IMG/VR virus record: IMGVR_UViG_3300037193_001896
Location: 1 to 37,287 of that record
DNA length: 37,287 nt
DNA from: a virus
Strand: one strand, 5' to 3'
Under the pieces are notes generated by a model. It was not told where the DNA came from and did no database searches. It worked only from the letters and a program-made list of their open reading frames with translations. Below are positions 1 to 37,287 of the stretch, piece after piece (within the stretch, counting starts at the first letter, position 1; every line of letters begins with the position of its first letter). The position numbers and the translations under genes were made by a program.

Positions 1-151
1 CGCCTTCAACCAACACCAGGTCGCCGACCAACTCATTATCTTCATTAATGTCCGGGATAGACAAAACTTTGTCTTTCAACACAACATTAATTTCAAGTAG
101 TCCAGGAGTGTTTGCACCAGCTGGAGGGTTTACAAGTAGTACATTAATCAT
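1..151 (-). CDS. Phage structural protein, N-terminal 50 residues (partial)
   Basis: The reading frame starts at ATG 151-149 and stays open to the window edge, giving 50 residues that begin MINVLLVNPPAGANTPGLLE. Its start overlaps the lysozyme stop as ATGA, so the two are translationally coupled and share the late promoter upstream of the lysozyme. I do not recognise a family. Its place in the late operon suggests a virion protein. If the genome is circular it could belong with the frame running off the other end of the window; joining the two would need 1+3k extra bases, so this cannot be decided here. Confidence 0.6.
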   Translation of the reverse strand, partial: MINVLLVNPPAGANTPGLLEINVVLKDKVLSIPDINEDNELVGDLVLVEG

Positions 152-597
152 AGAAAATAAATCTCTCCCTCGTCCTTTCGCCTTCTAATTAGTCCGTTCG
201 ACTTTTTCCCCCCAGCATATACCCAGCGGTTGAACTCCGCTTTAATCGTTGGGTCGTTGGGGTTAATGTTTACTTTTTTCAAAAGAGTTGAACCGGCCAA
301 CCCGTCGTCACCAGCTCCAGCGTTGTAAGCGAATGACACTAACATGTCAAACTGATGTTGAGTCAGCTTTACTTTAACCAGGCTATTTACCGACCTTTCA
401 AACCTCCCCAGGTCGATTGCCATTAATTGAGAGGCTTTCTCCTCGGCAATTGTTGCGGTCAGTAAGTATTTTTCGGATTCGGTGTCAATGACGGTACCAT
501 AACCAATTGTAGGTTTACCCGCTTGACAGTAATACATTTTCGGCTTGAAGCTTTCAAAGCTTTTTATGAAGTCGATACCCTCTTTTGAAATTTTCAT
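148..597 (-). CDS. Phage lysozyme (GH24 endolysin)
   Basis: A muramidase of 149 aa, the usual size for GH24, which would cleave peptidoglycan glycan strands at lysis. Glu15 in the SFESF segment is the expected catalytic acid, and the family signature YYCQAGKPTIGYGT follows at about residues 22-35. Cys24 stands where T4 lysozyme has Asp, a substitution common in the CPAG-type branch of the family. The C-terminal part keeps the QFDMLVSFAYNAG helix, the GSTLLKK segment and the RRRKDE(G/A)E segment. There is no signal peptide or SAR anchor, so release would need a holin; holin and spanin candidates lie far away at 22.5-23.6 kb. The ATG sits 4 nt after a late -7 box, which implies a leaderless message. 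Confidence 0.93.
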   Translation of the reverse strand: MKISKEGIDFIKSFESFKPKMYYCQAGKPTIGYGTVIDTESEKYLLTATIAEEKASQLMAIDLGRFERSVNSLVKVKLTQHQFDMLVSFAYNAGAGDDGLAGSTLLKKVNINPNDPTIKAEFNRWVYAGGKKSNGLIRRRKDEGEIYFL

Positions 598-601
598 TCA
601 G

Positions 602-646
602 CAAAGGAATAAGGACAAAAAGTTGGATAGTAGGACGCCTTATTTT
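602..646 (-). promoter_or_regulatory. Late promoter P1 (lysozyme operon)
   Basis: Read on the minus strand, GGCGTCCTACT is followed 20 nt later by TTCCTTTG (609-602), a good match to the Bacteroidota -7 box TAnnTTTG. The lysozyme ATG follows after CTGA. Box, spacing and -7 element match six other sites in the window. The A/T-rich sequence upstream of the box differs from the CACAAA seen at most other copies. Confidence 0.85.
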
Positions 647-1241
647 AGACAGCAACCGCCAGGGCTGGTTGAACTCTTTGCAATGAAAATGTCATTGCTT
701 GCTTTGTCTTGAATTCGTTATATTTCGACCCCAAAATGTTTATATTTTGGGCGACGTTATCGGGAAAACTTTTTTTAGGTTTCAGAGATTTTTTTTTTGC
801 TTGTCTTTCAGCTAATGGTGTGCCGTATCTCTGGTAATACCTTCTCATGGTAAAAATGGAATACTCCTCCTCTTCTATGCCATACTTTTTACTAAAGTCC
901 TTCATTGCCTCCTCCATGGTAAAACCAAACACCATGTAAAAATCAATGTGATTGCAGAAGTCTTTTTTAAACTCCTGGTCAAAGAAGTAGGAAAGCTTTT
1001 TGGCGTTCTCTTCAGTTAGAAAGCTTTTGTTTTTCTTAAACCTGGAGTTGAGAACAAAGCTCACTGAATCGGTTAATTTTTGGGGGGTCTTGTGTATGTG
1101 GTAGTCGGTGGAAGATAGAAACCCCGCAATGAAGTTTCCAAGTTGATTTTTTCTGGTTAAAGTAATTGGTTGGTTTCCGTAACGGTGTACCAGAAATTTT
1201 TTCACGTGACTTGACACGGGAATTGTAATCGTGTTTTTCAT
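645..1241 (-). CDS. Conserved-looking phage protein, candidate late-gene activator
   Basis: 198 aa, basic and lysine-rich, with no recognised family. The N-terminus (MKNTITIPVSSHVKKFLVHR) resembles a short beta strand plus helix. Residues about 105-140 (TMEEAMKDFSKKYGIEEEEY, then TMRRYYQRYG) look like a small helical DNA-binding segment, with an amphipathic helix, an acidic turn and a second basic helix. The gene ends inside late promoter P1, immediately upstream of the lysozyme, the same place that the Q-type late regulators occupy in lambdoid phages. The role of late activator is inferred from position, charge and the presence of a shared late promoter that lacks a normal -33 element. It could instead be a replication accessory protein. 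Confidence 0.6.
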   Translation of the reverse strand: MKNTITIPVSSHVKKFLVHRYGNQPITLTRKNQLGNFIAGFLSSTDYHIHKTPQKLTDSVSFVLNSRFKKNKSFLTEENAKKLSYFFDQEFKKDFCNHIDFYMVFGFTMEEAMKDFSKKYGIEEEEYSIFTMRRYYQRYGTPLAERQAKKKSLKPKKSFPDNVAQNINILGSKYNEFKTKQAMTFSLQRVQPALAVAV

Positions 1242-1347
1242 TGCTCTCTCGCCTCTATTCGATCTAAAGCAACAAATAAATATATTATATGGAATACATT
1301 TATTTACAAGTTGTTAAAATTCGGACAAGAGTATTATTTTAAGCGTT

Positions 1348-1536
1348 TTAATATGCTTTTGAGGGGGTGAGTTGCTCACGGGAAACCTTTTTATAATACT
1401 GGAGCTTTACGGCCAGTTCTGGGTTTGCTTTTAAGAAGGAGACCAGCTGGCCAATTGTTTGAAAAGTTCGCCGCTCCTGGTTTCCTCCTTCTGACCACTC
1501 CAGACGAAGGTTTGCAATTAATTTTTGATCTGTCAT
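1348..1536 (-). CDS. Small hypothetical protein, 62 aa
   Basis: A short acidic-to-basic protein (MTDQKLIANLRLEWSEGGNQ onwards) with a LVSFLKANPELAVKL helix and no recognised domain. It follows the serine recombinase gene on the same strand with about 17 nt between them, so it is probably the last gene of the 2909-1348 operon. The roughly 100-nt gap downstream is AT-rich and should hold the promoter of the 198-aa gene. AAATAAAT and ATTTATTT arms sit there at about 1275-1305. Confidence 0.6.
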   Translation of the reverse strand: MTDQKLIANLRLEWSEGGNQERRTFQTIGQLVSFLKANPELAVKLQYYKKVSREQLTPSKAY

Positions 1537-1553
1537 TTGAAATACTTTAGGTT

Positions 1554-2186
1554 TTAAACGCTTTTTGGTTGGCTCATGGCTCTTTTTACTTTCTGAATTG
1601 TCGGGCTACTATAACCAGTTAGCTTTGCAATATTGCGAATACTGTGACTGGAATTAATAAGGCTAACGACCTTTTTATACTTCGATAGTATCTCGGAGTC
1701 ACTTTCAACTCCAGCTGGTCGGCCAATTACCTTTCCTTTTTTCCTGGCCAGCTCTTGCCCGCTCTTAATGTTATAGCTCAACACCTCCAGGTCATAGGCT
1801 GCAATTTCTTTTAAAATACCAAATATTAAGCCAGCCAGAGGACTTTTATTCCCTTTCTCGTCCAAAGTCTCCAGGTTAAAGTGTCGGGTGTATACGGACA
1901 CTTTTAAGGAGGTCAGCTCCTCCAATATGCGGTCGGTTTCTCTGGAGTTACGGCCTAGCCTTGTAACCTGGGAAACCAGTACCTTTTTTATTCCGCCAGA
2001 CCTGGCCAGGCTCAAAAGGGTCACTATTCCCTGGCGGTCAACATTCTTCTTTGAGCCGGTGACCTTTTCCGAAATGACCTCGACCACCTTATACTTTTTG
2101 CTATCCGCGTACTCTTGGAGCTCCAGTATTTGCCGCTCATACTCCTGGCTCTTCTTACTGACCCGAACAAAAATTGCAACATTCAT
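1554..2186 (-). CDS. Small serine recombinase (resolvase/invertase family)
   Basis: The 210-aa protein starts at ATG 2186, where MNVAIFVRVSKKSQ carries the canonical N-terminal strand with the nucleophilic Ser in VRVS. The catalytic domain continues with the SEKVTGSK segment and the VTRLGRNSRE motif that supplies the active-site arginines. GRPAG marks the end of the long E helix, and a C-terminal helix-turn-helix (SIRNIAKLTGYSSPTIQKVK) binds the site. The upstream gene stops one base before this start. Such enzymes resolve multimers, invert segments or transpose; with ParA nearby, resolution of genome dimers is plausible. No obvious invertible segment was seen. Confidence 0.92.
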   Translation of the reverse strand: MNVAIFVRVSKKSQEYERQILELQEYADSKKYKVVEVISEKVTGSKKNVDRQGIVTLLSLARSGGIKKVLVSQVTRLGRNSRETDRILEELTSLKVSVYTRHFNLETLDEKGNKSPLAGLIFGILKEIAAYDLEVLSYNIKSGQELARKKGKVIGRPAGVESDSEILSKYKKVVSLINSSHSIRNIAKLTGYSSPTIQKVKRAMSQPKSV

Positions 2187-2187
2187 T

Positions 2188-2397
2188 TTAACGGAAAAGG
2201 GAAATTTTATCAAATAGCCAACGGACATTCCCGCCTCTCTTGACCTTTTTAAACTTTACTAGGTATACAGGCGACACCTCGGCCTCAGGTATCCTTTTGT
2301 CAATTGCCAAAACCGGAACTTGGTAAAACTCTCCAGGAATGATTGTCACTGGCGGCAATCCGTCGCGCACCATTGATATTAGTTCGTCACCGCTCAT
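2188..2397 (-). CDS. Hypothetical protein, 69 aa
   Basis: A mostly beta-predicted small protein (MSGDELISMVRDGLPPVTII onwards) ending KISLFR; no family recognised. Its ATG overlaps the stop of the 171-aa gene by 4 nt, and the serine recombinase start follows its stop by one base. The three genes therefore form one coupled unit. No membrane segment or metal motif is visible. Confidence 0.65.
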   Translation of the reverse strand: MSGDELISMVRDGLPPVTIIPGEFYQVPVLAIDKRIPEAEVSPVYLVKFKKVKRGGNVRWLFDKISLFR

Positions 2398-2909
2398 TTA
2401 ATTGCCTCCTCAACAATTTCCCGCCATCGGTTCTCCAGGTCTGCATGAGTCCAGGTCGAACACTCCTCCAGACTTCTTAAATAGTTTCTGATTTCCATTC
2501 CCTCGCGAAAGTGTACGGGGTGAACTGGAATTTTTTTCCTTTTTACATTAAGCCTCAAGACTGGAGAAACCGTCCCCGTAAGGCCTTTTAAATGGCGAAA
2601 GTATCTCACTCCCTCCTCGCCTAACCATGAAGCCAGCTTTTTTACTGCTCCAGGTTCAATTGTTTTTTCTCTAGCCAGGTAACGTCTGGCCACCTCTTCA
2701 AACTCTTTCAAATCTTTGGAAATGCTAAATTTTGGCTCACTAAGACCTGGAAACGTCCAAAGGGTATTATTGTTAGTTGCCTGGAGGAGCTTATTAAAAA
2801 GCTCCTCATTAAACTCGCCCTGGAGCTCTGGGATTTGCTCTCCGTACTCATCCAATACGCAAGCCATACCATTATGAAAAATAAAAACGTCCTGAGGGGT
2901 TTTTGCCAT
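2394..2909 (-). CDS. Hypothetical protein, 171 aa
   Basis: First gene of the minus-strand operon that carries the recombinase. The protein (MAKTPQDVFIFHNGMACVLD onwards) is soluble and mixed alpha/beta, with a helical C-terminus rich in Trp, Arg and Glu (about 145-171). No domain is recognised. Its promoter must lie in the 200-nt divergent region shared with the plus-strand gene at 3110, close to the TAGTGGT operator-like repeats. Confidence 0.65.
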   Translation of the reverse strand: MAKTPQDVFIFHNGMACVLDEYGEQIPELQGEFNEELFNKLLQATNNNTLWTFPGLSEPKFSISKDLKEFEEVARRYLAREKTIEPGAVKKLASWLGEEGVRYFRHLKGLTGTVSPVLRLNVKRKKIPVHPVHFREGMEIRNYLRSLEECSTWTHADLENRWREIVEEAIK

Positions 2910-3028
2910 ACCTGTATAAATTAAAACAAATGCTTTTCGCTATACACTTTTTAAACTTATAAAACCCGCACTTGACGGGCAATTTATTTGAAAAATTTTC
3001 CAAGGTTTTTTTTTATACACTTTTTCGA

Positions 3029-3095
3029 TTAGTGGTCACCGGGTAATCAACTTATATTTTCTACTTAGTGGTTACTTTAGTACCACCAAGTGGTA
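3029..3095. promoter_or_regulatory. Operator-like repeat cluster in a divergent promoter region
   Basis: Between divergent genes lie TTAGTGGTCACCGG (3029-3042), TTAGTGGTTAC (3065-3075), TTAGTACCACC (3077-3087) and the palindrome TACCACCAAGTGGTA (3081-3095). A further copy, TTAGTACCACCGG, occurs at 3833-3845 after the lipoprotein gene. The iterated TAGTGGT/ACCACTA half-sites look like binding sites for a repressor, possibly the RHH protein at 4003 or the one at 4433. Identity of the binder is inference. Confidence 0.45.
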
Positions 3096-3109
3096 TATAA
3101 GTAAAAACA

Positions 3110-3439
3110 ATGATGATTATGAAAACTGAAAAACAATTACAACAAGAGCTGATTTTTGCAACCTATGTTGAACTAGACAAAGTTGAGGCCTTTACCACCT
3201 TCAAAAGGATGATCAAAGCTTATGAGGAGCAACACAATGACATAGAATTTAAAAGAGACCTGGAAAACCAGTTGGCCGAGAAAAAAGCAATTGAGGAAAT
3301 GATTTTGGACAGCCTCAATAAAGAGAAAATGGAATTTATCTCAAAGATGATTGCGGCCTATGAGCAAAAGTACGGCTCTTTCCAGACCGATCAATTTACG
3401 ACCTCAATATTACGTCGTGCACAAGTTACACTACTTTAA
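3110..3439 (+). CDS. Hypothetical coiled-coil protein, about 109 aa
   Basis: Starts with clustered Met codons (MMIMKTEKQLQQEL); MKTEKQ at 3119 is an equally good start. Almost entirely helical and charged, with heptad-like segments over about 25-85 (FKRDLENQLAEKKAIEEMIL). No known family. It is the first plus-strand gene beyond the operator-like repeats, so probably an early or lysogenic gene under repressor control. Confidence 0.6.
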   Translation: MMIMKTEKQLQQELIFATYVELDKVEAFTTFKRMIKAYEEQHNDIEFKRDLENQLAEKKAIEEMILDSLNKEKMEFISKMIAAYEQKYGSFQTDQFTTSILRRAQVTLL

Positions 3440-3492
3440 AAAGTTTTTGGCCTGAAAGCCTTATATATTGGACTTTGAAATACAACTGAAAT

Positions 3493-3828
3493 ATGAAAAA
3501 TTTACTTTACTCAATCCTTGCCCTTTTGTTTGTCCTATGTACCGCCGCTTCATGCGAAAAGGAGGACGTTTCCCCAAATAAAATTGCTGCAACTGACTCC
3601 AGCTCTCTTTGCCAGGAGTGCTTTGTTATCTATGTTGAGACATTTTACACGGACACTTTAGAGTCAAAAGGATATACTAAAAGCCTTGGTACCAAATGCG
3701 GTAAGGATTCTTTAATTAGATATACCAAGATATTGAGAGAGTCTTGCGCTGGCGGGACACCTAATTGTCCAATGGCTTACAACAAGAGCTGGTATTATCA
3801 ATGCGGTTCCAAAGTGTTAAAAAAATAG
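3493..3828 (+). CDS. Small cysteine-rich lipoprotein
   Basis: 111 aa with a clear type II signal: Met-Lys-Asn, a hydrophobic run (LLYSILALLFVLCTA), then AASC with the lipidated Cys21. The mature part has six further cysteines (CQEC, TKC, ESC, NC, QC), enough for disulfides, so it should be a folded periplasmic or outer-membrane protein. No family recognised. Its place among probable lysogenic genes suggests a moron that alters the host surface, for example superinfection exclusion; that role is inference. It is followed by a strong terminator. Confidence 0.75.
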   Translation: MKNLLYSILALLFVLCTAASCEKEDVSPNKIAATDSSSLCQECFVIYVETFYTDTLESKGYTKSLGTKCGKDSLIRYTKILRESCAGGTPNCPMAYNKSWYYQCGSKVLKK

Positions 3829-3859
3829 TACCTTAGTACCACCGGAAAAGGCATAAAAA

Positions 3860-3886
3860 AAAGAGGGTTTCGCCCTCTATTTTTTT
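3860..3886 (+). terminator. Rho-independent terminator after the lipoprotein gene
   Basis: Stem AGAGGG / CCCTCT (3862-3867 and 3873-3878) with loop TTTCG is followed by A and seven T. The A-run before the stem means that it could also stop minus-strand transcripts. Confidence 0.85.
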
Positions 3887-4002
3887 GCTTTCAACTTCAC
3901 AACCTAACCCGTACAAACAATGTGAATCGAATTTACGGGGTAATACTAGGTTGAACAAGTGTTGACGGTTGGTCAGTATGTAATATTTAAAATGAAAAGG
4001 TG

Positions 4003-4209
4003 ATGCCTAGAGAAAAAAACAACACTGGAGCTCCTAAAGAACATCATTCAATTAAGATTGACGGCAAGTTGTGGTCAGATTTACAAGACCTTGCCGACAT
4101 GGACAACCGCGCAAAAAACAATCTCATAGAGACCGTTTTGAAGGGTTACCGCGACAAGAATGAGTCAGAGTTGAAAGCTTACCAGGAGAAAAAGAAAAAG
4201 GAGGGTTAA
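4003..4209 (+). CDS. Ribbon-helix-helix (Arc/CopG-like) DNA-binding protein
   Basis: 68 aa from ATG 4003 (a GTG lies one codon upstream). HHSIKIDGKLWSDLQDLADM gives the beta ribbon and first helix, and NRAKNNLIETVLKGY the second helix, the usual RHH layout. The tail is a charged helix of Lys and Glu. Likely a small regulator, and a candidate binder of the TAGTGGT palindrome about 0.9 kb upstream. The gene ends within a bidirectional terminator. Confidence 0.75.
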   Translation: MPREKNNTGAPKEHHSIKIDGKLWSDLQDLADMDNRAKNNLIETVLKGYRDKNESELKAYQEKKKKEG

Positions 4210-4220
4210 CCTCCTTTTTT
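4195..4220. terminator. Bidirectional terminator between convergent genes
   Basis: A 10-bp stem, AAAAAGGAGG / CCTCCTTTTT, with loop GTTAA contains the stop codons of both the RHH gene (+) and the 72-aa gene (-). T-rich tracts are present in both directions. Confidence 0.85.
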
Positions 4221-4424
4221 CAATTCCAGCTCATGGAGTTGCCAATGTTTGCCGAGAAAGACAAGCTCCAAAAGGCTTTCCGATTCGACATCAAACCAGA
4301 CCCGCTCATACAATTCGTATTTTGAGACCAAGTTTACTTTTTGGGAAGAGTTCAAGGCCATTTCAAAAGCCTTAATTGAGATCTCCTCTCTCTTCGAAAT
4401 ATTGATTTCTGTATAGTACGGCAT
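4206..4424 (-). CDS. Hypothetical protein, 72 aa, in the parA operon
   Basis: The third gene of the minus-strand unit headed by parA, 8 nt after the RHH partner gene. MPYYTEINISKREEISIKAF and the later YERVWFDVESESLLELVFLG suggest an alpha/beta fold; no family recognised. Its position after the partition genes makes a link to maintenance possible but unproven. Confidence 0.6.
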   Translation of the reverse strand: MPYYTEINISKREEISIKAFEMALNSSQKVNLVSKYELYERVWFDVESESLLELVFLGKHWQLHELELKKGG

Positions 4425-4432
4425 AAACCTTT

Positions 4433-4780
4433 TTAAATCTCGTTTTTCAATGGTTCCTGAGGGTGTTTTTTAAAATAGGGCTTCAGAATCAATTCCAGGG
4501 CGGCTCCTTCATTTGGCAGCTGCTCCCAATGTTTCAACCTCGCAATGTTGCGGGCTGTCTCCTGGCTTAAATCATAGCTCCTTTTTATTTTCTTCTCTTG
4601 CTCCGGTTTCTTTTCAACCGGCTCCGACGCCTCCTTTACTTTTTTGCCTGGCTTTTTGCCTGGCTTCGAGTCAAAAAATTCGGCTGCGTTCTCAACGTCC
4701 AGTTTTGCTCCAGACTCTTGAGCGTTGGTAATAATGTCGTCCAGCAAAGAAGCCGACGACTTTTTTTTGGGCTTTGCCAT
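4433..4780 (-). CDS. Probable centromere-binding partner of ParA (RHH C-terminus)
   Basis: 115 aa. The N-terminal half is flexible, Lys/Pro-rich and basic (GKKPGKKVK, EPVEKKPEQEKK). The C-terminal half, KRSYDLSQETARNIARLKHW through ALELILKPYF, fits a ribbon-helix-helix. A disordered basic tail followed by RHH, encoded directly behind a short ParA, is the architecture of ParG/omega-type ParB proteins of type Ib partition systems. It would bind the repeat cluster upstream of parA and stimulate ParA ATPase. The assignment rests on layout and fold pattern. Confidence 0.65.
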   Translation of the reverse strand: MAKPKKKSSASLLDDIITNAQESGAKLDVENAAEFFDSKPGKKPGKKVKEASEPVEKKPEQEKKIKRSYDLSQETARNIARLKHWEQLPNEGAALELILKPYFKKHPQEPLKNEI

Positions 4781-4785
4781 AGGTC

Positions 4786-5460
4786 TTATTTAATTTTTAC
4801 TTTTTTACAAAACTCATTGAGGAAAATGTTGAACTCATCGGAGTCTTTGCCCGGTATTATGTCTTTAATAGTGGACTTTCGCTTGTACCTGGCTTTATAG
4901 GAAATGAAGGTATTGAACAACTTAAGGCCGTGAACGCCTTTGAGTTTTTCAAGTTCATTATACTCCAAGGTCTTGTCCTTTTTATTGATCAGGCCTATTA
5001 CCTCCAGGGAATATCCTTTGGACACCTTCTTATTGAGAATTGGAGGTACCACCTGGAGAAAACCCAGCGTTGATTGGATATCGTCAAACGAACCAACCAG
5101 AGGGACAATTACAAAGTCTGATACTGTCAAAATCAACGGTACCTCTTCGCCGTCCAAACGTCCCGGACTGTCAATAAACAGGTAATCAAACTCTCCCTCC
5201 TTTTCATTAATTAGCTCCTTAAAACGGAGTAAGGGAAAGTCCGCGGTGTCCTCTTTCTTCCAGGAAAAAGGGATAATTTCAAAACCGGTACCTTTCTTTT
5301 TTTCCGCCTCTCGTAGCTTATAAATAGATTGTTGCGGGTCGGCGTCAATTACTCCAAGTTTGAGTTTTTTTCTGGAGAATAAAGCCGAGGCGACCAGCAC
5401 CAGGAGCGTAGTTTTACCGACACCCCCTTTTTGATTCATAAAGGAAATTATTTTGCTCAT
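4786..5460 (-). CDS. parA: ParA-type partition ATPase
   Basis: 224 aa, the size of short ParA proteins without an N-terminal HTH. MNQKGGVGKTTL (about 8-19) is the deviant Walker A with the signature lysine. DADPQQS (about 40-46) follows the second strand, and YLFIDSPG is Walker B. It would segregate the genome as a low-copy plasmid, together with the RHH protein encoded 6 nt downstream and a centromere site probably in the 5482-5552 repeats. Lacking an HTH, it should rely on the partner for autoregulation. Confidence 0.93.
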   Translation of the reverse strand: MSKIISFMNQKGGVGKTTLLVLVASALFSRKKLKLGVIDADPQQSIYKLREAEKKKGTGFEIIPFSWKKEDTADFPLLRFKELINEKEGEFDYLFIDSPGRLDGEEVPLILTVSDFVIVPLVGSFDDIQSTLGFLQVVPPILNKKVSKGYSLEVIGLINKKDKTLEYNELEKLKGVHGLKLFNTFISYKARYKRKSTIKDIIPGKDSDEFNIFLNEFCKKVKIK

Positions 5461-5481
5461 AAATAAATTTTATAATACAAT

Positions 5482-5552
5482 AATACATAGAATAAAGTAT
5501 TAGACAGAATACATGTAATATAATATTCTACGTATTCTATGTAATACGTATT
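5482..5552. repeat. AT-rich inverted/direct repeats upstream of parA (candidate parS)
   Basis: The stretch contains AATACATAGAATA (5482-5494), GAATACATGTAATA (about 5508-5521) and TATTCTATGTAATAC (5533-5547). They are variants of one unit, TAxTACATAGAATA, present in both orientations, with CGTATT/AATACG ends. Repeats of this kind before a short parA usually form the centromere and operator. Confidence 0.5.
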
Positions 5553-5631
5553 AGTACTGAATTTATCTCCAAAGCCTTGCCCCTCTTAGATTCCTTTGTA
5601 TTTTCGCGCTCTATTTTTTAAACTGGCTACT

Positions 5632-6498
5632 GTGATTGAAAAATTTATTGAATACGTTAGGTACGAAAAAAGGTATAGCGGTCATACCGTGCGCCTATAT
5701 ACTTTGGAGCTTCGAGCATTTGAAAAGTATGTAAAAGAAACCTTCAATATTAGCATTACTGAGGCAAAACGCGGACATTTAAAAGCCTGGTTGTACCTCT
5801 TGTCTGAAAAGGATTTGAAGCCTAAGAGCATTAATGTAAAAATTGCGGTTCTTAAATCATTTTTTGGCTTTCTATACCGTAAAGGACTAATTGAGGTAAA
5901 CCCTTCATTTAAGTTTTTCAGGTATAGAAAAGAGCGTATGTTGCCTTACTTTGTTGACGAGGAGGACTTGTCCAGGTTATTAGATGACTTGGAATTTCCC
6001 GCGGGTTTTATTGGTGCCAGGGACAAACTAATTATTGAGACACTGTACGGCACCGGTTTAAGAGTGTCAGAGCTGGCCAGCCTCAAAGACTTCCAGTTTA
6101 GCCCCTATCGAAAACAAATTAAGGTAATTGGCAAAGGGACTAAGGAAAGAATTGTGCCATTATATGACAAGCTCTCCTCCCAGGTGGAAAACTATGCCCG
6201 GCAAAAAAAGGAGATTTACCCGGAGGCGGAGTTTTTATTTCTTGGTGACAAGGGCTCCCCGATTTCCTCTCGGCGAATTGAGGACATTGTTAAAAAATAT
6301 TTGAGTCTTGTTACCGACCTGGAGAGAAGATCACCGCATATTTTAAGACATTCCTTTGCTACTCACTTGGTCAACAATGGCGCGCCAACTCCAGCAATTC
6401 AAGACCTTTTGGGACATGAGACGATTGCCACAACTCAAATTTACACTCACTTGAATTTTAAAAAATTGAAAGCCGATCATAAAAAAGGCGGATTTTAA
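5632..6498 (+). CDS. XerC/XerD-like tyrosine recombinase
   Basis: 288 aa from GTG 5632; a TTG 36 nt upstream is a less likely start. The N-terminal SAM-like core-binding domain spans about 1-90 (IEKFIEYVRYEKRYSGHTVR). The catalytic residues are all present: Arg144 (GTGLRVSEL), Lys171 (GKGTKER), His236 and Arg239 (PHILRHSFATHL), His262 (LLGHETIATT) and Tyr271 (IYTHLN). The length and the compact N-terminus are those of Xer proteins rather than long phage integrases with an arm-binding domain. It may resolve genome dimers or integrate at a dif-like site. An inverted-repeat site 0.3 kb downstream is a candidate target. Confidence 0.92.
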   Translation: MIEKFIEYVRYEKRYSGHTVRLYTLELRAFEKYVKETFNISITEAKRGHLKAWLYLLSEKDLKPKSINVKIAVLKSFFGFLYRKGLIEVNPSFKFFRYRKERMLPYFVDEEDLSRLLDDLEFPAGFIGARDKLIIETLYGTGLRVSELASLKDFQFSPYRKQIKVIGKGTKERIVPLYDKLSSQVENYARQKKEIYPEAEFLFLGDKGSPISSRRIEDIVKKYLSLVTDLERRSPHILRHSFATHLVNNGAPTPAIQDLLGHETIATTQIYTHLNFKKLKADHKKGGF

Positions 6499-6551
6499 TT
6501 TGGAGTATATTAATTTTTATCTATCATTGTGGCGTCTCAAAAGGAGAAACC

Positions 6552-6707
6552 ATGGAAAAAGTAAAAATTAGAGACTTGACCAGGTACCCGTTAAGGTCTC
6601 CCTTTATGGCCACTGTTAAAGAGGTTGCCGGTGAAAAAGGGGTAAATCAATATCTAAATGATTTGATTGAAAAAGACCTGAGGGCGAAAGGAAAGCTCGG
6701 AAAATAG
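6552..6707 (+). CDS. Small hypothetical protein, 51 aa
   Basis: Reads MEKVKIRDLTRYPLRSPFMA and onwards to the C-terminal VNQYLNDLIEKDLRAKGKLG. A perfect AAGGAG sits at 6541-6546, unusual in this sequence where most genes lack one, and supports the start. The helical basic C-terminus resembles small plasmid-borne RHH or accessory proteins, but no family is certain. It follows the tyrosine recombinase by about 50 nt and may be cotranscribed. An AGGCCAG / CTGGCCT hairpin lies just after the stop. Confidence 0.6.
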   Translation: MEKVKIRDLTRYPLRSPFMATVKEVAGEKGVNQYLNDLIEKDLRAKGKLGK

Positions 6708-6780
6708 GAAAGGCCAGGAAAATTAATTACTGGCCTCGCCTAAAAAGAAGAAGGTGTTTAAAAAGTATTTTATAGAAGGA

Positions 6781-6836
6781 TTTACGAATATACAAAAAGT
6801 TGTTGGATTTATTCTTGAAAAAGTTGTATTCGTAAA
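6781..6836. repeat. Inverted repeat with internal direct repeats (candidate recombination or regulatory site)
   Basis: Perfect 10-bp arms TTTACGAATA (6781-6790) and TATTCGTAAA (6827-6836) flank 36 nt that carry two copies of AAAAGTTGT just inside the arms. It lies about 280 bp after the tyrosine recombinase in non-coding DNA, a plausible place for that enzyme's own site. A regulator site is the alternative. Confidence 0.4.
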
Positions 6837-6853
6837 ACAGGCCTTAGACCTGG

Positions 6854-7129
6854 GTGGAAAGACGAAAAAAGGGACTCTATAAAAAGAGGGTTGGACTTTT
6901 CATCATTTACGTAATGACCTCGGACACTGACTTTATCATAGTTTATGAGGAAAAGGTAAAATGGAAGTCGAATAAATACAAAATTGGCTTGCTTAAAAAC
7001 TACTTATCCTATATTTTTAAGCTAAAGAAGAAGGAATATTATATAGTTTCCTTCCGGTATTTTATTCCCTTTAGTGTGATGAGATTGCTTTTTCTAAGTG
7101 AGGAGAGTGAACAATTAACTATTTTATAA
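6854..7129 (+). CDS. Doubtful small AT-rich gene, up to 91 aa
   Basis: The frame opens at GTG 6854 or ATG 6913 and encodes a basic, aromatic-rich protein (YIFKLKKKEYYIVSFRYF) without a recognised domain. Base composition is more AT-rich than neighbouring genes and no RBS is visible. It could be a fortuitous frame; listed only because the stretch otherwise lacks a gene. Confidence 0.3.
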   Translation: MERRKKGLYKKRVGLFIIYVMTSDTDFIIVYEEKVKWKSNKYKIGLLKNYLSYIFKLKKKEYYIVSFRYFIPFSVMRLLFLSEESEQLTIL

Positions 7130-7469
7130 ATATTTGGTATTAATTATTTAATGAACTAGAAAAACAGAAGCTTAAAATAGTACAAAAAAACGGGGATAAA
7201 GTTTTGTTTAGAATACCTTACCCCCCCTTTGTGAATCAAATTAGTTTTGCACGCCGATTTGATATCACTAAGGTAAGAACTCTTTTGCACATATTCAATA
7301 GCTACTTAGCAAATTACCGAGGAATTTTACAAATTTTTTTCAGTATGCATGTAATATATTATAGCCGTCTTTTGACATTTCAACCGGAAATTGTACCGGT
7401 TAGCGGCGGTTTATTTATATTATGTTAAGTAGAAATTAATAAAACGGGTTCTTTAAAAAGTACAATTTC
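7130..7469. other. Non-coding, AT-rich interval
   Basis: I see no convincing gene. The only frame of length begins at a TTG (7204) and looks like chance. An AACCGG / CCGGTT inverted repeat with an 8-nt spacer lies at about 7382-7401. The interval ends in the promoter of the gene at 7500. Confidence 0.5.
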
Positions 7470-7497
7470 TAAGTTTCCTTTTTCACAAATTGGAAAC
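7470..7497 (+). promoter_or_regulatory. Putative -7 box with overlapping inverted repeat
   Basis: TAAGTTTC (7470-7477) is one base off TAnnTTTG. GTTTCC (7473-7478) and GGAAAC (7492-7497) form an inverted repeat ending 2 nt before the start codon of the 102-aa gene. The same arrangement of -7 box arm plus downstream arm occurs at two late promoters. Confidence 0.45.
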
Positions 7498-7499
7498 CT

Positions 7500-7808
7500 A
7501 TGTACGCAAGAATTTTAGACGGGAAAAGACCCGACGAACCGGAAACGGTCAACAACCACTTTTCAACCTCGCCAGAGGAAAGAATTGAAGAGCTCAAGCG
7601 CGAAATTGCCACTCGAAAAAGGGTTTATCCGCAATGGATAATCGACGGAAAGATTGACGCCGACATTGCATCCTTACGCCTCCGGTGCCTGGAGGACACT
7701 TTGAAAGACCTTTATGACCAGAAGTACACGGGCGCGCCTGTGCACAAGCAAAACCAGCTGGCATTGTTTGAGACTCCCTCACCGATCACCAAAACCAATA
7801 GTATATGA
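7500..7808 (+). CDS. Hypothetical protein, 102 aa
   Basis: A helical, charged protein with no recognised domain. EERIEELKREIATRKRVYPQ and LRLRCLEDTLKDLYDQ look like two antiparallel helices. Its stop overlaps the start of the winged-helix gene (ATGA), so the two are coupled and may act together, possibly in replication initiation or its control. The start is placed at ATG 7500, after the inverted repeat. Confidence 0.6.
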   Translation: MYARILDGKRPDEPETVNNHFSTSPEERIEELKREIATRKRVYPQWIIDGKIDADIASLRLRCLEDTLKDLYDQKYTGAPVHKQNQLALFETPSPITKTNSI

Positions 7809-8173
7809 CCGAGACCGCACAACCAAAACTGGTTCCTTATTACAACGGAACTATGCAAAATTTTCACGACTTCGTGACCAGGTACAACCAGGACAAAGAC
7901 TTTCCTGACCAGTTGCGAAACGGACTCAAGCACACCGGAGAACACCTTGTAAGAATCTGGATTGCTTCTTACCAGTCTAACCAGACCACCAATTACAGTT
8001 TCAAAACCAATTTAAAGGCCTTGAGCACCCGGACTAACAAGAGTAAGTCCACTTTAAAACGGCATATCAAGGCTTTAACGGTTGCCGGAGTAATTGCCGA
8101 AAAAGGAGCCTCAAAAATGGCTGAGTTTCTGGTTACGATAAACGACAAAATTGTACAATTCAAAGAAAACTAA
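7805..8173 (+). CDS. Winged-helix DNA-binding protein, candidate replication or regulatory protein
   Basis: 122 aa. The C-terminal half, NLKALSTRTNKSKSTLKRHI followed by KALTVAGVIAEKG, is a typical winged helix-turn-helix of the type found in plasmid and phage initiators and regulators. The N-terminal half (about 1-60) is unassigned. The gene is followed by an intrinsic terminator and then by an AT-rich region with iterated motifs. That context favours a role at the origin; it is too short for a full Rep protein of known families, so this is inference. Confidence 0.65.
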   Translation: MTETAQPKLVPYYNGTMQNFHDFVTRYNQDKDFPDQLRNGLKHTGEHLVRIWIASYQSNQTTNYSFKTNLKALSTRTNKSKSTLKRHIKALTVAGVIAEKGASKMAEFLVTINDKIVQFKEN

Positions 8174-8286
8174 TATATGAAGAGAGCTTTTAAACCCCCT
8201 TAAAATTCATACAAGTCCTTTTAAAAATACAATATGAGCCAAAATTGACATTTACAGCCGTTAGCTCATAAAAACCCAGTAAAATC

Positions 8287-8305
8287 AACCCTTTCAAGGG
8301 TTTTT
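8287..8305 (+). terminator. Terminator after the winged-helix gene
   Basis: AACCCTT / AAGGGTT with a two-base loop, followed by TTTAT and another T-rich tract. Confidence 0.55.
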
Positions 8306-8329
8306 ATAATTTTTGTTTTGTGCAAAATG

Positions 8330-8412
8330 ACCTACTTTTTAAGGTTTTTAAGGTCTTTACTTTAAAGTCCTCTAAGGTCTATAAAAGACTATAAAAAAAA
8401 TACTTTAAAGTA
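8330..8412. repeat. AT-rich iterated motifs, candidate replication origin
   Basis: Contains AAGGTTTTT (8341), AAGGTCTTT (8350) and AAGGTCTAT (8374), and two copies of the palindrome ACTTTAAAGT (8359-8368 and 8402-8411) separated by a poly-A tract. No gene occupies 8174-8735. Direct repeats beside an AT-rich tract, just after a winged-helix gene, fit an origin, but nothing here proves it. Confidence 0.4.
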
Positions 8413-8592
8413 GCGCACTTGGATAATTGTAAGATTTTATGACGAAAAATTGCACTTTGGAAGGTACCACAAAAACCATTAATGACTTTAAAATGAGTAT
8501 TTGGCCAGAGAGTGAAAAGCAAGGGCGACAACAAAGACAGCCAAATACGAAAAAGGTCAAAATAGAAGCTGGGGGCGGGCGGCGCGCGCCAT

Positions 8593-8694
8593 AAAAAAAG
8601 GCCGGGATTGCTTGCGACAATCACGGCCTCTTAAATCTCAAATTTCTTTCACCCCCTGGCGTGGATTAGCTCTCCAGCACTTCCACGGGGTAAA
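8593..8694 (-). ncRNA. Putative minus-strand small RNA with intrinsic terminator
   Basis: On the minus strand a stem-loop (8691-8651) pairs ACCC and CGTGG with CCACG and GGGT around a small bulge. A second stem (8628-8618 with 8610-8600; 11 bp, one mismatch, 7-nt loop) is followed directly by seven T (8599-8593), a textbook terminator. There is no minus-strand gene for it to terminate. TTAATTTG just upstream (about 8707-8700) could serve as the -7 box. The location between the winged-helix gene and the 112-aa gene suggests an antisense or regulatory RNA. Confidence 0.5.
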
Positions 8695-8735
8695 GATTCA
8701 AATTAATTTTTAACAAACAAAACTCTTTACCATTT

Positions 8736-9074
8736 ATGAAACGATCAGAAAGACTCCTGAAGCCAGACGAAAATTTGTCCATTTTTAAGGTTAAAGTTTA
8801 TTACACCTTTGAACATTTTGCCCGTCCTGGCATGGATGCGGAAAACACCTTTTACTCATTTGACTTTGAGTCCGAAAGAGAAAAGAAGCCGGAAAAGTAT
8901 TCCGGCAAAGAGTTGCTCTTGTATAATGGCTATAGGCAATTAAGAATTTTTCTTGAGAGGTTAGCTCACCAGGGAAAATTGAAAAGAGCTTTATTTTATG
9001 CAAACCTCGAACTGGATAAACCATTGGTTGACACAATAACAGTTTCCCCAAATCTGATTCAAAAAGCGGGTTAA
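8736..9074 (+). CDS. Hypothetical protein, 112 aa
   Basis: First of a run of small plus-strand early genes. The protein (MKRSERLLKPDENLSIFKVK onwards) has beta-rich aromatic segments (VKVYYTFEHF, FYSFDFE) and a helical half (LLLYNGYRQLRIFLERLAHQ). No family recognised. The next gene starts 4 nt after its stop, so the genes are cotranscribed. Early phage functions such as host take-over are possible only by position. Confidence 0.65.
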   Translation: MKRSERLLKPDENLSIFKVKVYYTFEHFARPGMDAENTFYSFDFESEREKKPEKYSGKELLLYNGYRQLRIFLERLAHQGKLKRALFYANLELDKPLVDTITVSPNLIQKAG

Positions 9075-9078
9075 ACTT

Positions 9079-9489
9079 ATGGTTGTAAATAGTTTTGCAA
9101 GCCAGTTTCCCTCTGAACTCATCCACGGAAAGGTGAAACTAAAGACTGACATTTATGAGGTTGCCCGGCTGGCCGCGGCAATCTCCTCCTTTCAAATTTA
9201 TGAGGAGGGCAAGTTGATGTACTTTGACGACTATGTAAAAATTAAAGCTTTGGTTGACATTGAGGCCGAATTGCGAAAACGTCTCCTAAAAGCCGAACAG
9301 GATCACAAGGAAAACTTTTCCATGACTTTTACAGTCTTAGAGCTCCTCATACTATTCGACCAAGTCAAGTATTACAAAACGAGTCACCGGTACCTGGTGA
9401 GGATAATGAATAAAATAGGCATGGCCGCGGCGCGGTACGCCCGCTTTATCTACATGGAGGACGACGACCAGGAGGCCTTGAAACCCTAA
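9079..9489 (+). CDS. Hypothetical protein, 136 aa
   Basis: Helical protein with several Leu/Ile-rich amphipathic helices (VKIKALVDIEAELRKRLLKA; FTVLELLILFDQVKYY) and an acidic tail (MEDDDQEALKP). No domain recognised; no membrane-spanning segment of full length. Member of the compact 8736-10345 early operon. Confidence 0.65.
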   Translation: MVVNSFASQFPSELIHGKVKLKTDIYEVARLAAAISSFQIYEEGKLMYFDDYVKIKALVDIEAELRKRLLKAEQDHKENFSMTFTVLELLILFDQVKYYKTSHRYLVRIMNKIGMAAARYARFIYMEDDDQEALKP

Positions 9490-9501
9490 ATTTTTCATCA
9501 A

Positions 9502-9813
9502 ATGGTTAAAATTCGAATTAGCGGCGACAACTTCCAGGAGGTTAGAGAGGCCGCGGATTACATGAAAAAGCTTTTCCCTACAATGAATTTTACTAAACCT
9601 AAAGAAGGAACGAACCCAAAGTATGAGGAGAGCAAGTTTTTCAGTTATGGTACCCCGAAAATATTGAATAAAAAGCCTCGCAAAATCAATTTCAAAGCCA
9701 GGCTTGACAAACTTAAAAGCACTAAGAGTAAGACCGACCACGAAAAGGAGTTGGAAAAGCTAAAGGCAATAAGTCAAAGTTTTTTTAAAGTATTAAAAAC
9801 CAACCCAAAATGA
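9502..9813 (+). CDS. Hypothetical basic protein, 103 aa
   Basis: MVKIRISGDNFQEVREAADY gives a strand-helix start. The rest is Lys-rich and probably disordered to coiled (ILNKKPRKINFKARLDKLKS). The charge suggests nucleic-acid binding, without a recognised motif. It overlaps the next start as ATGA. Confidence 0.6.
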   Translation: MVKIRISGDNFQEVREAADYMKKLFPTMNFTKPKEGTNPKYEESKFFSYGTPKILNKKPRKINFKARLDKLKSTKSKTDHEKELEKLKAISQSFFKVLKTNPK

Positions 9814-10079
9814 ACAAAATTTTCAAACCCACTATTTGCAACCAAATTATCACAAAAGACGCTCTGGAGTGCCAGAAATGCGGCCAAAAAGAGCCCCTAT
9901 TGCTTCAGGTATCAGTTGAGTTTCACATTGCCATTGTCAACGCTTTCCTGACAATTCACAACTCAAGAGGTTGCAATAATATTTCGGTTGCTAGACTACC
10001 AGTTAATCACCAAGCCACCACCAAAAAAACCAGGGCAAAGCGGAAAAAGGAAATTTTAATTAAAACCGCTGAAGTATGA
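9810..10079 (+). CDS. Small putative zinc-binding protein, 89 aa
   Basis: Residues about 10-25 include CNQIITKDALECQKCGQKEP, with CxxC spaced from another Cys. His and Cys residues further on (FHIAIVNAF, HNSRGC) could complete a zinc site. The tail is basic (KKTRAKRKKEILIK). No precise family. Coupled by ATGA at both ends to its neighbours in the early operon. Confidence 0.55.
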   Translation: MNKIFKPTICNQIITKDALECQKCGQKEPLLLQVSVEFHIAIVNAFLTIHNSRGCNNISVARLPVNHQATTKKTRAKRKKEILIKTAEV

Positions 10080-10345
10080 GCCCTTTCGATGAATTGATAA
10101 TTGAAAAGTATTCTAAAGCAACTGAGAATCTAACGGATATTATCAAAATACTCGACACGGTTGTAAAACCAGAGGTATTGCAAAAACTGCCAGAAAATGA
10201 AAAAAGCATTGTTCTAAGAATGGTTGAACAATTAAATAATCAGTCTGGAGAATCAAAAATGCTTACCCTAATGGGGGCTTTTGCAATCCTTAAAACGGCT
10301 GGAGTACATAATGACCTAATTTTTAAAATGATGAGAGGTGTTTAA
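10076..10345 (+). CDS. Hypothetical helical protein, 89 aa
   Basis: All-alpha predicted: FDELIIEKYSKATENLTDII, then VVKPEVLQKLPENEKSIVLR and a hydrophobic final helix (MLTLMGAFAILKTAG). No family recognised. Last gene of the operon before a strong terminator. Confidence 0.6.
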   Translation: MSPFDELIIEKYSKATENLTDIIKILDTVVKPEVLQKLPENEKSIVLRMVEQLNNQSGESKMLTLMGAFAILKTAGVHNDLIFKMMRGV

Positions 10346-10349
10346 AAAA

Positions 10350-10381
10350 GGGGCGGGGCGTGTCCCCTACCCTCTTTTTTT
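10350..10381 (+). terminator. Terminator of the 8736-10345 operon
   Basis: G-rich arm AGGGGCGGGG, loop CGTGT, C-rich arm CCCCTACCCT, then C and seven T. Confidence 0.75.
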
Positions 10382-10421
10382 GCTTTTAAAAAAACTAATA
10401 ATTTCTGAATAAAAATAGCTC

Positions 10422-10652
10422 ATGGATTTCGATTTTATAGCATTTTTCGCCGGTTTCCTCTTCGGATTCCTGCTTTTTTGGGTCACTTTATACTTTTATG
10501 AAAGGTACCGGTTGATTAAGGCTTTCAAAAAATTTGACGCTGACATGAAAATATTAAGAGAAACCATGTTGAGGTCAGACGATGCCGAAGAGATTGCCGA
10601 CGCCTTTAGAAAGTACTCTAAACACTTCTATATCCATAAAAACTATGAGTGA
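10422..10652 (+). CDS. Small membrane protein, 76 aa
   Basis: One clear N-terminal transmembrane helix, FIAFFAGFLFGFLLFWVTLY, is followed by a positively charged stretch (ERYRLIKAFKKF). The helical cytoplasmic tail is of about 50 residues. The orientation by the positive-inside rule is N-out, C-in. Function unknown; a phage membrane effector such as an exclusion protein is one possibility. Its end overlaps the next gene by 8 nt. Confidence 0.6.
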   Translation: MDFDFIAFFAGFLFGFLLFWVTLYFYERYRLIKAFKKFDADMKILRETMLRSDDAEEIADAFRKYSKHFYIHKNYE

Positions 10653-10863
10653 GATACCATATTATAGCGCGCTATTCATAGGGAAAAGTGAACCTGGCGG
10701 GTTTCAAAATGGCGCAGTTTACACTATTGCGATTGTTAACGGGATATTTTACCCTTATTCAGTAATTAGTAAAGAATTTCCTGATAAGGAGGACGAGTTT
10801 ATTGAGAAAGAAACATTTTTTGAAAACTGGCATGTGTTTAACCAAATAATTGAAGCAGAATGA
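10645..10863 (+). CDS. Hypothetical protein, 72 aa
   Basis: The start is ATG 10645 (MSEIPYYSALFIGKSEPGGF), which overlaps the preceding stop; a start at 10582 would overlap that gene by 71 nt. Beta-rich first half, acidic helical second half (EDEFIEKETFFENWHVF). No family recognised. Its stop overlaps the methyltransferase start as ATGA. Confidence 0.6.
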   Translation: MSEIPYYSALFIGKSEPGGFQNGAVYTIAIVNGIFYPYSVISKEFPDKEDEFIEKETFFENWHVFNQIIEAE

Positions 10864-11501
10864 AGGTTTTAGAGCTCTTTTGCGGGTCAAAATCTTTCAC
10901 GAAAGAGGCCGAAAAGCTCGGTTTTGAGTGCTTTACCTCTGACGTAAATAAGACTTTCAAGCCTGATTACCTAGTCAATATTCTAAATTTTGACGTCTCC
11001 AGAGTTCCTTTCAAACCCAACATCATTTGGGCGTCTCCCCCTTGTACCTGGTTCTCGGTCGCTAGTGCCTGGAAACATTGGAACAAAAAGGACAAGACCC
11101 CAAAAACGATTTTTGCTCAATGTGGAATTGAGATTGTTAGAAAGACCATTGAAATTATTGATTACTTTAAACCGGAGGTCTGGTACATCGAGAACCCGCG
11201 GGGAATGTTACGCCACCAAGACTTTATGGACGCTTACTTGCGCCGGACGGTCACTTATTGCCAATATTCGGACGATAGAATGAAACCGACCGACATTTGG
11301 ACAAACAATAAACTTTGGATACCTCGGAAAATGTGCGAGGTCACCGACACTTGCCACAAATCGGAGGCAACTAATAAGCTAAATACTCCAGCTCAAAGGG
11401 CAACGATTCCAGCGGCCTTATGCCGGGAAATATTACTGAGTTCTCAGGCCAAAATTGAGCCACTCCACGAAAAAACAATGATTTTTTACCCGCAGCTGTG
11501 A
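10860..11501 (+). CDS. Short phage-type C5-cytosine DNA methyltransferase
   Basis: 213 aa. LELFCGSKSF (4-13) is motif I for AdoMet binding, ASPPCTWFS (58-66) is motif IV with nucleophile Cys62, and IENPRGMLR (110-118) corresponds to motif VI. The later KPTDIWTN and RATIPAALCREIL resemble the C-terminal motifs of the small phage enzymes. It lacks the large target-recognition insert of classical enzymes, so its specificity is unclear. It would methylate phage DNA, most likely against host restriction. No endonuclease gene is adjacent. Confidence 0.85.
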   Translation: MKVLELFCGSKSFTKEAEKLGFECFTSDVNKTFKPDYLVNILNFDVSRVPFKPNIIWASPPCTWFSVASAWKHWNKKDKTPKTIFAQCGIEIVRKTIEIIDYFKPEVWYIENPRGMLRHQDFMDAYLRRTVTYCQYSDDRMKPTDIWTNNKLWIPRKMCEVTDTCHKSEATNKLNTPAQRATIPAALCREILLSSQAKIEPLHEKTMIFYPQL

Positions 11502-11509
11502 CCCTCGCT

Positions 11510-11522
11510 CCAAATTTTCTTC
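11510..11522. repeat. CCAAATTTTCTTC repeat, copy 1
   Basis: Lies between the convergent methyltransferase and 83-aa genes and is followed by CCGG. A shorter copy, AAATTTTCTTC at 11576-11586, is 64 nt away inside the end of the 83-aa gene. Four more copies lie at 28.8 and 30.2 kb. Confidence 0.6.
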
Positions 11523-11568
11523 TTTCCGGAGTGGAATTTTTCAGGACATAAATTCGCCAGGTCGTCGT

Positions 11569-11820
11569 TTAAAAAAAATTTTCTTCTCCTGGTAATGCTT
11601 CTTTTGGGTGCCTGAAGTCCTCCAGGATTAAAAATTGAGATTCAATGTCCTTTACCCTTCGGCGCAATTTCTTGAGCTCTGCAACATAGAATTGCAACAA
11701 GGGGTCGTTGTTCTTTTCCGCAAGGCTGGCCAGCCCCTCAAAACTTGATATACTGGCCAGGTATTCGTGATAAAGAAACCTCACAATTGAGTCATATTTT
11801 TCTTTATAGAGCTTTTCCAT
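11569..11820 (-). CDS. Hypothetical protein after the tape measure, 83 aa
   Basis: Helical small protein (MEKLYKEKYDSIVRFLYHEY) with a basic coiled segment (FYVAELKKLRRRVKDIESQF). Its ATG overlaps the tape-measure stop (TAATG), so it is translated with it. Position suggests a small tail component or assembly factor; no family recognised. Confidence 0.65.
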   Translation of the reverse strand: MEKLYKEKYDSIVRFLYHEYLASISSFEGLASLAEKNNDPLLQFYVAELKKLRRRVKDIESQFLILEDFRHPKEALPGEENFF

Positions 11821-14402
11821 TATGACAAGCTTGCGTCGCTCCTTACCGCTTCAACGCTTGCTTGCGTCTCTTCAAATTCACTATACACAATATAGGCTTT
11901 TATATTAGTTGGTATTCTTTCAACTGCTTGCCTGGTTGCTCTCATTTCTGCAACCAAGGCCGCACCATCACCGCCCGCAATAAGAGCTCCTCCAGCTGAA
12001 TATTTTGCCGACCCGCCGTCAGTGGATGCAATTGAAGTACTTAACGGATTAATTATCCCGCCAGCTTCAAATGTTCGTCCGCCTCCAGCTTCATTAATTC
12101 GACTCGCAGCGGCTCTTAAATGAGGGTTCCTGGTCACGCCTCCAGTCATAATAATTTCATTTCCCTCCAGCTCTCCAAGTTCTCTTCCCGACTTTCGCTC
12201 AATCATTGCAATACCTCCCTCTCGGTGGCTTGCTCCTCTGACAACTCCTCCTTTTGCAAAAGTTGGTAAAGGTGTACTTGCAATTTTGGCAATATTGAGA
12301 GCTCCAGCGGCTCCAGTGATTGCCGCCAATACAAAGTTTAATGGAGGAGGCGCGCTTGACAATGCTTTGACAACGCCCAAAATGGTGTCAATAGTTGCCA
12401 TAGTGACAGCAACCGCCTTTTCCTTCTTTGCTTGCTCGGTTTTGAGCTTTTTTTGCTTCTCGTTAAATTCTTGCTCGGCCTTTGCTTTCTGGGAGTCATA
12501 AGTGTCCTGGTTAATTTTTTTGGATTTCAACTCCTGGTCAAGTTTGGCAACTCGTTCATTCTTGACCCTTTCCGCTTCTGCAATTTGTTTCTCTGTCTGG
12601 ATTGCCCCAAACTCGACAATTGCTTGGAGTCCATCTTTAGCCAGCCCCAACGCAGCGTCCTTCACCATTTGCTCGTATTGTACCCGCTTTTCGGCGTGTT
12701 CCTTGTAAAGAGCCTCGGACTTTGCAACATATTCGGCCTCAATCAAAGCCTTTTCCTCTTCGGTGAGGGCTTTGTTTTGCAATTCAATCTCCTTTTCAAT
12801 GTCCAGTTTTTCCAACCTGGCTTCCAATAGTCGGTCGGAGTTCTCGCGGGCGTTCAGTATCTCCAGGTCTGCTTTTGCCAGGTCTGCTTTATTCCTTATT
12901 GCCAGCTCTCGTTGTATTTCCTTCTCAGCGGCTTCGGCTCTGACGTCTCCAGTCTCCTTTGCAAAGTTTTTCTCCAGCTGGATTTGTTGTTGCTTATAGA
13001 CTTCAATGAGCTTTGCCCTTTGAGCCAGGCTTATTTTCTCATTTTTTTCGGTGTCCTCAATATTTCGTCTGATTTCGGCGGACTCCTGGTTGTACGATTG
13101 CTGAATTTTTGTCAATCGCTTAATCAATCCGTCCTCCAGGCCTTCCAATTGGAGGTCTTCAAGCGTCCTTTGCGCCTCCAGGAGCTTTTTATTATACTCC
13201 TCTTGAGCTTTCCTTTGATCGTCCAGGAGCTTTTTTCGCTCGTTGGCCAGGTCTTTTAATGCAGCACTTTCTTTGTTGGCTATTTGCTGACGCAACATTG
13301 CCGACTGATTCATTATCTGAATTAAAGCGATTTCGGCTTGGGCTTGCGCGTCTTTGTCGTCATCAGAGAGTAAATTTTGTTTTTCCTTTAAAGCGTTTTC
13401 GGCTTTGATAATGTCGAACCTTTCTTGAGCTAGGCGCAAGCTGTCATCAGTCATTTGCTGTTCGATTTGCCCCGCCAGTTTTAGGTTTGCAATTCTTTGC
13501 TCATCGGACAAGCTCTGGTCTTTAAATGCCAATAAAAGTTGGTCAATCTGGCCTTTCCTACGCTCATTAATTACGCTCAAGTCCCGTTCCGCGTCCTCAA
13601 GCTCCTGAGTACGCCTGGTAAGTTCCGCGGCGGCGTCAGCGGCTGTCATTGCCTCGGTGGCGAGCTCTTTTACTCCATTTACAAAATTTTTGAGTTTGCC
13701 TGAGGCGTCCGTGATTCCGGTTCCGAGTTGTATTACCCCGTCACTGATTGCCTGGAGATTTCCGCTTTTAATTGCGTCCCAAATGACAGCGAAAGCCTTG
13801 ACCCGGTTAATAAGGTTGTCCATTATCAATTGGCCGAGCTTTTTGATTGACTCAACCGGGTTTTCAATGGCATTCATTAAAAACTTTCCGAACTCGACAA
13901 CACGTCCAAGCAAAACATTAAAGATTGCTTTGAGGGCGGCCATTGCCCTTTCAAGCTTCTCTGACCCTTCGTCGGTGAGCTTGAAGTAAGAGACAAGAGA
14001 GGCGAAAGCAATGAGCAAAAGTCCAATACCAGTTCCGGCAATTGCTCCCCGGAGACTTCCAAAACCTTTTACCCCAATGTCCAGGCCTTGTTTTAGTCCC
14101 TGGAAACCGGCTTTAAAACGATCAATAAGACCGGCTCCGGGCCCCAACTTTGTCATTTCCTCAGTCATTGCGGAAATGTTGTCCTTGGTGCCTTTTACTT
14201 GTTCCTTGACGTCCGCAAATACTTCATTGACCTCCTTAATTTCGGCGGCTTTCTTTTTGAAAGCGTCGGTACCAGGTACCAGGGCTTTTAATTCTTTGTT
14301 TAGGGACTTGGAGAGGGTGTTTAATTCCGTTAGCGTTTTACCGGCCATACGGTCTCCAATAGTGACGTTTACTTGTACGTTTTCCTCACGCGGTCTTGCC
14401 AT
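11820..14402 (-). CDS. Tail tape measure protein
   Basis: About 860 aa from ATG 14402; the TTG nine codons upstream lies inside the -7 box and is unlikely. After a coiled N-terminus (LTELNTLSKSLNKELKALVP) a hydrophobic segment, AIAGTGIGLLLIAFASLVSY, lies near residues 110-140. A very long Glu/Lys/Gln/Ala coiled coil spans about 240-640, followed by a second small-residue hydrophobic region (ALSSAPPPLNFVLAAITGAA) and a Gly-rich C-terminus (KGGVVRGASHREGGIAMIER). This is the standard tape-measure layout, setting tail length. It is a monocistronic-style late unit with one small gene behind. Confidence 0.88.
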   Translation of the reverse strand: MARPREENVQVNVTIGDRMAGKTLTELNTLSKSLNKELKALVPGTDAFKKKAAEIKEVNEVFADVKEQVKGTKDNISAMTEEMTKLGPGAGLIDRFKAGFQGLKQGLDIGVKGFGSLRGAIAGTGIGLLLIAFASLVSYFKLTDEGSEKLERAMAALKAIFNVLLGRVVEFGKFLMNAIENPVESIKKLGQLIMDNLINRVKAFAVIWDAIKSGNLQAISDGVIQLGTGITDASGKLKNFVNGVKELATEAMTAADAAAELTRRTQELEDAERDLSVINERRKGQIDQLLLAFKDQSLSDEQRIANLKLAGQIEQQMTDDSLRLAQERFDIIKAENALKEKQNLLSDDDKDAQAQAEIALIQIMNQSAMLRQQIANKESAALKDLANERKKLLDDQRKAQEEYNKKLLEAQRTLEDLQLEGLEDGLIKRLTKIQQSYNQESAEIRRNIEDTEKNEKISLAQRAKLIEVYKQQQIQLEKNFAKETGDVRAEAAEKEIQRELAIRNKADLAKADLEILNARENSDRLLEARLEKLDIEKEIELQNKALTEEEKALIEAEYVAKSEALYKEHAEKRVQYEQMVKDAALGLAKDGLQAIVEFGAIQTEKQIAEAERVKNERVAKLDQELKSKKINQDTYDSQKAKAEQEFNEKQKKLKTEQAKKEKAVAVTMATIDTILGVVKALSSAPPPLNFVLAAITGAAGALNIAKIASTPLPTFAKGGVVRGASHREGGIAMIERKSGRELGELEGNEIIMTGGVTRNPHLRAAASRINEAGGGRTFEAGGIINPLSTSIASTDGGSAKYSAGGALIAGGDGAALVAEMRATRQAVERIPTNIKAYIVYSEFEETQASVEAVRSDASLS

Positions 14403-14421
14403 TGCTTCACTTTTTTGAAGG

Positions 14422-14465
14422 TAAAGCAATAGAGACTGGAGCTCATAAAGTAGGACGTGTTTGAG
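14422..14465 (-). promoter_or_regulatory. Late promoter P2 (tape measure)
   Basis: Minus strand: CTCAAACACGTCCTACT, then 20 nt to TTGCTTTA (14429-14422), the weakest -7 match of the seven. The leader to the ATG is 19 nt. It lies back to back with the promoter region of the adenine methyltransferase. Confidence 0.8.
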
Positions 14466-14482
14466 GCCTTCACTCTTGACAA

Positions 14483-14501
14483 CATAGTCAAAAATGTCTA
14501 T
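14483..14501. repeat. 19-bp ATAG...CTAT repeat, copy A (upstream of the adenine methyltransferase)
   Basis: CATAGTCAAAAATGTCTAT, 9 nt before the methyltransferase ATG, where it would overlap the promoter or transcription start. It is the same unit as the five copies found after the gene, so a protein binding here could control the gene. Confidence 0.7.
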
Positions 14502-14510
14502 ACTGCAGCA

Positions 14511-15191
14511 ATGAAAAATTCACTCATAAAGACCTATTACGGAGGTAAAGGAGGTAACGGAACCTATCAGACAATTATTAATAATATCAGACCTCACAAG
14601 GTCTTTGTTTCTCCCTTTTTAGGCAATGACGCGGTTTTGAGGTACAAAAGGCCAGCGCAATTTTCTATCGGTATTGATATAAATGAGGAAATAACGACGC
14701 TCTGGAAAGGCGTTAAAATTCCAAATTTCAAATTAATCACTGGAGACGGGCTGGAGTTCCTCAAAAATGAATCATTTGAAAAAGAAACAACTATATATTT
14801 AGATCCACCTTACCCCAAATTTTCCAGGCGCACTCAAGGGGACGTTTACAAATTCGAGTTTTCAAACGATCAACATGAAGAGCTCTTGAAGGTGGCCAAT
14901 AATTTGAGTTGTGATGTTTTGATAAGTACTTACGAAAACCCGATATACTCAAACCTTTTGAAAGGCTGGAACCTTAAAAAATTCAAAAGCACGACCAGGA
15001 ACGGAACCGCAATTGAGTTTCTGTATATGAATTTCGACAATAAAGAGGGGCTCTTGCATGACTATAGTTATTTAGGTGAGGACTTTATTGAACGACAAAG
15101 GATAAAAAGGAAAATAAACCGCTGGGTGAATAGGTTGAAAGTATTGCCACCACTGGAAAAGCATGCAATTATTAAACAGCTGCTGTCATAG
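14511..15191 (+). CDS. Dam-like N6-adenine DNA methyltransferase
   Basis: 226 aa from ATG 14511; an upstream GTG lies inside late promoter P2 and is unlikely. KTYYGGKGG (7-15) is motif X, VFVSPFLGNDAV (about 31-42) is motif I, and the catalytic DPPY stands at 98-101 in YLDPPYPKF, the order of the Dam/T4 Dam (alpha) class. The C-terminus is basic (RQRIKRKINRWVNR). The target is unknown. Its stop codon lies inside copy B of a 19-bp repeat family, and copy A covers its promoter region, which suggests autoregulation or a shared binding factor. Confidence 0.88.
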   Translation: MKNSLIKTYYGGKGGNGTYQTIINNIRPHKVFVSPFLGNDAVLRYKRPAQFSIGIDINEEITTLWKGVKIPNFKLITGDGLEFLKNESFEKETTIYLDPPYPKFSRRTQGDVYKFEFSNDQHEELLKVANNLSCDVLISTYENPIYSNLLKGWNLKKFKSTTRNGTAIEFLYMNFDNKEGLLHDYSYLGEDFIERQRIKRKINRWVNRLKVLPPLEKHAIIKQLLS

Positions 15192-15347
15192 TTAAAAATG
15201 TCTATAAGATCACATAGACGAAAATGTCTAGGAGGTCCGGAAAGCATAGCTAAAAATGTCTATGATTCCGGGAAAAGTTTTCACCATGGCCAGCATAGAC
15301 AAAAATATCTATAACCGCAGCCAGGTGACATAGTTGAAATTGACTGT
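15187..15347. repeat. Array of five 19-bp repeats downstream of the adenine methyltransferase
   Basis: Unit CATAGnnAAAAATGTCTAT at 15187-15205, 15213-15231 (ends CTAG), 15245-15263 and 15294-15312 (ATATCTAT), plus a degenerate copy at 15329-15347. Each unit is an imperfect palindrome, ATAGAC around an A-rich centre and GTCTAT. Start-to-start distances are 26, 32, 49 and 35 nt. The interval 15192-15368 has no other content. Possible roles are operator array, iteron origin or binding site of a phage protein. Confidence 0.8.
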
Positions 15348-15368
15348 GTCAGCTGTAACTTTAAAAAA

Positions 15369-15590
15369 ATGGAATTACCGAACCCCTCTTTTAGGATTGA
15401 TTTTCGCGACAAAACCAAATACATTCAATGTCTGGTCTGCAATTTAAAGTCATTCTACCCAGGAGACATTGACAACAAGTATTGCGGTCATTGTCATATT
15501 TTTCACGAAGACCCCGAAGAAATAAAAGTTTTCCAAGTCGAGTTCAATAAAAGGCTAATTCGTGAGGCCGTCAACCACCGCTCCAACTGA
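15369..15590 (+). CDS. Small zinc-ribbon protein
   Basis: 73 aa. CLVC (about 21-24) and CGHC (about 39-42), followed by HIFH, give a compact four-cysteine zinc site. The sequence around it, MELPNPSFRIDFRDKTKYIQ and YPGDIDNKYCGHCHIFHEDP, resembles a small zinc-ribbon type common in phages and plasmids whose function is not known. Its 3' end overlaps the convergent tail gene by 36 nt. Confidence 0.7.
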   Translation: MELPNPSFRIDFRDKTKYIQCLVCNLKSFYPGDIDNKYCGHCHIFHEDPEEIKVFQVEFNKRLIREAVNHRSN

Positions 15591-16091
15591 GGCGGACTGG
15601 TACCCGTCCAGCATCTTATCAATCAGTACTGAGATTTGCCCCCAGAAAAGCTTTTGAAACCATTTTTTAGGCTTGCCATAACTCTTTCCAATTCGGCTTT
15701 TTGCGATACCCCAGGCAATGCGCCGGGCTGCAATTTGATCTGAAGGAATGCGCGCCCCTTGCTTGTAACCAGGAACATATTTGAATTTCTCCAGGCCTGT
15801 TTTTAAAACAAACTCCTCCAGTACTTCAACCGGAGGCATTCTGGAGTAAAATAATTTATTAATGTCCCGGTGCCTTCCATAATCCAGGAAAGACAAAGAG
15901 ACCTGGCCGAGGGTGTCTTGCGTGGCGTTTACCGCTTGAGTTTCGAAGGATTCATATAAATCCTGACTGAAAACCAATTGTTTTTGCTTTATCCGATCTC
16001 TTAAAAGTCGGACTGTATTTTGCATCCAGTCGCCCAATTCTTTATTTACAAAGGCGTGGATTTCCTCTGGAGTCATTTTCGATTCACTCAT
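15555..16091 (-). CDS. Probable minor tail protein, 178 aa
   Basis: Soluble, helical and basic in the second half (AARRIAWGIAKSRIGKSYGK). No family recognised. ATGA overlap with the hub-like gene and position between it and the tape-measure unit support a tail or tail-assembly role. Residues about 50-75 (QAVNATQDTLGQVSLSFLDY) resemble a short beta-hairpin region. Confidence 0.65.
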   Translation of the reverse strand: MSESKMTPEEIHAFVNKELGDWMQNTVRLLRDRIKQKQLVFSQDLYESFETQAVNATQDTLGQVSLSFLDYGRHRDINKLFYSRMPPVEVLEEFVLKTGLEKFKYVPGYKQGARIPSDQIAARRIAWGIAKSRIGKSYGKPKKWFQKLFWGQISVLIDKMLDGYQSASVGAVVDGLTN

Positions 16092-17968
16092 ACGTCTGCT
16101 TTATAGAGTTCAAATTTTACGGCTTGTAAACCTTTCCTGGAGACAGAATAAGAAAGCTTTTTGACAAAGTAATTAACGCCCTCCAGCCTTATTTTTAGGC
16201 TCCAGTTAAATTGTAAGAGGTCGACTATTGATAAATAAACCGTCCTTTTCACAAGCTCGGTATTTTGTTCAAAATAGTCGTACTCTTTCCACCAGAGATT
16301 GTACAAGCCTTTCTGGCCAGTCCAGGCAAGGGTGTAATTGTTCAATACTGTTCCTTCCGAGTTGGTATCGTCGAAACAGGCCAGCACGGTTTGAGTAACT
16401 CCAGGTTGAAGGCCGTAGTAGAACAAAAGGCGCGGGCTAAAGTCGGAGGCCTCGTTGCCTCCAGGGTGCAAGGTGATAGCGTATTTATTCCCCCCGTCGA
16501 CGTGGTAAAGGGTACTCCAGGCGGTCTCCTTCGGGGTTTCCCCGTCCCCAAAAACCAGCTCACCGAGCGGTGATTTATCGGACTTCTGTGAGTAATACTC
16601 GTCTTTCGATTCAAATTTGTATCTGAATGTCACGCCGGTCGGCTCGCTCAACTCCATGTCGTATTCAGGGTTAAGCTTTCCGGTAAAGTCAACATAATCC
16701 TTTCTTAGAATCATGTTTTTGAGCCGGTATATTTTTAAAGTCTTGTTGACGTCGTCATAGTCGAATCCCAGGCAAAACATTTTTTTGAGCTCAATGAGAA
16801 ACTCGTTAATTGTCATGGAGGGCAAGTGGTTACCGGGCTTAATTCGGTAGTCGTACAAGTTGTATTCGAAGTCATAATAAGGCTTTTCAAACTTGCAAAG
16901 TGTCCGATTGTTGTAAATAATCAGCTTCTTAATATCGGGGTCTTTGACAAAATCTCCAGTGATTTTAATTCCGGTTTTGGCCTCAATCATGTCAAAGACA
17001 TAGGAAAGGTAAAACATAGGGCTAAAGGTCGCCCAATTAATTGTGGGCTCCTCTCCTGTGTACCTGTCGGCAATCCAGTCATTAAACGAATACTGGTTGT
17101 CATAATAGCCATTAATAAAGCCAGTAAAATTTTTTGTTTTCTCAGAATAGAGACCAGCGTTATTAATAAAAGGAAAGACAAAATTTTGCGCCGGGTAAGC
17201 ATTTGAAGCCGCCCCGTTGAGAACCGGTTTCAATTGATCGTGGTAAGCCTTAATCCAGTTTCTAGTTTGGTTTATTGTCCAGCCGGTATAATCATAAAAG
17301 TAAACGTCCAATTGTGCGTCAATGCCTGGCGTAAGTTGCTCAATTCGAAAGGAGGCTGGATTGCCACCACCGACGGCAAGAACACCCATATTTGCCGCGT
17401 TTATTTGGTCGCACACGTCGGCAACTCTCATGTATTCGGTTGTAATGGATTGGTCGGACTCAAAGTCCTTTTCATTGATCTTTACTTTAAAAGGGTTGGG
17501 TATTTGGTGGTAATCCTCCTGGTTGAACTCCAGGACTTTTTTTCCCTTCCAGGAAGAATTGTAAACGCCCTCTCCCACTGTTGTAAAATCAATTAAGTTA
17601 ACGTCCTGGTGTCCGAGTTCGCGGATATTTACGCCGCTGAAGACAGACCCCAAAAGGGACATTTGTGCCTGGAAGTTGACTTGGTATTTATCTTTAGAAA
17701 TTGAGCGAAAGATTAGCTCGCCACGCCTGAGGGGTAATCCCTCAACGAAAAGAGTGACTCCAGAATACCGCAACTTTGTTTTTTTAGCCAGGTTGAGGTT
17801 TTCCGGGTGTCCAAAAATCCTTGAATTTTTCTTGGTGGCCTTGAGTGTAAAAGGCATGGAAAAAGAGCCCGGTATAATGTCCGAAGAAAAAGAGGGGTTA
17901 TTTTCTTCAATCGAAATTGTTGCCTCTATGTCAATGCTTTCGTTTTTATCGGTGCGTAATTCAATCAT
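16088..17968 (-). CDS. Tail hub/baseplate-like structural protein
   Basis: 626 aa. The N-terminus (NPSFSSDIIPGSFSMPFTLK, then NSRIFGHPENL) and the C-terminal segment (FNWSLKIRLEGVNYFVKKLS, ending FELYKADV) match a widespread structural protein of Bacteroidota prophages that sits near the tape measure and is thought to form the tail hub or distal tail. The middle has long aromatic beta segments. It starts a separate late unit (P3) with the 178-aa gene behind it. Family placement is by resemblance. Confidence 0.65.
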   Translation of the reverse strand: MIELRTDKNESIDIEATISIEENNPSFSSDIIPGSFSMPFTLKATKKNSRIFGHPENLNLAKKTKLRYSGVTLFVEGLPLRRGELIFRSISKDKYQVNFQAQMSLLGSVFSGVNIRELGHQDVNLIDFTTVGEGVYNSSWKGKKVLEFNQEDYHQIPNPFKVKINEKDFESDQSITTEYMRVADVCDQINAANMGVLAVGGGNPASFRIEQLTPGIDAQLDVYFYDYTGWTINQTRNWIKAYHDQLKPVLNGAASNAYPAQNFVFPFINNAGLYSEKTKNFTGFINGYYDNQYSFNDWIADRYTGEEPTINWATFSPMFYLSYVFDMIEAKTGIKITGDFVKDPDIKKLIIYNNRTLCKFEKPYYDFEYNLYDYRIKPGNHLPSMTINEFLIELKKMFCLGFDYDDVNKTLKIYRLKNMILRKDYVDFTGKLNPEYDMELSEPTGVTFRYKFESKDEYYSQKSDKSPLGELVFGDGETPKETAWSTLYHVDGGNKYAITLHPGGNEASDFSPRLLFYYGLQPGVTQTVLACFDDTNSEGTVLNNYTLAWTGQKGLYNLWWKEYDYFEQNTELVKRTVYLSIVDLLQFNWSLKIRLEGVNYFVKKLSYSVSRKGLQAVKFELYKADV

Positions 17969-17972
17969 TAAA

Positions 17973-18040
17973 ACCTTTGATTATCGTGAGTAATCAAAGG
18001 TCTAGTGAATGAAAGGCCTAAAGTAGGACGCGTTTGTGAG
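17973..18040 (-). promoter_or_regulatory. Late promoter P3 with an 11-bp inverted repeat
   Basis: Minus strand: CTCACAAACGCGTCCTACT, then 20 nt to GACCTTTG (18002-17995). ACCTTTGATTA (18001-17991) and TAATCAAAGGT (17983-17973) form a perfect 11-bp inverted repeat with a 7-nt spacer that begins in the -7 box and ends 4 nt before the ATG. This fits an operator over the start site better than an mRNA hairpin, since the first arm would be only partly transcribed. Confidence 0.85.
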
Positions 18041-18589
18041 CTATGGTTGCCCTATAGGGCAAGCGGTTGAATCATTAACCGGTGGAACGTAATTCGGGTC
18101 ATTGCTTGAATTGGCTTTGCTGGTTCCGGTCGAGGTGTTATCGTCAAGGTAATATTGCTCTAAAGTAGTCCAGCCTTTACCGCCGGTATTTACTTGCGGC
18201 TCGAATCCAACACCCTTTTGAAATACTGGAGTGATTCCCTCAAATTGGGGGTTTCCACTGGCTCCAACCTGGAAAATTATTTGTATGTCTTCACTAGCTG
18301 GGAAACCTCCAACCGCTTTTACTCTCACATCTATTGTAATACTCAACGTGCCGTCGGAGCTTACAGAGTCCCACTGGTACGCATTTGAGGGAAGTTTTAC
18401 ACCTCCTGGTAAATCTGGTTTCCAAAAATATTCCCACCCCGTGCCAAATGAACCCGGCCCAAGGTACCGTGAAGAAATAATAAGAAAGTCCCCATCATAG
18501 ACAGTATTAATATTTATGGTCATGTTGATACGGGCGGTATCTGAATAAACTGAATGAACGGAGTTAATTATGACGTCTACAACTGCCAT
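18041..18589 (-). CDS. Tail-associated protein with Thr/Asn-rich end, 182 aa
   Basis: A beta-rich N-terminal domain of about 125 residues (VVDVIINSVHSVYSDTARIN; FLIISSRYLGPGSFG) is followed by a low-complexity linker (STGTSKANSSNDPNYVPPVN) and a short Cys-containing end (STACPIGQP). The end resembles the beginning of repeat modules found in Bacteroidota surface and tail proteins, so the module may be truncated here. Last gene of the 26166-18041 unit. Likely exposed on the tail tip. Confidence 0.6.
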   Translation of the reverse strand: MAVVDVIINSVHSVYSDTARINMTININTVYDGDFLIISSRYLGPGSFGTGWEYFWKPDLPGGVKLPSNAYQWDSVSSDGTLSITIDVRVKAVGGFPASEDIQIIFQVGASGNPQFEGITPVFQKGVGFEPQVNTGGKGWTTLEQYYLDDNTSTGTSKANSSNDPNYVPPVNDSTACPIGQP

Positions 18590-18599
18590 CTTTTTACAA

Positions 18600-19409
18600 T
18601 TATGGTTCTAAAGTATTTTTAACACAATAAGCTGAACTCTCAAGTACTCGCCAACCTGTAAGCCTTTCGGCTGGCTCTGTTATTTGAATATTTGACAAGG
18701 TTGCCTTGTTCCAAGGGTCGCCCGCGTCTTTTACTGTCACTGAATAGGTACCAGCTGGCAAGGCGGCAATGTCTTGAGTTGTTGCGCCGGTTGACCACAA
18801 ATAAGTATAAGAGCCGGTACCGCCAGAGGGGGTAATGTTAATTGAGCCGGTTGACTGGCCATGAGTCGCAACGTTTACTTTTGAAGTCAGGACAACGGCA
18901 ACTTGAGTATTTGGTACTTGAGGGATTACGCCTTGATATTCGGCAACAAAGACCTTTGCAACAAATTTGAAAGTTGTTCCTACTATGTCCGAAGACTGGC
19001 CGCCGTACTTAACCGACATTGACTCCAGGAGCAACGGAACGTCCATCGACCCGGCAAGCTTTACAGCCTTACTTTTTTGATCAAGGATAGCAATAAAAAG
19101 TCCGTTCAACATCTTTGAAAATAAAGACAACCTCACCTGGTCGTCCTTCGGTATCGTAACGCTTATCTGAGTTCTTAAATAAGCGGATCCGCCGTCACCA
19201 CTGGAGGGGTTTTCGAGCTCACAATTTTCTGGTAAAAACTCGAATTGACTGACTTTGTAACCGACCCGGCAAACCATATTCCCGGTAATAATTCCGTTTT
19301 CGTCCTGGTCAGGAATGCTTGCCACTTGTTGCCATGGTACCAGGTATAGGTTTACAGTTCCTCCGGGACTCGAACCAGCTTTGTTTTTAATGTCTGTTAG
19401 ATTTATCAT
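18600..19409 (-). CDS. Second tail-tube-like protein with a SprB-like repeat domain
   Basis: 269 aa. Residues 1-165 are a clear paralogue of the 170-aa tail-tube candidate at 30486-30998: LTDIKxKxG, PGGxVNLYLV, FEFxPxxCxL and the mid-protein VPLL motif are shared. Residues about 170-250 form a SprB repeat: HGQSTGSINITPSGGTGSYT, YLWSTGATTQDIAALPAGTY, then SVTVKDAG. This Ig-like module is named after the Flavobacterium gliding adhesin. The C-terminus is a short Trp/Cys tail. Probably a tail-tube or tail-tip subunit carrying an external domain for host contact or decoration. Confidence 0.75.
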   Translation of the reverse strand: MINLTDIKNKAGSSPGGTVNLYLVPWQQVASIPDQDENGIITGNMVCRVGYKVSQFEFLPENCELENPSSGDGGSAYLRTQISVTIPKDDQVRLSLFSKMLNGLFIAILDQKSKAVKLAGSMDVPLLLESMSVKYGGQSSDIVGTTFKFVAKVFVAEYQGVIPQVPNTQVAVVLTSKVNVATHGQSTGSINITPSGGTGSYTYLWSTGATTQDIAALPAGTYSVTVKDAGDPWNKATLSNIQITEPAERLTGWRVLESSAYCVKNTLEP

Positions 19410-21166
19410 AAGTCAGAAAAAGCGGGGTTTGAGTGTGCGTGGATGTAGTCAAATTCAATTGAGTTCATGTACTCCAGGTCTTTTAAAATTTTATGCTTGT
19501 CGGTCTGGAGAATGATTCTCACGAACCTATTTTTTAGGAGCTCAAATCTGTTTTCAGATACGAGGAAGTCAACCAGGTTCATTTTTTCCTGGCTGGTAAG
19601 GTGTCCCGAGTTTGCTTTAAACTTCCTCGTAAAGCTGGTATTGTATTCAATAAACTCACTGTCGGAGGTTGGGTCATATTGGTAAGGCAATGTCAATTCC
19701 GCCTCCTGGCCGTCAATCTCAATTGAGCTTTCAAATTTTCCCGTAAACCTCACCACCTCCATAAAGCCGAAAGAGTTTTGGAAGAGAAAGAAACGCTCGG
19801 TTGGAAAATACCGGTCATCTAAAATAAAGGTTCTTTCCTCGGTTGTATGAGTGGCCGCATCTGGTGCAATATTATTACCGCACCAGAGGGTGTATTTTTT
19901 TACAGTTTTAGAAGGTGCCAGGGTTGCAATTCCAAGTTGAGCAAAGCCAGCTGGAATAATTGCAACCTTATCTTTTGCACTAGCTGAAAATTTTAAATTG
20001 GTTGTGAGCGTCGTTCCATCGGTAAAATAAATTTTACCATACAACCAGAAACCGAAAGTAAAATTTTCATCGGCCAAAAAATGTAAAAACTCTTGCTGAG
20101 TTCGTGTCACTTTTTTCACTGGTGCCTGGTGAGTTAAAAAGGGTCTTACCTCTCCCATGTTGAAAAAGGTATTGCCTGGCCAATCAACGAAGCTTAGGCC
20201 GCCGTAAAAGCCGTTTTTAAGAGGACTTGTTATTGCTCCCTTCTCTTCTATCGGATTGCCGTAAAACTCTCTCACAACCGAATAGAAACGCTTTACCGCT
20301 TTGCTTGCGTAGGTGATTGAAGTTTGATTGAATGCGGGCAAGTCCGCCTCCAGGTAAGACAATACCGACCTTTTCAAATTAAATGAGTAATCACCATTAA
20401 TTGAGGGGTAGCCTTTCAGGCTCAAAACCTTTTTATATTCGTCGGATTCCTTAATGAACAAGTCGAGCTCATAACGGAAATTTTCTTGAAAGGCATTTGC
20501 AGAAGAAACAACAACCGGTATTGGATTTTTGCAAAATACATTCTCAATGTCCAACTCGTTTTCGTCTCCAGCTTCATACACTTCAACTTTGTCCAGGTAA
20601 ATATTTCCCGCCTCAATTAAAGGGTGTGCAACCTCGTCCATTCCACGAAGAACAAAGGCAACCAGACTTGAGCCGATACATTCAACAACACAGTACAACT
20701 CAATCCAGGTGTTTAAGGTCTCAAGTTGAGTTGTTGACTCGGAAAAGTTTTTGATGACCTTTACTCCTTCGCCGATCACAATTCGGTTTTTTTCTGTAAT
20801 AGTTACCGCACTTGAATTATCAGTATGAAAGTAAATCTCTGACCCGGTGTTGCCAATTGGGTTAGTTCCTGGAATGTAAACCCAGCCTTTTATTTTGTAC
20901 TTCTTACCTGTGACAAACGCCCATGAGGCGAAAGTAATGAGGTTTTGATACTGGTTTAATCCAGCATTTTTCAAGTACGAAATTTTTGCAGACGCTTCGG
21001 AGTCATCAAAGGTCAATACCTCCTCTCTTTCCAGAGTGTGCGGTGTATGTTGGATATATTGACCCATCCCGCCGCCGTTCATTATATCCCAGGAGCTCAA
21101 TTCCCTTTCGAAGGTACCTTGATTGCCTGACTCGAGTAAATTATTACCTATCTCAATAAATGCCAT
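19406..21166 (-). CDS. Large tail protein with N-terminal carbohydrate-binding-like domain
   Basis: 586 aa. Residues 1-200 look like a jelly-roll carbohydrate-binding domain: NLLESGNQGTFERELSSWDI at the start, KYKIKGWVYIPG and WIELYCVVEC in the core, and YLDKVEVYE at the end, all typical of such folds. The remainder is beta-rich with CKNPIPVVVSSANAF at about 220-235 and no recognised domain. Located between tail-completion and tail-tube-like genes. It may be a tail-tip adhesin or side protein; the carbohydrate-binding call is by pattern only. Confidence 0.6.
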   Translation of the reverse strand: MAFIEIGNNLLESGNQGTFERELSSWDIMNGGGMGQYIQHTPHTLEREEVLTFDDSEASAKISYLKNAGLNQYQNLITFASWAFVTGKKYKIKGWVYIPGTNPIGNTGSEIYFHTDNSSAVTITEKNRIVIGEGVKVIKNFSESTTQLETLNTWIELYCVVECIGSSLVAFVLRGMDEVAHPLIEAGNIYLDKVEVYEAGDENELDIENVFCKNPIPVVVSSANAFQENFRYELDLFIKESDEYKKVLSLKGYPSINGDYSFNLKRSVLSYLEADLPAFNQTSITYASKAVKRFYSVVREFYGNPIEEKGAITSPLKNGFYGGLSFVDWPGNTFFNMGEVRPFLTHQAPVKKVTRTQQEFLHFLADENFTFGFWLYGKIYFTDGTTLTTNLKFSASAKDKVAIIPAGFAQLGIATLAPSKTVKKYTLWCGNNIAPDAATHTTEERTFILDDRYFPTERFFLFQNSFGFMEVVRFTGKFESSIEIDGQEAELTLPYQYDPTSDSEFIEYNTSFTRKFKANSGHLTSQEKMNLVDFLVSENRFELLKNRFVRIILQTDKHKILKDLEYMNSIEFDYIHAHSNPAFSDL

Positions 21167-21173
21167 TTTTCTT

Positions 21174-21653
21174 TTATTTATCGGTTAGCCAGTCGGACTC
21201 ATTAAAGGAAAGATCAACCCAAGGCGTGTATTTAAAATCAAGCCTCCAGCCGTAACAATTATCACTGAACACCTTTCCCACTTTCGACCAGGTCAGGTTG
21301 TTAGAGTTCATGTATAGGAGCCCCTTTCGGCGGTCTTCCCTCATTTTGGATATAATGTCAAGTATTATTCGCTCGTGCGTAATTAGTACCTCTTTCAATT
21401 TTTCCTCGTCCCCTTGCCTCACTGGAGAAAGAATCCCAACACCTGAGGGAATATCGAGCGCGGTATTTACCGAGTTGTCAAAAACCCGTGGCTCAAAATA
21501 TTCCAGGAATAAACACGGGTATTGAATCTTTGACCTCAACTTGCCGGTAATCAACTCGTCCTCGTCGAGGTAGTAAAAGGATTTTATAAGCGGGTGACTG
21601 TTGGCAATGTTCTCCCAATAGGCCACATATTTTTCAAATGCTGACTCTCTCAT
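21174..21653 (-). CDS. Putative tail completion/terminator protein, 159 aa
   Basis: A soluble alpha/beta protein (MRESAFEKYVAYWENIANSH; YPCLFLEYFEPRVFD; WRLDFKYTPWVDL). The size, and the place after head-completion and before tail-tube-like genes, match tail terminator or head-tail joining proteins. No family was recognised from motifs. ATGA overlap with the upstream gene. Confidence 0.55.
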   Translation of the reverse strand: MRESAFEKYVAYWENIANSHPLIKSFYYLDEDELITGKLRSKIQYPCLFLEYFEPRVFDNSVNTALDIPSGVGILSPVRQGDEEKLKEVLITHERIILDIISKMREDRRKGLLYMNSNNLTWSKVGKVFSDNCYGWRLDFKYTPWVDLSFNESDWLTDK

Positions 21654-22489
21654 TTTTTGGATTTCAATTTTTGTTCATTGATTCTTTGTTGCTCCAGGTC
21701 AAGGTTTGTGAGGACTGTGTGAAGATTGTAAAAGGCTGTCTTGTCATAGTCACCGTAAAGTCCCTGGCTGGCCACGTCCCTTATTATCTCAACCCAGCTT
21801 GCGCCGTCTCCCTTGCTTTCGTCGCCTGGCTTTCTCTCCGGGAATAGATTTTTATAAGTCTGTATTATGTCGAGCTTGCATCCGACAAAGAAGTACAACA
21901 CCGTCAACTTTATCTCCAGCGGCACTTTTTTGAATTTCTTTGCCCTCTTGGTCATCAGGTAGTAATTGAACTTTTGCCGACGGTCTCCAGTCTGAGAGGC
22001 TGGAAACAATTTCAAAAGGAACCAAAACCACTTGGAAGGGCGGCAAAGAGTTGCCACCAGCTTGTCCAGGTCGTCCAGTCCTTCAGGAATACGGCTCAAG
22101 TAATTGTCCGCGTAGGTGTATTCAATCATTACAGCATTACTCAACCTTTCAGCTGGTAAATAATACCGGGTCAGGCCGACGCGGAAAGAGGGAATAAAAG
22201 TCCTCGTCGGGAAAGTATCAAAAAGAAAATTGACCACTTTTAAGAGGTCAAACATTTTGTGAGCTTCCAGACTCAAAAAGTTATTCAATCTTTTCTCCTC
22301 CTCCTTTGGATTCAGAAGGATTTGTAAAGCTCTCATTTTCGCCGCCTCAATTGCCTGTTTTGAATTGCCAGCGGCATAAATGAGCTGGTTAATTTTTTTA
22401 AATTGTTCGCCTGAGAGCTCCTCCCAGCTGGTCGGTATCTCCTGTTGAAAGGTTATTTCCGACCCATTAAAGAACCTAATATTTTCCAT
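21650..22489 (-). CDS. Conserved-looking phage protein, 279 aa, virion assembly
   Basis: The start is taken as ATG 22489 (MENIRFFNGSEITFQQEIPT), which overlaps the spanin-like gene by 37 nt; an earlier start would overlap it by over 100 nt. Predominantly helical (EELSGEQFKKINQLIYAAGN; LSLEAHKMFDLLKVVNFLFD). No enzymatic motif. Its position in the late operon points to an assembly or tail-chaperone role, unproven. Confidence 0.6.
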   Translation of the reverse strand: MENIRFFNGSEITFQQEIPTSWEELSGEQFKKINQLIYAAGNSKQAIEAAKMRALQILLNPKEEEKRLNNFLSLEAHKMFDLLKVVNFLFDTFPTRTFIPSFRVGLTRYYLPAERLSNAVMIEYTYADNYLSRIPEGLDDLDKLVATLCRPSKWFWFLLKLFPASQTGDRRQKFNYYLMTKRAKKFKKVPLEIKLTVLYFFVGCKLDIIQTYKNLFPERKPGDESKGDGASWVEIIRDVASQGLYGDYDKTAFYNLHTVLTNLDLEQQRINEQKLKSKK

Positions 22490-23085
22490 ACACCGCCCCC
22501 TGGCCAAATCTTTATGTAAAACCTGTAAACACAATACAACAATAAAGCAATCAAAATGAGCCATAGCCACCAGGAAAAAGACTTGCTCTTTGTCTTGGTA
22601 ATATTGGTTGACTTCACCTTGGAGTCATTGTCGCTTTTGGCTTTCACCTTGGTTTTTGACTTGTCCTTGTTGTGGCTGTCAACCTTGGTTTTATTGTCGC
22701 TATTGGTTTTGTTATTCACTTTTATTTTAGTCCTTGTAGGAATAAAAGTTGTCGTTGTCTCTTTCTGCAGCACGACTTTTTTATTACTGGCTACTGAATA
22801 AAACAAGTCGGAGACCTTCACCAAAGTAAAGTCAATGTCCCCCTTTTTTATTTTCAGACTGTCTCCAACGTTGAGTCCGAGCGGTACCAAGTCTTTTACT
22901 GGTATAAAATCTTTTACCGCCTGGTTGATTGTGTCAGCTGACGTTGACTTGCTCGTACTCCTGGAGGATGAGCAACCGCCAAAGACTATTGTTATAAAAA
23001 TTATTAGCACCACGCAAACCAGGCTCATTGCATAAGTCAATACAACTTGGTTCATTACCGACCTTAAATCCTTTCTCCCTTCCAT
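22453..23085 (-). CDS. Putative unimolecular spanin (lipoprotein plus C-terminal membrane helix)
   Basis: 210 aa. The N-terminal hydrophobic run (VVLTYAMSLVCVVLIIFITI) ends in VFGGC, a lipobox with Cys38. A hydrophilic Lys/Thr/Asn/Ser-rich span follows, with repetitive low complexity at about 115-165. The C-terminus has a second helix, WWLWLILIALLLYCVYRF. Lipid anchor to the outer membrane at one end and an inner-membrane helix at the other is the definition of a u-spanin, which fuses the two membranes at the end of lysis. It overlaps a putative holin gene. Caveat: the lipobox is not canonical at all positions. Confidence 0.6.
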   Translation of the reverse strand: MEGRKDLRSVMNQVVLTYAMSLVCVVLIIFITIVFGGCSSSRSTSKSTSADTINQAVKDFIPVKDLVPLGLNVGDSLKIKKGDIDFTLVKVSDLFYSVASNKKVVLQKETTTTFIPTRTKIKVNNKTNSDNKTKVDSHNKDKSKTKVKAKSDNDSKVKSTNITKTKSKSFSWWLWLILIALLLYCVYRFYIKIWPGGGVWKILGSLMGRK

Positions 23086-23441
23086 TATGATTTCAATTTT
23101 TTAAGCTGAATTAAAGAAATTATCAAAGAGGCCTCGGCTCCAGTGGTACCCAAAAAGGTATAAGTAAAAAGAATGTCTGGCCACTCCCAGCCCAACGCGC
23201 CGTAAGTGATAAGCATGAAAAAATAAATTATCATAAACCCAAACAGAATTGCAAGACTTGCTCCAATTCTTAACTCATGCACGTCGGTAATTCCATCGAC
23301 ACCCGCCAACGCTTTTTCAATAAATTCCCACTTCCTTTTGATCACCAGGTAAACCGGTAATGTTAAAAAGGCAAGGATTATAAAAGAGGCAACCAGCCTG
23401 TAAATAAGCATTTGCAACCCCAACTCACTAACTCCATTCAT
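23085..23441 (-). CDS. Putative holin or other small multi-spanning membrane protein
   Basis: 118 aa with three probable membrane helices: about 12-33 (LIYRLVASFIILAFLTLPVY), 60-82 (SLAILFGFMIIYFFMLITYG) and 88-110, and a basic C-terminus (LIQLKKLKS). The size and topology suit a class I holin. It is coupled (TAATG) to the spanin-like gene, and a 34-aa membrane peptide gene lies just upstream. Lysozyme is over 20 kb away. The assignment is from topology and neighbours only. Confidence 0.55.
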   Translation of the reverse strand: MNGVSELGLQMLIYRLVASFIILAFLTLPVYLVIKRKWEFIEKALAGVDGITDVHELRIGASLAILFGFMIIYFFMLITYGALGWEWPDILFTYTFLGTTGAEASLIISLIQLKKLKS

Positions 23442-23448
23442 ACACTTT

Positions 23449-23553
23449 CTATCTTTTATTATTTAAATTGTCCAGCGCGTAGCTGAATAAAAATACCAGG
23501 GCTCCAATTGCCAGCATGGCCACGTACCACCCCCACTCATTCAAAAATTTCAT
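23449..23553 (-). CDS. 34-aa single-span membrane peptide
   Basis: The short frame reads MKFLNEWGWYVAMLAIGALV and onwards to LDNLNNKR. One transmembrane helix covers about residues 9-26, with charged residues at the ends. Its ATG overlaps the stop of the upstream head-completion gene as TAATG, which supports real translation. Between that gene and the putative holin there is nothing else. It could be a holin regulator or antiholin-like peptide; no homologue is known to me. Confidence 0.6.
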   Translation of the reverse strand: MKFLNEWGWYVAMLAIGALVFLFSYALDNLNNKR

Positions 23554-24530
23554 TATGCTATGTACCCCCTTAAGTCTTCAGAATTTGGTGAGGGTCTTTC
23601 CTTGGTTGGGTCGTAATAGTTTTTACTTTCCATGTACAAGGGGTAATCCTCAATATGTTTTGTTAAGTATTCTTTTAAGCTGGTCAGGTCGGAGTTTGCA
23701 TCCCAATACAAAGACTTGTAAAGCTCTGACAACTGAGTGTCGCTCCCGTTTGCCTTTTGGGTAATGCCATTGTTTACACTCTTGACTCTGATTCCGTCAG
23801 CTGAGACTTTCAATAAGAGCTCCGGGATTGCTTTGCAAATGGCAAATTGAGCCGTTGCCGGTTGGATAAACCTTTTTAAAATAATCTCATTGGCCTCGGA
23901 TAGCTCGCCTTTCAGCTGGTCTTTTATCTCATTAAAGAGGGACTCACCGATAGTTGGTTTAATAAAGAATCTTTCGGCTTTGGCAATGTATGGCCTGAGG
24001 GCAAGGAATGTTCGTCGACTGTTTTGAATGTTTACAAACTGGCTCAATTCATTAGCCGAATTTAAAAACAAGTCATTGGCCAGGGTAAAAAAGTCGGAGT
24101 CCGACCAGTCCGGGTAATCGTCTTTGTTTTCCTCAAGGAACTCCAACGCCGCGTCCAAGGCAACATCGCCCGCTTTCAATAGGCTCTCCTTTAGGTCAGA
24201 CACAACCCACTGGCGCGCGGGTGTAACACCGCTCGCGCTTGTCTCCAAAATACCAGCATTTCCAATTTCAACTGACCCAATTGCGATATAAACGAAGTAA
24301 GCATATTGAGCCAACGCCTCTTGGATCAGCGCAAGAGCCTCTTGCAATTTCTCGTCAATCGGCTCGTCAGAGTTGTAAGCGTCATTAAGTACTTTGTAAA
24401 ATTCTTTCCCTATCGCTGGAAGTATGTAAACCCTCTCGGCCTGACGGATTGAGGGTTTAATGTCCATAAAGTCAAAGTTGAGGTTGACGGAAATAAATTC
24501 CTTTACATCCTCGAAGTTTTTAAAAAGCAT
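23553..24530 (-). CDS. Probable head-completion (connector-like) protein with internal duplication
   Basis: 325 aa, largely helical, next to the portal gene as head-tail connector proteins are. Two halves resemble each other: IRQAERVYILPAIGKEFYKV (about 28-47) with YIAKAERFFIKPTIGESLFN (about 180-199), and ALAQYAYFVYIAIG with ATAQFAICKAIPEL. The pattern matches a family of unknown function (DUF6712-like) common in Bacteroidota phages, from memory. Its end overlaps the 34-aa gene. Confidence 0.65.
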   Translation of the reverse strand: MLFKNFEDVKEFISVNLNFDFMDIKPSIRQAERVYILPAIGKEFYKVLNDAYNSDEPIDEKLQEALALIQEALAQYAYFVYIAIGSVEIGNAGILETSASGVTPARQWVVSDLKESLLKAGDVALDAALEFLEENKDDYPDWSDSDFFTLANDLFLNSANELSQFVNIQNSRRTFLALRPYIAKAERFFIKPTIGESLFNEIKDQLKGELSEANEIILKRFIQPATAQFAICKAIPELLLKVSADGIRVKSVNNGITQKANGSDTQLSELYKSLYWDANSDLTSLKEYLTKHIEDYPLYMESKNYYDPTKERPSPNSEDLRGYIA

Positions 24531-24532
24531 AT

Positions 24533-25876
24533 CTATAAAGTTTTTTGTGAGCCAGTCGGGTTTTTGTCTAGGGTCGTCAATTCAACGTCCTGGATTCCCA
24601 GGTGAATTTTTCGAACACCAACCCCCGTTATGTTTCTTTTATCGTATCCATTTAATTTCATGGCCAGCTCCAGCGGCTCCAGTAAAAGGTTTCTTGCGTA
24701 CCTGGTCTTAACCTTCGCATGAAACATATAGCTTTCGCGCTTTTCGGAGCCCGAACCAGCACCCATTTTTCCAGTAATTAAAACCCCGCTCAACGAAGGG
24801 TCGACACCCAGAGCTGAAAGTATTGCCGAGTTTGCGTCCTCGTAATCCTGGGAGTAGGCCTCATGGTTTATTTTATTGTCAATGACTTCGATTTTCCAAC
24901 CTGGCAACTCTTTGCCGGTCATTTTATCGACCGCGTATTGAGTAAAGAAAGCCTTTGAAACATTCTTTGCTCCAGACAAAAAGTTGATTATTTCGGCAAC
25001 CTTCTCCTCATACTTTTTCCTTCTAAAGTCTTGCGTATGGTCGGGCTCTGGATACAATTGTAAAAAGTAGCTCTCCGGGATAGAGATATGATATTTGATA
25101 TTGATTGAATTGTCCATGTTGGCCGACTTCCAAACCGGTATTTTGTTTGCATGTCGGAGCCACTCTTGCGCGCCAATCCAACTTGGTAGCGGGTAAAACG
25201 GATTTCCTGGAGACTTCTTTTTGAGGTGCAACATGAACTTGCCAGGCAACTTTTTCCAGGCTGGATTGTAGGTTGGCACAACCTCAATTTTTCCGTTTGC
25301 TGGTCTTCCTGTCTTCCAGTCCGCAACTCCGATTCCTTCAACTCGTCCTGACTTCGGGTTTATAATTTCCGATCGACAATCAAGAGCCTCAATACAATCA
25401 ATTGCCACAACCTTTTGACTGAGGGAACCTTTACCGGTTCTTAGTTGGGCGAAGAAATTAGAGAACCAGTGAAAGTCAATTATTGCCTCTTCCCTATACT
25501 TCTGCTCTTGCATACCGTCAAGCCAGTCTTGCAATTCAGAATCATAGAAGGGAGTCGGTATAAACTTGCCGTTTTGGAAGTCTTCATAATAAAATATCAA
25601 CTTGTCCCCTAGTGCAATTTGGTCTTTAGTATCAATTGAACCTGGCGCAAGGTTGTTATAGTAAATCAAATTCATTAAGGTGTAAGGCAACTTGTTGTCC
25701 TTACCCCAGGCGGCGAAAGTCTTTCCGACCTCGCCAACTTCAATTGGTTTGCAGAATTGCGAAAGGGGGTCAATTGTTTTTGTGTCGGGTGTCATGGACA
25801 CGGCAACACCAGTTTTATTTTTAATAGACGCCGTGTAAATTCCCTGGCCTAAATCCTCAATCTTTGCTCTCATCAA
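24533..25876 (-). CDS. Portal protein
   Basis: 447 aa. It is near the large terminase and just before a head-completion gene, where the portal is expected. Features of Bacteroidota phage portals: an N-terminal GKTFAAWGKDNKLPYTLMNL segment, a long helix-rich middle, and the sequence ILSALGVDPSLSGVLITGKM followed by GAGSGSEKRES towards the C-terminus. Twelve copies would form the DNA gate at one capsid vertex. Its ATG overlaps the stop of the 97-aa gene by 4 nt. Confidence 0.75.
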   Translation of the reverse strand: MMRAKIEDLGQGIYTASIKNKTGVAVSMTPDTKTIDPLSQFCKPIEVGEVGKTFAAWGKDNKLPYTLMNLIYYNNLAPGSIDTKDQIALGDKLIFYYEDFQNGKFIPTPFYDSELQDWLDGMQEQKYREEAIIDFHWFSNFFAQLRTGKGSLSQKVVAIDCIEALDCRSEIINPKSGRVEGIGVADWKTGRPANGKIEVVPTYNPAWKKLPGKFMLHLKKKSPGNPFYPLPSWIGAQEWLRHANKIPVWKSANMDNSINIKYHISIPESYFLQLYPEPDHTQDFRRKKYEEKVAEIINFLSGAKNVSKAFFTQYAVDKMTGKELPGWKIEVIDNKINHEAYSQDYEDANSAILSALGVDPSLSGVLITGKMGAGSGSEKRESYMFHAKVKTRYARNLLLEPLELAMKLNGYDKRNITGVGVRKIHLGIQDVELTTLDKNPTGSQKTL

Positions 25877-26166
25877 TGCCTTACTTTAATGCCGTTGAAA
25901 TGAGTAATAAGGCTTAGTTTGATTGTGCGGTATTGCTTGGTATCAACATTAAACAATAAGAGGTTGCCGCTTTTCTTTAGGTTGAAGCGGAACGACGTTC
26001 CCTCGCTTTTATCAGAAGGAAGTTTGACCGACTTTTGCGCCCTTTCAATGTGCCCCCTGGAGCTGTCTAACTTTACATAAGATATTGAAAAGATTACCGG
26101 TTGGTCATTTATTATTGTTTGGTCGATTGTGGCCAGCACAACATTTAAACTTACCTTGTTACTCAT
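25873..26166 (-). CDS. Hypothetical protein heading the portal operon, 97 aa
   Basis: Beta-rich small protein (VSLNVVLATIDQTIINDQPV; IFSISYVKLDSSRG), no family recognised. It is the first gene of the long late unit 26166-18041. Its ATG lies 4 nt after a TAGGTTTG box, implying a leaderless message, and its stop overlaps the portal start. Likely a virion or assembly component. Confidence 0.65.
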   Translation of the reverse strand: MSNKVSLNVVLATIDQTIINDQPVIFSISYVKLDSSRGHIERAQKSVKLPSDKSEGTSFRFNLKKSGNLLLFNVDTKQYRTIKLSLITHFNGIKVRH

Positions 26167-26170
26167 GTGG

Positions 26171-26216
26171 CAAACCTAGCGCGGCCACGAGGGCAAGAGT
26201 AGGACGCATTTGTGAG
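26171..26216 (-). promoter_or_regulatory. Late promoter P4 (portal/tail operon)
   Basis: Minus strand: CTCACAAATGCGTCCTACT, then 20 nt to TAGGTTTG (26178-26171), a perfect match to TAnnTTTG, then CCAC and the ATG. It overlaps a plus-strand promoter for the 62-aa gene. Confidence 0.9.
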
Positions 26217-26238
26217 GGTTTTTTTTTATCTTAGTTTG
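26209..26238 (+). promoter_or_regulatory. Plus-strand promoter overlapping late promoter P4
   Basis: TTTG (26209-26212), 18 nt spacer, TTAGTTTG (26231-26238): a normal Bacteroidota -33/-7 pair. Its -33 TTTG lies within the upstream part of the P4 box read on the other strand, so the two promoters should exclude each other. Confidence 0.6.
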
Positions 26239-26249
26239 AAAAGGAGAAA

Positions 26250-26438
26250 ATGAAAGACTTGCGATTATTACTAACCGACGAAGACTTTAAAATTTTAATT
26301 GGTGGAAAGGTTGTCGAGAAGGAAAGGAAAACAGAAGTTGGAACGGTGAAAATAAAACTGGCTCTCCAGGATATCGGATTTAAAAAAATGCTTCAACTGG
26401 TAATGGCACACGCCGAAAGCCTGGAAGAAAAACCCTAA
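26250..26438 (+). CDS. Small hypothetical protein, 62 aa (moron candidate)
   Basis: MKDLRLLLTDEDFKILIGGK, then beta and helix to the end (MLQLVMAHAESLEEKP). It has a good Shine-Dalgarno (AAGGAG, 26241-26246) and its own promoter, and runs against all neighbouring late genes. Independent transcription inside a late region is typical of a moron or regulator. No family recognised. Confidence 0.65.
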   Translation: MKDLRLLLTDEDFKILIGGKVVEKERKTEVGTVKIKLALQDIGFKKMLQLVMAHAESLEEKP

Positions 26439-26719
26439 TTCGTCCAATAAGGTAAAATCACCTCCCCGTCCTTTTGTACAATTGTTGTCAACCCGCCATG
26501 CTCAAAGTTGTCTGGCTTTATAGGCTGGTTCTTTACCATGCGCAACTCGTGCAAGGCCTTCTCACCTTCGACAAAAATTCGAGTCACCAGGAAAGCGTGT
26601 CGGAGTTCCTCTCCTGGTTGTGGTTGGTAGTGGATCCACTTTTTAAACCTCGCCTGGAGGACTTTAATTCGAGTGGCAATTGCCAACATTGCTTTTTGCT
26701 TTTCTTCTCTTGAAGTCAT
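26435..26719 (-). CDS. Hypothetical protein convergent with the 62-aa gene, 94 aa
   Basis: MTSREEKQKAMLAIATRIKV is a helical start; the rest includes RFKKWIHYQPQPGEELRHAF and an end of DGEVILPYWTN. No family recognised. Stops overlap by 4 nt with the plus-strand gene. It lies between the terminase terminator and late promoter P4 and has no late box of its own, so the pair looks like an inserted two-gene cassette. Confidence 0.55.
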   Translation of the reverse strand: MTSREEKQKAMLAIATRIKVLQARFKKWIHYQPQPGEELRHAFLVTRIFVEGEKALHELRMVKNQPIKPDNFEHGGLTTIVQKDGEVILPYWTN

Positions 26720-26956
26720 TGCCAGTTTTTAAGTTCAATATACGGATAAATGGAGAGTCATTCCGGTCTTTTTTTTCACAACGTCCTGACGATCATTCAA
26801 AACTCTCTAAAGGAGGGGTAAAAATTCCGGTTTTTCGCACGTTGAAGTGCGCGCCCTTTCGCGTAATGGCAATTGCTATAAAAAAAATAAGTGATATATG
26901 AAACGGGGGTACACCATGACACCTCCTATTGCGCGCCATGGTGGATAGTTAAATAA

Positions 26957-26986
26957 GAAGGTCAAGACCAGCTGGCCTTGACCTTC
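26957..26986. repeat. 30-nt palindrome
   Basis: GAAGGTCAAG and CTTGACCTTC flank an inner CCAGCTGG palindrome; 14 of 15 base pairs match. As RNA it would be a terminator-like hairpin on either strand but without a T-run; as DNA it could be a protein-binding or resolution site. Confidence 0.65.
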
Positions 26987-27009
26987 ATTAGTAATACAAC
27001 TTATTTATA

Positions 27010-27037
27010 TATGAAAGAGAGGGGGGCGGCTCCCCCT
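27010..27037 (-). terminator. Terminator after large terminase
   Basis: Minus strand AGGGGG / CCCCCT with loop AGCCGC, then CTCTTTC. It lies 24 nt after the terminase stop. Confidence 0.55.
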
Positions 27038-27060
27038 AGTCAGTCCGTAAGATAAAACAT

Positions 27061-28524
27061 TTAGGCAACCTTTGCCTCATAATGTTCGGTCTCAGTGTCC
27101 ATGTGTCGAATGTATTTCGGATAAACTATATTATCAAAACAGTCGCTCAAGTGAGTCGCCCTCTCTTGCTCAATGGCTTTCCTTTCCGAGCTCTTGTCCT
27201 TTTCAAAGTCCCCTATCATGTTAGCGTTTTGCATTGAGATGATAAGGAATTTACATCGGTTCTTATTGATCACTATTCGAGGGGTGCGCGGATCGGTACC
27301 ACTGAGTAAATGATTTATTAGTATGTACTTCTTTTTATGTGGGGGGTCAAGGCCTCTTACCATGTGAGCGGGTCGGAAACCAGCCGCGGCCAGTCGCCTT
27401 TGTATCTTCTCATAAAAGGTTTGATTGTCATTCACCTGCTTATTATTCCCGTTCCGGTCACCATATACAAACACGTCCTTATTCTCCCTGGTACCATACT
27501 CTGAAATAAACTTGGTCAAGAGCTCATCTAATAGGTTAGTTGTAGACTCTTTAACATAAAACTCATTGATAATACGGAACTCCTTTCCGTGGTCTTGGCA
27601 AACTATACACGAGGTAAACTTTGCGTTGAAGTCAAAGGAGAGCTCAAGAGGGCGTTTACTGTCATTGTCCAGGTTGCCGGCCACCGTCCACAATCCCCCG
27701 TCTGTCTGTGTGTAATCGAAGGTTTTGTAAGCGGTGTGCGTGTCCTCATTGAATGCAGCATAAAAGGCGTTAGGAACTTTCTTTGGCCGTTCGTTCAAAT
27801 ACTCTACCCTGAATATTAAATCTGGTACCCTTTCCCGTGCGTCCTCCAGGTAGTGTTTACCCAATACCGCTTCGTTGTCTTTACAGGTAGCCTCAACAAA
27901 AAAATATTTATCGGGCTTCTCTTGTGCCAACTCCTCACTCTTCAGAATCCATTGGCCATTAATACTCCATGGCATGGAAGAGAAACCCATTACCGCATGG
28001 TGCAACGGGTGATTGAATGAATGAGTATTACCCCGAACCCGTGGGAATAGTACCGAGTTAAAGTCCTCCTGTTTAATCCAGCCCTTTTCATCGACGTCAA
28101 GGGCGTCCAGGTTCAAACCCCGGATTGTGTCTGGTCGATCTAAGCTTATTAATTGAATGCAATAACCATTCAGGAAAGAAATGACGTACTCAAACCGCCT
28201 TGGAGGGTCAAGAGGTTTTACCCAATTGGAGGGCGGCTTTACCCCAATGACATAGTGTCCCGCCTGGTGTTTTGTATGTTCTCTCAGGCCAGAAAGCCTC
28301 CATATTTTCTCCATCGAGGGCAAAGAGTTGTTCAAAATCTGGTTGTAAGTCAATGCGGCCAGACCGCTTTTTGCCCTGGGTAAATAACAAAATTTGTCAA
28401 TGTTAACGTGACCGATAGTCCCCGTTTTACCACTTCCAACCCCTCCTATAAAGTCCCTAAACCGTTGCTTTGAGTCTAGGAACTTTTGTTGCTTAGGATT
28501 TACATAAACCCTCCTTTTTGTCAT
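27061..28524 (-). CDS. terL: Large terminase subunit
   Basis: 487 aa from ATG 28524; the TTG seven codons upstream lies in the -7 box. The ATPase domain has Walker A GGVGSGKT (27-34) and the Walker B-like LDALDVDEKG. The nuclease domain has the RNase H-like acidic residues in LELSFDFNAKF, VFVYGDRNGNN and HLSDCFDN. It packages DNA through the portal and cuts it. The preceding promoter is its own, separate from the small subunit candidate upstream. Confidence 0.93.
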   Translation of the reverse strand: MTKRRVYVNPKQQKFLDSKQRFRDFIGGVGSGKTGTIGHVNIDKFCYLPRAKSGLAALTYNQILNNSLPSMEKIWRLSGLREHTKHQAGHYVIGVKPPSNWVKPLDPPRRFEYVISFLNGYCIQLISLDRPDTIRGLNLDALDVDEKGWIKQEDFNSVLFPRVRGNTHSFNHPLHHAVMGFSSMPWSINGQWILKSEELAQEKPDKYFFVEATCKDNEAVLGKHYLEDARERVPDLIFRVEYLNERPKKVPNAFYAAFNEDTHTAYKTFDYTQTDGGLWTVAGNLDNDSKRPLELSFDFNAKFTSCIVCQDHGKEFRIINEFYVKESTTNLLDELLTKFISEYGTRENKDVFVYGDRNGNNKQVNDNQTFYEKIQRRLAAAGFRPAHMVRGLDPPHKKKYILINHLLSGTDPRTPRIVINKNRCKFLIISMQNANMIGDFEKDKSSERKAIEQERATHLSDCFDNIVYPKYIRHMDTETEHYEAKVA

Positions 28525-28586
28525 ATTATGCGTAATATGAATCAAAAGTATTTGGCTGCTTTGGCCAATTGTAGGACGTGTTTGAC
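28522..28586 (-). promoter_or_regulatory. Late promoter P5 (large terminase) with inverted repeat at the start codon
   Basis: Minus strand: GTCAAACACGTCCTACA, then 20 nt to TACTTTTG (28550-28543), a full TAnnTTTG match. CATATTA (28539-28533) and TAATATG (28528-28522) form a 7-bp inverted repeat with a 4-nt spacer whose second arm contains the start codon. Confidence 0.87.
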
Positions 28587-28601
28587 GGGGTTGAAAGCAA
28601 G

Positions 28602-28637
28602 AACGCCTCCCAGGTTTCCAGGAGGCGTTTTTTTTTG
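28602..28637 (+). terminator. Plus-oriented terminator upstream of P5
   Basis: AACGCCTCC (28602-28610) and GGAGGCGTT (28621-28629) with a 10-nt loop, followed by a T-run. It faces against the late genes and there is no plus-strand gene before it, so it may block antisense read-through. Confidence 0.7.
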
Positions 28638-28775
28638 ACGGCTCTAAATGGCCTAAAAAACTCTAAAAATTTCAATAACTGGAGGTATTCTCTCCAGGGT
28701 GCGGTGAGCTAGACTTATGTGAGCTTAACCAGTCCCGCAATATATATTTTTTGCCCTCAGCTCTCGCATTTTTCC

Positions 28776-28820
28776 CCAAATTTTCTTCCCGGCGCTCACC
28801 GATTTTTCCAAATTTTCTTC
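28776..28820. repeat. CCAAATTTTCTTC repeats, copies 2 and 3
   Basis: Copies at 28776-28788 (followed by CCGG) and 28808-28820, 32 nt apart, in the 320-nt non-coding interval downstream of the small terminase candidate. Both are preceded by a T-rich ATTTTTCC. Confidence 0.7.
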
Positions 28821-28868
28821 TTCTCGATCTCGGACGTTTTTCAAAACATCCTTTCTCCAGGACGTCGG

Positions 28869-29387
28869 CTAATCAGTTGGGGACTCCTCCTCAATTTCTT
28901 CGTGTGGTATGTCAATAGTTGGGATTTCTTCAAGGGCTTTTGGATCAGTTGTCCGCTCAATTGTAAATGAGAAGACCTCAAAAAGCTCGTCTGTATTCAC
29001 TGTTTTTTCGAATACGTGGTAAATTTTAGCCGCACCCTCAAGAGCTCTTGTACTGGAGGCGTAATCACCGTATTTTCGAGCCTTACGAGAGTTCAACATG
29101 AAATTTTCGAAAAGTACGTGCTTAAGGCCTTTCAAATTGGATTCATTCACGTCTCCAAACAGGGTAATTGTGTCTTTAATGACCTGGTAAGCTTGGGACG
29201 GCTTCAAACCGTACTCATTGTTTAGAAAATTTACAATACCGTCTCTTGACCAGCCTTTACAAAGCAAATTATTGACTTTCTCATATCTCAAGCGGATCTC
29301 CTCTTGACCAGGTGTCAGCGGCTTACCTTTCAGATAGTAGCCCAAAAATTTATCCAAACGCCCTTCTTTTTTCTCCAGCTCTTCCAT
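28869..29387 (-). CDS. Putative small terminase subunit
   Basis: 172 aa. The N-terminal half includes VNNLLCKGWSRDGIVNFLNN, then EYGLKPSQAYQVIKDTI, which reads as a helix-turn-helix. A helical oligomerisation-like middle (ENFMLNSRKARKYGDYASST) and an acidic tail follow. Size, order of domains and place just before the large terminase fit TerS, which recognises the packaging site. The CCAAATTTTCTTC repeats lie within 500 nt on both sides of its operon. Confidence 0.65.
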   Translation of the reverse strand: MEELEKKEGRLDKFLGYYLKGKPLTPGQEEIRLRYEKVNNLLCKGWSRDGIVNFLNNEYGLKPSQAYQVIKDTITLFGDVNESNLKGLKHVLFENFMLNSRKARKYGDYASSTRALEGAAKIYHVFEKTVNTDELFEVFSFTIERTTDPKALEEIPTIDIPHEEIEEESPTD

Positions 29388-29388
29388 A

Positions 29389-30084
29389 TTACCTCAACTT
29401 CTCTTCAATTTCATTAAGCCTTGCAATTATTTGCGACTCCTTTTCCCGGTACTTAACAACCTTTGCTGGTTGGGTCTGGTACTTCTCAAGGTTTTTTCTG
29501 GTTTTGGTAAGATTCGACCGGAGGTTGTTTCGCTCCTGGAGTAATTCAACTTTTGTTGACTCGTCCAGCCTTGGTTTTACTTCAATATCTGGAATTTTAC
29601 CGGTTTTTTGCCACTCGGTCTTGAGCTCGGCAAGGCGGTTGTACTCCTCGGTCAAACTCACAATTTGGTCAACAATCGGTTTTCGGTCAGCGTCGCTTGC
29701 ACTCTCTGGAAGATCAACAAGCGAGTTTGACAAGACGGCCTTTTTATTGAAAAGCTTGCCTTGAGTCAAAATTATTTCCTCAATCTCTTTTGGCAATTTG
29801 TCCAATTTAATTTCCGGAAGAGGGGAATTACTTTCCGAAGCCTGGGAAATACTTTCCGAAAGGTCTTTTACTGCTTCAGTTGCCCTTTTAGCCTTTTCGG
29901 CAAATTCGTCAAAACCGCCAATGAGCTTTGAAAGCTCATACACTAACATTTCGCGGTGCAACTCTGACTCGCCATTACGAGCCAGGTTCCGACAAAGTAT
30001 TTTATTTGAATGATGTTCGGTCAACAACTCGACCCCTTTTTGGTAGTCTCTTGACCCTTCCAACCAGTCTTTAATTTCCTGCAT
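29389..30084 (-). CDS. Coiled-coil protein before the small terminase, 231 aa
   Basis: Almost fully helical; heptads at about 55-85 (FDEFAEKAKRATEAVKDLSE) and about 175-231 (VELLQERNNLRSNLTKTRKN, KESQIIARLNEIEEKL). Middle Pro-rich linker. It starts the terminase-region unit with an ATG 4 nt after TACTTTTG, so it should be leaderless. Function unknown; a packaging accessory is possible from position. Confidence 0.65.
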   Translation of the reverse strand: MQEIKDWLEGSRDYQKGVELLTEHHSNKILCRNLARNGESELHREMLVYELSKLIGGFDEFAEKAKRATEAVKDLSESISQASESNSPLPEIKLDKLPKEIEEIILTQGKLFNKKAVLSNSLVDLPESASDADRKPIVDQIVSLTEEYNRLAELKTEWQKTGKIPDIEVKPRLDESTKVELLQERNNLRSNLTKTRKNLEKYQTQPAKVVKYREKESQIIARLNEIEEKLR

Positions 30085-30088
30085 GGAT

Positions 30089-30132
30089 CAAAAGTAAGGA
30101 GAGGCAATTGCCATTATTAGGACGCATGTGAG
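30089..30132 (-). promoter_or_regulatory. Late promoter P6
   Basis: Minus strand: CTCACATGCGTCCTAAT (one base different from CCTAC), 20 nt, TACTTTTG (30096-30089), then ATCC and the ATG of the coiled-coil gene. Confidence 0.87.
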
Positions 30133-30165
30133 CGAAATTTTCACCTTGCAGCATGACCCAAAGTC

Positions 30166-30211
30166 CCAAATTTTCTTCTCCAGGTAATACCCTTTTTACC
30201 AAATTTTCTTC
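30166..30211. repeat. CCAAATTTTCTTC repeats, copies 4 and 5
   Basis: 30166-30178 (then TCCAGG) and 30199-30211 (then TCACCGG), 33 nt apart, between the terminator of the capsid unit and promoter P6. Confidence 0.7.
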
Positions 30212-30222
30212 TCACCGGCGGG

Positions 30223-30252
30223 CAAAAAAAAAGTCCTGGCAAAACCAGGACT
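30223..30252 (-). terminator. Terminator of the capsid/tail-tube unit
   Basis: Minus strand stem AGTCCTGG / CCAGGACT (30252-30245 and 30239-30232), loop TTTTG, then a run of nine T. Confidence 0.88.
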
Positions 30253-30288
30253 CTTAAACCCAATAACAAACAATATACAATGAAATAG

Positions 30289-30486
30289 TTACTTTACTGT
30301 CTTAGTCTTTTTTGATTTTGAGTTGACCGAAGAGGGCGCAAGTTCTATATAATGCGACTGGCCGTCCCTATATAGTAACGCCGCTTGCTCGTCGGTCAAA
30401 GATTTTATAAAAAATATACCCTTGGAGCTGACAATTACTTGCATTCCCTCAGGTACATTTTTAATTCTGAATTTCTCTAAGCTCAT
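30289..30486 (-). CDS. Small protein after the tail tube, 65 aa
   Basis: MSLEKFRIKNVPEGMQVIVS, then IFFIKSLTDEQAALLYRDGQ, and a Lys/Ser-rich tail (SKSKKTKTVK). It overlaps the tail-tube stop as TAATG. Small soluble proteins here are often tail-assembly factors, but no family is recognised. Confidence 0.7.
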   Translation of the reverse strand: MSLEKFRIKNVPEGMQVIVSSKGIFFIKSLTDEQAALLYRDGQSHYIELAPSSVNSKSKKTKTVK

Positions 30487-30998
30487 TACGCTCCTGCAAC
30501 TAGGTCTCCGGTGTAATCTTCAACAATGAACCCAGCTCTTGAAACAAAGCTGAAAACAGTTCCATTAATGTTTGGTTGATCTTCGCCACCGTCCCAGCTT
30601 GCCGCCTCACATAATAGAGGAACTCTAATTGAGCCAGCAACCTTTTTTCTCATTGAGGCCATGTCCACAACGGCAATATAACGTCCGTTAATCATGTCAT
30701 TGAAAAGCTTCAATGTTTTAGGGTCGTCCCCTCCTATCGTGCAATCCAAAGTTGTTTGAAAGCTTTTTGAACCAGCCTCACCAACTGTTGGGTTTGAAAG
30801 TTTACATTTTCCGGGTGCAAACTCGAATTTTGACCAGGTCTTGCCCGCTTTCAAAACAATGTCAGCGTCAATTGAGCCGGTTAGTACCGCAGCCGCTGGA
30901 ATGTCTTGAACATCGTCAGCAAGCACCAGGTAAAGGTTTACAGCTCCTCCGGGAATCGGCCCGGTTTTTTGCTTTATATCTGTTAAAACAATTGCCAT
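30486..30998 (-). CDS. Major tail tube protein candidate
   Basis: 170 aa, beginning MAIVLTDIKQKTGPIPGGAV. Strongly similar to the N-terminal 165 residues of the 269-aa tail protein at 18600-19409, which marks a duplicated subunit family. It follows the capsid gene in the same unit and is separated from it by a hairpin that could adjust its dose. Beta-rich and of a size typical for tail tube or major tail proteins. A capsid decoration role is the alternative. Confidence 0.6.
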   Translation of the reverse strand: MAIVLTDIKQKTGPIPGGAVNLYLVLADDVQDIPAAAVLTGSIDADIVLKAGKTWSKFEFAPGKCKLSNPTVGEAGSKSFQTTLDCTIGGDDPKTLKLFNDMINGRYIAVVDMASMRKKVAGSIRVPLLCEAASWDGGEDQPNINGTVFSFVSRAGFIVEDYTGDLVAGA

Positions 30999-31026
30999 TT
31001 TTCTAATTGATTAAAAATTGATAGCC

Positions 31027-31064
31027 GGACAGGAGGAAAGGGAGAAACCCTCCCTTTTTTGTCC
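31027..31064. terminator. Long hairpin between capsid and tail-tube genes (attenuator candidate)
   Basis: GGACA (31027-31031) and TGTCC (31060-31064) enclose AAAGGGAG / CTCCCTTT with loop AAACC. The T-run is on the plus strand; for minus-strand late transcripts it is a stem without T-run, more likely a partial stop or mRNA stability element. Confidence 0.55.
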
Positions 31065-31086
31065 CGTCATAGCTGATTTGTGTGAA

Positions 31087-32022
31087 TTATGCTTGGTCGT
31101 TTACCGCTAGGGCTTTTGAGCTGTACTGTTTGAATTGTACACCCGCCTTGAAGTCGATAAGAAGTTTAATTGACCTGTTGAATTTTTGAATATCCAAATT
31201 GAAGCCGCTGGAAGTATCGCAACCGTAAACAAAGTTTTCTTTTACTGATGCCATTACTCTTTGACTTCCTGACATACCCGGCTCTCTTACCAGTTCGCAA
31301 TTTGTACCGTCAAGGAATACTTTTCCTGGCATTCCATTATAATTATTGTTGCCTCCAAAAGTCGTTCTGTAAGCTCTGTTGTACCAATCGTAAATGGTAG
31401 GAGCCACTTTCATTTGAGTTGGGATTGCTTTGTATGCGTCCCCTAGTCCGTCATAAACTAGCTCAAGTTTGTCAATTACGTTAGTCTTTGTAATTACTCC
31501 AGTAACGATTGGCGTGATTTTACTAGCTGTGATTGCGTCAGCAACAAGCTTTAAAAATCCGTCAAGCGTGTCAATTGGAGTTGTGCCCGCTGCATCGTAC
31601 TCACCTTTGAAAAGGCCTTGTAAATGCAAGTTCTCTTTTACTTTCTGACCGATATAAGTCATAATGAAAGCCTCAAAAGGTAGCTCCAGAGGATTTTTTG
31701 CGCTTTTCAATTTACCCAACCAAGTTTTTTCAAGTACTTGTGGAATTAAAAGTAAATCGGCTTTGATACCTCTTACTTTCAACACTTCAGCTCCAAATTT
31801 CAAAGCGTTTGAAGTTGGAGTAAAATTCACCGGGTCAGCTGGTTTGATAAGGTCTCCAACTTCTAAATTTGGCAACGGTAATTCGTCGGTGATTTCGTCC
31901 ATCACCTCAAATTTTGCGTCCAACGACTCGTCCAAAAGGATTTCGGTTACAAGTTCGTCTCTGTGTTCCTGGCAATGCGCTCCCAGGGTGTCAGTTAATT
32001 TTGAAATATCAATTGCGCTCAT
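31087..32022 (-). CDS. Major capsid protein
   Basis: 311 aa directly after the protease/scaffold gene, the usual order. Features compatible with an HK97-type capsid protein: acidic N-terminal segment (LDAKFEVMDEITDELPLPNL), helix-rich centre and a C-terminal region with DGTNCELVREPGMSGSQRVM and IQKFNRSIKLLIDFKAGVQF. No sequence signature proves the fold; context makes the call. Confidence 0.78.
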   Translation of the reverse strand: MSAIDISKLTDTLGAHCQEHRDELVTEILLDESLDAKFEVMDEITDELPLPNLEVGDLIKPADPVNFTPTSNALKFGAEVLKVRGIKADLLLIPQVLEKTWLGKLKSAKNPLELPFEAFIMTYIGQKVKENLHLQGLFKGEYDAAGTTPIDTLDGFLKLVADAITASKITPIVTGVITKTNVIDKLELVYDGLGDAYKAIPTQMKVAPTIYDWYNRAYRTTFGGNNNYNGMPGKVFLDGTNCELVREPGMSGSQRVMASVKENFVYGCDTSSGFNLDIQKFNRSIKLLIDFKAGVQFKQYSSKALAVNDQA

Positions 32023-32052
32023 TTTCCTACTTAATTTTTATTTTGAGATTTT

Positions 32053-32406
32053 TTATTTTGAGATTTTCTTTGATTTGATGTTGGCCGCTTTCTTTTCCCA
32101 GCTAGTCATTTCCTTCTCCTCTCCAAGCGTGGTTGGCGGGTTGTCGCCCGTATGAGCTACAGTTGATTTACTTTCGGCGGGTGTTTTCTCCAGTTCCGTA
32201 ACCTGGCTTTCCAGCTCGGCAATTCGAGCGTCTTTTTCTTGAATAGTAGTTTCAAGAGCGGTAATTTTTGCGGTTGCTGTCTCAACTGAGGAGTTTGCCT
32301 CAATCATGTCAGCTTTTAATTGTGCAAGTTCAGCGGCTTCAGCTGTCACCGTCGTCTCTTCTGCACTTTCCTCTTTTGGTTTATTAAACCAGTCCTTTAG
32401 TGACAT
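32053..32406 (-). CDS. Possible nested scaffold protein from an internal start
   Basis: The in-frame ATG at 32406 (residue 300, MSLKDWFNKPKEESAEETTV) stands precisely at the border between protease domain and coiled coil. It would yield a 117-aa scaffold without the protease. Phage lambda C/Nu3 uses the same design. There is no clear RBS, so this is an inference. Confidence 0.4.
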   Translation of the reverse strand: MSLKDWFNKPKEESAEETTVTAEAAELAQLKADMIEANSSVETATAKITALETTIQEKDARIAELESQVTELEKTPAESKSTVAHTGDNPPTTLGEEKEMTSWEKKAANIKSKKISK

Positions 32407-33303
32407 ACTTTTTGCGTTTTTATCTTGAGTTTTTGAATTGCGGATTTTCTTGTGACCTCCAGTCCTTGCAAGGGTTGAGGCCTTCTCGGCGGCTTCGGCA
32501 AATGTTCCGATTGCGTCAATCATTCCCATTTTTAAAGCCTGCTTTTTCGGGTACATCTTGCCGGTAAAAATGTCCTCATTGCCTGTTGACAATCTGTTGC
32601 CGCGGCCATTGGTAACGGTCGCCTTAAATGCTTCAGTGATTTCGGTGAGCTCGTCAATGATTTCGGCTTTGAGCTCTTCGGTTAAAGGTTCAATTGAATT
32701 GATGCGGGCTTTGTCTACACTTTGAGACGCCCTGAAAATTGTGACCTCTCCAACCTCGTTTTCAATTTTCTTTGCCTGGTTGACGTGGACATAAAGAGTA
32801 CCTATTGAACCGATCTCAGTATTATTAAGACTGTTCGCGTATAGGTAATCACATTGAGAGGCCAGCCAGTAGCCAGCGGATGCGGTCTGGTTGTCGCAAA
32901 AACCAACGGTTGGTTTTGCGCTCATTGCAATAATGGTTCCGAGCTCCTGGGTACCGTCTACGGTTCCGCCTGGAGAGTCGAACTCAAACAATATTGCGTC
33001 AACGTTCTCTGACTCGTTAGCGGCTTGCACCATTAAGCCAAGTTCCCGCATACCATACGAGCAAAGGTCACCGTGTTTTGTTACTCCCCCGATCACCGGG
33101 ATAAAAGCAACTCTCGGAAAACTTCTTAAAACTGGAAGACCGGAAATTGGGTCGCGGCCTCCAAGTGCAAAACTGGCGGTTTCTTCCCTCTTGAAAACGT
33201 CTAACCCCCTACCGTTCTTGATTCTGTCAAGAACTAGAGGCAAGTACCTTTCCATTACTCCTTCACTAACCGCCCAAAATTTCGCACTGTATAAATTAGT
33301 CAT
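32053..33303 (-). CDS. S49 (SppA/ClpP-like) prohead protease fused to a scaffold domain
   Basis: 416 aa. The protease domain (about 50-280) has ILFEFDSPGG, the nucleophile Ser142 in TASAGYWLAS and the general-base Lys198 in SVDKAR, the Ser/Lys dyad of S49 phage proteases. Residues 300-416 are a charged coiled coil (TALETTIQEKDARIAELESQ) with a basic end (KKAANIKSKKISK) typical of scaffold proteins that bind capsid. The protease would remove scaffold and activate head maturation. First gene of late unit P7. Confidence 0.9.
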   Translation of the reverse strand: MTNLYSAKFWAVSEGVMERYLPLVLDRIKNGRGLDVFKREETASFALGGRDPISGLPVLRSFPRVAFIPVIGGVTKHGDLCSYGMRELGLMVQAANESENVDAILFEFDSPGGTVDGTQELGTIIAMSAKPTVGFCDNQTASAGYWLASQCDYLYANSLNNTEIGSIGTLYVHVNQAKKIENEVGEVTIFRASQSVDKARINSIEPLTEELKAEIIDELTEITEAFKATVTNGRGNRLSTGNEDIFTGKMYPKKQALKMGMIDAIGTFAEAAEKASTLARTGGHKKIRNSKTQDKNAKSMSLKDWFNKPKEESAEETTVTAEAAELAQLKADMIEANSSVETATAKITALETTIQEKDARIAELESQVTELEKTPAESKSTVAHTGDNPPTTLGEEKEMTSWEKKAANIKSKKISK

Positions 33304-33306
33304 TTA

Positions 33307-33364
33307 CCTTTGATCTTGTGCCAAAGGTCATTTCAATTAAAGGCGATTAGTAGGACGCATTTGT
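33307..33364 (-). promoter_or_regulatory. Late promoter P7 (protease/capsid unit) with inverted repeat
   Basis: Minus strand: ACAAATGCGTCCTACT, 20 nt, GACCTTTG (33329-33322). CCTTTG and CAAAGG (33327-33322, 33312-33307) form an inverted repeat with a 9-nt spacer, ending 3 nt before the ATG, as at P3. The box overlaps the 3' end of the upstream peptidase gene. Confidence 0.87.
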
Positions 33365-33877
33365 AACAGGTGAGTTCATGTCTCCGACATTGTTGCCGGT
33401 GACATCGGAAAGCAATTCAACCGCTTTATTTGGAGTAATATTAAAGGAGTCAGGCCAGCCAGCCACTTGAGCCAGTAGCTCGAAGCAATACGGGCTCTTT
33501 GTCCGTTTTTTCTTTCTTCCTATCCAGACTTTAAAGGCTAGGAAAAAAGGAATAAAAATCAATAAGGAGTCCCGGTCGTACCGTTGCCCTATTGCTTTTT
33601 TTGCTTCCTCAATCATTTCCTCTTGAGACCTGGAGGAGGGTATGTCCATCATTTTAAAATCCCGCCTCACAAACTGGCTCCAGGAGTAAAAGTCGACCTT
33701 GCGCACTTTTGGGAATTGCGCTCCGATCAAATACAACTCGCCCTCCTCTTCAATTATCAACTCAACATGGTTCCAATAAGTCTTCCCAAAGACTCGAATG
33801 AGGTAAGAGAGTATTGATACCGGGTCTTTTATCGGCTGGAGGTAATTGTGTACCAGTACGGCTTTTATAGTGCTCAT
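33347..33877 (-). CDS. Permuted papain-like (NlpC/P60-related) cysteine peptidase
   Basis: 176 aa. The permuted arrangement has His first and Cys late: His37 in YWNHVELII and Cys131 in SPYCFELLAQVAG, a pattern of YiiX/YebB-like enzymes. GQRYDRDSLL lies between, followed by a hydrophobic stretch, LIFIPFFLAFKVWIG, near residues 105-120. Such enzymes often hydrolyse cell-wall peptide or amide bonds, so it may act in entry or lysis. Last gene of the lysozyme/LamG unit. Confidence 0.7.
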   Translation of the reverse strand: MSTIKAVLVHNYLQPIKDPVSILSYLIRVFGKTYWNHVELIIEEEGELYLIGAQFPKVRKVDFYSWSQFVRRDFKMMDIPSSRSQEEMIEEAKKAIGQRYDRDSLLIFIPFFLAFKVWIGRKKKRTKSPYCFELLAQVAGWPDSFNITPNKAVELLSDVTGNNVGDMNSPVTNASY

Positions 33878-34326
33878 ATATTTTGAAAATTTAGAGGTTG
33901 GGGTACTGACTGAAGCTCCTTCGGTTTGTCGAAATAACCAGCGTTAAACATCTTGTCCAAATAGGTTTCCTTAAGGGTTGGTATGTGAATTTCGTTTGCC
34001 TCCAGGTACTTGAAATATTGCCACTCGGTGAGCTTTGGAGTTTCGCTTGACGGGTCAACAATCTCGCCTTGATAGTTTACAAAGGTTGTATTATCAACCC
34101 AGCGTTGAACTTCAAAGGAATTTATCAGAACGTCTTGCCCTTCGATCACATTGAATTGCTCAACTGCAATTCTGGAGTAAATAAACTCTTTCTCGTCGTT
34201 CAAGTCGAACTCGTGAAAGGTCACAACGGTCTTTTTAATTAAGTTTCTTGGATTGTCCAGAAACGTTTTTTTAGTCTTCCCAGCTGGAGGGAGACCATAT
34301 TGAATCATGGGTGTGATATCTGCCAT
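33874..34326 (-). CDS. Hypothetical virion-region protein, 150 aa
   Basis: Soluble alpha/beta protein (MADITPMIQYGLPPAGKTKK; FEVQRWVDNTTFVNYQGEIV) with helical second half. No family recognised. It is between LamG-like genes and the papain-like peptidase, coupled to the latter by ATGA, so an accessory structural role is likely. Confidence 0.65.
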   Translation of the reverse strand: MADITPMIQYGLPPAGKTKKTFLDNPRNLIKKTVVTFHEFDLNDEKEFIYSRIAVEQFNVIEGQDVLINSFEVQRWVDNTTFVNYQGEIVDPSSETPKLTEWQYFKYLEANEIHIPTLKETYLDKMFNAGYFDKPKELQSVPQPLNFQNI

Positions 34327-34340
34327 TTTATTTTGAGTTT

Positions 34341-35087
34341 TTAAATTAAAATTGGTTGCTGGTTATTGTCGAGCCACTGATTATTGACCCCTAGAGAAGT
34401 GTTTGTGAAATTGGTTAAAGTGCCATTGTTGGCCAGCGAATCTTTTGCAATTGTTCCGGCCTTGTCGTCAAATTCGTACCCTGCAACAAGATTGCTCATT
34501 GCCGAACACCTAAAGTTGTCCGACTTGTATAATTCGGTTATGTTCTTTTGAGTCAATGCGAGATTGAATACTTTAACCGAATAAAGAATAGAGTCCAAGA
34601 AACAATCGACTCCGATGGAATTTTGAAATTTTCCGATATTGATAGCAGCTGTACTTTTACAAGAGCCTGAGGTGTCGTGAGTAGCTGAAACGGTTAGGGG
34701 TGCGCTATTTTTGTATATATGATAATTAGCTGGTATTCCATCCCCTGGGTTAACCCAGGCAAAATGTACCATTTCCCCAAACTTGAAACCAGAGGCCAAA
34801 GCTCTTTTGTATGCTAAATTTCTGCAAAACAACCCTGCCAATTGAAAATCAGTCGCACTTGTTCGGACGATGTTAACGACATATCCATTACTACCATTTA
34901 CAGTGGTTTTATTAAAAATCCCACTAAAAGAGACTGAATCATAAATTATTCCGAGCCCAACAATTGTACAAGGATTGTTATAATCAAAATTTAATATTTC
35001 GGAGTGAGGAGCTAATATATAATTTGAATCAGACGCCTTAAATTTTAACCCGTTTCCATTTCTATTTCCAACTGCAAGTCCTGGCAT
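34341..35087 (-). CDS. LamG/concanavalin-like virion protein 3
   Basis: 248 aa, shorter member of a set of three tandem paralogues. The common plan is NRnGNGL at the start, PH(S/N/K) at about residues 28-32, a beta-sandwich core, and an end of LVAGYEFDDKAGTIAKDSLA, then NNGTLTNF, SLGVNNQW and PILI. The C-terminal pattern is that of LamG_3-like lectin domains. Likely host-surface binding or capsid/tail decoration. Confidence 0.65.
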   Translation of the reverse strand: MPGLAVGNRNGNGLKFKASDSNYILAPHSEILNFDYNNPCTIVGLGIIYDSVSFSGIFNKTTVNGSNGYVVNIVRTSATDFQLAGLFCRNLAYKRALASGFKFGEMVHFAWVNPGDGIPANYHIYKNSAPLTVSATHDTSGSCKSTAAINIGKFQNSIGVDCFLDSILYSVKVFNLALTQKNITELYKSDNFRCSAMSNLVAGYEFDDKAGTIAKDSLANNGTLTNFTNTSLGVNNQWLDNNQQPILI

Positions 35088-35093
35088 ATTTTT

Positions 35094-35885
35094 TTAAATT
35101 AAAATTGGTTTTTGGATAGAATCAACCCATTGATTTGTGGAACCTAGACTAGTGATAAAACCACTCATAGCCCCATTATTTGAGCCACTCTCGGAAATTA
35201 ATGGAGTGCCGGACTTTTGCTCAAAACTCCACCAATCGGTAAGTTTTGCCCTTGCAGAGCTTGGGATAGTTGCTCCATCGTTTTTTGCCATAAATTTAAT
35301 TTCTTCAGGAGTTAAATTCCCGCCCCCAAACCATTTAAGGTCATACATATAACCTTTGTAAATGTCAGTTCCACTGCTTACTACGTTGGGGTCTCTCCGA
35401 TAAACATTCACCGCGGTTGTTGTAGTGGTAACACTTGAGGCAATCATATTATTAAGCTGAGTAATAACAATCGAGCGGGGGATTGAAATACCGTTTACAT
35501 AAATACTCCAGTTTGCCGGGTCTATTCCCACTTTATTAATAGCCACCTGAGAAATTTGACCGACTGGTACCGCTCCAGCGTCAGTTGCGAAAGTAGCTCC
35601 GATAGGTGTTAGGGCATCAGAAATTAGTGAGAATGATATTTGACCAGTTGCGTACAGGTAGATTAACCAACCTTTCCAAGCTCCGGTGATGGGTTGCAAC
35701 TTTGAAAGAGGAATAACAAAAGAAGCTGAGGCATTCGGTGTTAGTGGTAGTAATGTGATAATAAAAGATTTATTATCAGTACTGCTCATGTCAAAGATTG
35801 TTTTGTGCGGTATGACTACGTGATTATTTACCCCATTTCCGTAAAGTCCATTTCCGATCCTATTAATTGCAATTTGAGAGGGCAT
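35094..35885 (-). CDS. LamG/concanavalin-like virion protein 2
   Basis: 263 aa. Shares INRIGNGLYGNG, VVIPHKTIF, a TPEEIKFM segment, LTDWWSFEQKSGTPLISESG, NNGAMSGF, SLGSTNQW and KPILI with its neighbours. The WWSF...NNG end is better preserved than in copy 3. Only 6 nt separate it from the next gene. Confidence 0.68.
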   Translation of the reverse strand: MPSQIAINRIGNGLYGNGVNNHVVIPHKTIFDMSSTDNKSFIITLLPLTPNASASFVIPLSKLQPITGAWKGWLIYLYATGQISFSLISDALTPIGATFATDAGAVPVGQISQVAINKVGIDPANWSIYVNGISIPRSIVITQLNNMIASSVTTTTTAVNVYRRDPNVVSSGTDIYKGYMYDLKWFGGGNLTPEEIKFMAKNDGATIPSSARAKLTDWWSFEQKSGTPLISESGSNNGAMSGFITSLGSTNQWVDSIQKPILI

Positions 35886-35890
35886 AAAAA

Positions 35891-36688
35891 TTAAGCGGTT
35901 AAAAAAGGTTCTTGATTTTCATTTACCCACTGGTTGGACACACCAAGAGAAGTTGTAAAGCCTGTTAAGGTTCCGTTGTTTCCTTTGGCTCCAGGCAATG
36001 TTGTCCCTTGCTTTTGATTGAATGACCACCACTCAACAAGCGAACTTAAAGCGGTGTTAGGTATGCTTGCCCCGTCTCCGTCCCGTAAGGCTTTTACTTC
36101 GTCAGCTGTCAGCTCTTTATTGAAAAATTTTAAGTCATGTTTGACCAGTTCTGCGCTTTGCGCTGTACCTTGAGCCACTTGATTTTCATATAAAATTGTT
36201 AAATCTGAAGAGTTTGACGTGTTGGTACCAGAGGCAATTGCGCCTGTTGAGCCTGTTGAAAAAGTTAGACCGGCAACCAGTTCACCTTGATAATAATACT
36301 TGTAAGCGGAAAGGGAACCGAAAGAGGTTGACTTAGTAATTACTAAGTGCGCAATTTCATCGGGTCTCACAAGAGCCGTTGGAGAATATATTAAATCTCT
36401 TCTACCTGTTGAAGTTCCTGTATTTTCATCAAGGGCAAATATTAGTTGCCCTCCAGCTTCAATTGCAAAAAGGTACCCACCTAAAAGAGTACCGACCACA
36501 ACTCCTCTTTTTGATGATATGTTGTTCCTTCTTAAGATTTGCTTTGGTAGTACGATTGCCGAAATGCTAAAAGCTTGATTCGGCGCAACATTAAAAATTG
36601 CATTGTGAGGAACAACGATTTTTTGTGTGCTCCCGCCTGTTGGCTTTAATCCCCCTCCCAGCCTATTTACAATATAATTTACCGGCAT
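35891..36688 (-). CDS. LamG/concanavalin-like virion protein 1
   Basis: 265 aa. VNRLGGGLKPTG, VVPHNAIF, LTADEVKAL, LVEWWSFNQKQGTTLPGAKG, NNGTLTGF and SLGVSNQWV mirror copy 2, and the two are closest to each other. All three run in the same direction, so variation is by gene duplication and divergence, not inversion. Confidence 0.68.
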   Translation of the reverse strand: MPVNYIVNRLGGGLKPTGGSTQKIVVPHNAIFNVAPNQAFSISAIVLPKQILRRNNISSKRGVVVGTLLGGYLFAIEAGGQLIFALDENTGTSTGRRDLIYSPTALVRPDEIAHLVITKSTSFGSLSAYKYYYQGELVAGLTFSTGSTGAIASGTNTSNSSDLTILYENQVAQGTAQSAELVKHDLKFFNKELTADEVKALRDGDGASIPNTALSSLVEWWSFNQKQGTTLPGAKGNNGTLTGFTTSLGVSNQWVNENQEPFLTA

Positions 36689-36689
36689 T

Positions 36690-37287
36690 TTAGTTTACCC
36701 TTTCAATTGTTCTAATAGTGGATGTAATGGAGTTTGCAGCATCGGCAACGCTCCAGGTTGCGGTGATGTCCAAAACCTGGTCGATAGTTGTATTTATGGC
36801 AACTGGAGCTGTGTTAATCATTCCTTTGATCTCTCCAGAGTTCGAGGTATTGTCATATAAAAATTTACCTTCGGATATTACCGAACCAGCTGACCCTATG
36901 GAACGACAACACAAGGCGGCCTCAATCTCAAAATAATTGTTCGAAACAGTACCACCAAGGGTAAATGGTTGAGTTTGCAAGAGTACCACGCCCCCCAATT
37001 TGATTTTTAAATCAATTGTTGGTGTGCCTGTAGTACTTACAAAACCGCGAATCCGAAAACGAATCGTTTTCCCTATCTTAAAAAAGTAAGCTGGTAAAGT
37101 CCTCGTACCGACGGGCGTTCCATACAAACTAGTTTCCGCGGTAGTGTTGGAAACCGAGACATTATCAACTCCAGTATTAAAACAACTGGACAAAATCTCG
37201 GTTAAGCCGTCCAAGTCATAACAATACATCGCTTGATTAGCATTATAAATATTGATCGCGGGATAATCACCAGGAGGAGCACTGGAG
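36690..37287 (-). CDS. Phage tail/receptor-region structural protein, C-terminal part
   Basis: The frame is open to the window edge; the residues before ATG 37229 (SAPPGDYPAINIYNANQA) look coding, so that Met is probably internal. The domain with TPVGTRTLPAYFFKIGKTIR, then TIDLKIKLGGVVLL and NNYFEIEAALCC, is a recurrent beta-sandwich in phage adhesin-region proteins. Directly precedes the LamG genes by one base. It might be the continuation of the gene at 1-151 if the genome is circular. Confidence 0.6.
   Translation of the reverse strand, partial: SSAPPGDYPAINIYNANQAMYCYDLDGLTEILSSCFNTGVDNVSVSNTTAETSLYGTPVGTRTLPAYFFKIGKTIRFRIRGFVSTTGTPTIDLKIKLGGVVLLQTQPFTLGGTVSNNYFEIEAALCCRSIGSAGSVISEGKFLYDNTSNSGEIKGMINTAPVAINTTIDQVLDITATWSVADAANSITSTIRTIERVN

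Follow-up and report, generated by a model that had tools for sequence, protein, structure and literature searches.

A palindrome array flanking a Dam-like methyltransferase gene in a viral genome is probably bound by the methyltransferase and may regulate it

The stretch of DNA analyzed here (the window) is a single virus record of 37,287 bases, from a tailed phage, in which six 20-bp palindromes flank the gene for a 226-aa D12-class adenine methyltransferase, one copy upstream and five downstream. We propose, with a probability of about 0.78, that the methyltransferase binds the array at its own gene and represses its own promoter. Covariation between protein and sites indicates that the enzyme itself very probably binds the palindromes, and the position of the sites suggests that it may control its own gene by repression. 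On this proposal, the array would gain a likely partner and a probable role in regulation, as would the upf31.0 locus of IncP-1 plasmids, which has long lacked an assignment. The proposal includes a candidate residue-to-base code for DNA recognition by an enzyme that has the Dam fold and no Dam recognition domain; natural specificity swaps exist for this code (L155 and L194, with 81% identity). The proposal also raises a question about the insertion hot spots of the IncP-1 plasmid examined, which hold cognate site clusters.

The palindromes are of the type CATAGNCA-NNNN-TGNCTATG, with 8-bp arms around 4 bp. Matches to CATAGNNAAAAATGTCTAT begin at 14483, 15187, 15213 (2 mismatches), 15245, and 15294 (1 mismatch); five matches at three or fewer mismatches compare with 0.22 expected, and none of 100 shuffles reached five. 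Copy 6 is degenerate and has 2 mismatches to the family consensus, CAYNGNCA-NNNN-TGNCNRTG, of which six sites occur in 14380-15400 versus 0.06 expected from shuffles. Successive copies are spaced by 704, 26, 32, 49, and 35 bp. Outside the array, the 37-kb contig has a single other match at two or fewer mismatches (33382), which is not of the CATAG type. The six-copy repeat claimed in a preliminary description of this DNA is thus borne out by the five matches and the degenerate sixth. Its unit, given there as 19 bp, is palindromic as stated and is a 20-mer. The five copies after the gene were correctly placed within 161 bp (copies 2-6 span 15187-15347), the first of them including the stop codon, and the remaining copy (copy 1), said to lie over the start region, is upstream of the start codon. 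A reading of the copies as protein repeats was rejected because they are out of frame with each other. A small Cys-rich open reading frame (ATG 15369; region 15324-15590) extends upstream in frame as GDIVEIDCVSCNFKK through copy 6, without a standard start; the gene may begin in an unconventional way, or the array may have truncated it.

Features of the palindrome array and the methyltransferase gene, with positions in the window
Feature	Coordinates	Strand	Sequence or remark
Sigma70-type promoter-like sequence, spacer filled by copy 1	14476..14504	+	TTGACA-17-TATACT; 11/12 consensus match
Copy 1, putative promoter operator	14483..14502	+	CATAGTCAAAAATGTCTATA
6-bp palindrome abutting copy 1	14503..14508		CTGCAG; commonest homolog 6-mer at offset 0
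D12-class adenine DNA methyltransferase, Upf31.0-like, without Dam-type target recognition domain	14511..15191	+	226 aa
Predicted recognition helix, codons 192-210	15084..15140	+	Covariation of F192, I193, and Q196 with bases 3 and 4 of the arm
Copy 2, holds methyltransferase stop codon TAG (15189-15191)	15187..15206	+	CATAGTTAAAAATGTCTATA
Copy 3	15213..15232	+	CATAGACGAAAATGTCTAGG
Copy 4	15245..15264	+	CATAGCTAAAAATGTCTATG
6-bp palindrome 1 bp before copy 5	15287..15292		TGGCCA; commonest flanking homolog 6-mer, offset 1
Copy 5	15294..15313	+	CATAGACAAAAATATCTATA
Copy 6, degenerate	15329..15348	+	CATAGTTGAAATTGACTGTG

Homologs favor the start at ATG 14511 over GTG 14457, and copy 1 (14483-14502) is therefore upstream of the gene and not inside it. 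The encoded protein matches Pfam PF02086 (E = 7e-7; 29.7 bits against a gathering score of 22), and its DPPY motif (D98-P-P-Y101) is invariant across 41 homologs. Motif I (FxGxG) is not intact: residues 34-40 read SPFLGND where the family has E-x-FLGxG, so that E34 and G40, nearly invariant in the 41 homologs, are S and D. Catalytic activity is possibly impaired by this degenerate motif (FLGND), and we therefore speculate that the window protein may be more regulator than enzyme. An AF2 model (pLDDT 90.7) begins with the catalytic fold, has no N-terminal extension, and ends in two helices (192-210 and 214-225). Its best Foldseek matches are Dam. The score against the Dam subfamily model TIGR00571 is 40.1 bits versus a curated cut-off of 114.85; residues 87-161 align to positions 169-247 of that profile, and DpnM 188-267 aligns to profile positions 88-163.

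Whole-length alignments to 40 viral homologs have 34%-43% identity, and the IncP-1 members are 40%-45% identical; homology to Upf31.0 extends over 91% of the length, at 42%-45% identity. The protein is also homologous to DNA methylases of P2-like phages, and 124 of 164 homolog records are on conjugative plasmids. Full-length members numbered zero in 395 Bacteroidota genomes and four in 398 Pseudomonadota genomes, and single-protein queries for close relatives in viral contigs found none. In the window, the gene is on the plus strand within a minus-strand cluster of tail genes, a moron-like position. Phage synteny via a 626-aa tail protein gave a weak Microcystis phage match alone, from which no empty site could be demonstrated. 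Relatives of the window terminase are mainly from Bacteroidota phages (Polaribacter, Flavobacterium, and Porphyromonas), with some others. Elsewhere in the window (4433-6498 and 1554-2228) are a ParA homolog, a small possible ribbon-helix-helix partner, and tyrosine and serine recombinases; the phage is possibly a phage-plasmid.

Copy 1 fills the spacer of a promoter-like sequence, and a location between the -35 and -10 elements is a classical repressor position. For a region of this kind, the promoter tool expects three promoter-like matches, whatever their quality, and their count alone is not evidence. In 10 different promoter contexts, the window included, the palindrome starts 7 bp past the first base of the -35 element. 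Bacteroidota promoters usually differ from TTGACA/TATAAT, and use of the window promoter is uncertain because the terminase relatives are mostly from this phylum.

Similar sites recur at the genes of homologs on IncP-1 and Acinetobacter plasmids, in P2-like phages, and in other phage contigs, often at the same promoter position. IncP-1 members have CATCGTCAGAAATGGCGATG ~53 bp upstream of the start. Acinetobacter plasmids, found through a match to the array DNA, have five copies just ahead of a gene for a DNA adenine methylase. The plasmid homologs of IncP-1, Shewanella, and Acinetobacter share this architecture, some of them with sites on either side of the gene as in the window; L070 and L071 are two loci with such a two-sided arrangement. 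Across 80 viral homologs, the density of the generic palindrome CAYNGNCANNNNTGNCNRTG (one or no mismatch) is 4.1/kb over the 150 bp that precede the gene, 0.5/kb in the next two segments, and ~0.2/kb in most others, a 20-fold upstream enrichment. When homologs were clustered at 60% identity, eight of 20 clusters had at least two sites (two or fewer mismatches) within 200 bp, compared to two of 20 in a distant control; with just eight such clusters, divergent members are poorly covered by the consensus. No neighboring gene family is common to more than three of 20 methyltransferase clusters, and the methyltransferase is the only gene shared between loci. A search of relatives for the unit, which the preliminary description had called for, thus found the repeats beside homologous genes, and absence in all relatives did not occur.

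Base 4 of the arm is constant within most loci and differs between loci. When this position was compared to all columns of the protein alignment, residue 196 ranked first and residue 193 second, and both are in the C-terminal helix (192-210) of the confident model. Residue 196 pairs with base 4 as Q with A, E with C, and N with G, and the 20-bp promoter site of the window (CAYNGNCA-N4-TGNCNRTG) carries the base that its residue 196 predicts. The best column for arm position 3 is residue 192 (F with T, Y with C), a pairing that is less strict after deduplication (23/29 for F and 33/56 for Y). Among identity-matched pairs, excluding members without a majority base, those with equal residue 196 had the same base in 797 of 797 cases and those with unequal residues in 27 of 1159. 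A rule (Q-A, E-C, H-T, and N-G) was written down before new homologs were fetched. It was correct for 49 of 59 held-out loci, compared to a permutation mean of 21.8 and a maximum of 34 in 5,000 permutations. By residue, it was correct for Q in 6/6, E in 30/32, N in 13/13, and H in 0/8; the H-to-T rule therefore failed, and H members have mixed bases, as mostly do members with S, A, or Y at 196 after deduplication. Many held-out loci are interrelated, and the 34 members left after 92% deduplication gave 6/6 for Q-A, 12/15 for E-C (three mixed), and 2/2 for N-G.

In leave-one-out tests, residue 196 predicted the base with an accuracy of 0.97 and residue 193 with one of 0.94. Relatedness explains much of this, as the nearest neighbor by whole protein predicts the base in 60 of 64 cases; the four errors of that predictor (the window, L155, L194, and L332) all agree with the residue-196 rule. 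Three of these (the window, L194, and L332) are Q/A members amid relatives with another base. The 15 nearest relatives of the window protein, the nearest being 46% identical, are all E/C and the window is Q/A; residue and base therefore appear to have switched together in its lineage. In a tree, the window falls within a well-supported group of 26 rows, 24 of them E/C, on a long branch whose exact place is unsure. L194 and L155, which are 81% identical, differ in residues and base: I193/Q196 (YIQ) with mainly A versus N193/N196 (YNN) with mainly G. Shared ancestry alone does not give this pattern, and the simplest account would be direct contact of enzyme residues with the half-site base.

The suggestion in the preliminary description that the methyltransferase is autoregulated by an array of its own thus gains strong, if inferential, support from recurrence, promoter overlap, and helix covariation. 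Each 8-bp arm (CATAGNCA) would serve as a half-site, recognized through residues 192, 193, and 196 in the N-terminal part of the C-terminal helix, with the enzyme bound as a dimer, two subunits on each palindrome. Enzyme on copy 1, between the -35 and -10 elements, would shut off its own transcription once enough had been made. Copies 2-6 would be further sites of the methyltransferase, most likely auxiliary operators (through cooperative binding or a DNA loop with copy 1) or a sink by which the protein level is set.

The preliminary description had also raised a replication or partition site, which is unsupported as the primary meaning of the array, since only the methyltransferase is common to the loci and the winged-helix gene and the ParA/ribbon-helix-helix-like pair are 6-10 kb away. 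An iteron cluster or replication origin bound by the winged-helix initiator-like protein (7805-8173) is very unlikely. This short protein does have weak matches to HTH_36 and to phrog_270 (replication initiation), and multi-copy arrays with a GACAAAAATGTC core are found in or beside HTH_36-type initiator genes (L032, L021, L034, L058, L059, and L061), some of them adjoining a DnaB-type helicase gene. Phages with such initiators (L032 and L021) were the only multi-copy loci at first sight in an early IMG/VR lead, and BLAST of the L032-type array matched phage genes, two of which are annotated as replication proteins. However, this similarity came from searching a very large collection with the window's own 16-mer, the winged-helix gene is 6.3 kb from copy 1 and has no palindrome copies within it, and initiator arrays fix GACAAAAATGTC, whereas methyltransferase arrays vary there and covary with the methyltransferase. 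Initiator iterons were set aside because the sites follow the methyltransferase. The array is not in or next to a cognate initiator gene. The in-gene GACAAAAATGTC-core arrays of L032 (2946-3034), L021, L058, L059, and L061 resemble the window sites and are a different system. Single 16-mer matches in IMG/VR were mostly chance, inside unrelated genes. We give hardly any credence to a partition (centromere) site for the phage-plasmid ParA (4786-5460) and the ribbon-helix-helix-like protein (4433-4780). ParA homology is clear and ribbon-helix-helix partition sites are often short repeat arrays, but parA is 10 kb from the array, no partition gene family is common to the homologous loci, the variable base tracks the methyltransferase and not a ParB-like protein, and the 115-aa partner has no Pfam match, its type being a guess.

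It is also highly improbable that the palindromes are structural, as hairpins of single-stranded DNA or RNA serving as single-strand promoters or as recombination sites of a mobile methyltransferase cassette. The 8+4+8 arms could fold into tetraloop hairpins, the methyltransferase module is an opposite-strand insertion in a tail operon, and numerous homologs reside on conjugative plasmids or adjoin rolling-circle initiator genes in P2-like phages. Against this, the bases at arm positions 3 and 4 match no more often inside one palindrome than across the palindromes of the same locus (position 6 has a slight excess, 0.55 vs 0.45), as protein half-sites would and hairpin pairing would not. An Rfam search gave no match, base identity follows a protein residue, and the single-strand-specific plasmid methyltransferases M.EcoGIX and M.BceJIII belong to another class. 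Palindromes were also seen in other genomes. A Bacteroidales genome (L055, 6859-7226 in reverse-complement coordinates) has at least 13 tandem TATAGCCAAAAATGTCTATA-like palindromes with a 29-bp period just upstream of a 224-aa open reading frame, and two archaeal genomes (L049 at 3255 and L050 at 5236, both in reverse-complement coordinates) have two copies immediately ahead of a pair of genes whose products resemble HEPN and nucleotidyltransferase proteins.

A 6-bp palindrome follows 118 of 187 homologous sites at offset 0-1 (63%; ~3% expected). In homologs L076-L155 these are mostly CTGCAG, TGGCCA, and GGTACC, and also CAGCTG and CTCGAG. One IncP-1 plasmid, pYKAM033 (L347), was scanned in full and has 15 cognate CATCG-type sites (none in shuffles). 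Most of them fall in clusters behind trfA, next to traM, in the traC-parA interval, and at the methyltransferase. The clusters away from the gene are at 1280-1463, 11483-11583, 25732-25866, 27613-27676, and 28205, and on this plasmid CTCGAG and GTCGAC occur only inside them. Three clusters begin just past terminator-like T-runs. The parA-traC interval of IncP-1 plasmids is a described recombination hot spot (PMC4914505), and the off-gene clusters coincide in position with insertion hot spots of IncP-1 plasmids. Because the same sites are also clustered away from the methyltransferase gene, autoregulation is not the whole function on this plasmid. A tentative extension is that the methyltransferase and its arrays form a mobile-element DNA-binding system, in which the enzyme would occupy cognate clusters interleaved with restriction-site-like 6-bp palindromes. 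On pYKAM033 such clusters would also mark boundaries that follow terminators. The arrays could then act as insulators, as joints that are protected or cleavable, or as sites where exchanged modules land, and a few helix residues would re-set their specificity. We consider it unlikely that the sites are instead methylation targets or protection hubs, with adenines in or beside the clusters, including the 6-bp palindromes, and not operators. The 6-bp palindromes do abut the 20-bp sites far above chance, and on pYKAM033 they number 38.8/kb in arrays, which also occur off-gene, versus 10.0/kb elsewhere. The promoter register of the proximal copy is conserved, however, the window sites are only at the methyltransferase's own gene, and the degenerate motif I makes catalysis doubtful.

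No description of these palindromes was found in the open-access papers searched, and priority is not certain. M.EcoGIX and M.BceJIII (PMC7736820) are likewise orphan adenine methyltransferases on mobile elements, but they are of the beta class (CcrM-like) and have no significant similarity to the window protein; identity with them was rejected (BLASTP alignment of 27 residues, E = 0.017). The models matched by M.BceJIII are instead NF010253 and CcrM-like ones, and no palindromes were found at its gene. Escherichia coli Dam, DpnM, and T4 Dam share the catalytic fold and DPPY motif with the window protein. The window protein lacks the Dam target recognition domain, a segment of ~100 residues that separates motif I from DPPY, and has an additional pair of helices at the C terminus. 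Among the methyltransferases of restriction-modification systems, M.SsoII represses its own transcription by binding an inverted-repeat site in its promoter (PMC3978073), and the window enzyme would work in a similar way, as site position and covariation suggest. M.SsoII, however, methylates cytosine at C5, has a distinct regulatory region at its N terminus, and is partnered with a restriction enzyme. The window protein has the Dam fold, belongs to the adenine enzymes, and carries a C-terminal helix; its arrays are multi-copy, no restriction partner was recognized beside it, and an N-terminal regulatory domain of the M.SsoII type was not found in it. Upf31.0 of IncP-1 plasmids has the same type of 20-bp palindrome at its promoter and, in some members, copies behind the gene as well; it differs in its half-site (CATCG, with R193/E196, versus CATAG, with I193/Q196, in the window) and in the further site clusters elsewhere on the plasmid examined (pYKAM033).
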